From positions 303,425-367,424 of the forward strand of contig LS998015.1 in NCBI GenBank assembly GCA_900498245.1: DNA of 64,000 nucleotides, given 5' to 3'. Below are positions 1 to 64,000 of this stretch, piece by piece. Positions within the stretch are counted from its first letter, which is position 1; every line of letters starts with the position of its first letter. A program made the translations under genes and the position numbers. This stretch comes from Candidatus Zixiibacteriota bacterium (GTDB lineage: Bacteria > Zixibacteria > MSB-5A5 > GN15 > PGXB01). The notes below the pieces were generated by a model that was not told the DNA's origin, did not search any database, and saw only the letters and a program-made list of their open reading frames with translations.

Positions 1-1033
1 TATTGTTGGATGCAAGACTCAGTTGCACGAGACTGTCAAGGCTTCCGAGGGGGGTTATGTCGGCAATATCGTTGTCGGAAAGAATGAGGTTGAATAATTT
101 ATTAAGCCCGGAGACGGCGCTGATGTCGGAAATATTATTATCGAAAAGAAAAAGAAAGTGCAGGTCGGTCAACCCCGAAAGCGGGCCAATGTTGGTGATA
201 TTATTCGAGCCGAGTTCGAGTTCCTCGAGGTTGGTCAGGCCGGCCAGCGGAGTGAGGTCGGTAATGGCATTGCCGGTCAGGTAAATCCGTCTTATGCCGT
301 GCAGATTTTGAAGGGGCGAAAGGTCGGCGATCTGATTGTCATACAGGGTCAGGGACTGGAGATGGTTCAAATCGGCGAGGGGAGCGATACCGGTGATGTT
401 GTTATGACGAAGGTTCAGCGAATTCAGGGCGATACAGGCCTCCAGACCGGTAAGGTCGGAAATCCCGGCGCCGGTATCGGAAAACTGAGTGATAGAGAGC
501 AGGTCGGAATTATAGATATCGCCGGTCGGTTTACCGATGGCGGCTCTGATACCGGCCCGCAGGGCGGCATCGGGAAAATTGACGACCAGATTCTGGTTGG
601 TGGTGGCGCTGTCGAGATTGGAAAGGGGGGACCATTTGTCCGATGGGCTCTTGGCTTTGAGGGCGAAACAGTACAGGGTGCCCGGGGTCAGGCCGGTGAC
701 AAGCATGCTCTGGGGAAGGCCCGGGAAATTGGGTCCCGGGGGATTGGCGGCGGAAGTCGCCGTGCCCCAGTTCTGTTCGGTAATCATGAATTCGGCGTAA
801 CGGACGCTGTAGGCATCGGCATTGCCAGGCTGGCCGCTGTCGCCGGGAGCGGTCCACGCCAGCGTGACGGTGGTTGCGGTGACTTCGGTAATCTCCAGAT
901 CATCGACGGCCGGCGGCGCCGGCTCATCATCGTTGTCCACGCCCGATCCGCCTTTGGAGCAGGCGAGCATAGTCAAAGCGATACAAAGGGTCAGAATTAG
1001 AAGCAATTTGAAAGAGTTGCGCCCGGAAAACAT
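1..1033 (-). CDS. FnIII + leucine-rich-repeat lipoprotein (3' end cut off)
   Basis: Reading the minus strand from ATG at 1033 gives an open frame that runs off the window edge. It starts with a lipoprotein signal (hydrophobic stretch ending LALTMLAC), then an acidic linker, a fibronectin-III-like domain (TVTLAWTAPGDSGQPG ... LVTGLTPGTLYCFALKA), then at least five roughly 22-residue leucine-rich repeats of the internalin type (for example LTNLEELELGSNNITNIGPL). A GGAGG site lies about 5 bases before the ATG. FnIII plus LRR suggests a surface-anchored binding protein; the ligand cannot be told. The open frames on the plus strand here are shadows. Sure of architecture, not of role. Confidence 0.85.
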   Translation of the reverse strand, partial: MFSGRNSFKLLLILTLCIALTMLACSKGGSGVDNDDEPAPPAVDDLEITEVTATTVTLAWTAPGDSGQPGNADAYSVRYAEFMITEQNWGTATSAANPPGPNFPGLPQSMLVTGLTPGTLYCFALKAKSPSDKWSPLSNLDSATTNQNLVVNFPDAALRAGIRAAIGKPTGDIYNSDLLSITQFSDTGAGISDLTGLEACIALNSLNLRHNNITGIAPLADLNHLQSLTLYDNQIADLSPLQNLHGIRRIYLTGNAITDLTPLAGLTNLEELELGSNNITNIGPLSGLTDLHFLFLFDNNISDISAVSGLNKLFNLILSDNDIADITPLGSLDSLVQLSLASNN

Positions 1034-1205
1034 ATAATCCTCCGCACCAAGGGTGTTAAAAAGAGCTTTTATTTAATCCCGCAAGACGTTATGATATGTT
1101 TGTAAAAGACCTTTCCGTGCCCGTGTAAGTCTATAATAAAATACAGCCGAGGGACGAATTTAGCAACGGCAAAATGGACAAAATTATCTTTCAAGGAGAA
1201 ATACC

Positions 1206-1685
1206 ATGACCAGAAAAGACCATCTTCTTTATATGCTTAAAACCAATCAGTTCGTGATCAAGAAACTTCTCGACGATATCACTGAGGAAGAATCGATGAT
1301 CCGCGGGGAGGGCGGGTTCAACCATATCCGGTGGCTCACGGGGCACTTATACGGGAGCGACGGTTACAGTTTTTCGCTTCTGGGGGTCGAAGACGAGGCG
1401 ACGGGCAAATACAGCAAGATATTCGGCGGGGGATCGGTGGTATCCGACGATCCGGCGGTGTATCCGTCGATGGCGGACATTCGCGATCGTCTCTACAAAT
1501 CGCACGACAAACTGATGGAGGTAATTGAAGCGGCGCCGGACGGGGATCTGGAGAAAGAAATCGGCGGGGAGAGAAAACAGCCGGTCTGGCAGGGATTGAC
1601 CTTTTTGGCGATGCATGAGTTTTATCATGCCGGGCAGATCGTGCATATCCGCAAGATGCTGGGCCGGTCCCGGCCGTTTGCATGA
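1206..1685 (+). CDS. DinB-like putative metal-dependent four-helix protein
   Basis: 159 residues, the usual size of the DinB/YfiT superfamily. These are four-helix-bundle proteins with a three-histidine metal site, some of which are thiol transferases. Visible ligands are H47 (in RWLTGHL) and H137 and H141 (in HEFYHAGQ), spaced as in the family. An AAGGAG site lies about 8 bases before the ATG. Neighbour downstream is a methyltransferase on the same strand with 62 bases between. The substrate is unknown; many members are annotated only as DinB family proteins. Confidence 0.8.
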   Translation: MTRKDHLLYMLKTNQFVIKKLLDDITEEESMIRGEGGFNHIRWLTGHLYGSDGYSFSLLGVEDEATGKYSKIFGGGSVVSDDPAVYPSMADIRDRLYKSHDKLMEVIEAAPDGDLEKEIGGERKQPVWQGLTFLAMHEFYHAGQIVHIRKMLGRSRPFA

Positions 1686-1747
1686 TGAGGTACAGGTATT
1701 TAATATGAGAGTATGATGATTTAGGGATATTTTTGGAGGGAATAAAT

Positions 1748-2548
1748 ATGGATCTGCGTGTAAGTTACAATGATAATCCAATTATGGCGGAATTGTATGA
1801 TTTGGTTCCGGCGTATCGGGATCGTCCCGATAAAGATTTTTATCTCAAGTGCGCGGCCGCTGCCAAAGGCAGAATTCTGGAATTGGGATGCGGGACGGGG
1901 CGGATTCTGGCGCCGATCGCGGAAGCGGGGTATCCTGTCACCGGGCTCGATATGTCGGAACATATGCTGGCCAAATGCCGCCGCAAACTGGAAGCGCTCG
2001 GTAAGGACCGGACAGAGCAGGTCCAACTGGTCCGGGGGAACATGGCTGATTTCCAGTTCGACGGCAAGTTCGGGCTCACAATCATTACGTTTCATGCTTT
2101 TCAGCATTTGATTACAATGGAACAGCAAATGGCCTGCCTTGGATGTATCAACCGTCATCTGGAATTGAACGGCAGATTGATATTCGATGTTTTTTTCGTG
2201 GATTTCAAGAGAATCAATAATCCTCTCTTTCTCGAGGAGATGGAAATGTACGGCAAAACGGTCCTTCCCGACGGCCACCGGCTGAAGGCGAACAGCCGTA
2301 TTGCCGGGTTTCATCCGGCCGAGCAGTACAATGATATCGAGATGATTTACTATCTCACTAATCGGGACGGACGATCCCAGCGGGTGGTGCATGCCTTCCC
2401 GATGCGGTATTTTTTTCGATACGAAGTGGAGCATTTACTGGAGCGGTGCGGGTTTCGGGTAGCGGGGCTTTATGGGAAATTTGACGAATCACCGCTGGCG
2501 GATGACTCGCCGGAGATGATTTTCGTGGCAGAGAAATATAGGGAGTAA
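1748..2548 (+). CDS. class I SAM-dependent methyltransferase
   Basis: 266 residues from ATG at 1748, chosen over an in-frame TTG at 1733 because GGAGGG lies at 1735-1740, 7 bases upstream of the ATG. The SAM-binding motif I is ILELGCGTGRIL, followed by the acidic end of strand two in VTGLDMSEHML; then ITFHAFQHL in the motif IV area. The C-terminal part has the RYFFRYEVEHLLERCGF helix seen in many small-molecule methyltransferases of the Methyltransf_25/11 type. Probably cytoplasmic. The acceptor cannot be deduced. May be co-transcribed with the DinB-like gene. Confidence 0.85.
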   Translation: MDLRVSYNDNPIMAELYDLVPAYRDRPDKDFYLKCAAAAKGRILELGCGTGRILAPIAEAGYPVTGLDMSEHMLAKCRRKLEALGKDRTEQVQLVRGNMADFQFDGKFGLTIITFHAFQHLITMEQQMACLGCINRHLELNGRLIFDVFFVDFKRINNPLFLEEMEMYGKTVLPDGHRLKANSRIAGFHPAEQYNDIEMIYYLTNRDGRSQRVVHAFPMRYFFRYEVEHLLERCGFRVAGLYGKFDESPLADDSPEMIFVAEKYRE

Positions 2549-2621
2549 TTTTTGTGACAGATGTACCGCAGAGTCACAGCCCGTCCATTGGCCGGGCCAA
2601 AAACCCGCGCAACTTGAAAAG

Positions 2622-2670
2622 TGTGGCTGAACCGCAAGACTTCGTCTGGGGTTCCGCCCTACAACTTGCT
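2622..2670 (+). repeat. interspersed hairpin repeat, copy 1 of 3
   Basis: Contains outer arms GGCTGAACC and GGTTCCGCC around a conserved centre GCAAGACTTCGTCTGG, which itself can fold (AGAC-TTC-GTCT). The outer stem has one mismatch in this copy. Other copies lie at 6454-6502 and, inverted, at 56925-56968. It sits between two convergent genes and touches the stop codon of the minus-strand gene. Confidence 0.75.
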
Positions 2671-5138
2671 TAAGGACAATTAAGAGCCGGCCCGTTCTTA
2701 TAAATGCGGTTGATTATGCCAGCGACATCTATAATATTAATGCCTCCCGAATTATTCACATCGCATGCCTGAAGATGATTTGGTGCTGGTCCGTTCTTAT
2801 ACAAATAATTCAATAAATTGGCAATGTCAAGGATGTTCAAGATGCCATTATCATCGACATCGCCGCAGATGTAAGAATTCTTCGTCCATCGGGCCAAATA
2901 GGCGGAGACTTTTTCCCCTGCAATCGTAAAATATCCTCCGGCAATCAATTTGCCATTATACACTGAAAGGGCAAGAACAGAGTCATCTACCCCAGAACCC
3001 AAGCTTGAGCAAACTGATCCGTCCCAGGAGAGTATGTAATTAACCGTATCATAATAATTTGTACTTGCGAATCTGCCGCCCACAATTAATTTACCATCAT
3101 AGACTGCCAAGGCTTCAATAGTGTTGTTTACCCCGCATCCGATTCCTGACCAGCTGTTTCCATCCCAGGACACAGGCCAGTTATATCCATAGCCGGTAAT
3201 TACCGCAATCAGTTTCCCATCATATACGGTTAAGGCATGGACAACGCCACCCATTCCCGATCCCAGAGCCGACCACCCCATGCTATCCCAGGACGCTATG
3301 TACTCCGCTGCCACGCCACCGGCTGTTTTGAATGAGCCAGCCGCGATCAGTTTCCCGTCGTAGACCGTTAATGCATAGACGTTGTTACCCATTCCCGACC
3401 CTAGCGGAGCCCACCCTGCCCCATCCCATGATGCAATGTATTTTGCTGACACGCCACCAGCCGAACTGAAATTGCCCCCCGCGATCAGTTTTCCGTCGTA
3501 AACAGTTAGCGCAGAAACCGTGCTACCGGTTCCCAACCCCAGCGGAAGCCAACCCACCCCGTCCCATTTTGCAACGTTACTTGTCACCGCACCACCAGCA
3601 ATTGAGAAGAATCCGCCTGCAATTAATTCTCCGTTGTACACTGCCAGGGCGAAGACTGTGTTGTTCATTCCTGTTCCTAGAGGCGACCAGGCGCTCCCAT
3701 CCCAGGCCGCTATGTAATTTGCCGCTGTTCCGCCGATAGCTGTGGAATAACCCCCTGCTATTAGTCTTCCGTTGTAAACTGTTAGGGCACGAACAAAGCA
3801 CTGATTAAAGCCCCCTACGCCTGGCGCAAGTGCCAGCCAATTAATCCCATTCCAAGATGCTATAGAATTCGCGGCCGCGTCTCCAGCCACAGTGAAATCC
3901 CCGCCAGTTATTAGCATCTCGTTATATGTGACCAGCGCTCTAACCTTTACGCCAATGATGCCGGACCCCAGCGGTGACCAACTGTTCCCGTCCCATGAAG
4001 CTATGCGATGCCCCTCAATGCCTCCAGCTGTTGTAAAAGTGCCCCCCGCTATCAGTCGCCCGCCATATTCGGCAAACGCGTAGACGACGCTGTTCACTCC
4101 GGATCCCATCGGCGACCAACTATTCCCATCCCAAAAAGCTATATGATTCGCTTCAATGCCCCCGGCCGTCGTGAAGAAGCCCCCGGCTATCAGATTGTTA
4201 TCATAAACTGTAAGAGCGGAAACCTCACTATTCATTCCCGAATCAAGCTGAGACCAATTGCTTCCGTCCCAAGACGAAATGTATTTCGCCGCCGTTTCCC
4301 CGGCCGTTGTGAAATTCCCACCCGCTATTAATTTCCCACCGTATTCGACCAGAGCAGAGACGGAGTGATATTGGTCGCTAATTCCCAATCCCAACGACGC
4401 CCAGCTTGTTCCGTCCCACGAAGCTATATTCATCGCCGCAGTACTAATACCATTTGCCGTCGCAAATTGCCCTCCTGCTATTAATTTTCCGTCATACACG
4501 GTCAGTGCGGCAATAGCTGGATTGCTGCTTATTCCACCCACTCCACCACCAACAGGTGACCAATCGGTTCCATCCCAAGATGCTATACAATTGACATTTA
4601 TGCCTCCAGCAAGACCAAAAAATCCGCCTGCTATTAATTTCCCATTATAGACTGTGAGCGCCAACACGGTGGGGTAAGATCCTCCCTCTATACCAGATCC
4701 CAGCGAAAACCAAGATGAACCATCCCAGGCAGCAATATTATTAGCAATTATATTACCAGCGATTGTAAATCTGCCTGCAACAATGAGTTTCCCGTCGTAA
4801 AAGGTCATTGCGCGAACTTCACCGTTAATGCCCGGTATACTGGGAGAGATGCTATTGTCCCAATAGATATCGTCGGGATTGTCAGCAGGATTGGCAGGAG
4901 AAGCGGGGCTGAACACAGGCTGGCCTGTGGCCGGGTCAATGGTCGATTTAAAACCTTTTATGTCCAATGAGCCCTGGTAGCCCGACTTCCGGGCGGCTTC
5001 CAAATCAAATTGGCCGTCAGGGGTAAGAAAAGACTTTACACTCGGGATGTTTTTCGGTCCTGTTTCTCCAAAGGCGAGGCAAAAAGATATCAAAACCATA
5101 AAAATGGTTGCAGTAATGCAAATAGCACTCTTGATCAT
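2670..5138 (-). CDS. secreted 14-repeat propeller-like protein with C-terminal dockerin-like pair
   Basis: 822 residues with a signal peptide (MIKSAICITATIFMVLISFCLAFG). Residues from about 110 to 745 are fourteen tandem repeats of about 45 residues, each of the form VxALTVYDGKLIAGG-FTTAGG-IASWDGxxWSPLGSGM. Fourteen is twice seven, which would suit two seven-bladed beta-propellers, though no structure is known to me for this repeat. The last 65 residues are a dockerin-like pair of Ca-binding loops (CGDVDDNGILNILDI and CDVNNSGGINIIDV). No cohesin is seen in the window. Repeat 12 is shorter and lacks the FTTAGG part. A GGAGGATT site precedes the ATG. Confidence 0.85.
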   Translation of the reverse strand: MIKSAICITATIFMVLISFCLAFGETGPKNIPSVKSFLTPDGQFDLEAARKSGYQGSLDIKGFKSTIDPATGQPVFSPASPANPADNPDDIYWDNSISPSIPGINGEVRAMTFYDGKLIVAGRFTIAGNIIANNIAAWDGSSWFSLGSGIEGGSYPTVLALTVYNGKLIAGGFFGLAGGINVNCIASWDGTDWSPVGGGVGGISSNPAIAALTVYDGKLIAGGQFATANGISTAAMNIASWDGTSWASLGLGISDQYHSVSALVEYGGKLIAGGNFTTAGETAAKYISSWDGSNWSQLDSGMNSEVSALTVYDNNLIAGGFFTTAGGIEANHIAFWDGNSWSPMGSGVNSVVYAFAEYGGRLIAGGTFTTAGGIEGHRIASWDGNSWSPLGSGIIGVKVRALVTYNEMLITGGDFTVAGDAAANSIASWNGINWLALAPGVGGFNQCFVRALTVYNGRLIAGGYSTAIGGTAANYIAAWDGSAWSPLGTGMNNTVFALAVYNGELIAGGFFSIAGGAVTSNVAKWDGVGWLPLGLGTGSTVSALTVYDGKLIAGGNFSSAGGVSAKYIASWDGAGWAPLGSGMGNNVYALTVYDGKLIAAGSFKTAGGVAAEYIASWDSMGWSALGSGMGGVVHALTVYDGKLIAVITGYGYNWPVSWDGNSWSGIGCGVNNTIEALAVYDGKLIVGGRFASTNYYDTVNYILSWDGSVCSSLGSGVDDSVLALSVYNGKLIAGGYFTIAGEKVSAYLARWTKNSYICGDVDDNGILNILDIANLLNYLYKNGPAPNHLQACDVNNSGGINIIDVAGIINRIYKNGPALNCP

Positions 5139-5434
5139 TCAATCCTCCGCGAAACTCAAATTGAAATTGTTTTGATGATAGGTAACAGATACGCTTTTTT
5201 GAAATGACATTGTCCATCGATGTGCTGACACCAAAAACATCCAAAATATCCTTCTATAAGGCTGTCTGAACCATCTCGGCGAATGCCGATGTGCTCGATG
5301 GACCCTTTAAATATAAGGATTTCGGATAAATTAACAACAAAAAATGGGGAGACAAACCTATTATCTTTATATGTGGAATATACCCCTGATGTGACCACTG
5401 ATAGATCTTGGATACCCGCACATTTAGCAATTTT
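5139..5434. other. AT-rich spacer, no gene seen
   Basis: Apart from the start region of the minus-strand repeat protein, I see no convincing reading frame, RNA or hairpin. The following 144 bases are the inverted-repeat element. Confidence 0.5.
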
Positions 5435-5578
5435 AGGTCAAGACCCTGATTGGTGTGGCGGGGTTGAAACGGGGTAGCGGTCTTGACATTCCATTTTTAA
5501 AGTGCTTAATATTAAAATGATTGGTGTCAAGACCGCCGCCACGTCGCATCCCATCCCGACCAATCGGGGTCTTGACCT
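5435..5578 (+). mobile_element. 144-bp MITE-like inverted-repeat element, copy 1
   Basis: Ends are imperfect inverted repeats: AGGTCAAGACCCTGATTGG at the left and, on the other strand at the right, AGGTCAAGACCCCGATTGG (18 of 19 matching). A second, inner inverted pair is GCGGTCTTGACA / TGTCAAGACCGC. The AT-rich middle holds a promoter-like pair, TTGACA at 5483-5488 and TAATAT at 5507-5512 (18-base spacer), pointing at the gene starting at 5603. No reading frame inside. A nearly identical copy is at 6277-6420. A transposase for it is not seen here. Confidence 0.8.
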
Positions 5579-5602
5579 ACGGGTTCCTTAAAAAGAGGAG
5601 AT

Positions 5603-6265
5603 ATGCTTAGATATATATCGGCCCTAATATTCGCAGTGTTTCCCCTGGTCAATGCGAATGGTGATGGCAACAAAGTGGATTCGCTAATTAATAAGTATAT
5701 CGATGCCAATATTCTGGCGAAGTGCGATTCCGCCCTGGCGAAGATGAGTGGATATGAGGACAGCGCTCAAGATGCGAAATTCTTTAAACCTGAAATTGCG
5801 CATTCAGGATATTTGAGAATAAAGGATACTGCCTATTACGCTTTGTTGTTCAGATGCAGCGGATTTGGTCAGTTTTTATTAATTGATTCAATTGAAAGAG
5901 ATGTGGTGCGTGGAAAAATTGATATTCAGATTCCTGGAAGTGTAGCTTTGTTTAATACTGCAGATATTAAAGATATAAATGGTGATAGCATACCAGAGTT
6001 GGAGTTTGCTCTTACTGCCGGAGCCCATGGATATTATGTTTGTTATCTGTCCCTGAACCTAGACAAACTGAATTTTCTCAAAGATGACAAAGGAGAATAT
6101 CTCTTCTATGCAATTATGGGGGGCATTGGGCTGATTCCAACCAGCAAACCAAATGTCTTTGATATCAGGGTGGGTAATTGGCTGGAGAAAGGACAAAAGG
6201 CCAATTACAGTCTGTATAAATGGAACGGCGAATGTTATGAGTTCAAAGAAGACGTGATATATTGA
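5603..6265 (+). CDS. secreted hypothetical protein with an FG-GAP-like DINGDS loop
   Basis: 220 residues; not recognised as a named family. Signal peptide MLRYISALIFAVFPLVNANG. A central segment ADIKDINGDSIPELEFA resembles the Ca-binding loop of FG-GAP/VCBS repeats, but only one such loop is seen. The ATG at 5603 has GAGGAG about 5 bases upstream. It is bracketed by the two direct copies of the 144-bp element, and the left copy offers a promoter about 90 bases upstream. The codon choice is AT-richer than that of the core genes. Function unknown; likely a periplasmic or exported accessory protein. Confidence 0.65.
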   Translation: MLRYISALIFAVFPLVNANGDGNKVDSLINKYIDANILAKCDSALAKMSGYEDSAQDAKFFKPEIAHSGYLRIKDTAYYALLFRCSGFGQFLLIDSIERDVVRGKIDIQIPGSVALFNTADIKDINGDSIPELEFALTAGAHGYYVCYLSLNLDKLNFLKDDKGEYLFYAIMGGIGLIPTSKPNVFDIRVGNWLEKGQKANYSLYKWNGECYEFKEDVIY

Positions 6266-6276
6266 AGAGCAATTGT

Positions 6277-6420
6277 AGGTCAAGACCCTGATTGGAGTGG
6301 TGGGGTTGAAATGGGGTAGCGGTCTTGACATTCCATTTTTAAAGTGCTTAATATTAAAATGATTGGTGTCAAGACCGCCGCCGCGCCGCATCCCATCCCG
6401 ACCAATCGGGGTCTTGACCT
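6277..6420 (+). mobile_element. 144-bp MITE-like inverted-repeat element, copy 2
   Basis: Same length and orientation as the copy at 5435-5578, with five base differences by my count (about 96 percent identity). Same terminal and inner inverted repeats. The promoter-like pair is TTGACA at 6325-6330 and TAATAT at 6349-6354. Both copies follow the similar flank AGCAATTnT. Confidence 0.8.
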
Positions 6421-6453
6421 GCGGTTGCACGTTCGCAATTAGATTCAGATATG

Positions 6454-6502
6454 TTTGGCAGAACCGCAAGACTTCGTCTGGGGTTCTGCCCTACAAGTTG
6501 TT
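6454..6502 (+). repeat. interspersed hairpin repeat, copy 2 of 3
   Basis: Outer arms GGCAGAACC / GGTTCTGCC pair perfectly; the centre GCAAGACTTCGTCTGG is identical to copy 1. Relative to the copy at 56925-56968 the fourth stem pair has changed on both sides (A-T here, G-C there), a compensatory change. Confidence 0.75.
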
Positions 6503-6551
6503 GAAGCGGATAAAAACATAATCACCCCCAAACCCCATAGAACCCCATCTT

Positions 6552-6628
6552 CCCCTCCCAAAGTTTGGGGGTGGCACCTAAAAGATCAGGCGAGAGAAGA
6601 GGAGGACCGTCAGGAGAGACTCCGACGG
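6552..6628. repeat. two further short palindromes
   Basis: CCCAAAGTTTGGG lies at 6557-6569 within a C-rich/G-rich context, and a hairpin at 6607-6628 pairs CCGTC-A-GGAG with CTCC-GACGG around an AGA loop. With the repeat at 6454-6502 they make a cluster of three different palindromes between the 144-bp element and the next gene. Confidence 0.5.
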
Positions 6629-6675
6629 CGCATTTAATTCTTGACTATAGCAACCAATCTCATTTATTAGAGTCA

Positions 6676-7074
6676 ATGTGTAAGTCGTTGAAAAGAAAAT
6701 GTCTCTGTTCCCTCTCGATACCTATTGCACTAATAGTAATATTGGTGATATTAACTGCGTCATTAGACTCTTGCGTTGCCACTAATTGCTATAATGCCTT
6801 CAAATTTCATTATAAAAATTCAAATTACTTTGCTTCATATCTTGTAAAGCCACAATGGGAAAAGGCGATTAACGTTGCGGATAGCGCCTTTGCGACTGAA
6901 GATATGAAAGATAGAAGTTTTCGAAAGTTGATTCTTCCTGATGACGACAGAGAATCGATACAGGTGGAGTACATACCTGTAATTGATTCAAATTATAATA
7001 TCTCGGGTCAGGGGATAATATACACGATCTCATTGAAAAATAATAAGATTACAAAAACCGTAAAATTTCCCTGA
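6676..7074 (+). CDS. small membrane-anchored or lipoprotein-like hypothetical protein
   Basis: 132 residues from ATG 6676. The frame is open upstream to 6565, but that stretch lies over the palindromes. The N-terminus is a hydrophobic segment (SIPIALIVILVILTASLDSC) that could be a lipoprotein signal or a membrane anchor. A TTGACT/TATTAG promoter-like pair (6641-6646, 6665-6670) ends only 6 bases before the ATG, which would make the transcript almost leaderless; no ribosome site is visible. The C-terminal half resembles that of the next gene (KPxWxxAxxxADSxF ... VEYxP ... SLKxN), so the two look like diverged tandem duplicates. Function unknown. Confidence 0.55.
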   Translation: MCKSLKRKCLCSLSIPIALIVILVILTASLDSCVATNCYNAFKFHYKNSNYFASYLVKPQWEKAINVADSAFATEDMKDRSFRKLILPDDDRESIQVEYIPVIDSNYNISGQGIIYTISLKNNKITKTVKFP

Positions 7075-7103
7075 TTATAAGATGAAATGAGGTTTTTTGA
7101 TAA

Positions 7104-7487
7104 GTGAAATTAATTAAGTGTTCGATATTTTATTTATTTACTGTAATTACCGTCGGTGGATGTTGTTTCATTAAATGGCCAATGAATAAATTGGGGCTTA
7201 AGGTTCGCCCCACTCCCATATTTGTATGCATCCCCGACGACTTTTATGTATATGGCGGCCCCAAACCAGAGTGGTCTATTGCCGTGACAAAAGCCGACAG
7301 TGTATTTCGCCTTAATACAAGTGAAGTTTCCAAATATAAAAGAAGAACAGCCCGGATGGATAATCTACTGATTGTGGAATACTACCCGCAATATGAACCA
7401 GATTCCGGCGTCATACGCGAATTTTCATTCCATATCCGAATGTCCCTTAAAGATAATTCAGTTATCGGCGCGTATTGGGGCAGTTGA
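7104..7487 (+). CDS. small lipoprotein, paralogue of the preceding gene
   Basis: 127 residues from GTG 7104, 29 bases after the previous stop, with an AGG about 11 bases upstream. The lipoprotein signal ends TVITVGGC. The shared motifs with the upstream protein are KPEWSIAVTKADSVF against KPQWEKAINVADSAF, and VEYYP against VEYIP, then SLKDN against SLKNN. No family recognised. The pair probably forms one transcript. Confidence 0.6.
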   Translation: MKLIKCSIFYLFTVITVGGCCFIKWPMNKLGLKVRPTPIFVCIPDDFYVYGGPKPEWSIAVTKADSVFRLNTSEVSKYKRRTARMDNLLIVEYYPQYEPDSGVIREFSFHIRMSLKDNSVIGAYWGS

Positions 7488-7762
7488 ATTCCTACCTTGC
7501 CCTTTACCTCTTCTTGTTGGTACCCGGCCGAAGTCCCCTCTGCCGCGAGGGGTTATTGCGATAAAACCCCGCTCTGCGAAAATATCACTCTTTGTCGTCT
7601 GAAATTTAATCCTTGTTCCTCGGGCGGGAATGTGGTAAGTTGGCCACATATAGGTTGGATTTGGTTCAGGCGCGGTTATTGTCAAAATATGACACTCGAC
7701 AGGGCCGCCAGAGCGGCCATCGACAAAAATATCAATCATATAAAGCCCCAAAGGAGAAGAAT
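7488..7762. other. spacer upstream of the sugar operon
   Basis: About 275 bases with two small GC hairpins (CCCTCTGCCGCGAGGGG; GGCCGCCAGAGCGGCC). No tRNA cloverleaf or coding frame that I trust. It should carry the promoter of the sugar-transport operon, but I cannot pick one with confidence. Confidence 0.35.
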
Positions 7763-8710
7763 ATGCTCAGGAGGATTCTAGGTTCGGCGCTGATTTTGAC
7801 ACTCTTAGCGGCCCTGTTCGGGTGCGGCAAAAGCGAAAAAGAGGCCCAGGCCGTAAACGAAAAAAAGGCCCCGGCCAAGATGACGATCGGGGTTTCGCTT
7901 CTGACCCGGACCCACCCCTTCTACCAGGATCTGGAAGCCGGCCTCAAGGAAGCCGCCGACGCCGCCGGATATGAACTTCTGATCACCGCCGGGGAGTTCG
8001 ATGTCGCCCGGCAGAAAGACCAACTGCAGGATTTCATTGTCCGCAAGGTGAACGCCATAATTGTCTGCCCCTGCGATTCCAAATCGATTGGGACCGCCAT
8101 AAAGGCGGCCAATGACGCCGGAATCCCGGTGTTCACGGCCGATATCGCCTGTCTCGCCGAGGGGGTGAAAGTGGTGACGCATGTGGCCTCGGATAATGTC
8201 GCCGGGGGACGTCTCGCGGCGCAGGCCGTGGCCAAGGCGATAAACAATACCGGCAAGGTGGCCATAATCGACCATCCCGAGGTGGAGTCGGTTATCGCGC
8301 GGGTGAAAGGGTTCGAGGAAGAACTGGCCAAATATCCTGACATCAAAATGGTGGCGAAACTGTCCGGCCACGGTGTCAAGGATCAGGCGTTTCGCACCAT
8401 GGAAGATATTCTTCAGGCGCACCCGGATCTGACGGCGGTGTTCGGTATCAATGATGATTCGGCCCTGGGAGCGCTGGCGGCGGTGGAGAAAGCGGGCAAA
8501 CTGGGGGCGGTGACGATAGTCGGGTTCGATGCCGTACCGGAGGCGCGCGAAGCGATCAAGGCCGGGAAAATCTACGCCGACGTGATTCAGCAGCCGAAAG
8601 TAATCGGGCAGAAGACGATCGAGGCGGTGCAGACCTATGTTTCGGGCGGGACCGTCGAGCCGGTCATCCTGATTCCGTGCGCGTTATTTACAAAGGACAA
8701 TGCCATTTAA
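7763..8710 (+). CDS. periplasmic sugar-binding lipoprotein of an ABC importer
   Basis: 315 residues from ATG 7763 (AAGGAG 8 bases upstream); an upstream in-frame start at 7613 is unlikely because it would bury the signal. The lipoprotein signal ends LLAALFGC. The rest matches the RbsB/Peripla_BP_4 fold: MTIGVSLLTRTHPFYQDLEAGLKEAA, then QDFIVRKVNAIIVCP, VASDNVAGGRLAA, GINDDSALGALAAVEKAG and VGFDAVPEAREAI. It overlaps the ATPase gene by 11 bases. Family members bind ribose, xylose or other pentoses and hexoses; with a mannosidase downstream, a mannose-type sugar is a reasonable guess only. Confidence 0.9.
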   Translation: MLRRILGSALILTLLAALFGCGKSEKEAQAVNEKKAPAKMTIGVSLLTRTHPFYQDLEAGLKEAADAAGYELLITAGEFDVARQKDQLQDFIVRKVNAIIVCPCDSKSIGTAIKAANDAGIPVFTADIACLAEGVKVVTHVASDNVAGGRLAAQAVAKAINNTGKVAIIDHPEVESVIARVKGFEEELAKYPDIKMVAKLSGHGVKDQAFRTMEDILQAHPDLTAVFGINDDSALGALAAVEKAGKLGAVTIVGFDAVPEAREAIKAGKIYADVIQQPKVIGQKTIEAVQTYVSGGTVEPVILIPCALFTKDNAI

Positions 8711-10205
8711 TAATAATGACATCTCCGCGACAACCCCGCTTCTGCGGCTGAAGGGAATTCGCAAGGAGTTTCCCGGTGTGGTCGCGGTGGCGGACGGTTC
8801 TCTCGATTTGTACCGTGGGGAGATTCACGCTCTGGTCGGCGAGAACGGCGCGGGGAAAAGCACCTTGATAAAAGTCCTAATGGGGGTGCATAAGGCCGAC
8901 CGGGGCGAGATTGTTCTTTCCGGAGAGAAGGTGCATTTTGATTCTCCGATCGACGCACACCGGGCGGGAATAACGACTATTTACCAGGAATTCACTCTGG
9001 TGGGGACGCTGTCGGTCCGGGCCAACCTGCTTCTGGGGCAGGAGAAGACCAGAAAAGGGATCATCGATAATAATTATGAATCGGAGTCGGCCCGCAGAAT
9101 TTTCGAGCAATTGGGAATTAAAATTGATCCGGAAAAGAGGGTTGACCAACTGACGGTCGCGGAACAGCAGATGGTCGAAATCGGGCGGGCGCTTCTTTTC
9201 GACGCCCGGGTGCTGGTCATGGATGAACCGACGGCGGCCCTGACACCGCGGGAAGTGCAGACTCTTTTTGGAATCTTGCGGGGGCTGACCGCCAATGGTA
9301 TCGGGATAATTTTTATCAGTCATCGTCTGGAGGAAATTTTCGATATCGCCGATCGGGTCACGGTGATGCGCGACGGGCGGACGATCGAAACCAGGCCGGT
9401 TAAGGAAATAAATAGAAAGAGATTGATTGAACTGATGGTGGGACGTCCGATTGAGGATGAATTCCCGCGCCCGGAGCATAAAATCGGCGAGGTACGGCTC
9501 AGAGTGCAAAATTTGAGCGGTGAGAAATTAGAGAATCTTTCTTTCGAGGTCCGGGGCGGGGAAATTCTGGGATTGGCCGGCCTGATGGGAGCGGGACGGA
9601 CCGAAGCGGCGCGTCTTATTTTCGGCGCCGATAAAAGCACCGGGGGAGAAATTGTTCTCGACGGGAAAAATGTTTCGGTCCGATCGCCGCGCGACGCGAT
9701 ACGAAACGGCATTTCGCTTCTGACCGAGGATCGCAAGGGGCAGGGACTGGTGCTTAAATTGTCGGCGCGCGACAATTTTTCGCTGGCCAATCTGAAATCA
9801 TGGTCGCGCCTGGGATGGATCGATCAAAAACAGGAGACGGCCCGTTTTTATGAACGGGTTAAAAATCTGAATATAAAAATTTCTTCGGCGGAGCAGAAGG
9901 CCGAAGATCTTTCCGGCGGCAACCAACAGAAACTGCTCGTGGCGCGGTGGCTCGAAACCGATTCACAGGTGGTTATATTCGACGAGCCGACCCGGGGGAT
10001 CGATGTTGGCGCTAAATACGAGATGTACCTTCTGATAAATGAACTGGCGGCGATGGGCAAAGCGATCGTGGTCATATCATCGGATTTGCCGGAAGTACTG
10101 GGAATCAGCGACCGGATAATCGTGATGAAAGAAGGAAAAATCGCCGGGGAGATAATCGATGTCAGAAAAGCGTCGCAGGAAGATGTCATGGCACTGGCGG
10201 TATGA
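8700..10205 (+). CDS. sugar ABC importer, double ATPase subunit (RbsA/MglA type)
   Basis: 501 residues with two ABC domains, as usual for the CUT2 class. First domain: Walker A GENGAGKST, signature LTVAEQQMVEIGRALL, Walker B VLVMDEPTAAL. Second domain: modified Walker A GLMGAGRTEAARLIF, signature LSGGNQQKLLVARWL, Walker B VVIFDEPTRGID. The ATG overlaps the end of the binding-protein gene; the permease begins 3 bases after the stop. Energises the importer at the inner face of the cytoplasmic membrane. Confidence 0.95.
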   Translation: MPFNNNDISATTPLLRLKGIRKEFPGVVAVADGSLDLYRGEIHALVGENGAGKSTLIKVLMGVHKADRGEIVLSGEKVHFDSPIDAHRAGITTIYQEFTLVGTLSVRANLLLGQEKTRKGIIDNNYESESARRIFEQLGIKIDPEKRVDQLTVAEQQMVEIGRALLFDARVLVMDEPTAALTPREVQTLFGILRGLTANGIGIIFISHRLEEIFDIADRVTVMRDGRTIETRPVKEINRKRLIELMVGRPIEDEFPRPEHKIGEVRLRVQNLSGEKLENLSFEVRGGEILGLAGLMGAGRTEAARLIFGADKSTGGEIVLDGKNVSVRSPRDAIRNGISLLTEDRKGQGLVLKLSARDNFSLANLKSWSRLGWIDQKQETARFYERVKNLNIKISSAEQKAEDLSGGNQQKLLVARWLETDSQVVIFDEPTRGIDVGAKYEMYLLINELAAMGKAIVVISSDLPEVLGISDRIIVMKEGKIAGEIIDVRKASQEDVMALAV

Positions 10206-10208
10206 GAA

Positions 10209-11588
10209 ATGGGCAATCGGGAAAAAGATAAGAATAGATTCAACAGTCAGGGGAAATTCCGCCGCTTTGTTTCCGATTACGGAATGCTCGCGATACTTAT
10301 CCTGCTGGTCATTCTTTTTTCCATTTTAACCGTGCAGGAACAGCATCCGACCGGAACGAAGGCGGCCGAAAAGATTTTCAATAAATTAAAAAAAGGAAAT
10401 GTTTCGCTTGCCGGCGCCTGGGTCATAGCCCGCGATAATGCAGAAGACAGTCTCTTTGCCGGAAAACTCGCAAGTCTTTTCGAGAGCGCCGGAGCCGGGA
10501 AGGTCCAGATCATACAGGGGGAACCGTCATTTATAAAGGCGCGGATGACGGCGCTGTCCGATTCGGGCTGGTCCCCGCAATATTTGATTACCACCGAAAA
10601 TTACCTTCCAGTGGTGCAGAATATCCAGTCGCAGTTTGCGTCGATAGCCGACCGGCCCCTCTTTACGCCGCCGTCGGAGCGGTGGCCGACCTTTCTTCTG
10701 GCCGACAACCTTCGCAATGTGGCCAACCAGATTACGGTGATAGCGATTATCGCCATCGGCATGACGATGGTGATAATCACGGCGGGGATCGATCTTTCGG
10801 TGGGGAGTTTGATCGCGCTGTCGGCGGTTCTGGCGGCCTGGCTGATTGGCAAAATGGGAGGAGCGGGGGCGTCCGGTGCGGTGATGATTTTCTGCAGTCT
10901 GATCGCCATGGCGATCTGCGGTGCGACCGGGGCGTTCAGCGGGCTGATGATCACCCGTTTCCGTATTCCGCCTTTTATCGCCACGCTGGCGATGATGCAG
11001 GTTGCGGCGGGAGTGGCGTATATTATCTCGCAGGGGAAACCGATTTATCAACTTCCGGAAAATTTCATTCTTCTCGGCCGCGGCGCAGAACCGTTTTTGA
11101 AGATTCCTTACGCGGTTATCCTGATGGTAATTTTGTATATTCTGGCGCAACTGGTGATGTCGCGGACGACCCTGGGGCGGTACATCTATGCGGTCGGGGG
11201 GAACATGGAAGCGGCGCGGCTGGCGGGGATCCGGGTCAACGGCATACTATTTTTTGTTTATACTCTCTGCGGAATACTGGCCGGTCTGGGCGGGATAATT
11301 ATGGCGTCGCAGTTGCGAAGCGGGGCCCCGACCTACGGCCTGACCTATGAATTGTATGTAATCGCGGCGGTGGTGGTCGGGGGAACCAGTTTGAGCGGGG
11401 GCGAGGGGCGGATATTCGGAACCCTGATCGGGGCCTTCATTATCGCCGTCATACAGAACGGGATGAACCTGACCAATGTCGAGACCTATACGCAGAAGGT
11501 AGTTCTTGGTCTGGTTATTTTGGGAGCGGTACTTCTGGATCGGATGAAACAGCAGGGATTTAAGATAAAATTCTTCAAGAGTATTTAA
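10209..11588 (+). CDS. sugar ABC importer permease (RbsC type) with a periplasmic insertion
   Basis: 459 residues, about 120 more than usual for this family. Residues 24-42 are the first membrane helix (YGMLAILILLVILFSILTV). Then comes a soluble stretch of about 130 residues (NKLKKGNVSLAGAWVIARD, FIKARMTALSDSGW) before the family core resumes with NVANQITVIAIIAIGMTMVI and the BPD_transp_2 motifs ITAGIDLSVGSLIALS and GGTSLSGGEGRIFGT. The insertion would lie in the periplasm between helices one and two, where the binding protein docks. Confidence 0.9.
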   Translation: MGNREKDKNRFNSQGKFRRFVSDYGMLAILILLVILFSILTVQEQHPTGTKAAEKIFNKLKKGNVSLAGAWVIARDNAEDSLFAGKLASLFESAGAGKVQIIQGEPSFIKARMTALSDSGWSPQYLITTENYLPVVQNIQSQFASIADRPLFTPPSERWPTFLLADNLRNVANQITVIAIIAIGMTMVIITAGIDLSVGSLIALSAVLAAWLIGKMGGAGASGAVMIFCSLIAMAICGATGAFSGLMITRFRIPPFIATLAMMQVAAGVAYIISQGKPIYQLPENFILLGRGAEPFLKIPYAVILMVILYILAQLVMSRTTLGRYIYAVGGNMEAARLAGIRVNGILFFVYTLCGILAGLGGIIMASQLRSGAPTYGLTYELYVIAAVVVGGTSLSGGEGRIFGTLIGAFIIAVIQNGMNLTNVETYTQKVVLGLVILGAVLLDRMKQQGFKIKFFKSI

Positions 11589-11615
11589 CGGATTATTAAA
11601 AAGAGGAATTGGTGT

Positions 11616-14600
11616 ATGCGCAAATATTTGGCAGTACTTCTTGCCGCCGCGGTGACGGCGCTGACGATGGCGAACGGTTTCGCCCAGAGCGACGAGCCGG
11701 TTCAGAAACCGCGCCGGTTGTATGTGGTCGGGGTCTCGCATCTCGACACGCAGTGGCGCTGGACAATTCAGAATACGATCGACGAATATATCCCCAACAC
11801 GTTCCGGGATAATTTCAAACTGATGGACTTGTACCCCAATTATGTTTTCAGTTTCGAGGGGGCCTTCAAGTACATGCTTTATAAGGAGTACTATCCCGAA
11901 GAGTACAAGCGCCTGAAGCCGTATATCGACCGGGGACAATGGCGGCTGGCCGGGTGCTGGGTCGATCCGGTCGATGTGAATATGCCGTCGATGGAGTCAC
12001 TGGTGCGGCAAGCGCTATACGGCAACGGATATTTCAAAGAGGAATTCGGGAAGACGAGCAAGGATATCCTTCTGCCGGACTGTTTCGGTTTCGGCTACAC
12101 GTTGCCATCGATCGGCGCCCATTGCGGAATCAAGAGTTTTTCGACCCAGAAACTTTCCTGGGGATCGTCGGTGGGGGTGCCGTTCGATATCGGGCTGTGG
12201 GAAGGGATCGATGGCTCGACGCTGGTATCGGCCTTAAATCCGGGGGCTTATGTTACCCAGATCAAGGCCGATTTGAGCCGTGACACGCTCTGGCGGGCGA
12301 AAATCGACAGCCAGGGGGCGCGGAGCGGCCTCTATGCCGATTATATGTATTTCGGGACCGGCGATGTCGGCGGGGCGCCCGATTCCCTGTCGGTCGATTG
12401 GCTGGCCAAATCCGAAAAGAGCGAAGGCCCGCTTACCGTGAAAAATATCGGGTCCGACGATCTGGCCGATTTGATTCCTCAAGACAGTACCATTCATCTC
12501 CCACGGTACAAAGGGGAACTTCTGATGACCCGTCACGGTGTCGGGTGCTACAGTTCCCAGGCGGCGATGAAGCGCTGGAACCGGAAAAATGAACTTCTGG
12601 CCGAGGCCGCCGAAAAAGCGGCGGTTCTTGCGGTGCTGAATACGGATTATAAGTATCCGGGCGAGGCCTTCAAGGAGAACTGGATCCGCTTTTTGTGGCA
12701 CCAGTTCCACGACGATCTGACCGGCACCAGCATTCCCGAGGCGTATCAATTCTCGTGGAACGATGAAATCCTCTGCCAGAATCGTCTCGGCGCCATTCTG
12801 GAAAATGCGTCCGAGGCGGTTTCATCGGCTCTCAACACAAAGGTCAAAGGAACCCCGATCGTGGTATATAATCCTCTGGCGGTCGAGCGCGAAGATGCGG
12901 TCGAGGCGACCGTTGTTTTCGACGGCCCGGCCCCCTCGGCGATACAAGTTTTTGACCCGTCAGGGAAGGAAACCCCGTCACAAATTCTGGCATCATACGG
13001 TGACAGTCTGAAAATATTATTTCTGGCCAAGATACCGTCGGCGGGATACGGGGTGTTCGATGCAATCCCGGCCAAAGGCGCTTCGAAATTTAAAAATACT
13101 CTCAATATCTCAAATCAGGTGCTGGGCAGCGAGCGGTATGTCGTGAGTATCGACAGCACCGGGGATATATCCGATATCTATGACAATTTACTGAAACAGC
13201 ATCTTTTGTCGTCGCCGCTTCGCTGGCAACTTCTGCATGACAAACCGAAACAATGGCCAGCCTGGGAAATTCAGTATGATGATATCATCGCCGCGCCGGT
13301 CGGTTATGTCGGCGGAAAACCGGAAATCCGGATTCTGGAATGGGGGCCGGTGCGGGCCAGTCTGGAAATTATTCGTCATGAAGGAGAATCGGAATTCAAG
13401 TCGGTCATCAGTCTTTATTCAGGCGGAGCCGCGGATAGAATCGATATCGCCAACGAGGTCGATTGGTACGAAAAAGAGACCCTCCTGAAAGCGGCGTTCA
13501 AATTCAATTCATATAGCGACAGTGTTACCTACGATTTGGGTCTGGGAACAATCAAGCGCGGTTTGAATCAGCCGAAACTGTACGAGGTCCCGGCTCAGGA
13601 ATGGGCCGATATGACTTCGCAGGATGGCCGGTACGGCGTGACGGTTATGAACGACTGCAAGTACGGTTGGGATCATCCCGATTCGGCCACTTTGCGCCTT
13701 TCGCTCATTCATACGCCGGGCGTGTATGACTCCTGGTCGTGGGTGGGGGATCAAAGTTCGCAGGATCTGGGGCACCACCAATTTGCCTATGCCATCATGG
13801 CCCACGGCGGCGACTGGCGCGACGGCGGCGCGGTCGAGGCGGCGGCCCGTTTCAATCAGCCGCTTATATCATTCCAGCCGTCGAGCCATGCCGGAGCGCT
13901 CGGCCGGGAAGTTTCAATTGTCAGTGTCGGTCATGGCAAAGACAAAAGGGAGAAGCCATCGATCCTGGTTAGCGCCATGAAAAAATCAGAAACAGGGGAC
14001 GCTCTAATTATCCGGGTGCGCGAGTTAAACGGAACGGGAGCGGAAGAAATTTCGGTGCAGTTTATTCGCCCGGTGATTGAGGCATACGAAGTCAACGGGC
14101 TGGAAGAAAAAATCGGCCCGGCGGAAGTTCTTAAGGGACAACTTCTGGTATCGCTCTCTGCGTATCAGCCGAAAGCGTACGCGGTGCGGCTCGGGGGGAA
14201 TTCGCCCCAAGTGAAATATGCGGGGGAATACGCCTCGGTGGTTTTACCGTACAATCTCGACGGGGTAAGTTATGATGACAACCGGAAGGACGGCGATTTC
14301 GACGGTCAGGGGCACACGCTGGTCGGGGAGTTGCTCCCGGATACGGTAAATTATCTGGGAATACCGTTTGTCACCGGCCCCAAGAATGCCGGAGCCAAAA
14401 ATGTATTGAGTTCGCAGGGACAAAAATTGGAGATTCCGGCGGGTTCATACAATAGGCTGTATATCCTGGCGGCGGCGGTCGGCGGCCCGGCGCGGGGTCT
14501 GTTTGAATTGACAGGGGCAAATAAAAAGACAGTGGATTCCGTCTGGGTGCCCGATTACGCCGAATTTCTGGGGCAATGGAACAATCGGCTGGTTTTCGGC

Positions 14601-15563
14601 GGTCTGGCGGAAAACAAGGGGGAAATCGAACCGTCATACATAATTCAAACTCCGGTCGCCTGGACCGGCACACACCGTCACAACGATAGCGCCAATGGAG
14701 CATATCAATACACCAATATGTTCTGTCTGGAGTTGGCTCTTCCGGAAGGTAACGCAACGGTGCAACTGCCGGATAATCCAAGAATCAAAATCATGGCGGC
14801 GACGGCCGGAGTCGAACGTGATGCCGTATTCCGTCCGGCGACGGCTTTGTCCGACCGAGCGAATAATTCTTTCGCCCGGATAAAAGCGGAGCGGAAAAGT
14901 TTTATCGATTCCCTGATGGTGCAGATGGACAGCCCCGTTCCCGGCGGGACTATTCGGTACACGCTTGATTCGGGTGAGCCGACAGAAAACTCTCCGCTTT
15001 ATGCCGGTCCGGTTACCGTCAAGGAGACGACCACTCTTAAGGCCCGCTCTTTTCTGCCGGGGACCGATGACAGGCATGTAACAGAGGTCACATTTAAGAA
15101 ACTGGCGCCGCGCGATCCGGTGACGGTAAAGAAGCCGGTGCCCGGCCTCAAGTGCATTTATTACGAAGGGGAATGGCAGAGACTGCCGAATTTCGATTCG
15201 CTGACCGCGGTCAAGGACACGGTCTGGAGCACGGTGGCGATTCCCGGCTTTGCCCGTCCCGAGGATTACGCCTTGGTTTTCACCGGATTTGTCAAGGTCC
15301 CGACCGACGGATTGTATGACTTCTTTATCGGGTCCGATGACGGGAGCCGCCTGATGGTCGACGATTCCGCGATCGCTGATAATGACGGGATTCACGGCGA
15401 TGGCGAAGTATCATGCGAGGTTGCCCTGAAGGCGGGACTTCATCCGATTAGAGTATTCATGTTCCAGGCCAAGGGCGGGCAGGCGCTTTCGCTATCGTAC
15501 CGGGGTCCCGGTATCAAGAAGCAGTCGGTGCCGCCGGAAGCGTTTTTTCATCCGGGTAAATAG
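11616..15563 (+). CDS. secreted GH38 alpha-mannosidase with HEX-C-like and PA14 domains
   Basis: 1315 residues. Signal peptide MRKYLAVLLAAAVTALTMANGFAQ. The GH38 catalytic domain starts at once: HLDTQWRW (H42, D44, zinc ligands by family analogy) and LLPDCFGFG with D155 the likely nucleophile. Later come the mannosidase middle and beta domains (ENWIRFLWHQFHDDLTGTS). Near 1090-1175 is a chitobiase/beta-hexosaminidase C-terminal-like segment (GGTIRYTLDSGEPTENSPLY). The last 140 residues are a PA14 domain (LKCIYYEGEW ... DGLYDFFIGSDDGSRLMVDD). Only 27 bases after the permease, so probably in the same operon: release of mannose-type sugars outside the cytoplasm followed by uptake. Confidence 0.9.
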   Translation: MRKYLAVLLAAAVTALTMANGFAQSDEPVQKPRRLYVVGVSHLDTQWRWTIQNTIDEYIPNTFRDNFKLMDLYPNYVFSFEGAFKYMLYKEYYPEEYKRLKPYIDRGQWRLAGCWVDPVDVNMPSMESLVRQALYGNGYFKEEFGKTSKDILLPDCFGFGYTLPSIGAHCGIKSFSTQKLSWGSSVGVPFDIGLWEGIDGSTLVSALNPGAYVTQIKADLSRDTLWRAKIDSQGARSGLYADYMYFGTGDVGGAPDSLSVDWLAKSEKSEGPLTVKNIGSDDLADLIPQDSTIHLPRYKGELLMTRHGVGCYSSQAAMKRWNRKNELLAEAAEKAAVLAVLNTDYKYPGEAFKENWIRFLWHQFHDDLTGTSIPEAYQFSWNDEILCQNRLGAILENASEAVSSALNTKVKGTPIVVYNPLAVEREDAVEATVVFDGPAPSAIQVFDPSGKETPSQILASYGDSLKILFLAKIPSAGYGVFDAIPAKGASKFKNTLNISNQVLGSERYVVSIDSTGDISDIYDNLLKQHLLSSPLRWQLLHDKPKQWPAWEIQYDDIIAAPVGYVGGKPEIRILEWGPVRASLEIIRHEGESEFKSVISLYSGGAADRIDIANEVDWYEKETLLKAAFKFNSYSDSVTYDLGLGTIKRGLNQPKLYEVPAQEWADMTSQDGRYGVTVMNDCKYGWDHPDSATLRLSLIHTPGVYDSWSWVGDQSSQDLGHHQFAYAIMAHGGDWRDGGAVEAAARFNQPLISFQPSSHAGALGREVSIVSVGHGKDKREKPSILVSAMKKSETGDALIIRVRELNGTGAEEISVQFIRPVIEAYEVNGLEEKIGPAEVLKGQLLVSLSAYQPKAYAVRLGGNSPQVKYAGEYASVVLPYNLDGVSYDDNRKDGDFDGQGHTLVGELLPDTVNYLGIPFVTGPKNAGAKNVLSSQGQKLEIPAGSYNRLYILAAAVGGPARGLFELTGANKKTVDSVWVPDYAEFLGQWNNRLVFGGLAENKGEIEPSYIIQTPVAWTGTHRHNDSANGAYQYTNMFCLELALPEGNATVQLPDNPRIKIMAATAGVERDAVFRPATALSDRANNSFARIKAERKSFIDSLMVQMDSPVPGGTIRYTLDSGEPTENSPLYAGPVTVKETTTLKARSFLPGTDDRHVTEVTFKKLAPRDPVTVKKPVPGLKCIYYEGEWQRLPNFDSLTAVKDTVWSTVAIPGFARPEDYALVFTGFVKVPTDGLYDFFIGSDDGSRLMVDDSAIADNDGIHGDGEVSCEVALKAGLHPIRVFMFQAKGGQALSLSYRGPGIKKQSVPPEAFFHPGK

Positions 15564-15584
15564 ACCTTAGATTTGGCCAAATAA

Positions 15585-15636
15585 GGGCATTTCGATTCGG
15601 AAATATTCAATCCGGACCGGGGTGCCCATTTTTTTA
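15585..15636 (+). terminator. possible terminator of the sugar/mannosidase operon
   Basis: GGGCAT at 15585-15590 can pair with GTGCCC at 15622-15627 and an inner TTCGGA with TCCGGA, followed by ATTTTTTTATAA. The inner part is interrupted, so efficiency is unclear. Confidence 0.45.
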
Positions 15637-15869
15637 TAATTCGGGTCATTTTCATCCGCAATCACCCGATAAAAAATTATTGGGCGCCGATTTTCGAGGA
15701 CAATTCCGAAAATTAAATCCTTGTTCCGACGAAACACTTTTTACGGGTGCAGGTTGCCTGACAGAAAACGGCGTTTCAATCTGAAACGGTCTCTTTCACC
15801 GGCTATTCCGAAATCATCGGATCGAAATTGATATAGGGAAATTTACAGATTTTGCGGGCTAAAGATGTT

Positions 15870-15896
15870 TAAGTCCCCCGCTGTTTCGGCCGATAA
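15870..15896 (+). promoter_or_regulatory. sigma-28 (FliA)-like promoter
   Basis: TAAGTCCC at 15870-15877, an 11-base spacer, then GCCGATAA at 15889-15896. The flagellar sigma-28 consensus is TAAAGTTT-N11-GCCGATAA: the -10 is exact, the spacing exact, the -35 partial. The start codon of the giant gene lies 47 bases downstream. The rest of 15564-15943 holds only the terminator-like hairpin; no other gene is seen. Confidence 0.5.
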
Positions 15897-15943
15897 AAAT
15901 ATCTAAAAGGGACAAGGCTAAAGGCTTTAAAAATAACCGAGTT

Positions 15944-18900
15944 ATGACTTCCAGGCTTCTAAAAATAATTATTCTTTTTCTGACGATAGTGGCGCCTGCC
16001 GGCGCCACCGTCTATTATGTATCGCCGACCGGTGATGATGCCGCCAGTGGACTAACACCGTCGGACGCCTGGTTATCAATCGATAACTACAGTGCTCGTA
16101 TGGAACCGGGGGATACGGTAAATATCCTGCCCGGAACATATGAGATAACAAAAATGATCGATATAAAGGCCCGCGGCACAGGGTCGGCTCCCGTAGTCTA
16201 TCGAGGATTCGGCGGACGGCCCCTGATTACCGGAACGGTGACCGATGATCCATGGCTGCTGCTGGAAGAATCTTGCGTCATAGTTGAAAATATAGAAATG
16301 GCCGGCGCCGTCAAAAGCGGCATTTTTATTAAAAAGGATTCCAGTATTGTCACCGACTGCTATTTGCATGATATTGGAACGGTTGCCATTCGCGTGGACG
16401 GCTCTTATAATCTGGTGCAGAGAAATGTCATTGCCCGTGCCAAATCATACGGAATTTATAATATAAAAGGAGCCAAATATAACCGCTTTTACGGTAATAC
16501 CGTCTATGATGCTCTTTCGGGGGTAAGTATTCAGGTTAATGAGGCAACCGCGCGCATCATAAACAATGTCGCCGTATCATGCAATCTCGGTATCGCCGGG
16601 GTCGCGGGAAATATCTGCGCCTTCAATCTTCTCTGGGACAATAAATCCGGACAGTATTTCGGCGGGGCGGTCGATTCCGCGGGGGGAACGATTGCCGACC
16701 CGCTCTTTGTCGATACCGCTTCGGGTGATTTTCATCTTAATTTCGGATCCCCGGCCATCGACGCCGGCATGAATCTCGATTACGTCTATACCGGACTGCG
16801 GCCCGACATCGGGGCCCTTGAGACCGGCGAACTGACTCGGTTGGAGATTGTACCGTCACGAGATACGCTCTGCGCCGATTCCGCATATCAGTTCGATGTT
16901 ATCGCTTATGACAGCGCCGACGGTCCGGCACCGAGGGGAAACCTGCTGTGGTCGCATACTTTCGCCACGGGGAATATCGATGCCGGCGGGCTTTTCACGC
17001 CGATCGGCACCGGATCGGGGCGGATAGTGGTCAATTCCGACCTGGGGGGTGTAACCGCGCAGACCGATCTTATTTATATCCGGCCGGGGGTGCTGACCGG
17101 ATTATCGATTTCACCTGACACTCTTACTATCACCGCCGGAACCAGCCAAATTTTCACGGCTCTGGGGCGGGATAAAAATGCCATTGAAGTTTCCGAAACC
17201 GGAAATCTGACCTGGTCGGTCATTGGAAATATCGGGGACATCGATTCTTCGGGACTATTCACGGCGCAACGGACGGGCCAAGGAATAATTCAGGTCGAAA
17301 GTGATCTGGGGTTTATGGCGACCAGTGATACGATAACGGTCACCGCCGGAGCCCCGGCCTATCTGAAGGTTCTTCCCGCCACCAATATTGTTCAAACCCT
17401 TTTAACCTATCAATATGCCGCGTTTCTTTATGATATCGACTCCAACCTGATCGGCGACTTTACCGATTCCGTTTCGTGGTCCACCACGGATTTGGTCGGC
17501 AATATCAGTGCCTCCGGATTATATACTGCCGGGCCTCTGGGGAATTACTGGGTTAAGGCTTCGTACAATGCCTTTGGTGATTCGGGATATGTTTCGGTGG
17601 TTCTCGCCGGGGGATTGCATCATGTCCGGATTGAATATTTCGACGGGACTCCGGTCGATTCGGTGGATCTTTCGTCCGATATCGACACCACGCATTTGTA
17701 TGCCCGGGGCTATACTTTGACCGACGCCCTGATAGGCGATGTTTCAGTCGATTGGAGCATCGTTGGGCCGGATTCGGTCGCCTCGCTGACGCCGCCTGTC
17801 GGAACGAATACAGAACTTCGGCTCAATAAATTGGGCGACATCAAAGTAGCCATACTCCATTCCTCGGGAATGACCGATACCAGCGGAATGATAACGGTAA
17901 TTTCCGGCGAGGCCGCATCATTATTATTTGAGCCGGAGACGGTCACATTGACGGCCGGCGATACGCTTACTTTCGCCGTCACGTCCCTTGATGCCGACAA
18001 TAATGTTCTTAATCCGCAGCCGGTTCCAGCGTGGAGTGTCTCCGGCGGTATCGGCACGATCGACGGTTCGGGGTTATTTACGGCCGCTTCGGTCGGCCAG
18101 GGAAGAATTGTGGTGACGGCGGGCGGGTTCACTGACTCCAGCGGTCAAGTTATTGTAACGCCGGGGGCTCTGGCATCGATTAATATCGAACCCGATTCCG
18201 TTGCAGTTGGAATAGGTGATACCATTCAATTTATAGCGGTCGGCCTTGACGGGTCCGGAAATGCCACATCGCCGGGCAATATTATTTGGAAAGCGCTGGG
18301 GTTAATCGGCAAAATCGACAGTAGCGGCCGCTATATCGCGGAACATCCGGGTATCGGCGCCGTCACCGCCGAAAATGAAGCGGCCGGGATAGCCGACACT
18401 ACCCTGGATTTACGGGTAGAAGAGTTATTTTTCACCACCATACCGGCGGGCAACCAAAAGATTCAGCCCGACGGCGATGAGGCGACAATCGCCGAATTTA
18501 GCATCGACAATTATTTCACGCAAATAAAGACGATTACTTCGATAACGATCCGCGACCTGTCCACCGGCGCCGGAACGATCGATGAACTGGCGGGCAATAT
18601 GGTGGCGGCGCGGGTTTATCTCGATACCGACGGCGATTCGGTACGGACGGCAGCCGATTCCTTACTGGGAGAGACTTTGTATGGGCCCGACCAGATGACT
18701 TTCACCGTACCCGCGATCGATATTGCGCCGGACAGCGGCCGGACATTTATGGTCACGGCCCGGTCGGCACGATACGCCCGCGACGGCGACTCAGTTGATA
18801 TCGCGCTTATTCCCGGAGTCGATATTGAAACGGCCGATTATACCATAGTCGCCGGCCCGGCTCTTTCGAATTCCATCGGCGTCACCGAGGTTGACGGTAT

Positions 18901-21900
18901 GGTGGCCGGCCAGATGGAAGTTGTGCCGATGGGGAACAGGGCAGTCGGATGGGCGGACAGCATGGCGCTCTGCCTGGCGGTTGACCTGCCGCGGAACGGG
19001 TATCAATCCGATACCCTGATCGGGCTGGAAATTAAAAATGGCGGATCTGCGACCGTGACCGATTTTGACTCCCTGTCACTCTTTGCCGACAATGGCGATG
19101 GTATCTGGAACGGTGCGGCCAATGAGATTCCTCTCGGGCGGCTGGTCTTCAATGGCGAAAACTGGTCGCGGGGCGGTCTGACATTCGCTCTCAATAATGT
19201 TTCCAACCGGTTGTATGTCGCATCGAGGATCGCGCGATTTTCACGCGACGGGGCGACAATCAATCTTGAAATTCCGATGCAGGGAATCAGGGTGATGTCC
19301 GATAATGACGGGCCTCTCGATCAAGCCGTGGTTTGTCCGGATATTCTTACTATCGCCGGAACCCAAGCGGTTCTGGTCGAAGCGGTTCCGATTACGACCC
19401 GGGCCTGTGTGCCCGGTCTCAATAGCGGGCCGATGCTGGCGGTGACTCTGACCAACGGCTATTCCGATAATGTAACGCTCAATACCTGCTCGTTCACTTT
19501 TGTCGGGATCGATCCGGCAGGCGGAACCGGCGCCCAGATCGCCAGCCAGATCGATTCGGTCTATCTCTACCGGAATCGGGATAACGATCCTGCATCCATA
19601 TCAGCGGCGGATACGTTGCTGGCATCGGGTATTCTGGCGCTGGGCAAGGCGACTTTCAATATTTCCGATCTGGAATTATCAAGCGGGGGCGGTACATGCA
19701 CGGTCATGGTGGCGGCCAAATTGAGTTTGCGCAATGCCAAAAATGCCAATACGATCGCTTTTGCTTTGGCGGACACCTCGGCTATAATCTGCGCTCAGCC
19801 GGTTCGCCTGAGCGGGACCTTCCCGCTGGCCAATCCGGTGACTTTTACCATAAATGCCTTTCCGGCCGCGGCCGTCACGGTGCATTCTCTGCCGGTCACC
19901 AATCTCTATGCCGGATTGAGCAACCAGCCGGTTCTGGATTTCGAAATTCCGCGCAACGGTTATGCGATTGACCGCCTGACGGAAATCAATCTGGCTAATA
20001 CCGGTTCTCTCACCGACAAATCAGTTTTCGATAATATCCGGCTGTGGCAGGATCTTACCGGTAACGGATATAGTACCGATGACGTATTGATCGGGGCCTT
20101 CAAGGCGGTCAGCGAACACTGGCGGCTGGACGGCATCAGCGCCGCCCTTAGTCTGCCGTCGAATCGTTTTGTCGTGACAGTAAGTGTCAATGCATTGCAG
20201 TCGTACGGCGGAACGCTCCGGTTTGGAATAATGCAATCCGGGGCAAAGTATCTCTCCGGCACCACCGGTCCCGATGACGCCGCGGTGCAAAACGCCACCT
20301 CGCTTCTGCTTTTCCCGTCTAACCGGATTACGGCTATTTCAATCCCGACCGGCGCCAAAGTGGTGGCCCCCGGCTCCTCCGGCCATACCGTCATGGCTTT
20401 CGCTCTCTATAACGGGTATCTGGACCAGACCAAGACCTTGACCCAGGTTACCTTCACGAATAATTCGTACTCGGTGGGGACGCCCGATTTTGCCGACCAT
20501 GAACTCGGGCAAGTTTCTTTATACTGGGATATCGATAAGAATCGCGTTTTCGATAATGATCAATTGATGGGAACGGGGCTTTTTGCCGACGGCATATTGA
20601 AAATCGAGGGATTCAAAGCGTCGCTGGCCTCCGAATCGCTGGCTTATTTCTTCGTGGTTTGCGATCTGCCGCTCGACTTGAATGATGCCGACAGTCTCGC
20701 GGTATCGGTCGTGCAGCCGTCCGATTTTGTCTTTTCGGATGTGGTCAATCTCAACGGCGACCTGCCGCTTTCGGGCGAGGGCCATCTGGTGATCGACGGC
20801 TCCATAAGGCGTCAATATCAATTGCACGGCCCCAACGGGCGGTCGCTCTCTCCGGGGGACAGTAATGTGGTCCTGATGGTTTTCACCCCCGCTTACAACG
20901 GGGATCAGAATGACCAATTGAACCAAATCACGCTTGAAAATCTCGGCACCGCCGATACCGCCTCGATTGCGAATCTCAAATTATGGCGCGACGTCAACGG
21001 CGATTTTAAACTCGACGGGGGCGATATTGAAGCCGGAACATTTATATATAATAATGGAAGCTGGCTGGCGCAAAGCCTGGCGATGCCGATTTCCGGCCCG
21101 GCTCCGGTTCTGATGATAACGGGCGATGTCCCGACAGAAGCGCTTTCGGGAGCCACCTTCTGCGGAGCCATTCCCGTCCTTGGATGCAGTTACCAGTCAT
21201 ATAACGACGGCCCGATCGACTCATCGCTGACGGCTTCGGGAACCTTCACGGTGTCGGCGTCGGACCTGCGGGTCTCAATCGAGCCGCTTCGTTCCAGTTA
21301 TTCGGTGGGGCAGGGAATAGATGTGGCGATGGCGATTACGAATAAATCGGCGGGGCAACTCGATTCGATTCTCGCCGAAGTTGTCGAGACAATAAATCCC
21401 CAACTGGTGCGCCTTGACAGCAGTACCGCCGGCCCAGTCAACCTGCCATCGTCGGAAATATTTATCTGTCATTACTATTTCACGGCTCTGGGCGACGGCG
21501 ACGTATTGTGGCGGCTTCGCTCCCGCGCCCTTTCGACCGGCGACTCTTCGGTCGTAGTGCAGACGCCGACGGTGTCGATTCAGCGCGGTATTTCGCCGGT
21601 TCTATTGTCCCTTCTGAATACCAGCCCGACCGCCGTAACCAAGGGACAGACCAATATTTTCCCGCTGAACCTGTCGTGCCCGCATCCCGACACCGGCAGC
21701 AATTATGCGCCACTGACGCTATCAAGTTTGAAACTTCGGGTCATCGACGGGCAGGGGAATCCGGTTGCCGCCGCCAATCTTTTCAGCCGCATGGTTGTCG
21801 CCACCGGTCTGGAAATCCTTTCGGTGGTGCAGACCGTGCCGAGTCAGTCCGATATTCTATTCTCCTTCAATTCGCCATTGATAATTCTCCCCGGGACGAT

Positions 21901-23896
21901 GCAGAATTTAATGCTGATGGTTGACATCGCAACCGACGCGACGGTCGCGAATTTCATGATTTCGGTGGACAGCGCGTCCTGGGTACCGTTCCGAGATTAT
22001 AACACCTCCCAGGTTGTACCGCACGCGGCGGGTGTAATTTATCCTATCCGGACCTCGCCGACCCGGGTCGATGCGCCCTCGCAGCAGGTGGCGGTATCGG
22101 CCGAATCGTGCACCCTGCCGACGGTTAATTTCCTCCAGCAGGGGGTCGATGTTTTGAAGCTGGTGTTCCGTCATACCGGTCTGCCCGGCAGTTCGGCTGC
22201 GCAGATCACCAAACTGACTCTCGCGGTGGTCGATTCGTCCGGGGCACCGCTGGCGGCGGGGGACCTGTTCGACCGGATTACGATCCGCAGGCAAAATTAT
22301 CTGGTCGGGGATCTGACGCCCTTATCCCAGGATTATTCGCCCCAGCAGATTTCGCTTTCGGCGCCGCTCAATTTGAATCCCGAAGAAATAGACTCATTAT
22401 ATATAGAAGTATCGATTAAATCGGCCGCCACGGCTTCCGGATTCAAACTTCAAATTTCCGACAGCACCTGTTTCGTGGCGCGCGATCTGAACACCGGTTC
22501 GCCTCTTCTGACAATCACCGATACGGAACTGGCCAGCGGCACGGTTTTCCCGATTATCTCTTCGTGGAGCGCTTTCCGGTTCCCGGCGGAACCGCTCTTT
22601 GTCTGCCTCAATTGTATTGCGCCGTCTTCGGTCGCGGGCGGCGCCGATATGGTGCCCCTGATTTCTCTGGCGGCCTCATATCCGATTTCGGAGCAGTATT
22701 CGGGCGTTCGTCTCACCGGCGCGATAATAAAAATCACCGACAGCGGCGGCCTGCCGCTGGAGCCGACAAATATATTCGACCGCATCGGGATTCGGGTCGA
22801 TGGCGGCGTCATGCAGTACGGATCACTTCTCCCGCTCGGCGCCGGAATGCTGCGGGTCCCGTTCGGAAGTAGCGGTGAAGCGCTCGCTCCGGGCGACTCC
22901 GCCACCGTGAGTCTGTATGCCGATTTGCGCCCCGATGTTCCCTACTCCGATTTTGCCCTTGAGATTCTGGCGCTCAATGATATTTTCACGGCCGATGTCA
23001 GCGACAGTCAGCATGTTCCGGGGGCAACTCCCGCCCCGAATTGCTCGCAGGAATTTCCCTATATGACGGCACCGATTTCCATCCTGATGCCGGCCGGCCG
23101 CCCGGTGCTCCTGCACTCGCACCAGCCGGTCCGCATGGCCCCGGCCGGAAGCCGGCAGGTCACCTTATTCGAAGGCTCGCTCACATACAATTCGCTGTCG
23201 CCGGTGGGACAGGTTGAGATAGATGGTTTTGGCGCTCAACTGATTCGCCGTGGAGAGGATGGCGCCGGATATAATGATAGTATTTCGGTCGAAGCGGTTC
23301 ACCTATTAATCAACGGTACCGAAATAGGCCGTGACAGTCTGCTGGCCAATAATGCAATTGATATCGAAGCTCTGAATCAGTTTGTAATCAGCCGCGGGGA
23401 CAGTGTCGCGATTAAATTGACCTGTGATTTGACCGGGACCGCTCCTGCCGATAATTTTGTCCTGTCCTTTGCCGATTCGTCTTTCCTGCGCTTGATAGAC
23501 AAAAGCCTGGCGTCCGCGGTATATACGGTGCTTCCGGGAAAAACTTATCCCTACGAAGCGGGCGAAATTTCGATCACGGCCGCCGAATTGAAATCGTCGT
23601 TCACAAACTACCCGAATCCCTTCAACCCGGTTAGGTCCGAAATTACCACGATCGGCTATGTGCTTGGCGAGGATGCCGCGGTCGATATAGATATTTTTAC
23701 GATTACTGGAGATTTGGTTTTTCATGTGGCCGGTCATGCCCCCCGGTCGGCGGGAAGCAACCAGTCCGATACCTGGGACGGCCGGAACGGCGACGGGCAC
23801 CTGGTGCAGCCGGGTGTTTATTTCTGTCAGATTACGGCCAACTATCTATCGGGCCGGGTCGAGAGTTTCCGAAGAAAGATTGCGGTGGTAAGATGA
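15944..23896 (+). CDS. giant secreted surface protein: beta-helix, Ig-like repeats, YPNPFNP sorting domain
   Basis: 2650 residues. Signal peptide at 1-21 (LLKIIILFLTIVAPAGA). Residues about 22-295 are a right-handed beta-helix of the DUF1565/pectate-lyase type (YYVSPTGDDAASGLTPSDAW ... PAIDAGMN ... RPDIGALETGE). About 300-870 are Big_2-like Ig domains (LSISPDTLTITAGTSQIF ... GNIGDIDSSGLFTA). About 870-2550 are many larger divergent repeats containing PRNGYQSD and DNGDGIWNG-type segments. The last 95 residues are a T9SS type A/FlgD-like sorting domain (FTNYPNPFNPVRSE ... WDGRNGDGHLVQPGVYFCQI). No good ribosome site precedes the ATG. It overlaps the next gene by 4 bases (ATGA). Confidence 0.9.
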   Translation: MTSRLLKIIILFLTIVAPAGATVYYVSPTGDDAASGLTPSDAWLSIDNYSARMEPGDTVNILPGTYEITKMIDIKARGTGSAPVVYRGFGGRPLITGTVTDDPWLLLEESCVIVENIEMAGAVKSGIFIKKDSSIVTDCYLHDIGTVAIRVDGSYNLVQRNVIARAKSYGIYNIKGAKYNRFYGNTVYDALSGVSIQVNEATARIINNVAVSCNLGIAGVAGNICAFNLLWDNKSGQYFGGAVDSAGGTIADPLFVDTASGDFHLNFGSPAIDAGMNLDYVYTGLRPDIGALETGELTRLEIVPSRDTLCADSAYQFDVIAYDSADGPAPRGNLLWSHTFATGNIDAGGLFTPIGTGSGRIVVNSDLGGVTAQTDLIYIRPGVLTGLSISPDTLTITAGTSQIFTALGRDKNAIEVSETGNLTWSVIGNIGDIDSSGLFTAQRTGQGIIQVESDLGFMATSDTITVTAGAPAYLKVLPATNIVQTLLTYQYAAFLYDIDSNLIGDFTDSVSWSTTDLVGNISASGLYTAGPLGNYWVKASYNAFGDSGYVSVVLAGGLHHVRIEYFDGTPVDSVDLSSDIDTTHLYARGYTLTDALIGDVSVDWSIVGPDSVASLTPPVGTNTELRLNKLGDIKVAILHSSGMTDTSGMITVISGEAASLLFEPETVTLTAGDTLTFAVTSLDADNNVLNPQPVPAWSVSGGIGTIDGSGLFTAASVGQGRIVVTAGGFTDSSGQVIVTPGALASINIEPDSVAVGIGDTIQFIAVGLDGSGNATSPGNIIWKALGLIGKIDSSGRYIAEHPGIGAVTAENEAAGIADTTLDLRVEELFFTTIPAGNQKIQPDGDEATIAEFSIDNYFTQIKTITSITIRDLSTGAGTIDELAGNMVAARVYLDTDGDSVRTAADSLLGETLYGPDQMTFTVPAIDIAPDSGRTFMVTARSARYARDGDSVDIALIPGVDIETADYTIVAGPALSNSIGVTEVDGMVAGQMEVVPMGNRAVGWADSMALCLAVDLPRNGYQSDTLIGLEIKNGGSATVTDFDSLSLFADNGDGIWNGAANEIPLGRLVFNGENWSRGGLTFALNNVSNRLYVASRIARFSRDGATINLEIPMQGIRVMSDNDGPLDQAVVCPDILTIAGTQAVLVEAVPITTRACVPGLNSGPMLAVTLTNGYSDNVTLNTCSFTFVGIDPAGGTGAQIASQIDSVYLYRNRDNDPASISAADTLLASGILALGKATFNISDLELSSGGGTCTVMVAAKLSLRNAKNANTIAFALADTSAIICAQPVRLSGTFPLANPVTFTINAFPAAAVTVHSLPVTNLYAGLSNQPVLDFEIPRNGYAIDRLTEINLANTGSLTDKSVFDNIRLWQDLTGNGYSTDDVLIGAFKAVSEHWRLDGISAALSLPSNRFVVTVSVNALQSYGGTLRFGIMQSGAKYLSGTTGPDDAAVQNATSLLLFPSNRITAISIPTGAKVVAPGSSGHTVMAFALYNGYLDQTKTLTQVTFTNNSYSVGTPDFADHELGQVSLYWDIDKNRVFDNDQLMGTGLFADGILKIEGFKASLASESLAYFFVVCDLPLDLNDADSLAVSVVQPSDFVFSDVVNLNGDLPLSGEGHLVIDGSIRRQYQLHGPNGRSLSPGDSNVVLMVFTPAYNGDQNDQLNQITLENLGTADTASIANLKLWRDVNGDFKLDGGDIEAGTFIYNNGSWLAQSLAMPISGPAPVLMITGDVPTEALSGATFCGAIPVLGCSYQSYNDGPIDSSLTASGTFTVSASDLRVSIEPLRSSYSVGQGIDVAMAITNKSAGQLDSILAEVVETINPQLVRLDSSTAGPVNLPSSEIFICHYYFTALGDGDVLWRLRSRALSTGDSSVVVQTPTVSIQRGISPVLLSLLNTSPTAVTKGQTNIFPLNLSCPHPDTGSNYAPLTLSSLKLRVIDGQGNPVAAANLFSRMVVATGLEILSVVQTVPSQSDILFSFNSPLIILPGTMQNLMLMVDIATDATVANFMISVDSASWVPFRDYNTSQVVPHAAGVIYPIRTSPTRVDAPSQQVAVSAESCTLPTVNFLQQGVDVLKLVFRHTGLPGSSAAQITKLTLAVVDSSGAPLAAGDLFDRITIRRQNYLVGDLTPLSQDYSPQQISLSAPLNLNPEEIDSLYIEVSIKSAATASGFKLQISDSTCFVARDLNTGSPLLTITDTELASGTVFPIISSWSAFRFPAEPLFVCLNCIAPSSVAGGADMVPLISLAASYPISEQYSGVRLTGAIIKITDSGGLPLEPTNIFDRIGIRVDGGVMQYGSLLPLGAGMLRVPFGSSGEALAPGDSATVSLYADLRPDVPYSDFALEILALNDIFTADVSDSQHVPGATPAPNCSQEFPYMTAPISILMPAGRPVLLHSHQPVRMAPAGSRQVTLFEGSLTYNSLSPVGQVEIDGFGAQLIRRGEDGAGYNDSISVEAVHLLINGTEIGRDSLLANNAIDIEALNQFVISRGDSVAIKLTCDLTGTAPADNFVLSFADSSFLRLIDKSLASAVYTVLPGKTYPYEAGEISITAAELKSSFTNYPNPFNPVRSEITTIGYVLGEDAAVDIDIFTITGDLVFHVAGHAPRSAGSNQSDTWDGRNGDGHLVQPGVYFCQITANYLSGRVESFRRKIAVVR

Positions 23897-25905
23897 GGAA
23901 AAGAGTTTTCATTATCATGGTCCTGGCGGTGCTTCTCATGTCAGTGTCCGCTTTCGGGCAGAGCGGGGGAACGACGTCCCCCTTAGCCTCGGGGGTGGGA
24001 GCGCGTGATCTGGCCCTGGGAGCCGCCGATATAGCGACTTGCGATTACACCACTGCCCCATACTGGAACCCGTCCCGGCTCGCCCGCAGTGAGCAGTTGA
24101 GTCTGACCGGTTTTCATACGCGTTTGTATGATGCCGATATCGCCTATCAGTATCTCGGCATCGTGATCCCGACCCTCGATTGGGGCTCATTCGGGATCGG
24201 CGTTATCAGGCTGGGGGTGGACAATATCGAAGAGCGCGACGCCTCCAATCTGCTGACCGGCACCTTCGATGACAATCGGCTCGGTTTCCGTCTGGCGTAC
24301 GGGCAGACGGTCGGTTCTCTCGATCTCGGGCTGGCCGTCTCAATGGAAAATCATACCGTCGGATCATACAAGGCAACGTCAAGTCCCGGTCTCGATATCG
24401 CCGTATCGAAAATAATCGGCTCTCCGTTCGCATGGTGCCATTATGTAACGGTCAGCGTGGTCGCCCGAAACATCATTGCACCGTCGATGAAACTGGTCGA
24501 TGAAGAGGTGAAGTCGCCGGCGCAGTACCAGATCGGTCTGAGTACAAGAATCATGCCGAATCGCTCGAGCCGTCAATATCTGGAAGTTTCGGGAGGATTT
24601 CAGAAGACGGATCTCGCCGACGCGGATCCGTCATTGGGACTGGAATACTCCATACTCGATATGCTTAAATTGCGGGGCAGTCTCAGGGGCAAACTGATTT
24701 CCGGCGGGGTCGGGCTGGCGTATCACGGGATCAGCGTCGATTACGCCGTGGTGGACCGGGATATGGGGGCCCTGCATATGATTTCTTTGACCACGGCCGT
24801 TGGAAAACCGGCCACCGAACGGCGGCTGAATCGTACCCGCGAGCGGGAAGCCGCGTTCAGCCGGGCCATGAATGACCGTCTGACAAAACAAAATATCGAA
24901 CTGGCGTCGCAGTTGCTCGCGAGCGGCAAGACGGCGCTGGCATCAGGGGATCTTCGCACCGCCGATTCCGATTTTGACCGCGCCCTCTTCTTGTCGCGCA
25001 GCAGCGGTATCGATACGACCGAGTCCGCTTCCCTCCTGGCGCAGGTTCAGGAGCAGATCACCCGGCGCGAGAGAAATTCGGCGGTAGCGATGCATCTCGA
25101 TTCGGCGCGGGTGCGCCTGTCGGCATCCGATTATCTCGGCTGTCAGTATTTTGCCGGCCTGGCGCTGGCGCTCGACTCGAGCAATATTGAAGCGATCGGC
25201 CTGCATGAAAAGGCCGGCCGAGCCTCGTCGGAATTGAGCCGCCGCCAGGAATTTGTTCAACACCGAGTTCTCATTATCGATTCCCTGATCGGATACGGCC
25301 GCTATGACGAAGCACTATCGGCGGCTAGGAGCGTTAATCAGGTGGCGCCGGATAATCCGCTGGCCCAGCAGGCCCTTAAGAAAGCGGAATTCGAATTGTT
25401 CCGCTACGAAGCCGAAGCGGCCATGGCCCGCCAGGAGTACCGTACCGCTATCGGGCTCCTCGATTCGGCGCTGACTCGTTTCCCCGGGCAGAACCGGTGC
25501 CTGGCGCTGCGGCAGCAGTGCCGCCGGGAAGAAGAAAATTTCCGTGCGGCAGCGGCAGTGACCGAAGTTACACCGGCGCCGCTCAGCCGCGAGATAGAGA
25601 AACAGGTTGCGGATATGTATGAAAAGGGTCGGGCCGCTTTCAACCGCGGTGATTTGCCGCAGGCGATGAAAGATTGGGAAGAAGTCGATCGTCTCGCTCC
25701 CGGATATCAGGCGGTCCGCGAATACCTGGTCAAGGTGTACCGATTTGTCGGGGTCGATCTGTACAGCCGGAATCAGATGAACGAGGCTCTCAAAATATGG
25801 GAGAAAGCGCTGGCCATCGCGCCCGACAATACGGAAATCGCGGCCTATGCCCGTCGCACCCGGAATGAAATTGATAAACTGAAGGAACTCTCCGATGGCA
25901 ACTGA
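23893..25905 (+). CDS. PorV/PorQ-like outer-membrane barrel fused to TPR repeats
   Basis: 670 residues with a signal peptide ending SVSAFGQ. Residues about 25-305 match the PorV/UPF0164 barrel family: GVGARDLALGAADIATCDYTTAPYWNPSRLA near the start, then repeated amphipathic strands. From about 320 to the end are TPR-like helical repeats (ELASQLLASGKTALASGDLRTADSDFDRAL; DMYEKGRAAFNRGDLPQAMKDWEEVDRLAPGY). In Bacteroidota PorV helps deliver type IX secretion substrates, so its coupling (ATGA overlap) to a gene with a YPNPFNP tail suggests a dedicated surface-delivery partner. That role is inference; a TPR fusion is not the standard PorV form. Confidence 0.8.
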   Translation: MRKRVFIIMVLAVLLMSVSAFGQSGGTTSPLASGVGARDLALGAADIATCDYTTAPYWNPSRLARSEQLSLTGFHTRLYDADIAYQYLGIVIPTLDWGSFGIGVIRLGVDNIEERDASNLLTGTFDDNRLGFRLAYGQTVGSLDLGLAVSMENHTVGSYKATSSPGLDIAVSKIIGSPFAWCHYVTVSVVARNIIAPSMKLVDEEVKSPAQYQIGLSTRIMPNRSSRQYLEVSGGFQKTDLADADPSLGLEYSILDMLKLRGSLRGKLISGGVGLAYHGISVDYAVVDRDMGALHMISLTTAVGKPATERRLNRTREREAAFSRAMNDRLTKQNIELASQLLASGKTALASGDLRTADSDFDRALFLSRSSGIDTTESASLLAQVQEQITRRERNSAVAMHLDSARVRLSASDYLGCQYFAGLALALDSSNIEAIGLHEKAGRASSELSRRQEFVQHRVLIIDSLIGYGRYDEALSAARSVNQVAPDNPLAQQALKKAEFELFRYEAEAAMARQEYRTAIGLLDSALTRFPGQNRCLALRQQCRREEENFRAAAAVTEVTPAPLSREIEKQVADMYEKGRAAFNRGDLPQAMKDWEEVDRLAPGYQAVREYLVKVYRFVGVDLYSRNQMNEALKIWEKALAIAPDNTEIAAYARRTRNEIDKLKELSDGN

Positions 25906-27499
25906 ACATAAAGACCATCTTTTCGAAGACTGGCCGTTACCGTCGAAATACGACCGCTCCATACGGCGCGAGTTCGCCCTGTATCTCGGCGGCCTGGTCC
26001 TGCTTCTGATGATTATTACCGGTCTGGTTATTTCCAATAAGATGGTGGTGACGGTCACGGACAATGTGGTCGATCGAATTCTGGCCCAGGCCCGCTCTTA
26101 TGCCGGCGCGGCCTCGAAACAGATGATTGCCGCCGACGGCCCCGATGTCCTGATGTTGACCGATATATGCAAAAAACTTATGGCCGACAACCCCGATTGC
26201 GGCTGGGTTGGCATCGCCGACAAGCAGGGACGCTTTCTGGCCCATACCGACATGAAGCAAGTAATATCTTCGTCACGGCTGACGCTCACCCGGTCCGATG
26301 CCTATTCCAACCGCTTGCGTAACGGCGAGGTCCTGCAGATGACCGATGATTCCATTATTATGGCTGTTCCTATTACGGAGCAGGGAGTGACACTGGGGAC
26401 GCTGGGAATTGGATCATCAACTCGCTCCATCGAAGCGGTCAGGAAATCGGCCCTCATGACGATGGCGATCATAACCGTAGTTATGATTCTTATCGGCGTC
26501 CCGCTGACGATGCTCATTCTCAGCAACCGCCTGCGGCCGTTTCAACTTATCACCGAGGCCCTGCGCAAAGTCGATGTCGGCAATATTCGGTTCGATATCC
26601 CGGTAAAAACGCATAATGAATTCGGGTACCTGGCGGAGACGTTGCGGGTGATGGGCGAGCGTCTGGATCGAGCCCGGAAGCAGATGGTTGAAACGGAGCG
26701 GATGACCCGTGAACTCGAAATCGCCCGGGAGATTCAACTCAATATCCTGCCCAAGAAATATCCGAGCGGCCGGGGATTCGAGTTTTCCGGGCGGTATCAG
26801 AGCGCCAAAACGGTCGGCGGCGATTATTACGATTTTATCGATATCGATGATGATAGATTGGCCCTTGTGGTGGCGGATGTATCGGGGAAATCGCTTCCCG
26901 GGATGCTGGTCATGCTTCTGACGCGCGACCTCGTGATATCGCATGCCCGGCGTCTCGCCGATCCCGCCCGATTGCTTTCGGCCGTCAACGGGGAACTGAT
27001 GCCGGAAATCCGCAAGGGGATGTTCGTGACCATGTTTTACGGTATTCTCGATAAGAGAAGCGGCCGCTTTCAATTCGCCTCGGCCGGACACAATCCGCTT
27101 ATCTATTACCGGGCGGCCGAAGGGGCCTGCCGTTTAATAAAAACCAAAGGGTATCCTTTGGGCATGATGAATACCGACCAGTTCGACAAACGGATCGAAT
27201 CCGGCGAAATTATTCTGGAGAGCGGTGACTGGCTGGTGCAGTACACCGACGGCATCAATGAGGCGATGAATGCCGCCAAGGCCGAATACGGCATGGACAA
27301 TCTGGTGACTTCGGTCGCCGAAGCGGCGTCGCTGTCGGCGGCCGAACTCGCCGGTGACGTCATAAATAAAGTGGTGGCCTTTGTCGGGGAGGCGCCTCAG
27401 AACGATGACATGACGCTTCTGGCGATGAAATGGAACGGTGACATGAAGGCGGAACCGCCGAATGAATTGAGGGAAAAAGTATATGTCGAAGGCCATTAA
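25895..27499 (+). CDS. membrane-bound HAMP-SpoIIE (RsbU-like) serine phosphatase
   Basis: 534 residues. Helix one at about 27-47 (FALYLGGLVLLLMIITGLVIS), a periplasmic single-Cache-like sensor, helix two at about 187-211, then a HAMP domain (LRPFQLITEALRKVDVGNIRFDIPV), a short coiled linker (ERMTRELEIAREIQLNILP) and a PP2C-type SpoIIE domain. Metal-binding acidic motifs are GGDYYDF, VADVSGKS and NDDMTLL. The family dephosphorylates a phospho-serine STAS protein to release partner-switching control. It overlaps the upstream gene by 11 bases and the downstream gene by 17. The natural substrate here is one or both STAS domains next door. Confidence 0.92.
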   Translation: MATEHKDHLFEDWPLPSKYDRSIRREFALYLGGLVLLLMIITGLVISNKMVVTVTDNVVDRILAQARSYAGAASKQMIAADGPDVLMLTDICKKLMADNPDCGWVGIADKQGRFLAHTDMKQVISSSRLTLTRSDAYSNRLRNGEVLQMTDDSIIMAVPITEQGVTLGTLGIGSSTRSIEAVRKSALMTMAIITVVMILIGVPLTMLILSNRLRPFQLITEALRKVDVGNIRFDIPVKTHNEFGYLAETLRVMGERLDRARKQMVETERMTRELEIAREIQLNILPKKYPSGRGFEFSGRYQSAKTVGGDYYDFIDIDDDRLALVVADVSGKSLPGMLVMLLTRDLVISHARRLADPARLLSAVNGELMPEIRKGMFVTMFYGILDKRSGRFQFASAGHNPLIYYRAAEGACRLIKTKGYPLGMMNTDQFDKRIESGEIILESGDWLVQYTDGINEAMNAAKAEYGMDNLVTSVAEAASLSAAELAGDVINKVVAFVGEAPQNDDMTLLAMKWNGDMKAEPPNELREKVYVEGH

Positions 27500-28250
27500 T
27501 AATTCCCGCGTCATAAATCTTCCGGCGGGATTAACGACGAGCGAGACGGTGTCTTTCGAGCAGGCCCTCAAAGCCGCAGTCGCCGAACGGCCGGGGACAA
27601 TTCTCCTGGATTGTTCCCTGCTGGGACAGGTGAGTTCCAATCATATCAACCTGCTGTGGCAGGCCAATACGGCGTGCCGGGAAAAGAAGATTGAACTTCG
27701 ACTGCTCAACCCGCCGCCGACCCTGCTTCGAATTCTAACCGTTCTCGATTTGACCCATACCTTTGAATTCGGCGAGACCGTCAATACTTCCAAGCCGCGG
27801 GATGACTGGGATACCCTGACGGCCGAACTTCCGCAAACGTATGTGATGGAAGTGGCGGTCGAAGCGGAAGCGATCGATAAAGCGATTGTGAAATTCATTC
27901 TGTTTCTGGGAAAGATCGGAGCCGGGGCCACGACCATTCATGAACTTCGCACCATTTACTACGAAGTGGCGACCAATATCAGGCAACACAGCGGGCTGAA
28001 AGCCGCCGATCAAATCCGGGTGGTCGTCTTTGCCGATTATGAAAAGATAATGATGACATTTGAAGATAAGGGACGATATTTTGATTCCACCGCCGTGGAT
28101 GCTCATGTCGACGCCGGCCGGGCGGCGAAAATAAGGAAACGCCGCGGCTTCGGGCTGGCCATGATCCGCCGCCTGGCGGATCGTCTGGTGTACCGCGGGG
28201 GCGAAAACGGGGGCAATATTTTAACAGTACACAAAAAATGGTGCCGATAA
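27483..28250 (+). CDS. STAS domain fused to a GHKL (RsbW/SpoIIAB-like) serine kinase
   Basis: 255 residues. Residues 1-100 look like a STAS antagonist domain (TILLDCSLLGQVSSNHINLLW, with S51/S52 at the position of the phospho-serine). Residues about 115-255 are a GHKL ATPase of the anti-sigma kinase type: N-box TIYYEVATNIRQHS, G1-like FEDKGRYFD, G2 RGFGLAMIRRLADRL. Normally kinase and antagonist are separate proteins. Whether S51/S52 is phosphorylated in cis is unknown; the following conserved glycine is replaced by asparagine. Overlaps the phosphatase gene by 17 bases; the next gene begins 1 base after the stop. Confidence 0.8.
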   Translation: MSKAINNSRVINLPAGLTTSETVSFEQALKAAVAERPGTILLDCSLLGQVSSNHINLLWQANTACREKKIELRLLNPPPTLLRILTVLDLTHTFEFGETVNTSKPRDDWDTLTAELPQTYVMEVAVEAEAIDKAIVKFILFLGKIGAGATTIHELRTIYYEVATNIRQHSGLKAADQIRVVVFADYEKIMMTFEDKGRYFDSTAVDAHVDAGRAAKIRKRRGFGLAMIRRLADRLVYRGGENGGNILTVHKKWCR

Positions 28251-28251
28251 T

Positions 28252-28620
28252 ATGGACTCAAACAAATTTACCGAGCAGGAACTGACCGGGCATATTTCCC
28301 TGATTACGCTCGGGAATATGCTCGATAACTACAACGCCGAGCAGTTGGTGCAGGCCATTTTAAGGGCCCAGGAACGCGATTTCAAGTACATCATCATAGA
28401 CTGCGAACGGCTGGAATTTTTATCTTCGGCCGGCGTGGGGGCAATTCTGGGAACCATCGAAACCTCGCGGGAAAGCGGCGGCGATATTATTCTCTGCAAT
28501 CTATCCGGGACGATCGCCCATGTTCTCCAGGTCCTTGACTTGCACGATTTCCTGACCACGGCCGCGACCCGGCAGGAGGCGCTGGCGATCTGCGGGGCCA
28601 AACAGGGATCACCTTCCTGA
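28252..28620 (+). CDS. STAS-domain anti-sigma factor antagonist (RsbV/SpoIIAA-like)
   Basis: 122 residues, the usual size. The motif IIIDCERLEFLSSAGVGAIL carries S58/S59 at the phosphorylation position, intact unlike the upstream fusion's STAS. Expected to be phosphorylated by the GHKL kinase and dephosphorylated by the SpoIIE phosphatase of the same operon. Its stop codon shares one base with the start of the histidine kinase gene (TGATG). No sigma factor gene is next door, so the final target is unknown. Confidence 0.92.
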   Translation: MDSNKFTEQELTGHISLITLGNMLDNYNAEQLVQAILRAQERDFKYIIIDCERLEFLSSAGVGAILGTIETSRESGGDIILCNLSGTIAHVLQVLDLHDFLTTAATRQEALAICGAKQGSPS

Positions 28621-30275
28621 TGAACATGAATATCACATCCGACGGCGTCGATATATCCCGTCATTCTTCCGAGCACGAACGGAAAGTTCTGGCTCTGGAA
28701 TCGCTGTCGAAACTGGCATCGCAATTTGCCCGCGACCCGGATCTCCAGAAATTGATCGATTCCCTGGCGCTCACCATCGCCGGGCAATTCGGCGTGACCA
28801 GTACTCTCATCGCCATTCGCACCAATGAATCCGAATCTTTTGGCTTGCTGAAGGCCGCCACCGGTAAATTCCGCAACCTGTCGGAAGGGTTTGAGCCGTT
28901 CAATCTAATTCTGAACATGCCGACTCTGATGACCGACCCCGGTCCATTTCGGATGGGCGATGCGGACTTTCCTTTTGGAAAGGAATCGGCCCTTTATATC
29001 GAGATGGAACGGATGGAGGCCCGGCTATTTGCCCCCATGGTCGTGGATCGGCGTAATATCGGCTTGATTCTGCTTGGCCCGCGTATCGGGAAGGTCGATT
29101 ATAAAGATTCCGAAGTGATGCTTCTCCGCGACCTGGTCACGACGATTACACCCCTTATCGCCAATTCACTATTGTATGCTGAGATGTCACAACTGAAAAC
29201 GCGCTATCTCAGTATTATCGACAGCGTCCCTCAGGCCATGTTTGTTTTCGATTCCCGGGAAATTTTGCGCACCGCCAACAAGACGGCCGTCGATCTTATC
29301 GCCTCTCTGGGAGGGACCATGTACGATGAGACTCCGGTGGGCCTGGCGATGGAAACGATCTTCCCCGAGGCGAATTTTCCGGATTGGGTCGAACGGCTTC
29401 GTTCCGCCGGCGGGGAAAACGACGATAAACTCCATACCACCGTCATCATCAGGAGTGACGATCATGAGAGAATATTCAACGTCCGCGCCAGTACATTTAT
29501 TAGTCAGCCGGGGGCCGACAGCGAAAAAATTCTCACCCTGCAGGATATCACCGACCAGAAAGAGAACGAGCGCCGGATGTTCGAGCAGGAGAAGTTCGCC
29601 GAGCAGGGGATGATGGCCTCCGCCATCGCTCATGAATTGAATAATTTCCTCGGCGTCATTCAGGGCGGGACGGAACTGGCGCTTCTCAATATGGAACGGG
29701 GCCGGCCGGAGAAGGCCGCGGCGACCATGCAAAAACTGATGGACAATATCGGCGCCATGCAGCGGTTCACGGCGGGCCTGACCGATTTTGCGCGGGTCAA
29801 CGTCCAGATGGTCCCGGGAAACATTAACGACGTTGTCACCGATGTTCTTTCTTTCGTGGTTTCCCAGAAACGGTTCAGCCGCATCAGCGTTCGAACGCAA
29901 TTGACCCGCCAGTTGCCCGATATCGTGATGGATCGCGATCAAATCGCCCAGGTGGTCATAAATATTCTCAATAATGCCGCCGATGCTATCGCCGAAACCG
30001 GGCGGAGCGACGGAATAATCATTGTCGGCACCACGTTTGACCAGGGCTCTATCGGCCTCACGATCTCCGATAACGGCAAAGGGATGAAGCCGGAAGTCCG
30101 TGACCGAATATTCAAGACGCACCTGACAACCAAACCAAAAGGGCACGGCTACGGGTTGGTCAATTGCGGTAAGATTATCGAGCGGCACGGGGCTTCGGTC
30201 GAAATCACGAGCCAGATCGGGTTCGGGACCACATTCGCCCTTAAATTCCCGACGGATAAGCCGCCCTCCTGGTAA
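28620..30275 (+). CDS. soluble GAF-PAS histidine kinase
   Basis: 551 residues, no membrane helix. Residues about 20-185 are GAF-like, 190-315 PAS-like (YLSIIDSVPQAMFVFDSREILRTAN), then the phospho-acceptor helix with H338 (MASAIAHELNNFLGVIQGG) and a HATPase_c domain: N-box QVVINILNNAADAI, G1 DNGKGM, G2 GHGYGLVNC, ending in GTTFALKFP. No response regulator is adjacent. Its position at the end of the operon suggests it feeds into the same signalling pathway as the partner-switching proteins. Confidence 0.9.
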   Translation: MNMNITSDGVDISRHSSEHERKVLALESLSKLASQFARDPDLQKLIDSLALTIAGQFGVTSTLIAIRTNESESFGLLKAATGKFRNLSEGFEPFNLILNMPTLMTDPGPFRMGDADFPFGKESALYIEMERMEARLFAPMVVDRRNIGLILLGPRIGKVDYKDSEVMLLRDLVTTITPLIANSLLYAEMSQLKTRYLSIIDSVPQAMFVFDSREILRTANKTAVDLIASLGGTMYDETPVGLAMETIFPEANFPDWVERLRSAGGENDDKLHTTVIIRSDDHERIFNVRASTFISQPGADSEKILTLQDITDQKENERRMFEQEKFAEQGMMASAIAHELNNFLGVIQGGTELALLNMERGRPEKAAATMQKLMDNIGAMQRFTAGLTDFARVNVQMVPGNINDVVTDVLSFVVSQKRFSRISVRTQLTRQLPDIVMDRDQIAQVVINILNNAADAIAETGRSDGIIIVGTTFDQGSIGLTISDNGKGMKPEVRDRIFKTHLTTKPKGHGYGLVNCGKIIERHGASVEITSQIGFGTTFALKFPTDKPPSW

Positions 30276-30297
30276 TTCGGTTGATATTTTGAATTAA

Positions 30298-30324
30298 ACG
30301 GCAGGAGCGGTTCACTCCTGCCGT
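30298..30324. terminator. bidirectional terminator between convergent genes
   Basis: Perfect 10-base stem ACGGCAGGAG / CTCCTGCCGT with a 7-base loop, flanked by AT-rich sequence on both sides. It lies between the histidine kinase gene and mscL, which converge. Confidence 0.75.
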
Positions 30325-30338
30325 AATTATTTCCGCTT

Positions 30339-30779
30339 TTAACTCTTGATTTCAGAAGTGCAATTGGGGCAGCGGGTCGCCTTCAGCGGAATAGAGGAAT
30401 AACAGAAGGGGCATTCCTTGGTGGTGGGAACCGCGGGGGCGGGCGCCGGTTCCCGTTTGAGACGGTTCATCTGCTTGATAACCAGAAAGAGGGCGAAGGC
30501 CACGATGATAAAATCGATGACGGTATTAATGAATAAACCGTAATTGATAGTCGCCGCCCCGGCCGCTTTGGCCGCCGCCAGGGTAGGGAAACTCTCTGCC
30601 GAGAGATTGACAAACAGGCTGGAAAAATCGACTTTTCCCAGAAGCAATCCGATCGGCGGCATGATGATATCGCTTACGACCGAGGTGATGATTTTCCCGA
30701 AGGCCGCGCCGATGATAATACCGACCGCCATATCCACCACGTTCCCCTTCATCGCAAACTCTTTGAATTCTTTGAACAT
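30339..30779 (-). CDS. mscL: large-conductance mechanosensitive channel MscL with C-terminal zinc ribbon
   Basis: 146 residues. The N-terminus is classic MscL ([34 protein letters not shown]), with the pore-lining first helix, a periplasmic loop and a second helix ([23 protein letters not shown]). After a proline/alanine linker comes a rubredoxin-like zinc ribbon, CPFC ... CPNC, replacing the usual C-terminal helical bundle sequence. Such tails occur in some MscL proteins, but their role is not clear. AAGGAGG lies about 6 bases before the ATG. Releases osmolytes on sudden osmotic downshock. Confidence 0.95.
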
Positions 30780-30993
30780 TAAAGTCCTCCTTGAATTTGG
30801 GATAACCTGAACCGGAATAATTATAAAAAAAAGGGCGGTTCAAAACTATAATTTTATTTTGACTTGGCATCGCCTTATTTCTAAGGTTCGAATGACGGAA
30901 CTCCCGGGACTTTTCTCTGTTTTTTTAATTGGCAAAATTCGACGGCCGGGAACTGAATCGGTGACCCGGGGTAAAATGAAAGGAAGGGCCAAA

Positions 30994-31194
30994 ATGAAGA
31001 AAAATGTAGGATCGGCTGACAAAATTCTCAGAATTATTCTGGGTATAGTCATTATTGCGCTGGGCTTTATCTATAAGTCCTGGTGGGGATTAGTTGGCAT
31101 ACTGCCGCTTTTTACCGGAGTAATCAGCTGGTGCGGTTTATACAAGCTTCTCGGAATCTCCACCTGCAAGACGAAGGCCCCGCAACAAAGTTGA
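30994..31194 (+). CDS. DUF2892 small inner-membrane protein
   Basis: 66 residues from ATG 30994, with AGGAAGGG upstream. Longer in-frame starts back to 30859 lack a ribosome site. Two hydrophobic segments (ILRIILGIVIIALGFIY and WWGLVGILPLFTGVISWCGLY) and the ending LLGISTCKTK are typical of DUF2892 (the YgaP membrane-anchor domain without rhodanese). Often next to thiol or sulfur-handling genes; nothing of that sort is here. Function unknown. Confidence 0.85.
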   Translation: MKKNVGSADKILRIILGIVIIALGFIYKSWWGLVGILPLFTGVISWCGLYKLLGISTCKTKAPQQS

Positions 31195-31207
31195 AAATAA
31201 CCCCAAG

Positions 31208-31275
31208 ACCCCGCCTATCATCCATTAACTCTTAAAGTTAACTCGGACAGGCTATCCGAGGGCGGGGTTTCCTTA
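31208..31275 (+). terminator. branched terminator-like structure
   Basis: ACCCCGCC at 31208-31215 pairs with GGCGGGGT at 31261-31268, followed by TTCCTTAT. Inside the long loop sit two more hairpins, TTAACT..AGTTAA and CTCGGA/TCCGAG. An outer stem closing two inner hairpins is unusual for a simple terminator. Confidence 0.6.
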
Positions 31276-31340
31276 TATTGAAATAGCCCCATTTCATCCT
31301 TGCCATTTTCCTTCAAATGCATTTAAATTGGGGATTGCCG

Positions 31341-31369
31341 TTGTCCATTATTGGATCTACCCGTATTAT
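31341..31369 (+). promoter_or_regulatory. sigma-70-type promoter of the enoyl reductase gene
   Basis: TTGTCC at 31341-31346, 17-base spacer, TATTAT at 31364-31369. The ATG follows at 31410. Confidence 0.5.
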
Positions 31370-31409
31370 AATGAAGTAATTGAGAAATTAGAATTTTCGA
31401 GGGGATTTG

Positions 31410-32165
31410 ATGTATCCGGAATTAAAAGGAAAAAGTGCATTGATAACCGGCGCCGCCCGCGGTTTCGGCCGCGCCATAGCGCTTCGCCTCGCCCGCGAGG
31501 GGGTCAGAATTGCGGTGAATTACCGACGCAGTATGACTGATGCCCAGAATGTTGTCGATGAAATCGTATCACTGGGCGGCGAGGCCTTTCCGGTCCGGGC
31601 CGATGTCGGCCGGGAGGAGGCGCTGGAGGCGATGTTTGCCGAGATTAAATCCAAATGGGGACGGCTCGATATTGTTATTGCCAACGCCGCTTTCGGCGTT
31701 CCGGGAACAGTCATGGACGCCACCTCCAAGTACTGGGAGGTCACCATGTCGGCCTCGGCGCGGTCGCTTCTGCAACTGGCCCAGAAAGCGGTTCCGCTCA
31801 TGAACGGCTGGGGGAGAATCATAAGTATCACCAGTGACGGCGGTCAGCGGGTTATTCCCGGTTACGGCGTGGTCGGGCCGGCCAAAGGGGCGCTGGAATC
31901 GCTGACCCGCTCGCTGGCGTACGAACTCGGCCCCAAGGGAATCGTGGTCAACGGCATTCTCGCCGGTTTGGCCGATACCAAGTCGGCTCGTTCCATTCCC
32001 GGTGCCGATAAGGTTATCGAGCACGCCAAGTTTCACACCCCGATGGGGCGGATTGTCGAGCCGGATGATATTGCCCGGATCGCCGCTTTTCTCTGTTCCG
32101 ATCAGGCCCTCATGATTTGCGGGCAGTTTATTGTGGTCGATGGGGGACGGAATATTGTCGGGTAA
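31410..32165 (+). CDS. fabL: FabL-like enoyl-[acyl-carrier-protein] reductase (SDR family)
   Basis: 251 residues from ATG 31410 (GAGGGG upstream). N-terminal nucleotide site ALITGAARGFGRAIALRLA. The active site is Y-x6-K (GYGVVGPAKGALESLTRSLA), the spacing of enoyl-ACP reductases rather than the Y-x3-K of ordinary SDRs. Its C-terminus, HTPMGRIVEPDDIARIAAFL and GQFIVVDGGRNI, closely resembles FabL of Bacillus. Expected to carry out the last, NAD(P)H-dependent step of fatty-acid elongation. Not in a fab cluster. An unrelated SDR activity cannot be excluded. Confidence 0.8.
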   Translation: MYPELKGKSALITGAARGFGRAIALRLAREGVRIAVNYRRSMTDAQNVVDEIVSLGGEAFPVRADVGREEALEAMFAEIKSKWGRLDIVIANAAFGVPGTVMDATSKYWEVTMSASARSLLQLAQKAVPLMNGWGRIISITSDGGQRVIPGYGVVGPAKGALESLTRSLAYELGPKGIVVNGILAGLADTKSARSIPGADKVIEHAKFHTPMGRIVEPDDIARIAAFLCSDQALMICGQFIVVDGGRNIVG

Positions 32166-32224
32166 AATTGTTATGGTTGAAATTTCCGGCCATTGGGCTT
32201 ATATAGAAACGGAAAGAACGAGAT

Positions 32225-33091
32225 ATGCTTGAACCGGGCGTCAAAAGTAAAATCCTTCGGGCACAAAAAGACGAAATCACCGAGTATCATATTTACAGCC
32301 GTTTGGCCGGTCATGTCAAACGGGAAAACGACCGCCAGACACTGACCAAAATTTCGGGCGAAGAACTGGCTCATTACAATTTTTTCAAGAAATTCACTTC
32401 CGAAGATGTCCGGCCGGGGCGCTTGAGAATGCTCTTTTTCTATTTTCTCTCCCGTTTCTTCGGTCTCAATTTCGGGGTGCGCCTGATGGAGCGGAGCGAA
32501 TCGCTGGTGCAGTCATCATACAATGATCTGCGCCAACTCGACCCGCAGGTGGAGCGCATCATCAAAGAAGAGGAAGAACATGAAAAGCGGATGCTCGACC
32601 TGATCGATCAGGAAGAATTGGCCTATACCGGCTCGATTGTGCTCGGATTGAATGATGCTCTCGTGGAACTGACCGGTGTGCTGGTCGGTTTGACCCTGGC
32701 CCTGCAGAATACCCGTATTGTCGCTATCGCCGGGCTGATTACCGGGGTGGCGGCGGCTCTCTCGATGGCGGCGTCGGAGTATCTTTCGACCAAAGAAGAA
32801 GGAGGCAAAAGCCCGTTCAAATCGAGTCTCTATACCGGTATCGCCTATATTATCGCGGTCTTCCTGATGGTTTTTCCGTATTTCACTTTCCACAGTCCCT
32901 TTGTCGGTCTCGGTATCGCTCTCGGTTTTGCCCTGCTGATAATTTTCGTTTTCAACTTCTATATCGCCATCGCCAAGAATCTTTCTTTCTGGAAGCGGTT
33001 TCTGGAAATGGCGGCCATCTCGCTCGGGGTGGCGGCCCTCAATTTTGGGATCGGCCTCCTGGTGCGGAAGTATCTAAAAATCGATATTTGA
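32225..33091 (+). CDS. ferritin-like/VIT1 membrane protein (MbfA type)
   Basis: 288 residues. Residues 1-125 form a ferritin-like diiron domain (DEITEYHIYSRLA, EELAHYNFFKKF, EEEEHEKRMLD). Residues about 130-285 are a VIT1/CCC1 transport domain with about five helices (GSIVLGLNDALVELTGVLVG; AAALSMAASEYLSTK). Related proteins (MbfA) export or handle iron in the membrane and help against iron or peroxide stress. Same strand and 59 bases downstream of the enoyl reductase gene. The iron role follows from the family. Confidence 0.88.
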   Translation: MLEPGVKSKILRAQKDEITEYHIYSRLAGHVKRENDRQTLTKISGEELAHYNFFKKFTSEDVRPGRLRMLFFYFLSRFFGLNFGVRLMERSESLVQSSYNDLRQLDPQVERIIKEEEEHEKRMLDLIDQEELAYTGSIVLGLNDALVELTGVLVGLTLALQNTRIVAIAGLITGVAAALSMAASEYLSTKEEGGKSPFKSSLYTGIAYIIAVFLMVFPYFTFHSPFVGLGIALGFALLIIFVFNFYIAIAKNLSFWKRFLEMAAISLGVAALNFGIGLLVRKYLKIDI

Positions 33092-33178
33092 TTATTTCCC
33101 CGGGATGATTATTTCCTTTCCATTTTTCTGAATTGAGTTCGTATCAATAAAACCGGTCCATTATACGGCCGATTTTTT

Positions 33179-33991
33179 ATGGATACCGATCTTAACGCCA
33201 TAGTCTGTCAGCGAATCGACCTTTCCGATTCCGCCATGATCATGCGGGTTATTCCCGAGGATGGTTCCGCGCCGGATTTCCGTCCGGGGCAGTTTGCCGT
33301 GCTGGGGCTCCCGCCCGATTCCCCGCGGTGCGATAATGCGACCACGGAGCAGGAAATACCGGATCCCGATCGCCTTATTCAGCGCTCCTATTCGATCTCG
33401 TCGGCTTCGATGGTTAAAGACTTCGTTGAATTTTACGTGTCGCTGGTTCCGCACGGGCTTCTCACGCCCCGCCTGTTTGCCCTGCAACCGGGGGCTCGTC
33501 TCTGGTTCGCGCCGAAACCGTCGGGGATTTTCACCCTTCGCAATGTCCCCGAGGATGCCCATGTCCTGATGTTCGCCACCAGCACGGGGCTGGCGCCGTT
33601 CATGAGCATGCTTCGCACCGAGCGGTTGAATCACAGTAAAAGAAAATTCGCACTGGTGCACGGGGCCCGCCACTCCTGGCAGTTGCCGTTCCGCTCCGAG
33701 TTGTCGTCATTACAGCATATCTGCGACAATTTCGCCTATCTGCCGATAATCAGCCGTCCCGACGACGAGCCGGTGGCGTGGAAAGGGCTGACCGGGCATA
33801 TTCAGGAATCATGGCGCGACGGGTCGCTCGATAAGATCTGGGATTTTCATCCCGTGCCGGATAACACGCATATCTTTCTCTGCGGCAATCCCAAAATGGT
33901 CGATGAGATGCTTGAGATAACCTTGGCCGAAGGGTACACCAAGCACACCAACCGCCTCCCCGGCACCGTGCATATCGAGCGATACTGGTAG
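33179..33991 (+). CDS. ferredoxin--NADP+ reductase
   Basis: 270 residues. FAD domain with PGQFAVLG and RSYSISSA; NADP domain with MFATSTGLAPFMSMLRTE and the C-terminal FLCGNPKMVDEM, ending HIERYW. This is the bacterial Fpr type, which moves electrons between NADPH and ferredoxin or flavodoxin. The ATG at 33179 lacks a clear ribosome site, but the protein begins where the family does. The gene stands alone. Confidence 0.9.
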   Translation: MDTDLNAIVCQRIDLSDSAMIMRVIPEDGSAPDFRPGQFAVLGLPPDSPRCDNATTEQEIPDPDRLIQRSYSISSASMVKDFVEFYVSLVPHGLLTPRLFALQPGARLWFAPKPSGIFTLRNVPEDAHVLMFATSTGLAPFMSMLRTERLNHSKRKFALVHGARHSWQLPFRSELSSLQHICDNFAYLPIISRPDDEPVAWKGLTGHIQESWRDGSLDKIWDFHPVPDNTHIFLCGNPKMVDEMLEITLAEGYTKHTNRLPGTVHIERYW

Positions 33992-34197
33992 GCCCCTTTA
34001 TATTCTTGTGGTCGGGCCCGCTTGGGGTGTGATCATCAACCGGCTTGATCTGCCGTTCCGCGGTTTAAATTTGACCATATTTCCAATATTTATTATAATC
34101 CAAAAATGAATTGGGAGATAAAAATAACGGCCCGAATGAAATGATGCATTTAAATTCACCAATATCTAAACCGACCAAATTCTAAGATCAATTATAA

Positions 34198-34725
34198 ATG
34201 AAAGAAGAATCTGAAATTCGCCGTCGCCGATCGATGCGGCTCAAAGATTATGACTATTCCAGAGAGGGGATGTATTTTGTTACCGTTGTCACACATCAGA
34301 GAACAGAATTATTTGGTCAATTGGATAACGGCCAAGTGAAGTTAAATGATTTCGGGCATTTGGTATTGCTGGAGTGGGAGCAAACTGCTAAAATGCGACC
34401 CAATATTGAACTCGATCAAATGGTCATAATGCCCAATCATATTCACGGAATAATTGCCATTATTGAAGCGAAGGGCGTATGTCAATACGCCCCTACGAAA
34501 CGGAGATCACCGTCTCAAACAATAGGTTCAATTATCCGAGGTTTCAAATCGACGACTACTTCCCGTATTAATAAATTAAGAAACTCCCCCGGCCAAATGG
34601 TATGGCAGCGAAATTACTACGATCATATAATTCGCAATGAAGATGATTTGAATGAAGGCCGCAGGTACATCCTGAATAATCCTTTTAAATGGCACTTGGA
34701 CAAAGAAAATCCGGCCAATCTGTAG
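34198..34725 (+). CDS. REP-associated tyrosine transposase (RAYT, Y1/HUH family)
   Basis: 175 residues. HUH motif in MPNHIHGIIAI, preceded by FVTVVTHQR; the catalytic tyrosine lies probably in VWQRNYYDHIIRN, followed by the family ending RRYILNNPFKWHLD. These enzymes process single-stranded REP palindromes. Strikingly, one REP palindrome lies in frame inside the gene (34473-34492, coding GVCQYAP) and another starts at the stop codon. The gene is AT-richer than its neighbours and has no clear ribosome site, suggesting transfer. Confidence 0.9.
   Translation: MKEESEIRRRRSMRLKDYDYSREGMYFVTVVTHQRTELFGQLDNGQVKLNDFGHLVLLEWEQTAKMRPNIELDQMVIMPNHIHGIIAIIEAKGVCQYAPTKRRSPSQTIGSIIRGFKSTTTSRINKLRNSPGQMVWQRNYYDHIIRNEDDLNEGRRYILNNPFKWHLDKENPANL
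34473..34492 (-). repeat. REP palindrome inside the transposase gene
   Basis: GGGCGTAT / ATACGCCC around a GTCA loop. On the minus strand it reads GTAGGGGCGTATTGACATAC, the same head sequence as the copy after the gene. It keeps the reading frame. Confidence 0.75.
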
Positions 34726-34744
34726 GGGCGTATTGAATACGCCC
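34722..34744 (+). repeat. REP palindrome at the transposase stop codon
   Basis: GGGCGTATT / AATACGCCC with a single-base centre, preceded by GTAG, whose TAG is the transposase stop. Head GTAGGGGCGTATTGA is shared with the internal copy (inverted). Confidence 0.8.
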
Positions 34745-34761
34745 TGTAAGTCTTTCAGTTA

Positions 34762-34791
34762 CAAAAAAAGGGCGCATTTTAAAGCGCCCTT
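34762..34791 (-). terminator. terminator of the P5C dehydrogenase operon
   Basis: On the minus strand: AAGGGCGC / GCGCCCTT stem followed by seven T residues (A-run at 34763-34769 on the plus strand). 21 bases beyond the stop codon. Confidence 0.8.
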
Positions 34792-34812
34792 GTGAAACAA
34801 TGCAGAACCGCC

Positions 34813-36432
34813 TTACCCCATAAACGGGTAGCGGTAATCTTTCGGCGGGACAAAATTCTCTTTTATCGCCCGCGGCGACGTCCAGCGGATCATGTTCAGA
34901 AGCGACCCGGCCTTGTCGTTGGTGCCCGAGGCCCGGCTCCCGCCGAACGGCTGTTGTCCCACGACCGCACCGGTCGGCTTGTCGTTGATATAGAAATTCC
35001 CGGCAGCGTTACGAAGGACCTTCATCGCCTTGATGACGGCGCTTCGTTCCTTCGAGAAAATCGCTCCGGTCAGGGCATAGGGCGACGTCTTATCGCACAC
35101 CTTCAGAGTCTTATCGAAATCGGCGTCATCATACACGAATATCGTCATCACCGGCCCGAAAATTTCTTCCTCCATCAGGCGGAAATGCGGATTGGTGGTC
35201 ACCACCACGGTCGGCTCGATGAAATACCCTTTACTGCTGTCGTACTTACCGCCCGCGATAATCTCGGCCTCGGATGATTTTTTGGCGTATTCGATATATT
35301 CGACTATCGTCTCATAGGCGCTCTTGTCGATGACGGCGTTGACGAAATTGGAGAAATCTTCGACATCCCCCATCTTAATCTGCTTCAGATCCGCGAGCAC
35401 CCGCTCCTTGATTTTCGGCCAGAGCGATTTGGGGATATAGGCGCGGGAGGCCGCGGAGCATTTCTGCCCCTGATACTCGAACGCTCCCCGCGTGATGGCG
35501 GTCGCGACTTCATCGGAATCGGCGGAACCGTGCACGAAAATAAAATCTTTGCCGCCGGTTTCGCCGACAATGCGGGGATAGGTTTTATAATTGGCGATAT
35601 TTTCGCCCACCGTCCGCCACATCGTCTGAAATACCGCGGTACTTCCGGTGAAGTGAATCCCGGCCAGATTTTCGTTTTTCAGAATCATCTCGCCGACATC
35701 GGCGCCGCGGGCGGTTACGAGGTTAATCACACCGTCCGGAAGTCCCGCTTCCTTAAGTATTCGCATGATGATATGGGCCGTATAGACCACCGAGGAAGCA
35801 GGTTTCCAGACGACGGTATTCCCCATAATGGCCGGAGCGGTGGGGAGATTGCCGCCGATGGAGACGAAATTGAACGGGGTCACGGCGAACACGAATCCTT
35901 CCAGGGGGCGGTAATCCATCCGATCCCAGATATATTTGGCGTTATCCGGCTGGATATCATAAATGACCTGCGTGAAATAGGTGTTGTAGCGGAAAAAGTC
36001 GATCAATTCGCAGACACAGTCGATTTCGGCCTGGAAAACGTTCTTGCTGTGTCCCAGCATGGTGGCGGCGTTCATGACATAACGGTACGGGCCGGACAAG
36101 AGGTCGGCCGCTTTAAGAAAAATCGCCGCCCGGTCTTCCCAGGGAAATTCCGCCCATTCTTTTTTGGCTTTAAGGGCGGCTTCCACCGCCATCTGCACTT
36201 CGTTTTTGCCGCCCTGATAGTACTGCCCCAGTTCCAGGGCGTGATTGTGCGGGGCGGTAATTTTTATCGGATTGCCGTTCCGAATCTCTTTCCCGCCGAT
36301 AACCATCGGAATATCAATTTTGGTCTTTTTCAGTTCGGCAATCGCCCTTATCAGATTTTCCCGCTCCGGCGAACCGGGGGCGTAACCCCAGACCGGCTCG
36401 TTGGCGGGAAACGGAATTCTATAATTGCCCAT
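34813..36432 (-). CDS. pruA: L-glutamate gamma-semialdehyde (1-pyrroline-5-carboxylate) dehydrogenase
   Basis: 539 residues, the length of the stand-alone P5C dehydrogenase group (ALDH4). Marker segments: FPANEPVWGYAPGSPER near the start, VTPFNFVSIGGNLPTAPA, the general-base glutamate in IVGETGGKDF, the catalytic cysteine in YQGQKCSAASR, and EIFGPVMTIFVYDD. Oxidises P5C from proline or ornithine/arginine breakdown to glutamate with NAD+. No proline dehydrogenase gene is in the window. It lies 21 bases after a rubrerythrin-like gene and is probably co-transcribed with it. Confidence 0.93.
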   Translation of the reverse strand: MGNYRIPFPANEPVWGYAPGSPERENLIRAIAELKKTKIDIPMVIGGKEIRNGNPIKITAPHNHALELGQYYQGGKNEVQMAVEAALKAKKEWAEFPWEDRAAIFLKAADLLSGPYRYVMNAATMLGHSKNVFQAEIDCVCELIDFFRYNTYFTQVIYDIQPDNAKYIWDRMDYRPLEGFVFAVTPFNFVSIGGNLPTAPAIMGNTVVWKPASSVVYTAHIIMRILKEAGLPDGVINLVTARGADVGEMILKNENLAGIHFTGSTAVFQTMWRTVGENIANYKTYPRIVGETGGKDFIFVHGSADSDEVATAITRGAFEYQGQKCSAASRAYIPKSLWPKIKERVLADLKQIKMGDVEDFSNFVNAVIDKSAYETIVEYIEYAKKSSEAEIIAGGKYDSSKGYFIEPTVVVTTNPHFRLMEEEIFGPVMTIFVYDDADFDKTLKVCDKTSPYALTGAIFSKERSAVIKAMKVLRNAAGNFYINDKPTGAVVGQQPFGGSRASGTNDKAGSLLNMIRWTSPRAIKENFVPPKDYRYPFMG

Positions 36433-36453
36433 TTTTTCCTCCGGTACAGTTAA

Positions 36454-36954
36454 TCAATATTCGTCGAGATGGTGCCATTCGGCGTTTTCGAGCCACGATT
36501 TCGGCCGATCCAGGAATTCCAGAACATGCTCGATCAGCCCCCAGTGTTTGTGCTCTTCATCGGCGATAAGAAGAATAGTCTTCTTGATATTCTCGTTTTT
36601 CTCGGCGGCGGCCTTTTCACGGTAGAAATCTTCCGACTTCTTTTCGATCTCCTGCGCTTTTTTCCAGGCCGGCACCAAATCGGCCGGGAAGGTCATCTCC
36701 TTTTTGCCGGCGGCCAGTATTTCGAAAACATTTTTGGCCTTATTCAGGGTCGCGGACGTCGCACCCTTCATATCTTTGGTGGCCGAAAGGTCGCCCTCTT
36801 TGAATCTCTTGAAAATGTTATAATGTTTGACTTCGTCGGACGCCAGATCGAGCAGGATATTTTTAAGCACGGCGTTACCGGCCTGAGAGGCCATTTTCTC
36901 GTAATAAGCCTGCCCGTCCTGCTCCATCTTCATCGCATATTCGAATATATCCAT
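36454..36954 (-). CDS. rubrerythrin-like ferritin-family protein
   Basis: 166 residues. Four-helix diiron pattern: MKMEQDGQAYYEKMA, ASDEVKHYNIFKRF, EIEKKSEDFYREKA and ADEEHKHWGLIEHV supply the carboxylate and histidine ligands in two E-x2-H style pairs. No C-terminal rubredoxin domain, so electron input would have to come from another protein. The likely job is iron or peroxide handling. First gene of a two-gene unit with the P5C dehydrogenase. AAGGAG lies before the ATG. Confidence 0.85.
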   Translation of the reverse strand: MDIFEYAMKMEQDGQAYYEKMASQAGNAVLKNILLDLASDEVKHYNIFKRFKEGDLSATKDMKGATSATLNKAKNVFEILAAGKKEMTFPADLVPAWKKAQEIEKKSEDFYREKAAAEKNENIKKTILLIADEEHKHWGLIEHVLEFLDRPKSWLENAEWHHLDEY

Positions 36955-37084
36955 CGCTAACTCCTTTATGTGAATATTTTCTCAAGCCATTTAGTCTATG
37001 TAGCCGGTAATTTATAATATTACGGCGATTCCGCAACCCCGTAATGGATAATAAATGAGCCGCCACAATTCTACGCTTTTGGGC

Positions 37085-37112
37085 TTGAAATCGCCGGGGA
37101 GATTGGTATAAT
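37085..37112 (+). promoter_or_regulatory. sigma-70-type promoter of pepF
   Basis: TTGAAA at 37085-37090, 16-base spacer, TATAAT at 37107-37112. The ATG follows about 90 bases downstream. Confidence 0.6.
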
Positions 37113-37202
37113 ACTTGTAACCGTAAATTAAGGGGACGGAATCCGCGTCAATTTTGGGAGAATGATCGAAAACTCAATTATCTTATTGCAGGAGTTGTAA
37201 AT

Positions 37203-39029
37203 ATGAGTCCACAGGAAATTGCCAAAAAGAATCCGGCCGATAAGGCCCCGACCTGGGATCTGGAATCGATTTTTCCCGGCGGGAGCAGTTCGAAAGAGTA
37301 TGCCGCCTTTCGCGATAAAATCAAGAAAGATCTGAAATCCCTCACCGCCAAATTCGCCAAATTGCCGCCCAAATTGAACACCGCCTCGCGCGGGAAATGG
37401 GCCGATTATATTGTCGCCATGCAGGAGTTCGTGAGCCGCCTCGTGGAGGCCTCCGCTTTTTCTCACTGCCTGGTGAGCCAGAATGTCAACGACGAGAAAG
37501 GGCACCAGATTGTCGGCGAAATCGATGTCATCCGTTCCGAATATGAAAAATTGACCGTCTTACTCGAGGCCTTCGCCAAGAAACAGAGCGACAAGGAATG
37601 GGAAAAACTGGTGACCTCGCCGAAATTGAACGAAGTCAAATTCTATCTGAACGAAATGCGGGATATCGCCAAACTGAAGATGGCGCCGGAGTTCGAAGCA
37701 TTTGCCACCGATCTGGCGGTCAACGGTTATCATGCCTGGAACCGGCTGTATGACAAAATGTACGGCGACCTGCGGGGCGATTTCACCGAAGACGGAGCGA
37801 CCAAACAACTGTCGCTGGGACAACTGGCGCTCAAGACCAGTTCTCCCGACCGCGATGCCCGCCGGCGGGCGCATCAGGCCATCGAATCCGCCTGGGAGAG
37901 CCGCGCCAATCTCGCTTCGATGGCCCTCAACTTCCAGGCCGGTTTCCGGCTGACAATGTATGAGAAACGGGGCTGGAAATCGCCCCTTCTGGAACCGCTC
38001 ATGAATTGCCGTATCAAACAAAAGACGCTCGACGCCATGTGGCAGGCGGTCGCCGAAGCGGGACCCCGGCTCAAAAAGTACATCGATGCCAAAAAGAGAC
38101 TGCTCGGTATCGATAAATTCTGCTGGTACGACCAGACCGCGCCGGTAGGCCGCTCCGACCGTACCTACGGTTTCAACGAAGCCGGAGAGTTCATCATCGC
38201 CAATTTCAGGATGCTGGGGAACGAGTTGGCCGATTTTTCCCGGATGGCGCTCGATAAGCGGTGGGTCGAAGCCGAGGATCGTCCCGGTAAGGCCGGCGGC
38301 GGCTACTGCACCACGCTCCGGGTTTCCAAACAGAGTCGGATCTTCATGACCTGGGGGGGAAGTTTCGCGGAATTAAGTACCCTGGCCCACGAACTCGGTC
38401 ATGCCTATCATCACAGCGTCCTTAAGGACAATCCGGTGTTTTCGTCGGTTTACCCGATGACCCTCGCCGAGACGGCGTCGATATTCAACGAACTGATTGT
38501 CACCAACGGCGCGTTCGAAGCAAGCCGGGACGATGACGAAAAACTGATGCTTCTGGATCAAAAACTTCAGAACGCCTACATCCTGTTCTGCAATCTCTAC
38601 GCCCGCTTCCTGTTCGACCGGGCCTTCTATGACGAACGCAAGAAGGGGCTGGTGAGCCGGAGCCGTCTCGATGAAATGATGCTGGCCGCGCAGAAGGAAG
38701 CGTTCGCGGGGACCCTCGATCCGAACGAAGGCTTCCATAAACTGTTCTGGGCGTCGAAACTGCACTTCTATCTGACCGATAATCCGTTCTATAATTTCCC
38801 TTATACGTTCGGGTTTCTTTTCGCGAACGGAGTGTACAGCCGGGCCAGAAAAGAAGGACCGGCCTTTGCCAAAAAATATCGGGCGCTCCTGGCCGACACC
38901 GGCAAAATGACCAGCGAGCAGGTGGCCAAAAAACATCTCGGGGTCGATTTGACCAAACCGGATTTCTGGCGTGAGGCGGTCAATCTGGCCCTGGCCGATA
39001 TCGATGCTTTCGTCAAACTGGCCGGGTAA
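37203..39029 (+). CDS. pepF: M3 family oligoendopeptidase F
   Basis: 608 residues, typical PepF length. The zinc site is LAHELGHAYHH (H396, E397, H400) with the third ligand E423 in LAETASIFNE. GGGYCTTL and the C-terminal PYTFGFLFANGVY also fit the family. CAGGAG lies before the ATG. No signal peptide: a cytoplasmic enzyme cleaving short peptides. It stands alone with its own promoter. Confidence 0.95.
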   Translation: MSPQEIAKKNPADKAPTWDLESIFPGGSSSKEYAAFRDKIKKDLKSLTAKFAKLPPKLNTASRGKWADYIVAMQEFVSRLVEASAFSHCLVSQNVNDEKGHQIVGEIDVIRSEYEKLTVLLEAFAKKQSDKEWEKLVTSPKLNEVKFYLNEMRDIAKLKMAPEFEAFATDLAVNGYHAWNRLYDKMYGDLRGDFTEDGATKQLSLGQLALKTSSPDRDARRRAHQAIESAWESRANLASMALNFQAGFRLTMYEKRGWKSPLLEPLMNCRIKQKTLDAMWQAVAEAGPRLKKYIDAKKRLLGIDKFCWYDQTAPVGRSDRTYGFNEAGEFIIANFRMLGNELADFSRMALDKRWVEAEDRPGKAGGGYCTTLRVSKQSRIFMTWGGSFAELSTLAHELGHAYHHSVLKDNPVFSSVYPMTLAETASIFNELIVTNGAFEASRDDDEKLMLLDQKLQNAYILFCNLYARFLFDRAFYDERKKGLVSRSRLDEMMLAAQKEAFAGTLDPNEGFHKLFWASKLHFYLTDNPFYNFPYTFGFLFANGVYSRARKEGPAFAKKYRALLADTGKMTSEQVAKKHLGVDLTKPDFWREAVNLALADIDAFVKLAG

Positions 39030-39064
39030 TAGGCACATTCGGTTATTTTGCATGATGCTTTTAA

Positions 39065-39089
39065 GGTCGGGACCATTTCGGTCCCGACC
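39065..39089. repeat. perfect hairpin after pepF
   Basis: GGTCGGGACC / GGTCCCGACC around ATTTC. There is no T-run on either side, so it is either a weak terminator or a palindromic repeat. Confidence 0.55.
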
Positions 39090-39151
39090 GAACAGAAAGG
39101 GTCATTCATAAAGTCGCCCGGAGTGATCTTCCTGGAGGGAACGAGGCGAAC

Positions 39152-39457
39152 ATGAAGAATGTCGATAGATGGGATAATTTCCTGTATCGTCCCCGAATGG
39201 CAAAAATATTGTTCTGGACGGTAGCCGGCCCGATGTTGATCCCCTTATTTGCCTACATGCTTTCTTTCCCGGTGACCCTATTGCTCTGGCTGCTTACCTA
39301 TCCGCTTCAGGGCACGAATCTTCCCTTGATGGAAATAATTCTCTACCCATCTCTTCTAATCTGCCTGGCCTTCTCAATTCTGATCGTCATATGGCTGTGG
39401 AAATCATTCAAAAAGCATATCCTCAGCACGCGCGACGATAAATCACCGACTCTGTAA
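39152..39457 (+). CDS. small membrane protein of unknown function
   Basis: 101 residues; no family recognised. Two membrane helices (ILFWTVAGPMLIPLFAYMLSFPVTLLLWLL and IILYPSLLICLAFSILIVIWLW) followed by a basic tail (KSFKKHILSTRDD). GAGG lies 5 bases before the ATG. It precedes the peptide locus but is separated from it by about 400 bases and a new promoter, so membership is doubtful. Confidence 0.6.
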   Translation: MKNVDRWDNFLYRPRMAKILFWTVAGPMLIPLFAYMLSFPVTLLLWLLTYPLQGTNLPLMEIILYPSLLICLAFSILIVIWLWKSFKKHILSTRDDKSPTL

Positions 39458-39622
39458 TTTTGATTTCGGCTCTTGGCCGGGCAGAGCAGCGCTGTCAGTT
39501 GAATTTCGCCGGCAATCCTGCTTTAATGACGTTGCAAGCGGCCATTTATCGAAAAAAAATCATTCCTCGTGCAATTTAATCCGGCGATATTGAAAACTTT
39601 AACAATTAATAATCCTTTTTGC

Positions 39623-39650
39623 TTGACAATAATGAAGGGGGACGTATTTT
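39623..39650 (+). promoter_or_regulatory. promoter of the peptide (RiPP-type) locus
   Basis: TTGACA at 39623-39628, 16-base spacer, TATTTT at 39645-39650 (a TAATAT follows at once, offering an alternative with a longer spacer). This leaves a leader of about 200 bases before the peptide start, ending with a GCGTT/AACGC hairpin. The sequence 39458-39622 shows no gene. Confidence 0.5.
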
Positions 39651-39861
39651 TAATATAGAGGATTTTCAGTGCACTCCTGTAATTCTGGGAAGGCGTGCTG
39701 TACTGGTTAGGGATAATTAAAAAATGCGATTTTTTTTCTATGAGTGAGAGACTCCGATTTCGTCGACGGCGGGGTCATGTGTAAATCGGTTCGGTTTTCT
39801 GTCCGGGCCGCTGGGTCTAAACCTGCAGGCGTTTTTTAACGCTTCAACCGAAAGGAGGGCC

Positions 39862-39987
39862 ATGTCTTACAAAAAGCCCGCTTATCACCAGGTGGAGGAT
39901 GAGGTGACCTCGTTTGAGGCCCCGATTCTGGGAATAATTATCCTGGCGATAATTATTGTCACTCTAACTCCGGGGGAAGCGCAGTAG
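39862..39987 (+). CDS. 41-residue putative RiPP precursor peptide
   Basis: Start codon preceded by a strong AAAGGAGGG site (39851-39859). The N-terminal half is charged and polar (MSYKKPAYHQVEDEVTSFE), as a leader would be. The C-terminal half is very hydrophobic (APILGIIILAIIIVTLTP) ending GEAQ. It has no cysteine and no signal peptide. It sits directly before permease, ABC ATPase, PqqD-radical SAM and M50-like genes, the classical surroundings of a ribosomally made, modified peptide. Precursor status is inferred from position, size and leader/core polarity; a small membrane subunit of the transporter is the main alternative. Confidence 0.7.
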   Translation: MSYKKPAYHQVEDEVTSFEAPILGIIILAIIIVTLTPGEAQ

Positions 39988-40000
39988 TTTCCTCGACCGC

Positions 40001-40034
40001 GGCCGGCGATTCAAAGCGGATTGAATTGCCGGCC
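40001..40034 (+). promoter_or_regulatory. strong hairpin between peptide gene and downstream genes
   Basis: GGCCGGC pairs with GCCGGCC and ATTCAA with TTGAAT, thirteen pairs in all with one internal mismatch and an AGCGGA loop. No T-run follows, so it looks more like an RNA-stabilising or processing element than a terminator. Confidence 0.6.
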
Positions 40035-40072
40035 CGGCCTTAAAAACTTATAATGGCTTTTATAACGAGACT

Positions 40073-41443
40073 ATGGAAAAAATTTCGTTAATATTCGGAC
40101 TGCGACTACTCGTCTTCAAGAGGATCATCGGGTCGATAACAATCACCGAGTGGCTGAAAATCACCGTAATCTCTGCTCTGGGCCTATTTCTTTTCTGGCG
40201 CGGTCTCGGAAATGTCATGGCCTACCTGTACAAATCTCTGGATACGGCGACAGCCGACAGGGTGGTCTGGCTGGCCCTTGTTCAATTCGGATTGCTTTTG
40301 ATTCTGGAGGGCGCCATTTCAGGAGTCAGGAAATTGTACAAGACTCCGGAAAATGATTTTCTTTTATCGTTCCCAATCAGTCTCGGGGATTTATTCGTCA
40401 TTCGATGGATGGAGCGGCTTCTTGTCAATTCCCTGTTCATCGTTTTCGGAGCCCTGGTCATGATACGTCAGTCATCTTGGAGCGATGTTTCCTGGGTCAC
40501 GTATCTGCAACTCCTGACGCTGGTTCTCTTTATTCATCATACCCAGTTCGTGATTGCTCTGTTGTATTCACGCAGGATTCCGGCCCGTTTTTTCCCCTGG
40601 CTGGGAATTGCGATTATTATTCCCGCAATCGCGGCCTTTTATCTTGTCCGGTACATTCCGGCGGCGTTTTCCTGGTCAATCATTCTCGCGACAATCATAC
40701 TAAATCTCGCCCTTCTGGGTTCGGCCGTCATACTGCGGCGATTATACGCCGCATCGATGTTCAGCGAATATGGTATCGTAACGGCGGTTCGCTACGGGCG
40801 CCGATTTTCATATCATCGATTCCTGTCCCGACCGGGTGTGAACAACCCGGCCAAAGCGCTTCTGGCCAAAGATATCATTCTTCTGATTCGACAGTGGCCC
40901 TATACTCAGAGTGTCGTGACTTTTATCCTATTGATATTCGTGACGGCGGTATTATTTGCACAGGCCGGCAATAATGCCCTGGTGATAGTGGCGTCCTTCG
41001 GCGGTTTCGTGATTTTTTCCTGGTCGACATTGGTATTCGCCTTCGATAAAAGGCAGTGGGCCGGTTTCTGGATGATGCGGAGCGCCCCCCTGACCGGCAG
41101 GCAAATCTGGCTATCACGATTTTATTTGCTTCTGCTAATGACGATTATCGCGGCCCTGTTATATCTCATTCCGATGGTAATCGGGGGATGCACCGTGGCA
41201 CAATTGACGGTCTCTCTCGTGGTCCTTGTTGCCGAAGCCGTCGCTTTTTCGCTTCTGGCCAACGGTCTGCTTTTTGTCACTTTGCCGCATTATCGGACGG
41301 GGGAGTATCTTTTCGCCATTTTCACGGCTATCGGGATCGCTCTGGGCGTGTCTCTGCCGATAATATTGCCCCCCCTGCTTATAATAATATTGATTATGAA
41401 TTTCAGAAAAGGCGTCGAACGGATCGAAACGATGGAGTTATAG
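40073..41443 (+). CDS. ABC-2-type transporter permease of the peptide locus
   Basis: 456 residues with about ten to twelve membrane helices (for example LVQFGLLLILEGAISGV, YLQLLTLVLFIHHTQFVIALL, FILLIFVTAVLFAQAG, LLIIILIMNF at the end). Layout and spacing with the following ATPase gene (4 bases) fit an exporter of the ABC-2 class. Probably exports the finished peptide or protects the producer. The ATG lacks a good ribosome site. No protease domain is fused to it. Confidence 0.82.
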   Translation: MEKISLIFGLRLLVFKRIIGSITITEWLKITVISALGLFLFWRGLGNVMAYLYKSLDTATADRVVWLALVQFGLLLILEGAISGVRKLYKTPENDFLLSFPISLGDLFVIRWMERLLVNSLFIVFGALVMIRQSSWSDVSWVTYLQLLTLVLFIHHTQFVIALLYSRRIPARFFPWLGIAIIIPAIAAFYLVRYIPAAFSWSIILATIILNLALLGSAVILRRLYAASMFSEYGIVTAVRYGRRFSYHRFLSRPGVNNPAKALLAKDIILLIRQWPYTQSVVTFILLIFVTAVLFAQAGNNALVIVASFGGFVIFSWSTLVFAFDKRQWAGFWMMRSAPLTGRQIWLSRFYLLLLMTIIAALLYLIPMVIGGCTVAQLTVSLVVLVAEAVAFSLLANGLLFVTLPHYRTGEYLFAIFTAIGIALGVSLPIILPPLLIIILIMNFRKGVERIETMEL

Positions 41444-41447
41444 TAAA

Positions 41448-42152
41448 ATGGTCGTATTCAGCGGAGTCTATAAAAATTACGGACAGAACGTCGGCACGGA
41501 CAATCTGACATTCCAAATCAACAAAGGCGACATATTCGGACTTCTCGGACCGAATGGGGCCGGCAAATCGACCACCGTGAAAATGCTCGTGGGATTGCTT
41601 CACCCCGACCTGGGTTCCATAACCGTAAACGGTCAACCGGTTGATCCCTCAGCGGCGGAAATGAAGAAACAGATCGGTTACAAGCCGGAAGCGCCTTATT
41701 TGTACGAAAATCTGACGGCCCGCGAGATCATGCACTTCGCCGCAAAAGTAAAGAATATTGCCTCGCCCGAAAGGGAGATCGAAAAACTTTTCGGGGCATT
41801 CGCTCTGAGCGACCGGGCCGATGACCTGATTATGACCTATTCTCACGGTATGAAATGCAAAACCGCGCTGTGCCTCGCTTTTATCGGTTCGCCCCAATTG
41901 ATCATTCTCGATGAACCGACCAACGGCCTCGATCCCATGAGTGTCTATAACATGAAAGAATTGATTGCGGAATATTCGCGGGCCGGGGCCACCATAATCC
42001 TCTCCAGCCATATCCTCGATTTCGTGGAAAAAATCTGCACCCGCTTCGGGATCCTGGACAAGGGGCAATTGAAGGCCCTGGCCGGTCCTGACGATCTTCG
42101 CCGTGAGAACCGCAGTCTCGAGGAATTTTTCATCGCCCATTTGAAGGGATAA
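41448..42152 (+). CDS. ABC transporter ATP-binding protein of the peptide locus
   Basis: 234 residues. Walker A GPNGAGKST, Walker B LIILDEPTNGLDP, switch histidine in ILSSHILD. The signature is YSHGMKCK, departing from LSGGMKQR at two places (H for the first G, C for Q), which is seen in some CcmA/EcsA-type proteins. Pairs with the upstream permease; the rSAM gene begins 5 bases downstream. Confidence 0.92.
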   Translation: MVVFSGVYKNYGQNVGTDNLTFQINKGDIFGLLGPNGAGKSTTVKMLVGLLHPDLGSITVNGQPVDPSAAEMKKQIGYKPEAPYLYENLTAREIMHFAAKVKNIASPEREIEKLFGAFALSDRADDLIMTYSHGMKCKTALCLAFIGSPQLIILDEPTNGLDPMSVYNMKELIAEYSRAGATIILSSHILDFVEKICTRFGILDKGQLKALAGPDDLRRENRSLEEFFIAHLKG

Positions 42153-42157
42153 GAATT

Positions 42158-43876
42158 ATGGACAAGCATCTGACACCCAAAAGGATTTCCGATATCTGGA
42201 AATCGGTCGATGAGGACGGCGGGGCGACCTGCAAAATCATGGCGCCCCGGGGAATTTTCCACCTCGATGCTATCGCCGCCATGGTCTGGCGCCAATGCGA
42301 CGGACGTACCTCCATAGCGTCGATCATAGAAGCGATGGGTGAGGCCTTTCCCGATATTGAACCGGATACGATATCCGACGATATCACGGAGCTATTGAAA
42401 AAACTCAGCGATGATTATCTTATCATCCTGAATTACCATCCGCTTCGTCCTTACGCCGATGATAAAGTCATTCATGCCCAGCGTCAAATCAGGATACGGG
42501 AATCCGACGATCCGGAGTGTGAATTTCTCCTGATCGTGCCCCCGTCGCCGCATCCCCTGACTCCTTTTGTCAACCTCTCGGACCTGAGTCATCTGGGTTG
42601 CGGTTACCTGTCCGCCGTTTTGAAAGACGACGGCTTCAAAGTGAAAATATACAATTTCTGGAATAAGGAATGTTACGAAGCTGACCTGATAAAGATAATC
42701 GGCCGGCACCGGCCGAGAGTTGTCGGGCTGACGACCATGACGGAGAATTATGAAAACGGCGTCCTGATTGCCCGGGTGATAAAAGAAGCCGATCCTTCCA
42801 TAATTGTCATAATGGGGGGCCCGCATGTCACTTTCACGGATCGGCAAACGCTGGAAAGAACGCCGATCGATATAATCGCCCGGGGTGAAGGAGAGCAAAC
42901 CATAATCGATCTGGCACGGTACTTCATCCGCGGCGAGGGATCTCTTGAAAATATTCCGGGAATATCTTATCGCAACGGCAACGGCTTCATCCGGAATCCC
43001 GACCGGCCTTTTATCGCCGATCTGGACACCCTTCCTTTTCCCGACCGGAAGGGTATCAGGACCGAATATACCCGCTCTTTTCCGGTAATATCTTCCCGGG
43101 GCTGTCCGCACCTGTGCCATTTCTGCGCCGCCGGCGCCATGTCGGGTTGCCGGTATCGCAAGAGAAATCCCGAACTGGTGGTTGAGGAAATCAAGCGGTT
43201 TATCGGCGATGATCAAAAATTCGTTTTCTTTCAGGACGACAATTTCACGGCCGACGCCGGGCGGATGTTCAAAATTCTGGAAATTATGAAATTGCGGGAT
43301 ATAAATGTCACCTGGACGGCTGAATCCCGGGTGACGATCGCCGAAAAGGATCCGGGAATATTCGGAAGAATGAAAGCGCTGGGATGCTACGCTCTCCAGT
43401 TCGGTATCGAATCCGGCTCCCAGGAAATTCTGGATCGGGTCAATAAACGTATCACCCTGGAACAGATCGAGCGCGGGGTCCGCCTGGCTTCCGAAGCCGG
43501 TATCGCGCCGGCCTGTTCGTTTATTATCGGACACCCCGATGATACTCCCGATACGGTCGAGGCCACCATAAAATTGGCCGAGCGTCTACAGGCCGACTAC
43601 GGCGCTCTCGCCGGCATTTCTCTCCTTGTCCCGTACCCCGGAACCTATCTGGCCAATAATCTGGAGCAATTCGGGTTAACCCTGCACTCTCGAAACTACG
43701 ATGATTATCACAGCGTCAGTTCCATTCTGTCCTCCGATAAACTCTCCCTGGCCGACCGCAAGCGATTCTATTATGACGCCATGATCCGTACCGTAAAAAC
43801 TCGGTCCAGCAAATATCGGCTCAATATCCTGGCCCCGGCGTTCGTCGATCAATTATTTCCCCGGGAAAGTGCATGA
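42158..43876 (+). CDS. PqqD-like (RRE) / B12-binding / radical SAM maturase
   Basis: 572 residues. Residues about 25-95 look like a PqqD/RiPP-recognition element (FHLDAIAAMVWRQCDGRTSIASIIEAM ... DITELLKKLSDDYLI). Residues about 120-250 are a B12-binding-like Rossmann domain (VVGLTTMTENYENG, IMGGPHVTFTD) without the DxHxxG histidine. From about 305 comes the radical SAM domain with the [4Fe-4S] cysteines C316, C320, C323 (SSRGCPHLCHFC), a GGE-equivalent area and QFGIESGSQEILDRVNK. Likely modifies the peptide, perhaps by methyl transfer or ring formation; the chemistry cannot be told. Overlaps the next gene by 4 bases. Confidence 0.85.
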   Translation: MDKHLTPKRISDIWKSVDEDGGATCKIMAPRGIFHLDAIAAMVWRQCDGRTSIASIIEAMGEAFPDIEPDTISDDITELLKKLSDDYLIILNYHPLRPYADDKVIHAQRQIRIRESDDPECEFLLIVPPSPHPLTPFVNLSDLSHLGCGYLSAVLKDDGFKVKIYNFWNKECYEADLIKIIGRHRPRVVGLTTMTENYENGVLIARVIKEADPSIIVIMGGPHVTFTDRQTLERTPIDIIARGEGEQTIIDLARYFIRGEGSLENIPGISYRNGNGFIRNPDRPFIADLDTLPFPDRKGIRTEYTRSFPVISSRGCPHLCHFCAAGAMSGCRYRKRNPELVVEEIKRFIGDDQKFVFFQDDNFTADAGRMFKILEIMKLRDINVTWTAESRVTIAEKDPGIFGRMKALGCYALQFGIESGSQEILDRVNKRITLEQIERGVRLASEAGIAPACSFIIGHPDDTPDTVEATIKLAERLQADYGALAGISLLVPYPGTYLANNLEQFGLTLHSRNYDDYHSVSSILSSDKLSLADRKRFYYDAMIRTVKTRSSKYRLNILAPAFVDQLFPRESA

Positions 43877-44937
43877 AAATCGCTCAGTATGATTTTCCTC
43901 TCAATGAAAAGATCAAGGGCAACCCCATTTTTCTTCTAATTTTTCTCCTTATAAGAATCTATCGCTATTTGTTTGCTCTCCCGGTCATTTCTTTGATCGC
44001 CGCATTTTTGCTTTTTCTCGTGGCTGTAAATCCTTCCGGTCTCTTATCCCTGGCCGTGCCTCAGGGCCGCTGGCGGTTGTACCTCCTGCTGATCAATATT
44101 TTGACCATACCGATCGCGGCCGTCCTGGAAGAATTCTCGCATGCCGCGGTTGCCGTTCAGTTGGGGCGAATCGACCTGCCCCGGGTTCTCCGTATCAGAA
44201 CGCTGGCATCGGCGAACGACAAAAATTTGCTGGCCTTCTCTTTCTCGATCGCAAATGAGGGACATTTTTCCGCGCCGGAACTGCTGAAAATCAGATTGGG
44301 CGGCCCGATCGGGGCGATGGGACTGTCGGTCCTGCTTTTAATTATCCTGTATTTCATCGGGGTCGTAGAGGCAGGATTCGGACTGATAGCCGGACTCGTG
44401 ATGCCGGTCAGTTCCCTCGTGCCGTACCGTATGCTGATTGAAAGCGACGGGTATGCGGTCCGGAAAGTCTCCCGCGAACTGAAATTGCCGATAGTGCAAT
44501 TGTGGCTGATCGCTCTGGAATGCTTTTACCTGGTGATTCGCTTTTTACTGGGAGCGAAGGTTCCTTTCAGATATGCCATTTCGCGCCAAATTGTCGAGGC
44601 CGCCGATTTCTATTCCCGGAAGGAATATGGAAAGGCCGCCGAATTGCTTTCCGAGGTCATTCAATTTCGCCGCGAAGACCCGGAAATGTCTAATAATCTG
44701 GCCCTGGCTTTGGTTGGGTCGGGGATCAGGCTCGATGAGGCCGAGGCGCTGGCCCATTGTGCCCTCGAAAAAGACCCGAATGATCCCCAGTACAATGACA
44801 CCATGGGACAGGTCTGTTTCAAACTCGGGAACCGCTCGGGGGGGCTGGAGTATCTGAAAAAGGCGCACCGCCTCGCTCCTTCCGATCCGGAAATCCGCCG
44901 GCATCTCGATGAGGCCGAGGCGGAGACCAAGACATAA
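43873..44937 (+). CDS. M50-like membrane protein with altered zinc motif and TPR tail
   Basis: 354 residues. Residues 20-230 hold about six membrane helices arranged like site-2 proteases. The HExxH position reads EEFSH (E86, E87, H90), LGGPIGAM replaces the usual middle loop, and SDG (D192) stands where the third metal ligand is expected. Residues 235-354 are TPR-like (EYGKAAELLSEVIQFRREDPEMSNNLALALVG; DEAEALAHCALEKDPNDPQYNDTMG). ATGA overlap with the radical SAM gene shows translational coupling. It may be the leader protease, an immunity protein, or an inactive scaffold. Confidence 0.7.
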   Translation: MKIAQYDFPLNEKIKGNPIFLLIFLLIRIYRYLFALPVISLIAAFLLFLVAVNPSGLLSLAVPQGRWRLYLLLINILTIPIAAVLEEFSHAAVAVQLGRIDLPRVLRIRTLASANDKNLLAFSFSIANEGHFSAPELLKIRLGGPIGAMGLSVLLLIILYFIGVVEAGFGLIAGLVMPVSSLVPYRMLIESDGYAVRKVSRELKLPIVQLWLIALECFYLVIRFLLGAKVPFRYAISRQIVEAADFYSRKEYGKAAELLSEVIQFRREDPEMSNNLALALVGSGIRLDEAEALAHCALEKDPNDPQYNDTMGQVCFKLGNRSGGLEYLKKAHRLAPSDPEIRRHLDEAEAETKT

Positions 44938-45048
44938 GTATTCACTTCCGCATTTTAGGATTTAAAATTCTCTTGTACCTTCCGGGTTATTCCTGCGTCC
45001 GTTCGATAAGGACTGGAAATTTGTCGATTACGATGTATAGCGTGCAAT

Positions 45049-45075
45049 AAAAAAGGGGCGTATTGATACGCCCCC
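45049..45075 (-). terminator. REP palindrome serving as terminator of the dockerin gene
   Basis: GGGGCGTAT / ATACGCCCC, the same sequence family as the REPs at the RAYT gene (34473-34492, 34722-34744). On the minus strand the stem is followed by six T residues and lies 47 bases after the stop codon, a textbook terminator. Confidence 0.75.
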
Positions 45076-45122
45076 ATGGGATGGCATGATTGTCGGACGC
45101 GCTCGGGATTTGGCGCGTGGGT

Positions 45123-47714
45123 TCAGTTACAGGTCGGCGCACCGCCTCCATGATACAGATAATTTATCAGTCGACTCACATCCAGAATATTGGTGGCGCC
45201 GTCGGCGTTGGCGTCGGCCGCCTCGGGATGAAGCGGGGGAGTCCCGCTGCGGTACAAATACATAATCATGTACGAAATGTCGAGAATATTAATGATACCG
45301 TTATCGTTGACATCTCCGCACATGTATGAGCCGAGGGAGTTCCAGTCGAGGGTTCTCAGGTAGATATCGGCGTTGCCGAGGCCGCTGCGTAAATCTTCCC
45401 AGACCACCGAAATCTCGCCACCGCGGACTGCAATGGCGCCATGTTCCTGATTGTATTCTGTCATGTCGCTGTTAATTTTTTGCCTATATCCCGAAGTCTG
45501 CCCCGCGGGAGTAACCCGTTGCGCCCAGATATCCAGATCGGCGGCCAGGGAATCGGCCCAGATCAGGGTGAAATTGCCATCGGGCCCGGCGGCGATACCG
45601 CAGGGACGATCGAATGAGGCATGGGGATCAAAAGCCGTTACCTTCACTGCCGAACCCAGCGGTTGGCCATTCGGATCGAAGCCGCGGAACCAGATTCCAT
45701 CGAGATAACCCCCCGAATAGACTCCCCAGCAATGCCAGGCGAAGCCGATCTGCCCGGCCGAATTGACGGCCATCTCGGGAAGGACCAAAGGCCGTTCCCG
45801 GTCGGAAACGACAAAAGTCGAACCCTGCGGAACACCGGCGGCATCGTATAATTGAGACTTAATGTCCCCTCTTTCCATCCAGCCCAGATAATATCCTCCG
45901 TCGGCGGTCATCGCGATCCGAACCCCGGATGTCATAGTTCCTGCAATTTGCGGGCTCCCTTCAATAATCCCGGCCGATGAATAACCGGCGATATAATCGG
46001 CGTATACGGTATCGCCGGGAATTCGGCTTCGCCATGTGAGGACAAAACTCTTATCGGCCCTGATACCGACATCGGGATTCGCCTGGATATTTAAATAAGG
46101 GTTGGTGCAGTATCGGAACGGCTCCCCGATCGGAGTGAAAGAGGGATAATCGAAAATCTGCGCCCATAGTTCAGGGTACGGGGTGGCTTCATGCCAGACC
46201 GCGACGGCTCGGTCGGAACCGTTGCTGGCCAGTCGCAGACCGCTCTTGGAATATCCCGAGGTCCTGATGCGCCAATTGCTGCCGATCACATTCCCCGCGG
46301 CGTCATAGCGCTGGGCAAAAATCGAACCGCGCAGGGTTTCACGGTAATCGATCCAGAGAACCAGTTTGGAACCGTCCTTGTCGATCGCCACCGATGGCCA
46401 GGTCTGCTCGGCCCCGACGTCGTCATGAACTTTCTGGCGATCCTGAATTATGGCGCCGTTATCGGCCATCCCCTCCATCTCAATGTCACCGGTGCTCGTA
46501 TGCCAGAAAAATAAGGCGGCGCCGCTGACAGGGTTAACCTGGAAACTCCTGCGATAACTGTCGGAGGAGATACTGAAATAGGTCCCCCGCCAGTCGGAGA
46601 GAGTCCCGTCGAGAAGCACCTTTCGCCGGACTATTTCCTGCGGCGAACTCAGGAGACCGGCCAGTTCAAATCCGTCATTACGCGCCACCGGCGAGGCCAT
46701 AAATACCGGGCTGTCTATCAGGAAGGGATCAATCAGAGCGGATTTGGGGGTAATTATGTTGAGATTGCCCTCGAGCATCATCATATAGGTGCTGTCGGTC
46801 AGCGATTGCCAGGAATCGGGACCGGTCGATTCATAAGTCAGGATCCGCCAGACGGTGAGGATTTTGCCGTCGGGATGAACCGCGATACCGCCGGGAATTA
46901 TATCCTGCATTATTTCCCCTTCGATTCTGATGGACGAATCAATGATGACGGCGGGCGAAATTTGATATAGAGGATAGTTCAAAGATTTGATTGCCTGCGT
47001 GTACCCGTACGACAGATTTTGAAAGACGCTCGAAAGGAAAACCCGGTCCTGATTATCGATAACGGTCTGCATCGTCTGACCGCCGCTGTTCACAACTATT
47101 GGCTCTATCATGGTATTCCCGCCCACGAGGCCGGAATTATAATCGAGATATTGAACGAAGAAAGCCTGGCCGCCATCTTTAAGGGCGGCATAGAATGACA
47201 GCGCCATATGGCCGTTATCATTTATGCTGATTGACGGATTTGCTATATAGTAATAATCGCTTGCCAGCGCGGCGGTTATTTCCGGGCCGACCTGCTGTCC
47301 GGAAGCATCGTAGCGCTTGACGATTAAATTGGCATAAGTATACGACTCCCGGCCGGCCCTGACAAATGCGATCACAAATTCCCCCAACGAATTCATGGCG
47401 GCTACCGGCCCGCTCCCGACCAACTTGATGTCGGCTTTTACGTTGCCCCCAATCCGGGTGCCGGTGGAAGAAAATAACTGGAAATAGGGGTAAGGATAAT
47501 TGTACCCGGATGAACCTTCCCGGCCGTCCTGCCAGCAGATCACAAAACGGCCGTCGGGCGTCGAGGCAACGATTGGTGCCATCTGATTAAATATGGCCGG
47601 GTAATTCTCCTCATTGACCTGAAAATCAGGCAACTCCAGGGCGCTGGCCGGAATCGCCGCGAACGCAGAAACCAGAATCGAACTGACCGCAAGTATCAAT
47701 TTGCAGAGTCTCAT
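45123..47714 (-). CDS. secreted repeat protein with C-terminal dockerin-like pair
   Basis: 863 residues. Signal peptide MRLCKLILAVSSILVSAFAAIPASA. The body is composed of propeller-like segments with phrases such as STPDGRFVICWQDGREG, DGSKLVLWIDYRETLRGSIFAQRYDAAGN and SVVWEDLRSGLGNADIYLR, about 50-65 residues apart. The C-terminal 63 residues are a dockerin-like pair (CGDVNDNGIINILDI, ADANADGATNILDV). GAGGAGAGG precedes the ATG. It shares the tail type, but not the repeat type, with the 2670-5138 protein. Cell-surface or exported; ligand unknown. Confidence 0.82.
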   Translation of the reverse strand: MRLCKLILAVSSILVSAFAAIPASALELPDFQVNEENYPAIFNQMAPIVASTPDGRFVICWQDGREGSSGYNYPYPYFQLFSSTGTRIGGNVKADIKLVGSGPVAAMNSLGEFVIAFVRAGRESYTYANLIVKRYDASGQQVGPEITAALASDYYYIANPSISINDNGHMALSFYAALKDGGQAFFVQYLDYNSGLVGGNTMIEPIVVNSGGQTMQTVIDNQDRVFLSSVFQNLSYGYTQAIKSLNYPLYQISPAVIIDSSIRIEGEIMQDIIPGGIAVHPDGKILTVWRILTYESTGPDSWQSLTDSTYMMMLEGNLNIITPKSALIDPFLIDSPVFMASPVARNDGFELAGLLSSPQEIVRRKVLLDGTLSDWRGTYFSISSDSYRRSFQVNPVSGAALFFWHTSTGDIEMEGMADNGAIIQDRQKVHDDVGAEQTWPSVAIDKDGSKLVLWIDYRETLRGSIFAQRYDAAGNVIGSNWRIRTSGYSKSGLRLASNGSDRAVAVWHEATPYPELWAQIFDYPSFTPIGEPFRYCTNPYLNIQANPDVGIRADKSFVLTWRSRIPGDTVYADYIAGYSSAGIIEGSPQIAGTMTSGVRIAMTADGGYYLGWMERGDIKSQLYDAAGVPQGSTFVVSDRERPLVLPEMAVNSAGQIGFAWHCWGVYSGGYLDGIWFRGFDPNGQPLGSAVKVTAFDPHASFDRPCGIAAGPDGNFTLIWADSLAADLDIWAQRVTPAGQTSGYRQKINSDMTEYNQEHGAIAVRGGEISVVWEDLRSGLGNADIYLRTLDWNSLGSYMCGDVNDNGIINILDISYMIMYLYRSGTPPLHPEAADANADGATNILDVSRLINYLYHGGGAPTCN

Positions 47715-48034
47715 AACCTCTCCTCATCCCATGGCCGGAGTGTTTATATTTTCAATAATTTATTGCCTGCCGAAGAAAAGAAACCATTCAATTCCGGGTG
47801 CTTTGCAGCATATCCGGCAAATCCCCGGCGTATTAGATATATTTGCTAAAAGCGCAGATTCTTACCCTCAGAACCAGAAATAACAAATTCCCCCGCCCGT
47901 TTAAGAATCTGTCAGGTGCCTGCATTAAATCTATATCTAAAACCTGAACTGTCAAGAAGAATGATGATACGTCCGTGCGAAACGGATTGAACCGTCATTC
48001 TATATGAATGCGATGGGATCTAAATTGGATAAAT
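47715..48034. other. spacer, no gene seen
   Basis: Holds the 5' region of the dockerin gene. A TTGACA-like box on the minus strand (47950-47955) has no well-spaced -10. No RNA or repeat is recognised. Confidence 0.35.
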
Positions 48035-48059
48035 AATGTCGGCATTCTTATCCGACATT
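48035..48059 (-). terminator. terminator of the HTH/DUF2087 gene
   Basis: AATGTCGG / CCGACATT stem just after the stop codon, followed on the minus strand by ATTTATCC. Confidence 0.6.
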
Positions 48060-48066
48060 TCCGGTC

Positions 48067-48522
48067 CTATTTCTGAAATATATAACTGCTGTTGCGGATA
48101 TATTTGCCGCCGGTGCGGGTCATCATCCCGTTCATGATAAACTCCCGGCGCACCGTGCAGAAATCCTCAAACATCTCTCCAATAATGCTATTGACCTGCT
48201 TCTCGGCATAGACCTGATTCATTTCAAACCGGCGCAGGATATGCTCCAATAGATAACGGCGCTTCTTCCGCTGGGCGGGAAGGGCGGTGATCCGGCCGTT
48301 GTTCATGAAATTCCGCACCACTTTGGCCCCCGGGTCGTTCCGGGCCTGGTTAGAGTGACGTTCCAGCCATGAAAACAATTCCTTTTCCGAGACCCGCCAG
48401 TCTTTGCCGATTTTGTAAGCGACAATCTCCCCCTTTTGCAGTTTGCGGGCGATCACCTGCGGATTCATTTTGAGCATCGCCGCGATCTCGGCGGTGGCGT
48501 AAAATTTAGGTAATTCGGACAC
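48067..48522 (-). CDS. excisionase-type HTH + DUF2087 DNA-binding protein
   Basis: 151 residues from GTG 48522, chosen over TTG 48546 because GAGGAAAAGGA lies just upstream. Residues about 5-60 form a winged HTH of the MerR/excisionase class (FYATAEIAAMLKMNPQVIARKLQKGEIVAYKIGKDWRVSEKEL). Residues about 75-140 match DUF2087 (GRITALPAQRKKRRYLLEHI ... EMFEDFCTVRREFIMNGMMTR). Probably a cytoplasmic transcription regulator. No phage or integrase genes nearby, so excisionase activity is unlikely. Confidence 0.82.
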   Translation of the reverse strand: MSELPKFYATAEIAAMLKMNPQVIARKLQKGEIVAYKIGKDWRVSEKELFSWLERHSNQARNDPGAKVVRNFMNNGRITALPAQRKKRRYLLEHILRRFEMNQVYAEKQVNSIIGEMFEDFCTVRREFIMNGMMTRTGGKYIRNSSYIFQK

Positions 48523-48563
48523 TTCCTTTTCCTCGATTTTGAACAAAACTCTCTAATATTGAT

Positions 48564-48591
48564 ATTATAAGGTATTTATAAGTATTGTCAA
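48564..48591 (-). promoter_or_regulatory. consensus sigma-70 promoter of the HTH/DUF2087 gene
   Basis: On the minus strand TTGACA (48591-48586), 16-base spacer, TATAAT (48569-48564). Both boxes match the consensus perfectly. Confidence 0.75.
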
Positions 48592-48729
48592 GTATTATTC
48601 GGCATTATTGTGCGGGGCCGATGCGCGCCCCTTTTCGAACCAATTCATCTATTCATCATAGTCTGAAAGCTGAATCGGGCAAAAATCGCCAATCACTACC
48701 GCTTTGTTATCCTAATTCCGCTCAAATCC

Positions 48730-48758
48730 TTGACTCTATATTAGAATTTTGTTAAAAT
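48730..48758 (+). promoter_or_regulatory. promoter of the phosphate-uptake pair
   Basis: TTGACT at 48730-48735, 17-base spacer, TAAAAT at 48753-48758. No obvious Pho-box repeats are seen. Confidence 0.6.
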
Positions 48759-48832
48759 GGCGCTCGCTATGTGTTCTGATTCACCACCCCCGTCAGACAA
48801 ATCATTCATCATTTTATATATTTGGAGTAATC

Positions 48833-49462
48833 ATGTTTAAGGGGTTACTGCCCAAAGAAGCCGGGTTTTTCGATTTCTTCGAACAACATAGTCTCCTGGC
48901 GATCGAGGCCTGCAAGGAACTGCACGCTATCGCCCTGAATCCGGCGGAGATGAAAAGCCGGGCCGCCCGGATAAGGGAAATCGAGCATCAGGCCGACAAT
49001 ATCACCCACAAATGTATCGACGCCCTGCATCGCACTTTTATTACCCCCATCGACCGCACCGATATCCATCACCTGATTAAGAAACTCGATGATGTTGTCG
49101 ATTCCCTCGATTCGACCGCCTCCCGGATGATCCTTTACGAACTCACCACCCCCCGACCGGAATTCAAACTTTTCACCGAAGTCCTGACAACCGCCACACA
49201 GGAAATCAACGGCGCCATCCATCACCTGCGGGAAATGAAGAAAAGTGAGAAGACAATCGAGAAATACTGCCGGGCCATATATGAGGCCGAAAATCGCGGC
49301 GATCAGGTTCTGCGCGCCGCGCTGGCGGCCCTGTTTAACGACGAAAAAGAGGCCGGCCCGGTTATCAAATGGAAAGATATATTCGAGCGGATGGAAGTCG
49401 CCATCGACCGCTGCGAGGATGTGGCCAATATCGTTGAAGGTATCGTCATCGAGGCCTCCTGA
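48833..49462 (+). CDS. DUF47/PhoU-like Pit accessory protein
   Basis: 209 residues from ATG 48833 (TTTGGAG 7 bases upstream; an upstream in-frame start at 48749 falls within the promoter). All-helical PhoU-like protein: FFDFFEQHSLLAIEACKELH, REIEHQADNITHKCIDALHRTFITPIDR, DDVVDSLDSTASRMILYE. This family is almost always next to PiT transporters and modulates them. The pit gene follows after 2 bases. Confidence 0.93.
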   Translation: MFKGLLPKEAGFFDFFEQHSLLAIEACKELHAIALNPAEMKSRAARIREIEHQADNITHKCIDALHRTFITPIDRTDIHHLIKKLDDVVDSLDSTASRMILYELTTPRPEFKLFTEVLTTATQEINGAIHHLREMKKSEKTIEKYCRAIYEAENRGDQVLRAALAALFNDEKEAGPVIKWKDIFERMEVAIDRCEDVANIVEGIVIEAS

Positions 49463-49464
49463 GC

Positions 49465-50496
49465 ATGACACCCATAATGTATGTCATCATCGGGACGGTC
49501 GCGGTCGCTCTGATTTTTGATGTCATTAACGGTTTTCACGATTCCGCCAATTCCATCGCCACTGTCGTCTCCACGCGGGTCCTGAGCCCCAAAGTCGCCG
49601 TCCTCTGGGCCGCCTTCTTCAATTTTTTCGCCATGTTTGTCTTTATGCCCCGTGTCGCCGATACCATCTCCAAAATCGTACGGATTGATGGGACCGACAC
49701 CGTCTATGTCTATGTGGTTCTGGCCGGTTTGGTCGGGGCGATTGTCTGGGATTTGATAACCTGGTGGCTGGGACTTCCGACCAGTTCCTCTCATGCTCTG
49801 ATCGGCGGAGTTGCCGGCGCCGGACTTGCTTACAAGGGCTTAGGCGTAATTCACTGGAACATAATCTGGAAGACACTGCAATTCATTCCGCTGGCGCCTT
49901 TGATCGGGCTGGTGATCGGTTTTGCCGTCATGATCGGCGTTTTCTGGCTGTTTCGAAAATGGCGCCCCAGCAGTGTCGATAAATTTTTCCGCAAGGGACA
50001 GCTCCTCTCGGCGGCTCTTTATTCATTGGGTCACGGCGGCAACGACGCTCAAAAGACGATGGGAATAATTCTGGCCCTTCTGATTGCCGGGGGAATTATG
50101 AAGCCGGATACCGAACTCTCTCTGAAAAATATGGACACGCTTTGGATAATTGTCTCCTGCAACCTGGCGATGGGGATCGGGACCGCTTTCGGCGGTTGGC
50201 GGATAGTCAAGACGATGGGGATGAAAATCACGAAACTGAAGCCGGTCGGCGGTTTCTGCGCCGAGACCGCGGGAGCCGCGACCCTTTTTATGGCCACCCA
50301 TATGGGTATTCCGGTTTCGACCACCCACACTATCACCGGCGCCATCATCGGCGTCGGGGCGACCAACAGACTGTCAGGAATTAAGTGGGGGGTGGCCGGA
50401 AGGATTGTCTGGGCCTGGATTTTGACGGTCCCGGCGGCTGGACTGGTGGCGGCCGGTGTCTTCTATGCGATAAAATTTCTTCATCACGGATTTTAA
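49465..50496 (+). CDS. pit: PiT-family low-affinity inorganic phosphate transporter
   Basis: 343 residues with about ten membrane helices. Family signatures occur twice, as usual for this duplicated fold: FDVINGFHDSANSIATVVSTR near the N-terminus and SLGHGGNDAQKTMGIILALL in the second half. PTSSSHALIGG and VSTTHTITGAIIGVG complete the paired motifs. Cation-coupled phosphate import at the cytoplasmic membrane, together with the DUF47 protein upstream. Confidence 0.95.
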   Translation: MTPIMYVIIGTVAVALIFDVINGFHDSANSIATVVSTRVLSPKVAVLWAAFFNFFAMFVFMPRVADTISKIVRIDGTDTVYVYVVLAGLVGAIVWDLITWWLGLPTSSSHALIGGVAGAGLAYKGLGVIHWNIIWKTLQFIPLAPLIGLVIGFAVMIGVFWLFRKWRPSSVDKFFRKGQLLSAALYSLGHGGNDAQKTMGIILALLIAGGIMKPDTELSLKNMDTLWIIVSCNLAMGIGTAFGGWRIVKTMGMKITKLKPVGGFCAETAGAATLFMATHMGIPVSTTHTITGAIIGVGATNRLSGIKWGVAGRIVWAWILTVPAAGLVAAGVFYAIKFLHHGF

Positions 50497-50514
50497 CACT
50501 ATATGAAAATTAAA

Positions 50515-50545
50515 AAGGCGGGGCCTTGTGGCACCGCCTTCTTTT
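50515..50545. terminator. bidirectional terminator after pit
   Basis: AAGGCGG / CCGCCTT stem with a 12-base loop, A-run before and CTTTT after. It serves the convergent pit and S9 peptidase genes. Confidence 0.75.
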
Positions 50546-50566
50546 GTGGTCGAATTTGTTTGACCG

Positions 50567-52552
50567 CTACATTATGTGCATCATCGTAAACACATACGAA
50601 CTGGCCAGTTCATGAATAACCTGCGCCTTGAAGGAGCCGCCGTGTCCCTCTTCGGTGCTTTCATAGTACCAGACCGGCTTGCCCAGTCTCGATAGTACAT
50701 AAGCGAATCGGCGGGGATCCGACGGCGGGACGCGCGGGTCATTGTACCCTCCGGTCAAAAGAATCGGGCGCTTGACATTATCGGCATAGAAAATCGGCGA
50801 CAGTTTGTGCGTCAGAGGACTGCCGACCGGCCCGTACTCTTTCTCCCATCCTTTGGCGAAGACCTGCGACGAATGCCGGTTGGTGAAATCGACATCGGAG
50901 ACGCCGACCTCGGAAACGGCACAGGCGAATTTGTCCGGGACCTGGGTCGCCAGCCAATCGACCGTATAGCCACCGTACGATCCGCCCCAGATCGCGATCT
51001 TATTCGGACTGCTCCATTTTTCCGCGATTAGATAATCGAGCGCCGCCTCGGCGTCTTTGAGGGCTTTGAACCGTCCCTCGAGATTATCGGCCCGTTCCCA
51101 GGCCGGCCCGTACCCGGTCGAACCGCGCACGTTGGGGAACATGATGATAAATCCCTTGCTCAGGGCGAAGGCAATATTGCGCTGGAAATTGGGACGGCTC
51201 TGCCCCGGGGGCCCGCCGTGATAATTGACAATGGCGGGATTGGCGCCGTTCTTGACGGCGTTCCACGGAACATAAAGAAGCGCCGGAATCATGGTGCCAT
51301 CGGGCGATTTGTACCTGATGACATCGACCTTGATATTCGAGAAATCGAATCCGAAAGTCGAAACCTTGCCGATCTGCTCCATTTTGGGATCGCCGACTTT
51401 GGTCCAGAAGGCGGTCGGCGGCACCACCGGTGAATTGAATCCGAAGACAATATCGCCTTTGTCGTTGCCGGTGACACCGGCGATAACTCCGATCTCCGGT
51501 TTGGCCATCGGGATGCTGTTGCCGTCAACGGCAAACGCCGTCAATTCCGAATAGCCGTCCTTGTTGAGCGAGGCCACAATCGTCCCCATCTTGCGAATGA
51601 AAGCGAACTCATCGGTCTCCATTTTGGGATCATAAATGACGCTCATTTCTTTCGGCTTATCGGGATTGATCAGGCAGAACTTCATGAACTCGTTATCCGA
51701 TGATTTCGCCGATGTCAGTGTCACCACCTGGCCGCCGGCGGTGAAAGCGGCCCCCCAGAAATTGGCGGTATCGGTCAGATCGGTTACTTTTTTGGAATTG
51801 ATATCATATATGGCCAGTTGGCTCTGAGAAAATGAAAAAGCCCGGGTGAAAAGCAGTTTCCCCTTGCGGTAATCGTTGGGGTAAATCGCCCCCGGTTCGG
51901 TGTAGAGAGTGTCCAGTTTTCCCGCCGAAATGGTGTACCGGGCAAAATTGATCGTCTTGCGGTTGTCGATATAAAGATAGAACTGATCCGGGTCATCCTC
52001 ATCGAAAATCACCCCGGCGTACCGTATTTTCCGGTCCTGCAGAAGCGGCCGGAATTTCCCGTCTCGGCCGAAATACCAAATATCATGCATTTCATCGCCG
52101 TACTGGTTGACCCCGACCAGCGCGTACGCCCCGTTCGGGTTGACGGCGTAATAACTGATGGCGTACCCCTCTTCCGCCCAGCTGTTCGGCGTCATCTGCA
52201 CCGGCCAGCTCATCGGTTTATCGACATAGAAGAGGGCCTCGCTTTCGCCCGTGATTCTCATCAGGAAATACATCCGCCCGGTATTGTCGATCTGGGGGCT
52301 CCCCATATAATCGATGCCTAAAAGAAAATTCAGATCCCGCACCGTTGGCGCCCAGTAGGGCGAACCCTCCAGCATCTGTGTCGTTACCTTGCTGGTGCTA
52401 TCGATAAAATTCATGATCCGCCCGGTGTCGGTCGTAACCCAGGGATCGATTTCTTTGAGAAGATTCGGAACTTGAGGAGATTCCTGGGCGTGAATGGCAA
52501 TACCCAGAAGCATAACCCCAAGCAGAATAAAATAAACTGCTTTCCTTTGCAT
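50567..52552 (-). CDS. secreted prolyl-oligopeptidase-family (S9) peptidase
   Basis: 661 residues from ATG 52552 (GGAGGAAAA upstream), trimming eleven residues off the longest frame so that the signal peptide (KAVYFILLGVMLLGIAIHA) comes first. The first two thirds form a propeller-type domain. The alpha/beta-hydrolase part has the nucleophile serine in GGSYGGY, the oxyanion-region VNYHGGPPGQ, the aspartate in TGGYNDPRVP and the histidine in STEEGHGGSF. Cleaves short peptides in the periplasm or outside. Has its own transcript. Confidence 0.92.
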   Translation of the reverse strand: MQRKAVYFILLGVMLLGIAIHAQESPQVPNLLKEIDPWVTTDTGRIMNFIDSTSKVTTQMLEGSPYWAPTVRDLNFLLGIDYMGSPQIDNTGRMYFLMRITGESEALFYVDKPMSWPVQMTPNSWAEEGYAISYYAVNPNGAYALVGVNQYGDEMHDIWYFGRDGKFRPLLQDRKIRYAGVIFDEDDPDQFYLYIDNRKTINFARYTISAGKLDTLYTEPGAIYPNDYRKGKLLFTRAFSFSQSQLAIYDINSKKVTDLTDTANFWGAAFTAGGQVVTLTSAKSSDNEFMKFCLINPDKPKEMSVIYDPKMETDEFAFIRKMGTIVASLNKDGYSELTAFAVDGNSIPMAKPEIGVIAGVTGNDKGDIVFGFNSPVVPPTAFWTKVGDPKMEQIGKVSTFGFDFSNIKVDVIRYKSPDGTMIPALLYVPWNAVKNGANPAIVNYHGGPPGQSRPNFQRNIAFALSKGFIIMFPNVRGSTGYGPAWERADNLEGRFKALKDAEAALDYLIAEKWSSPNKIAIWGGSYGGYTVDWLATQVPDKFACAVSEVGVSDVDFTNRHSSQVFAKGWEKEYGPVGSPLTHKLSPIFYADNVKRPILLTGGYNDPRVPPSDPRRFAYVLSRLGKPVWYYESTEEGHGGSFKAQVIHELASSYVFTMMHIM

Positions 52553-52620
52553 TTTTCCTCCGGTGTTTAAAAGCCCAAATAACAATTATTAATACACCGG
52601 CCGAATGAGGATGTTCAAAA

Positions 52621-54792
52621 TCAGTTGCTGTTGGAATTGAGAAGCCGAAGCCCGTTGAAGATGACCAGAAGCGACGCCCCCATGTCGGCCGCGATCGCCA
52701 TCCATAGTGTCGCCAGGTTCGCCAGCGCCAATCCCAGGAAAAGCGCCTTCAGCCCCAGCGCGAACCAGATATTTTCCTTTATTATTCTGACCGTCCGCCG
52801 GCTGTGCTTAATCAGCCACGGCAGTTTTGATAAATCATCCGACATCAACGCGATATCGGCCGTTTCGATGGCGGCGTCACTGCCGACCGCCCCCATCGCA
52901 ATGGCTACCGAAGCCGCCGCCATTGCCGGAGCATCATTGACCCCGTCGCCGACCATCGCCACCCGCCCGTATTTTTCGACCAGCCCTCTTACGGCGGCGA
53001 CTTTGTGCTCGGGGAGAAGTTCCGCGTGATACTCCTCGATTCCCGCCGCCCGCGCCACCGCTCCGGCGGTGCCGTCGTTATCGCCGGTCAGCATCACGAC
53101 ATGCTTGATTCCATTCTTCTTAAGTTCCGCGACCGCCGACTCAGAATGCTCTCGAATGGCATCCGACAGCCCGATCAATCCGCAGATATGGTTCCCGTTG
53201 CCGATGGCGACCACCGAATGCCCCGCCTTTTCGAGATCTTCGGCATGGCGATGAAATTCCGGTGTTTCGCCTCCCTGCTCATGCATCATCTGATGGCTCC
53301 CGATCCAGAACGGACGCCCCTCGATCAGGCCCTCCGCCCCCTTGCCCTGCACCGATTGGAAATGGGATGCCGGGGTCACTTCGATCTTTTCGCTTCCGGC
53401 CCGGCGCAGAATCGCTTCCGCCAGCGGATGCTGGCTCATCGCTTCCAGGGCCGCGGCGCGAGAGAGAAGTTCCTTATCGTCATGCCCGCTGAACGGCAGA
53501 ATGCGCATCACCTCGGGACGGCCATAGGTCAGGGTGCCGGTTTTGTCCAGAGCGATCGCCTGCAGATGCGCCGGCGCTTCGAGATACGCCCCGCCCTTTA
53601 TCAGAACCCCGGCCCGGGCCGCCGAAGTCAATCCTGCCACGATACTTACCGGCGTTGAAATCACCAGCGCGCAGGGACAGGCGATCACCAGCACCACCAG
53701 CGCCTGATAGAACCACCTCTGCCATTCCCCGCCGAACGCCAGCGGCGGCACCGTGGCCATTATGATCGCCGCGCCGAACATTATCGGCGTGTAATATTTG
53801 GCGAATTTCTCCACCCATTGCTCGGCGGGAGCGCGATGCGCCTGCGCTTCTTCCACCATATGGATGATCCGCGCCAAGGTCGTGTCGTTGGCCGGGCGGA
53901 TAACCTCGAATTCGAACGCCCCTTCGTTGTTGATGGTCCCGGCGAAAACTTCGTCGCCGATCTTTTTCTCCACCGGAATCGATTCCCCCGTAATCGGCGC
54001 CTGGTTAACCGTACTGCTTCCTTTGGTGATTGTACCATCGAGAGGAATTTTTTCTCCGGGGCGCACCACGACGGTCGCGCTGATTGCTACTTCCGCCACC
54101 GGTTTTTCTTCGATTTTGCCGCCATTGGCATCAATCACCCTCGCTATGGTGGGGGAGAGGTCCATCAGGGCGCTGATGGCATGGCGGGCCCGGCCGACAC
54201 TCCACGATTCCAGGAGTAATGCCACCGCAAACAGGAATGTTACCGTCGCCGCCTCGAACCATTCCCCGATAATCATCGCGCCGATTGCCGCGACGGTCAT
54301 CAGAAGGTTCATGTCGGGACGGAGCCGCCGAAGAGAAAATAACGCCTTGGGGAGGATGTACCACGCTCCTGCCACCGCCGCCGCGAAATAGAATACAATG
54401 GTCATCGCCCCTTCTTCATGCTCGCCGGTCAGGGCCGAAAGGAAACTGTGATCGTAGAGCGATTGCGAAATAAATCCGGCCAGAAGCAAAATGCCGCTGA
54501 CTATCCCCATGGTCAGGCGGCCCCGCCGTTTCCAGAAACTTTCTTCCACCGCGCAGACACCGGACGCGCAGAACTCTAGCCACGGGGTTGCTTTCATCCC
54601 GGTCCGGGCGACCGCCTGCACGATAGTATCATTATCGTGGCCGGCGCCGTCGCGCGCAACCGTCATTTTCCCGTTGAGAATGTCGAACGTGAGATTCTCT
54701 TCGCCGCCGACCATCGGGCCGATTTCCCGTTTGAGAATCGCGACCTCTTCGGCGCAATCCAGACCCTCTATTTTGAACGCGACATTAGCCAT
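52621..54792 (-). CDS. Zn/Cd/Pb-type P1B metal-exporting ATPase
   Basis: 723 residues from ATG 54792; the longer frame to 54873 covers a GC hairpin region. An N-terminal HMA-like domain carries GLDCAEEVAIL, a single-cysteine metal motif in place of CxxC, and a second cysteine cluster FCASGVCAVEE precedes the helices. Core motifs: VIACPCALVISTP (ion channel), ALDKTGTLTYGR (phosphorylated aspartate), SQHPLA (HP motif) and MVGDGVNDAPAMA. The CPC site and the DCAEE motif fit ZntA/CadA, which expel zinc, cadmium or lead. No metalloregulator gene is nearby. Confidence 0.93.
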   Translation of the reverse strand: MANVAFKIEGLDCAEEVAILKREIGPMVGGEENLTFDILNGKMTVARDGAGHDNDTIVQAVARTGMKATPWLEFCASGVCAVEESFWKRRGRLTMGIVSGILLLAGFISQSLYDHSFLSALTGEHEEGAMTIVFYFAAAVAGAWYILPKALFSLRRLRPDMNLLMTVAAIGAMIIGEWFEAATVTFLFAVALLLESWSVGRARHAISALMDLSPTIARVIDANGGKIEEKPVAEVAISATVVVRPGEKIPLDGTITKGSSTVNQAPITGESIPVEKKIGDEVFAGTINNEGAFEFEVIRPANDTTLARIIHMVEEAQAHRAPAEQWVEKFAKYYTPIMFGAAIIMATVPPLAFGGEWQRWFYQALVVLVIACPCALVISTPVSIVAGLTSAARAGVLIKGGAYLEAPAHLQAIALDKTGTLTYGRPEVMRILPFSGHDDKELLSRAAALEAMSQHPLAEAILRRAGSEKIEVTPASHFQSVQGKGAEGLIEGRPFWIGSHQMMHEQGGETPEFHRHAEDLEKAGHSVVAIGNGNHICGLIGLSDAIREHSESAVAELKKNGIKHVVMLTGDNDGTAGAVARAAGIEEYHAELLPEHKVAAVRGLVEKYGRVAMVGDGVNDAPAMAAASVAIAMGAVGSDAAIETADIALMSDDLSKLPWLIKHSRRTVRIIKENIWFALGLKALFLGLALANLATLWMAIAADMGASLLVIFNGLRLLNSNSN

Positions 54793-54864
54793 ATTTTTCA
54801 CCAATATACTATACGGATAACCCCCCGGCAAGCCGCAGGGTTCGGCCCCGCCACTCCTCGGGTG

Positions 54865-54884
54865 CCGCCCCAAATTCGGGGCGG
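54865..54884. repeat. GC-rich hairpin upstream of the P-type ATPase
   Basis: CCGCCCC / GGGGCGG around AAATTC. Resembles the CCCAAAGTTTGGG palindrome at 6557-6569. Nothing else is evident in 54793-55075. Confidence 0.55.
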
Positions 54885-55075
54885 TGGGATATCGGTGATT
54901 TTGATTTGGGGGTGACTGATTGCCTCATAGGGCAGCGCCGACGATTTTAATTTGCCCATTATTCTCATCCCATGTGCGAAGACCGCTTCGGCCGAATGTA
55001 GAAATAAATTCAACTATTTTCTGCCTGATTTCGTTCTTTTTAGCACGAATTCCGGGCTTTCAGGTGGTATAGTAC

Positions 55076-56929
55076 ATGGGTCTGAAGACAACCGAAAACG
55101 AAGATAATCTTGCTGACTTCAGCCGGGATCGACGCATGCTTATTCTGTCAGCCGCGGCTCCTTTGATTGGTGCCATTGGGGCGCTGGTGGCATATGTCCT
55201 GGTTCGACTCATTGCACTGATAACCAACGGAGCATACTTCCAGATCTATTCGGGGATTTTCCGCTCTCCGGATCATAACCATCTGGGACCGATAGCCATC
55301 TTTATACCTGTGGCCGGAGGCCTGATAATCGGCTTAATGGCCCGTTACGGTTCGGAGCGGATTCGGGGCCACGGGATTCCCGAAGCACTGGAGGCGATTT
55401 TGTTCAGCGGCAGTCGCATGGAGGCCAAAGTGGCCGTCCTCAAACCGCTTTCTTCGGCCATTTCTATTGGTACCGGCGGGCCATTTGGCGCCGAAGGGCC
55501 CATAATTATGACCGGCGGAGCCTTTGGCTCCCTTTTCGGGCAGATGTTTCATTTTTCGGCGAACGAACGGAAGACTCTTCTGGTAGCCGGCGCCGCCGCC
55601 GGCATGTCGGCCATTTTTGCTTCGCCCGTGGCGGCCGTTCTTCTGGCGGTCGAATTACTTCTTTTTGAATGGCGGCCACGATCCATTGTCCCGGTTGCCC
55701 TCGCCTCGATTACCGCCTACGCCCTCCGCGTGCCCCTGCTCGGCTCCGGGCCGATCTTTGCGGTCAAAGAGTACGGCCTGCCGGGGGCGGAAATATTAAT
55801 GTATGCTCTTCTCGTTGGAATTATCGCCGGCACCGCCTCCGGCCTCCTGACAAAACTGGTTTACCTGTGTGAGGACCTGTTTGATCGAATTCCGCTTCAC
55901 TGGATGTGGTGGCCCGCCATCGGGGGGCTGGCCGTCGGTCTGGGTGGCTTGATTGAGCCGCGTATCCTCGGGGTCGGCTACGATACCATACATGCTTTGC
56001 TCTTGGGCAATATCGTCGGGCTCGCGGCCATTATTATTCTTCTTATGAAAACCGCGGTCTGGTCGATTTCTCTGGGATCAGGGACATCCGGTGGGGTGCT
56101 GGCCCCTCTCTTGATGATCGGCGGAGCCCTTGGCGCGGCCGAGACCGGACTCATTCCTGTCGGCGACACCGGCCTCTGGGTTATCATAAGCATGGCCGCC
56201 ACCATGGGTGGCACCATGCGTTCCCCACTGACCGCCATGATTTTTGCGGTCGAATTAACCGGCCAGATGAATCTTCTCCCCGCCTTACTCGCAGGATGCT
56301 TCGCGGCCCACGGTGTTACGGTACTGCTGATGCGCCGCTCGATCCTCACCGAAAAGGTGGCCCGCCGCGGCTATCATATCACCCGGGAGTACGAAGTCGA
56401 CCCTCTGGCCGTAATTCGGGTCAGGGAAGTAATGGATCCGCATCCGGCGGCTCTGCCGGCCGAAATGACGGTGACGGAGTTATCAAATCGAATTGCCCGC
56501 TATGATCCTGCAGTCGGTCGTCACCAGGGCTGGCCGATCGCAGGCGAAAACGGCCGTCTGGTCGGCATTGTCACGCGAAGCGACATCATGCGGATTCTGA
56601 GTCAGGACAAGAAGGGGGCCGTTACGCTGGGCGAAGCCGGGCGCCGGCGCTTGATTGTTGCCTATCCCGATGAACCGCTCCGTGATGCCGTGAATCGCCT
56701 GTTGGAGCATGATATCGGCCGCCTGCCGGTGGTCGACCGGGATGATCCCGATCGACTGATCGGGTATCTGGGACGGCCCAATGTGATAAAAGCCCGCCTG
56801 CGGCAATTGCAGGAAGAAAGGCATGACCGAAAATTCCCGCCCATGACAACGATTCCTCAAACCGTATCCGACCCGACCGTTCGCCCTCAAGAAAAGAACC
56901 CGTCGCAACTGAAATCGTCGCGATTGTAG
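55076..56929 (+). CDS. ClC-family chloride channel/antiporter with C-terminal CBS pair
   Basis: 617 residues. ClC core with selectivity motifs IGTGGPFGAEGPIIMTGG (GxEGP), FASPVAAVLLAVELL and LGSGTSGGVLAPLLMIGGALG. The C-terminal 170 residues hold two CBS domains (VREVMDPHPAALPAEMTVTEL; LIVAYPDEPLRDAVNRLLEHDIGRLPVVDRDD), which in relatives bind adenine nucleotides and adjust gating. An inner-membrane chloride channel or H+/Cl- exchanger; the glutamate in GAEGP is the gating glutamate position. Stands alone; a repeat begins at its stop codon. Confidence 0.93.
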   Translation: MGLKTTENEDNLADFSRDRRMLILSAAAPLIGAIGALVAYVLVRLIALITNGAYFQIYSGIFRSPDHNHLGPIAIFIPVAGGLIIGLMARYGSERIRGHGIPEALEAILFSGSRMEAKVAVLKPLSSAISIGTGGPFGAEGPIIMTGGAFGSLFGQMFHFSANERKTLLVAGAAAGMSAIFASPVAAVLLAVELLLFEWRPRSIVPVALASITAYALRVPLLGSGPIFAVKEYGLPGAEILMYALLVGIIAGTASGLLTKLVYLCEDLFDRIPLHWMWWPAIGGLAVGLGGLIEPRILGVGYDTIHALLLGNIVGLAAIIILLMKTAVWSISLGSGTSGGVLAPLLMIGGALGAAETGLIPVGDTGLWVIISMAATMGGTMRSPLTAMIFAVELTGQMNLLPALLAGCFAAHGVTVLLMRRSILTEKVARRGYHITREYEVDPLAVIRVREVMDPHPAALPAEMTVTELSNRIARYDPAVGRHQGWPIAGENGRLVGIVTRSDIMRILSQDKKGAVTLGEAGRRRLIVAYPDEPLRDAVNRLLEHDIGRLPVVDRDDPDRLIGYLGRPNVIKARLRQLQEERHDRKFPPMTTIPQTVSDPTVRPQEKNPSQLKSSRL

Positions 56930-56968
56930 GGCGGAACCCCGGACGAAGTCTTGCGGTTCCGCCATTTC
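56925..56968 (-). repeat. interspersed hairpin repeat, copy 3 of 3
   Basis: Inverted relative to copies 1 and 2. Arms GGCGGAACC / GGTTCCGCC pair perfectly; the centre is the complement of the other copies apart from one base. It begins at the stop codon of the ClC gene. Confidence 0.75.
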
Positions 56969-56981
56969 TGTCTTACGTAGC

Positions 56982-57253
56982 GGCACGGCGCGCCGTGCCC
57001 TCTTTGTATGCAATCCGTGCGCGGCAGATGTCCACATCTGCCCGTCCGCTGATTTGAATGACGGGCCCGGTGCTCCTCTTGCTGTCATTCCGGCGAAGGC
57101 CGGAATCTATGCTGTGCGCGGCAGACGCTTCGTCTGCCCGTCAAATATTGCTTCTAACCAATGTCGTTCCCGCGTAGGCGGGAATCCAGTGTCATAGGCC
57201 GCCGTAGGTCGGGTCTCGAAACGTGAGCGAAGCGAACAGTCGAGAAACCCGAC
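56982..57253. repeat. cluster of six different palindromes
   Basis: In order: GGCACGGCG/CGCCGTGCC (56982-56999); GGCAGATGT/ACATCTGCC (57023-57042); ATTCCGGC/GCCGGAAT (57087-57106); GGCAGACG/CGTCTGCC (57120-57138); GTTCCCGC/GCGGGAAT (57166-57185); GTCGGGTCTCG with CGAGAAACCCGAC (57208-57253). The second and fourth share the frame GTGCGCGGCAGA...TCTGCCCGTC, so they are two copies of one type. No coding frame is credible here. Confidence 0.75.
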
Positions 57254-57582
57254 ATCGTTATCATTTCCCGCGCAATTTCGATATCAATTTGATGTGCATC
57301 GGTCGGAAGGAGGGATAGGTACAGAGAGATCTATCATTATGTCCATAAATCGTCACCAGCCGATCGCTTCCCGCATCATTGAAATATCCCTCAAAATTGC
57401 ACCAAAATATTCCCGTAATCTCCACCCCTTCAACCGGATGAGAGAAAAGACGCAAAAAATGGGGCCCCCTTTTGTATCAGAAAAGCGAACCCAAATATCC
57501 GGTATCCTTCTACCGGTCATGCAATTATATCGAATTTGGATCCGCTCCGTTCCATTTCGCATGTTGCGGGATAAGAGGTTAT
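57254..57582. other. gene-free stretch inside the repeat field
   Basis: No repeat, RNA or trustworthy reading frame seen. A long open frame runs through from 57294 into the next gene's complement but has no protein-like sequence. Confidence 0.4.
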
Positions 57583-57957
57583 GGCGAAGAAAAAGGGCGG
57601 ACACACTGGTCCGCCCTTACGAATGCACGGGCTCGTCGAAAGCGGGGCCGCACATAGGGACAAAGAATCGGTGGGCCGGACATTCTTGTCCGGCTCCTTG
57701 GTGGAGGACCGGAATGTCATCCCCTCCTCCGGGGAATTTGTGTCGGGCGAAAAAAGAGGGCGGACACGCCGGTCCGCCATTACGAATGCACGGACCCGTC
57801 GAAAGCGGGCCCGCACACAGGGACAAAGAATCGGTGGGCCGGACATTCTTGTCCGGCTCCTTGGTGGAGGACCGGAATGTCCCTCCCATCTCCGGGGAAT
57901 TTGTGTCGGGCGAAAAAAAAGGGCGGACGCACCGGTCCGCCCCTACAAATGCACGCG
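57583..57957. repeat. 163-bp direct tandem repeat, two full units and a partial third
   Basis: The marker AGGGCGG occurs at 57594, 57757 and 57920, an exact 163-base period. Each unit contains a hairpin GGGCGGAC...GTCCGCCC, then TTACGAATGCACGG, then a second hairpin CCGGACATTCTTGTCCGG and the phrase TTGGTGGAGGACCGGAATGT. The third unit stops after the first hairpin. It ends just before the stop codon of the CoA-transferase gene. Confidence 0.85.
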
Positions 57958-57980
57958 ATATCGGATTGCTTGCCTGGCAG

Positions 57981-59369
57981 CTACATCCGCTCGATCGCTT
58001 TCTCGTACGAGATAAATCCGGGCACCCCTTTTTTCAGCGCCGCCTGCGGTTTATGAAACGCCTGATTGTCATAAATCACTTTCAGCAGACGTTCCCGCTC
58101 GTCCGGATGAGCCAAATGCGCGATCCCGACCGCCCGCTCCCCGAGACTCAAACCGCGCGGATCGAAGGCCCCGTTCTCGGTGACGATAATGACGGCGTCC
58201 GACGGGGTCGCCGTGGTCGTAATGCCGGCCGGACAGCGGTCGACAATCTTGGAGATCCCGTGCCCGGTGACCGATTTGAGCGCAATAATCGCCACTCCGC
58301 CCGGGCTGTACTGCGCCCCGCGGATAAAATCGCTCTGCCCGCCGACCCCGCTGTAAATCTGCCGCGCCTCGAGCGAATCGGCCCAGATATTACCGTGCAG
58401 GTCGACCCCGATGGCGCTGTTGATGGTTACCATCTTCGGCTGTTCGGCGATGGTAAAGGCGCTGTTGGTGTAGTCGCTGGGACGGCTCTGCACCGAACTG
58501 TTGAAATGGAGCCAGTTGTACCCCTCCTGCGACGACGACAAAAAGATCGATGACACCGCGAAATTTATTCCTTTCTTCCAGCGGTTTGTCACGACCCCTT
58601 TCTTGATCAATTTGATCATGGCGTCGGCGAAAAGTTCGGTATGAATCCCCAGATCGCCGACCCCCTTGCTGATAATGGCGTCGGTGACCGCCTCGGGCAC
58701 CTCGCCGATACCATACTGAAGGGTCGAGCCGGGCTCGAACCCGGTCCCGTCGTGGATATACAGGGCGGCAATGACTTCGCCGATCCGCCGGGCCGTATTA
58801 TCGGGGTGAGAAATCGGGCTGTCGGGAAGGGGATAGTCGGTTTCGTACAGGTAATCGATCATCTCGCCCGGAATAGTGGTCCCGAGCACGAATGGCATCC
58901 GCAGATTTTTTTCCGCGATGACTATCCCGCGATTCTGCTTGGCCGAGGTGATGGCGGCATGCACCCCTTCGACCGTTGTCCCGAGACTGTAATTGCCGCC
59001 GTGATCCGGCCCGGAGACCGAGACAAGAGCGACATTCGGCTTGATTTTGTGGCGGACATGACGCGGCACCTCGGAAAGGTGCATCGGATGATACTTGGCG
59101 CGCCCCTGATTGACCGCCTCGCGGGTTAAATAGCTGTTGAAGATGACACGGTGGGTCAAGTTCTGACAGCGCTCTTTGGAAAAAAGCGGGCCGAGACTTT
59201 CGCCCAGCATCAGGACACTGTAAAGGTCGATATTTTCGATTTTCAGATCCTGCGCCAACTGGGACAGAAGGGCGATCGGGGTGGCGGCGTTACCCGAGGT
59301 ATATATGATACTTCCCGGTTTGATGACCGAGGGATTTATGGCTTCATCGACATGCTTGATCTTTTTCAT
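57981..59369 (-). CDS. acetyl-CoA hydrolase/CoA-transferase family protein
   Basis: 462 residues from ATG 59369; a TTG at 59408 would add 13 residues, and neither has a good ribosome site. The family resembles 4-hydroxybutyrate CoA-transferase and Ach1. Segments: GSIIYTSGNAATPIALL, VSVSGPDHGGNYSLG, TLQYGIGEVPEAV, GDLGIHTELFADAM with E245 as the catalytic glutamate position, and GVGGQSDFIRGAQ, DAVIIVTENGAFDPRG near the end. Swaps CoA between acyl-CoA and a carboxylate such as acetate, cytoplasmic. The exact acyl donor is not determinable. Confidence 0.88.
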   Translation of the reverse strand: MKKIKHVDEAINPSVIKPGSIIYTSGNAATPIALLSQLAQDLKIENIDLYSVLMLGESLGPLFSKERCQNLTHRVIFNSYLTREAVNQGRAKYHPMHLSEVPRHVRHKIKPNVALVSVSGPDHGGNYSLGTTVEGVHAAITSAKQNRGIVIAEKNLRMPFVLGTTIPGEMIDYLYETDYPLPDSPISHPDNTARRIGEVIAALYIHDGTGFEPGSTLQYGIGEVPEAVTDAIISKGVGDLGIHTELFADAMIKLIKKGVVTNRWKKGINFAVSSIFLSSSQEGYNWLHFNSSVQSRPSDYTNSAFTIAEQPKMVTINSAIGVDLHGNIWADSLEARQIYSGVGGQSDFIRGAQYSPGGVAIIALKSVTGHGISKIVDRCPAGITTTATPSDAVIIVTENGAFDPRGLSLGERAVGIAHLAHPDERERLLKVIYDNQAFHKPQAALKKGVPGFISYEKAIERM

Positions 59370-59515
59370 AACGGTGACAAAAGTAAAGAAAATCGGTTGG
59401 TTTTCCAAGCGGATTTAGGAGACTCGTTATCATAACAATAATATTGTCGACAAGAAAACCATACAATTTCACTCTTGATTGCTGTGGATTTATTGTTTTG
59501 TTGCGCAGATAACGC

Positions 59516-59542
59516 TTGACAAAAATCAGTTTCGTTTAATAT
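59516..59542 (+). promoter_or_regulatory. promoter of the TonB-domain gene
   Basis: TTGACA at 59516-59521 and TAATAT at 59537-59542, with a slightly short 15-base spacer. The ATG is 72 bases further on. Confidence 0.5.
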
Positions 59543-59613
59543 TACAAGTAGGGCATACCTCGGGGCGGACTTCCTTACAGATAGATGCAGCTAACCTCAG
59601 CATGGGAGGTTTT

Positions 59614-60015
59614 ATGCGGTCCAAATGCTTCGCGATTTTTGCCCTCCTGCTATTGTTTTTCTTCGGCGCTTTTACAATCAGGGCCGGCGATGATAAATAT
59701 CCCGGCGAAGATGAATTTGTTCTGGTCGATTCCCCGGCGCAAATGATCCATGAAGCCGCGCCGGTTTATCCCGACGCCGCCAAGGCCGGCAAACTTGAAG
59801 GCACTGTCTGGGTAAAGGCCCTTGTGGACGATAATGGCAAGGTCGTTTCCGCCAAAATAGCCAAGGATTCGGGAAAAAACTGCGGATTTGAACAAGCGGC
59901 TCTGGATGCGGCATCCAAATGCGAATACACTCCGGCCAAGAAAGGTGACAAAGCGGTTCCAGTCTGGATCACTTATAAAGTGGAATTTAAGCTGGCCGAG
60001 ACTTCGGAAAAATAG
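59614..60015 (+). CDS. secreted TonB C-terminal-domain protein
   Basis: 133 residues from ATG 59614 (GGGAGG 6 bases upstream). Signal peptide SKCFAIFALLLLFFFGAFTIRA. The rest is one TonB_C domain: APVYPDAAKAGKLEGTVWVKALVDDNGKVVSAKIAKDSG ... FEQAALDAASKCEYTPAKKGDKAVPVWITYKVEF. It lacks the membrane anchor and proline-rich spacer of true TonB, so it cannot span the periplasm in the usual way. Lone domains like this are common in FCB bacteria; role unknown. Confidence 0.88.
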   Translation: MRSKCFAIFALLLLFFFGAFTIRAGDDKYPGEDEFVLVDSPAQMIHEAAPVYPDAAKAGKLEGTVWVKALVDDNGKVVSAKIAKDSGKNCGFEQAALDAASKCEYTPAKKGDKAVPVWITYKVEFKLAETSEK

Positions 60016-60038
60016 TAGCAACCGCAATCCGGTGCCAG

Positions 60039-60064
60039 GGCGGGTCAAGTGACCCGCCTTTTTT
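60039..60064 (+). terminator. rho-independent terminator
   Basis: GGCGGGTC / GACCCGCC with an AAGT loop followed by six T residues. Confidence 0.9.
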
Positions 60065-60128
60065 ATTGTGTTAATTCGTTGGCCGGGGGAAAGATAGAAA
60101 AAAGATTAAAAAATATTGAACTCTTTTC

Positions 60129-60156
60129 TTGACTTGTGCGTAATATATGTTATATA
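60129..60156 (+). promoter_or_regulatory. promoter of the TetR-efflux operon
   Basis: TTGACT at 60129-60134, 16-base spacer, TATATA at 60151-60156. Confidence 0.6.
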
Positions 60157-60180
60157 ACCAGTTAGTTAAACTAAATGGTT
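60156..60180 (+). promoter_or_regulatory. probable TetR operator (autoregulatory)
   Basis: AACCAGTTAG - TTAAA - CTAAATGGTT, a 10+10 base inverted repeat with one mismatch. It begins at the -10 box and ends 7 bases before the regulator's ATG, where a bound TetR dimer would block transcription. Confidence 0.7.
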
Positions 60181-60187
60181 GGTTTTT

Positions 60188-60808
60188 ATGAGGAAGAACA
60201 AGAGATTGGATCAGGATACCGCCGCCAAAATCATGGCGGCCGCGCGCGACGAGTTCGCGCATTACGGGTTTGACGGCGCCCGGGTCGACCGGATCGCCGC
60301 CCGGGCGAAAGTGAACAAGGCGATGATATATTATCATTATCGCTCCAAGAAAAAACTGTATCACGCCGTCATCCAGAATCACCTGCGGCGAATCAGAGAA
60401 TTTTTTGAGTCATCGCTCGATGCCGATCCCAATCCGGAGACGATTCTGCCGCAGATTGTCGATTTTTGGGATGCCATGTTTAGCGACTGTAAGGAATTCA
60501 TACCGATATTTCTTCGCGAATTGGCCGGCGGCGGTGAAATCATAAAAGAAGCGTTTGCCGCGATGATGAAGGAAAGCGGTTTCAATAAAGTGCTTAAGCA
60601 AAGAATCGACGCCGGTATCGCCTCGGGATTTCTGCGCCCCATAGACAGTACTCAGGCCATAATATCATTTATTGGCATGAATCTATTTTACTATATGTCC
60701 CGGCCCATCATGCAGGCCGTTTGGGAGATAAAGGATGAAAACGAGTTTAGAGAGAAACGCAAGAAAGAAGTGGTCGATCTGTTTTTGTACGGCCTCAAGG
60801 CGAGATAA
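60188..60808 (+). CDS. TetR-family regulator of the efflux operon
   Basis: 206 residues from ATG 60188; a TTG at 60179 lies inside the operator. N-terminal HTH: AAKIMAAARDEFAHYGFDGARVDRIAARAKVNKAMIYYHYRSKKKLYHAV, followed by an all-helical ligand domain. It is first in an operon with TolC, HlyD and ABC genes, as CecR is with ybhGFSR in E. coli. Expected to repress the operon until an inducer binds. The TolC gene starts 1 base after its stop. Confidence 0.92.
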   Translation: MRKNKRLDQDTAAKIMAAARDEFAHYGFDGARVDRIAARAKVNKAMIYYHYRSKKKLYHAVIQNHLRRIREFFESSLDADPNPETILPQIVDFWDAMFSDCKEFIPIFLRELAGGGEIIKEAFAAMMKESGFNKVLKQRIDAGIASGFLRPIDSTQAIISFIGMNLFYYMSRPIMQAVWEIKDENEFREKRKKEVVDLFLYGLKAR

Positions 60809-60809
60809 T

Positions 60810-62114
60810 ATGAGAATAATCATACCGATTCTGATGGTCATTTTGTTTACAGCCGGATCGGTGGCGGCCGAAACGGCGCTTTCGCTGGCCGACGTGATGC
60901 GGCTGGCGCAGGAGCATTCTTATTCTATTAAATTATCGCGCGCCGATTCCGCGTCGGCCGTATTTGACTACCGCGCGGCCGCAGCCCAGAGAATCCCGAC
61001 TCTTTCTCTTAACGGCACGACTTTTTTCCTGAGTGATATCCCTCAGGCACAAGTTGGTTTCAACAAAATCGCGCTCGGCTCCAAGGATAATTATCAAGCC
61101 GACTTCAGACTGGCCGTGCCTCTCTACACCGGAGGGCGCCTTTCCTCCAGGATCAAAATCCAGAATGAGAACCGGCTGGCCAAAGCGATGAATCTTCAAT
61201 CCGAGAAACTATCCGCCGCCTACGATTCCCGGCGGGCCTACCTTAATCTTCTCCTGGCGCGAGCGATGGTAGGTTCGGCTCGGGCCTCACTGGAGAGACT
61301 GAAAATAGTCAAGCAGGACGTCCAGAATCTTTATCAAAACGGTATGGCCGACTCGGTTGATATCCTTGACGCTGAACTGGCCTATCAAAAGGGACTGCAG
61401 CTGGAAGACCAGAATCGGACCCTGTTCAGAAATGCTTCAATTGTGCTGGCCCAGCAGATCGGCTGGCCGCCGGATAGTGACATTGTGCCCTCCGATTCGA
61501 TTCCTGTTCCATCTGCTCTCGATTCCGCCTCGTTGCCGATTGATTCGTCATCGTTACATCGTCCGGAATTAAAAGCGCTCGACTACCGCATCCGTTCCGC
61601 AGAATCTTTGATCGGTCTGAACAAGGCCAATTATTTCCCGAACATAAGCGGTTATGGCGGTTATTCGGTGGGTAAACCGAATCGCGACTTTTTCAATAAA
61701 ACGTGGAACGATAATTTCAATGTCGGCGTGATCTTAAACTGGGATTTCAATTTTGGCGGAAAGACCCGCAACAGTGTTCTGTCGGCGCGGCAGGCCGCCT
61801 ATTCGGCCCGTCTGGCCAAGAGCCGGCTGACAGAAGCTCTGACGACGCAGGCCGGCACGGCCCAGCAGAATCTTAAATATGCCTATCAATCGTATTTATC
61901 CACCGGTACACAACTCGATATATCCCGGCGGCAGTATCGCCTGGCTCAGGACAAAGAGCGCTCCGGCCAAATGAGTATCAATCGGCTCCTGGAGCTGGAA
62001 GCGGGGCTGACCGCGGCCGAGCAGATGTACCGGGCTTCGATGATAAACTATTACCTGGCTGAAACCGAATATTTTTACGCTGTCGGGGCGCCCCGAATAT
62101 ATGGAGGATTCTAA
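60810..62114 (+). CDS. TolC-family outer-membrane efflux protein
   Basis: 434 residues from ATG 60810, just after the TetR stop. Signal peptide MRIIIPILMVILFTAGSVAA. Two OEP repeats, each with long helices and beta strands: LADVMRLAQEHSYSIKLSRADSASA and FRLAVPLYTGGRLSSRIKIQNENR in the first, HRPELKALDYRIRSAESLIGL and VILNWDFNFGGKTRNSVLSARQA in the second. Forms the trimeric exit duct through the outer membrane for the HlyD/ABC pump encoded next. Confidence 0.92.
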   Translation: MRIIIPILMVILFTAGSVAAETALSLADVMRLAQEHSYSIKLSRADSASAVFDYRAAAAQRIPTLSLNGTTFFLSDIPQAQVGFNKIALGSKDNYQADFRLAVPLYTGGRLSSRIKIQNENRLAKAMNLQSEKLSAAYDSRRAYLNLLLARAMVGSARASLERLKIVKQDVQNLYQNGMADSVDILDAELAYQKGLQLEDQNRTLFRNASIVLAQQIGWPPDSDIVPSDSIPVPSALDSASLPIDSSSLHRPELKALDYRIRSAESLIGLNKANYFPNISGYGGYSVGKPNRDFFNKTWNDNFNVGVILNWDFNFGGKTRNSVLSARQAAYSARLAKSRLTEALTTQAGTAQQNLKYAYQSYLSTGTQLDISRRQYRLAQDKERSGQMSINRLLELEAGLTAAEQMYRASMINYYLAETEYFYAVGAPRIYGGF

Positions 62115-62115
62115 G

Positions 62116-62997
62116 ATGAAATGGTTTACCTGGCTTATACCGGCGGCTCTGCCGCTGTTAATTATATCGTGCAGCGGGAACAACCTTGCCCCGGGGGGCT
62201 CGGGACTTATCGAGGCCACCGAGGTGACGCTTTCGGCTGAAACCGCGGGCCAGTTAAAGGCCCTTCATTTCGATGAGAGCGATCCGATAAAAACCGGCGA
62301 CACGGTCGGCATGATAGATACTCTGGCGACATCGTTATTAATTCAGCAGGCCGAGGCCGCTCTGTCGGCGGCCCGCGCCCGGGTGCAGACCACGGCGCTC
62401 GCCATAGAGCAGGCCGACTACAACCTGTCGCTCAGCAAAAAGGAGTTTGATCGGATCGCGGCCCTGCTGAAAAGCGGCTCGGCCAATCAGCAGCAGTTCG
62501 ATCAGGTCGATAATGCCTATAACCAGGCGATGCTGGCCAGAAAGCAGGCGGCTGCGGCCCATAATTCTGCGCTTGCGGATCAGGCCCGGAGTATAGCCGC
62601 TATCGACCTTTTGAAAAAGCAGTTTCATGATTGTTTCCCGGTGGCGCCGGTTAACGGCACAATAGTTAATAAATATGTCGAAGCGGGGGAACTGATTGTA
62701 ACCGGCCGGCAGTTGGTCAAAATCGCCAAGCTGGACACGGTTTGGGTAAAGGTCTATCTCTCGCCATCCGACCTGACCAGAATCAAATTGGGGAGTACGG
62801 CCAAGGTCGATCCGGAAAACGGGAGCCAGACGCCGATGAACGGAACGATCGCCTGGATTTCCGATGTGGCTGAATTTACGCCGAAAAATGTTCAGACCAA
62901 AGAGGCCCGGGCCGATCTGGTGTATGCCGTAAAAGTGACCATACCAAACCCGGATGGAACCCTCAAAGTCGGCATGCCGGTCTCGGTGGAGTTGTAA
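62116..62997 (+). CDS. HlyD/YbhG-like periplasmic adaptor lipoprotein
   Basis: 293 residues from ATG 62116, which has GGAGG 8 bases upstream (inside the end of the TolC gene). The lipoprotein signal ends LLIISC. Then a biotinyl-lipoyl half-motif (GLIEATEVTLSAETAGQLKAL), a long coiled-coil hairpin (about residues 75-165), the second lipoyl half (FPVAPVNGTIVNKYVEAGELI) and beta-barrel parts. Bridges the inner-membrane ABC pump and TolC. Stop and next start overlap as TAATG. Confidence 0.9.
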   Translation: MKWFTWLIPAALPLLIISCSGNNLAPGGSGLIEATEVTLSAETAGQLKALHFDESDPIKTGDTVGMIDTLATSLLIQQAEAALSAARARVQTTALAIEQADYNLSLSKKEFDRIAALLKSGSANQQQFDQVDNAYNQAMLARKQAAAAHNSALADQARSIAAIDLLKKQFHDCFPVAPVNGTIVNKYVEAGELIVTGRQLVKIAKLDTVWVKVYLSPSDLTRIKLGSTAKVDPENGSQTPMNGTIAWISDVAEFTPKNVQTKEARADLVYAVKVTIPNPDGTLKVGMPVSVEL

Positions 62998-63905
62998 TGA
63001 ACCTGGTAGAAGTGGCAGATTTCTCCAAGTCGTACGGCACTATGAAGGCGGTCGACGGTTTCAGTTTGACCGCCAAGGGGGGCGAAATTGTGGCGCTGGT
63101 CGGGCCGGACGGGGCCGGGAAAACCTCGATTTTTCGTGCCATCTGCGGTCTGATCACATTCGATTCCGGAGAAATCAAGGTATCAGGTTATAATGTCGTG
63201 ACGGAATTTGACCGTATCAAGCCGCACCTGGGATATATGCCGCAGTCTTTTTCTCTCTATCCCGATCTCTCGGTGGAGGAAAATCTCTATTTCTATGCCG
63301 GTCTGTTCGGGCTGAGTCGTGCTCAATTTCAAGAGAAGAAAAAAAGGCTTTATGAATTTTCCGGCCTGGGTCCGTTTTATAACCGCCGCGCGGGGGCCCT
63401 TTCAGGCGGGATGAAACAAAAACTGGCGCTGAGCTGCGCTTTGATTCATGATCCTCAAATTTTGGTTCTCGACGAACCGACCACCGGCGTTGACCCGCTT
63501 TCGCGCCGTCAATTCTGGGATATCTTGAAGGACCTGCGCCAAACCGGTTCGGGGATAATTGTTTCCACCCCCTATATGGATGAGGTGGCTCTCTCCGACC
63601 GTGCTATTTTTATTTTCGATGGGAGGAAACTGGCCGAAGGGACGCCCTCCGAACTAGCGGGGATGTTTCGCGGCCTGGCGTATCGGGTAGCGGTCGATCC
63701 GACTTTCAAGTGCATGGAGCAATTGTTGCGAATCGAGGGGATACGGGCGCGGCGATTCGGCTCGACCGTGCATATTTATATATCGGAAAATGATCGTTTG
63801 GAAAATTATTACTCTTCGCTGGCCGAAGTCGGCATTAAGGCGGACATGATGGCGCCGATTCAGCCGGAACTGGAAGACACTTTCATCCAACTGATGGGTA
63901 AATAG
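62997..63905 (+). CDS. efflux ABC ATPase (first YbhF-like half)
   Basis: 302 residues. Walker A GPDGAGKTSIF, signature LSGGMKQKLALSCALI, Walker B ILVLDEPTTGVDP, then the long C-terminal part with YMDEVALSDRAIFIFDGR typical of the YbhF group. E. coli YbhF carries two ATPase halves in one chain; here the second half is a separate gene starting directly after the stop codon. Confidence 0.92.
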   Translation: MNLVEVADFSKSYGTMKAVDGFSLTAKGGEIVALVGPDGAGKTSIFRAICGLITFDSGEIKVSGYNVVTEFDRIKPHLGYMPQSFSLYPDLSVEENLYFYAGLFGLSRAQFQEKKKRLYEFSGLGPFYNRRAGALSGGMKQKLALSCALIHDPQILVLDEPTTGVDPLSRRQFWDILKDLRQTGSGIIVSTPYMDEVALSDRAIFIFDGRKLAEGTPSELAGMFRGLAYRVAVDPTFKCMEQLLRIEGIRARRFGSTVHIYISENDRLENYYSSLAEVGIKADMMAPIQPELEDTFIQLMGK

Positions 63906-64000
63906 ATGGAATATGCCGTAACGATAGACCGGCTCACCAAAGACTTCGGGCACTTTCGGGCGGTCGACCAAATTAGTCTCGATGTGCCGAAGGGCGAGAT
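63906..64000 (+). CDS. efflux ABC ATPase, second half (cut by the window end)
   Basis: Begins at ATG 63906 immediately after the previous stop; 31 residues visible (YAVTIDRLTKDFGHFRAVDQ ...), the start of an ABC ATPase before Walker A. ABC-2 permeases are expected beyond the window. Confidence 0.8.
   Translation, partial: MEYAVTIDRLTKDFGHFRAVDQISLDVPKGE

Follow-up and report, generated by a model that had tools for sequence, protein, structure and literature searches.

Does a 41-codon ORF at the head of a compact operon encode a peptide that is altered by the radical SAM enzyme encoded three genes further downstream, as expected of a RiPP pathway? An earlier note on the 64-kb stretch of DNA considered here (hereafter the window, meaning that whole stretch) proposed such a system, with a modified membrane-active peptide as its product. 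We judge the RiPP reading to be the best available for this operon and a probable one, and below we describe the evidence that bears on each of its parts. The operon consists of five co-directional genes on the forward strand spanning positions 39862-44937, and the features of the region are as follows.

39623-39650, + strand: promoter-like site TTGACA-16-TATTTT, 10 of 12 consensus positions (prediction only)
39862-39987, + strand: candidate precursor peptide, 41 aa, MSYKKPAYHQVEDEVTSFEAPILGIIILAIIIVTLTPGEAQ (ORF, ribosome site, coding score, shuffles, hydropathy)
39997-40037, + strand: strong RNA hairpin, 14 pairs plus 3, no T-run (fold z-score -4.8)
40073-41443, + strand: ABC permease, 456 aa, about 10-12 membrane segments (PF16949, E 5.8e-6, just above the cut-off; hydropathy)
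41448-42152, + strand: ABC transporter ATPase, 234 aa, Walker A motif GPNGAGKS (PF00005, E 1e-29)
42158-43876, + strand: candidate maturase with PqqD/RRE (residues 27-89), B12-binding (142-251) and radical SAM (310-474) domains (Pfam)
43873-44937, + strand: membrane protein (about residues 17-228) with C-terminal TPR (245-348) (hydropathy, TPR matches)

According to the ORF listing, the genes are separated, in order, by +85, +4, +5 and -4 bases. The genes are tightly packed and co-directional, but the several 4-base overlaps of the earlier note reduce to one (43873-43876), which joins the maturase gene to the last gene. In one relative (G010), a homologue of the peptidase gene that lies upstream of the operon (37203-39029) is followed by one other gene, after which comes the counterpart of the gene located at 48749 in the window, and in a member of the same genus (G014) different genes follow the peptidase gene. 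The site is therefore variable between relatives, and the operon looks like an accessory island. Just upstream, on the same strand, is a gene for a 101-aa membrane protein with no family match (39152-39457), which may or may not be a member of the locus. Elsewhere, the window carries a tandem array of a 163-base unit (57583-57955; 2.3 copies, 90% matches), and no Rfam family matched the window.

The ATG ORF at 39862-39987 is preceded by the ribosome site AAAGGAGGG, the best among the small ORFs of the window, and it is the only small ORF there that combines a consensus ribosome site with a positive coding score. This score, 0.24 per codon, exceeds the average for real genes and falls at the 74th percentile of real in-frame windows; only 0.26% of out-of-frame windows reach it, and the other small ORFs upstream score 0.08 or less. 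When the intergenic region that holds the ORF was shuffled, 14 of 3000 shuffles contained an ORF that starts with ATG, spans 35 aa or more and follows AAGGAG or AGGAGG. Thus, the tiny gene with a strong ribosome site noted previously is real. Its product has a polar N-terminal half and a hydrophobic segment at about residues 20-36 (hydropathy 2.8), and by hydropathy is a plausible single-span membrane protein. Residues 20-41 are rich in Ile, Leu, Val and Thr; Cys and Trp are absent from them, and F18 is the last aromatic residue of the peptide. Profile searches gave the peptide no family match, and no homologue was found at E<=0.3 in 132 genomes of the phylum.

Directly 3' of the stop codon of the peptide gene is the hairpin at 39997-40037, which was absent from the earlier note and is not repeated elsewhere in the window. 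A hairpin after a precursor gene is a known route by which one operon can yield more precursor than enzyme. The hairpin found here is in keeping with a RiPP operon that opens with its precursor gene, and probably allows the peptide to outnumber the enzyme. The 142 nt that precede the peptide gene show no unusual fold. The promoter-like site at 39623 is a weak indication only, because matches to the promoter consensus in this region exceed those in shuffled sequences (15 versus 6.2).

The fourth gene encodes the candidate maturase, in which matches to PqqD (PF05402, E 1e-13), B12-binding (PF02310, E 4e-21) and radical SAM (PF04055, E 3e-25) domains follow one another in a single ORF, all three exceeding the Pfam cut-offs. 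The fusion reported earlier is thus confirmed. The locus has two features of RiPP gene clusters in general, a leader-recognition domain (RRE) and, beside the maturase gene, a small candidate precursor gene with its ribosome site, coding score and hairpin. The B12-binding and radical SAM matches, together with the motif CPHLCHFC (Cx3Cx2C), place the enzyme among the class B (B12-dependent) radical SAM proteins. The nearest PDB sequences include TokK, CysS, OxsB and a tryptophan methyltransferase, and, weakly, PqqD (5sxy). In a tree of 52 B12-dependent radical SAM proteins, the enzyme forms a lone branch, and the sequences closest to its catalytic half, at about 35% identity, are generic BchE/HpnJ-like members of this group, whose neighbours are non-peptide genes. 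The NCBIfam model for ApyD (NF050148) is its second-best match (E 2.4e-49), with residues 144-501 aligning to positions 24-392 of the 645-residue model. However, the score of 168 bits lies below the cut-off of 750 and no MNIO gene is present among the operon genes, so the enzyme does not qualify as an ApyD equivalog; nor does it qualify as a RiPP radical SAM C-methyltransferase of TIGR03975 (105 versus 282 bits). AlphaFold models made without alignments (mean pLDDT 47 and 35) were too poor for use.

The last protein carries about five membrane segments, and TPR repeats form its C-terminal third. By eye, the sequence EEFSH (residues 86-90), LGGPIGA and then SDG follow one another in the order of M50 peptidase landmarks, and the distance from EEFSH to SDG is approximately that in M50 proteins of the same phylum. 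EEFSH stands in place of the M50 motif HExxH: it is encoded by GAA GAA TTC TCG CAT, and where M50 enzymes have the first zinc histidine it has a glutamate, whose codon lies two base changes from one for histidine. No M50 profile in Pfam or NCBIfam matched the protein, and its hhalign scores against 12 M50 proteins were no better than those of shuffled sequence. The description of this protein as M50-like is therefore unsupported beyond its motif layout, to which alone the likeness appears to extend. No recognised leader peptidase is encoded in the operon. Matches of the membrane half to an ATP synthase subunit, a flippase-like protein and an ABC exporter were rejected as chance.

PqqD domains are present in 106 of 386 genomes, and about 120 of their neighbourhoods were read. 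A PqqD domain occurs with a clear B12-dependent radical SAM protein in two of these, and both look like settings for peptide maturation. In the first (L120, genome G111), the domain is fused as in the window locus, at the C-terminus rather than the N-terminus, and the gene lies beside one for a SPASM peptide maturase. In the second (L272, genome G188), a discrete PqqD gene lies next to genes for a B12-dependent radical SAM protein and SPASM/GeoRSP-like proteins. Unlike the window locus, each has SPASM-type enzymes, and an ABC pair was seen in neither. Three further radical SAM proteins carry an N-terminal PqqD domain (L173, L178 and L281), with weak scores against B12-dependent radical SAM profiles. 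A PqqD domain alone is no proof of a RiPP, because such domains are also found in exopolysaccharide-like loci, such as one with a kinase-like gene (L279).

L120 (G111:C229, 6115-10083) is a possible RiPP locus with a 62-aa ORF, the SPASM radical SAM gene and the gene with the C-terminal PqqD domain. Within the SPASM gene, cysteine codons flank a TGA in frame at 7628-7630 (ACC-TGA-MNCC), with a strong hairpin (z -3.5) about 20 bases past it, which makes the gene a candidate for selenocysteine incorporation or else a broken gene. L272 (G188:C1, 4879-9783) is a possible multi-enzyme peptide system in which genes for a SPASM protein, a B12-dependent radical SAM protein, a discrete PqqD and a GeoRSP-like radical SAM protein are followed by one for a 140-aa protein with a Tat-like signal. 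Another locus (L266; G318:C73, 441-6724) has three B12-dependent radical SAM-like genes and another radical SAM gene beside a kinase-like gene. Fusion proteins of a PqqD-M50-HlyD-like type, several of them about 740-820 aa long, are found repeatedly in the phylum (L105-L119, L122-L124), and the genome from which the window comes probably encodes one as well (G000:C1:2364091-2364273), with a PqqD score just under the cut-off.

The exact arrangement of the window locus was not encountered again. Across up to 386 sampled relatives, including the 132 genomes of the phylum, there was no second N-terminal fusion, and homologues were found neither of the peptide nor of the membrane half of the final protein. 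Conserved gene order around the fusion in relatives had been proposed as a test in the earlier note, and no second locus was found in the collections searched. As a test, this outcome is neither for nor against the RiPP reading, since the searches turned up no relative of the entire fusion, whether accompanied by a peptide gene or not. The fusion was absent from viral contigs, no plasmid record covered 80% of it, and the wider genome contigs yielded one generic relative (32%) in a non-RiPP context. The idea is plausible and draws on one locus in one genome.

With these findings in mind, we propose that the 41-residue peptide would serve as the precursor. Its polar half (about residues 1-19) would be the leader, gripped by the RRE at the N-terminus of the enzyme, and its Ile/Leu/Val/Thr-rich half (about residues 20-41) would form the core, in which the B12-binding and radical SAM domains would then alter unactivated carbons. 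C-methylation of this segment is the likeliest chemistry, with roughly even chances of being correct. Some RiPP enzymes of this type can cross-link aromatic residues, as exemplified by PbsB (PMC12257519), and methylation is favoured here because the core lacks Cys and Trp and no aromatic residue follows F18. The ABC pair and the membrane/TPR protein would process and export the membrane-embedded product, or protect the producer. Taken as a whole, this scheme of RRE-guided modification followed by processing, export or protection is more likely than not.

Evidence for the RiPP reading comes from the union of PqqD, B12-binding and radical SAM domains in one ORF, the ribosome site and coding score of the small ORF, the placement of the hairpin between the peptide and enzyme genes and the tight packing of the operon. 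By analogy, L120 and L272, which both carry further peptide-maturase-type radical SAM genes, point the same way, as do the methylating precedents ApyD (PMC10635010) and PoyC (PMC5682303). Against it stand the lack of a second locus, of homologues of the peptide or the membrane half and of a recognised leader peptidase, the affinity of the solitary catalytic half to proteins from non-peptide contexts, and the presence of PqqD-like domains in loci, such as L279, that do not resemble RiPP loci. The RiPP reading of the earlier note thus stands as a reasonable expectation on the basis of the small gene, the RRE-bearing enzyme, the ABC pair and the hairpin, whereas its M50 assignment lacks profile support and its claim of novelty goes too far.

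A more specific proposal is that the operon makes an epipeptide-like bacteriocin: the peptide, once modified, would permeabilise membranes, with self-immunity conferred by the ABC pair and release of the peptide by the membrane protein. This is a refinement of our preferred explanation with another maturase class, and we regard it as a tentative possibility. The epipeptide locus (yydFGHIJ/epeXEPAB) likewise unites a precursor, a radical SAM enzyme, a membrane protein (there a protease) and an ABC pair in one operon (PMC7026026; PMC10885120). In epipeptides the ABC pair is postulated to act in immunity, with a minor effect (PMC7026026), and the hydrophobic core of the window peptide agrees with such a function. 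However, YydG is a SPASM-like epimerase and thus of a different radical SAM class from the B12 enzyme with its fused RRE, the peptide and the gene order differ, and the protease motif is degenerate, with M50-like spacing but neither HExxH nor a profile match.

Less probable, and in our view unlikely, is a reading in which the peptide stays unmodified and serves the ABC transporter or the membrane/TPR protein as a single-span accessory subunit, the enzyme acting on another substrate such as an exported lipid or glycan. The hydropathy of the peptide would permit this, the catalytic domain resembles BchE/HpnJ/lipid-type proteins, and PqqD-like domains do occur in polysaccharide-like loci (L279). 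Nevertheless, such a role leaves the RRE fused to the enzyme unexplained, the strong translation signal and hairpin of the smallest gene fit a precursor better, and the operon contains no lipid or glycan enzymes. A pearlin-type pathway, in which the peptide is a scaffold and the last protein frees the modified residue, is very improbable: the tmo cluster does combine a carrier peptide, an RRE protein, a B12-dependent radical SAM enzyme, a membrane metalloprotease and a transporter (PMC9303977), but the window operon has no PEARL ligase, MNIO, TmoS or SAM methyltransferase gene, bears its RRE on the radical SAM enzyme itself and encodes a peptide that its hydrophobic C-terminal half sets apart from a simple carrier. 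Equally remote is a spurious small ORF in an operon that begins at the permease, for which the lack of peptide homologues speaks, but against which the ribosome site, coding score, shuffle test and position of the hairpin after the ORF stop all count.

If the RiPP reading is correct, the operon offers a one-enzyme route to changes in the unactivated aliphatic side chains of peptides, self-guiding because recognition and catalysis reside in one chain, and small enough for reconstitution. It would also mean that RREs are joined to B12-dependent radical SAM enzymes at either end, and that the product is a heavily aliphatic, membrane-type peptide.

Among the closest known systems is the apy (aminopyruvatide) pathway of Burkholderia thailandensis E264, wherein ApyD, also an RRE-containing B12-dependent radical SAM enzyme that acts on a precursor peptide, methylates an unactivated sp3 carbon of a precursor tyrosine (PMC10635010). 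The novelty that the earlier note attached to the fusion was therefore overstated, and similar parts are also found in tmo (PMC9303977). Given that the ApyD model aligns from residue 24, the RRE of ApyD should be C-terminal, in contrast to the N-terminal domain of the window enzyme. The window operon also differs in having no MNIO, P450 or methyltransferase gene and an unrelated precursor. The polytheonamide enzymes PoyB and PoyC provide a precedent for the proposed chemistry, in that B12-dependent radical SAM enzymes methylate aliphatic residues of a hydrophobic core, with PoyC acting on Val C-beta (PMC5682303). However, PoyC has a Cx7Cx2C motif rather than Cx3Cx2C, and the window operon lacks the nitrile-hydratase-like proteusin leader, the epimerase and other poy-type genes. 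What is new here is the combination of an N-terminal RRE with an epipeptide-like gene set that is free of MNIO, P450 or PEARL, the parts being otherwise known. This combination might, although we hold the idea only tentatively, represent a new class of RiPP, whose defining parts would be a maturase of the N-terminal RRE-B12-radical SAM type, a transmembrane-like hydrophobic core, and an ABC pair that acts with a zinc-site-degenerate, TPR-bearing membrane protein in export or immunity.
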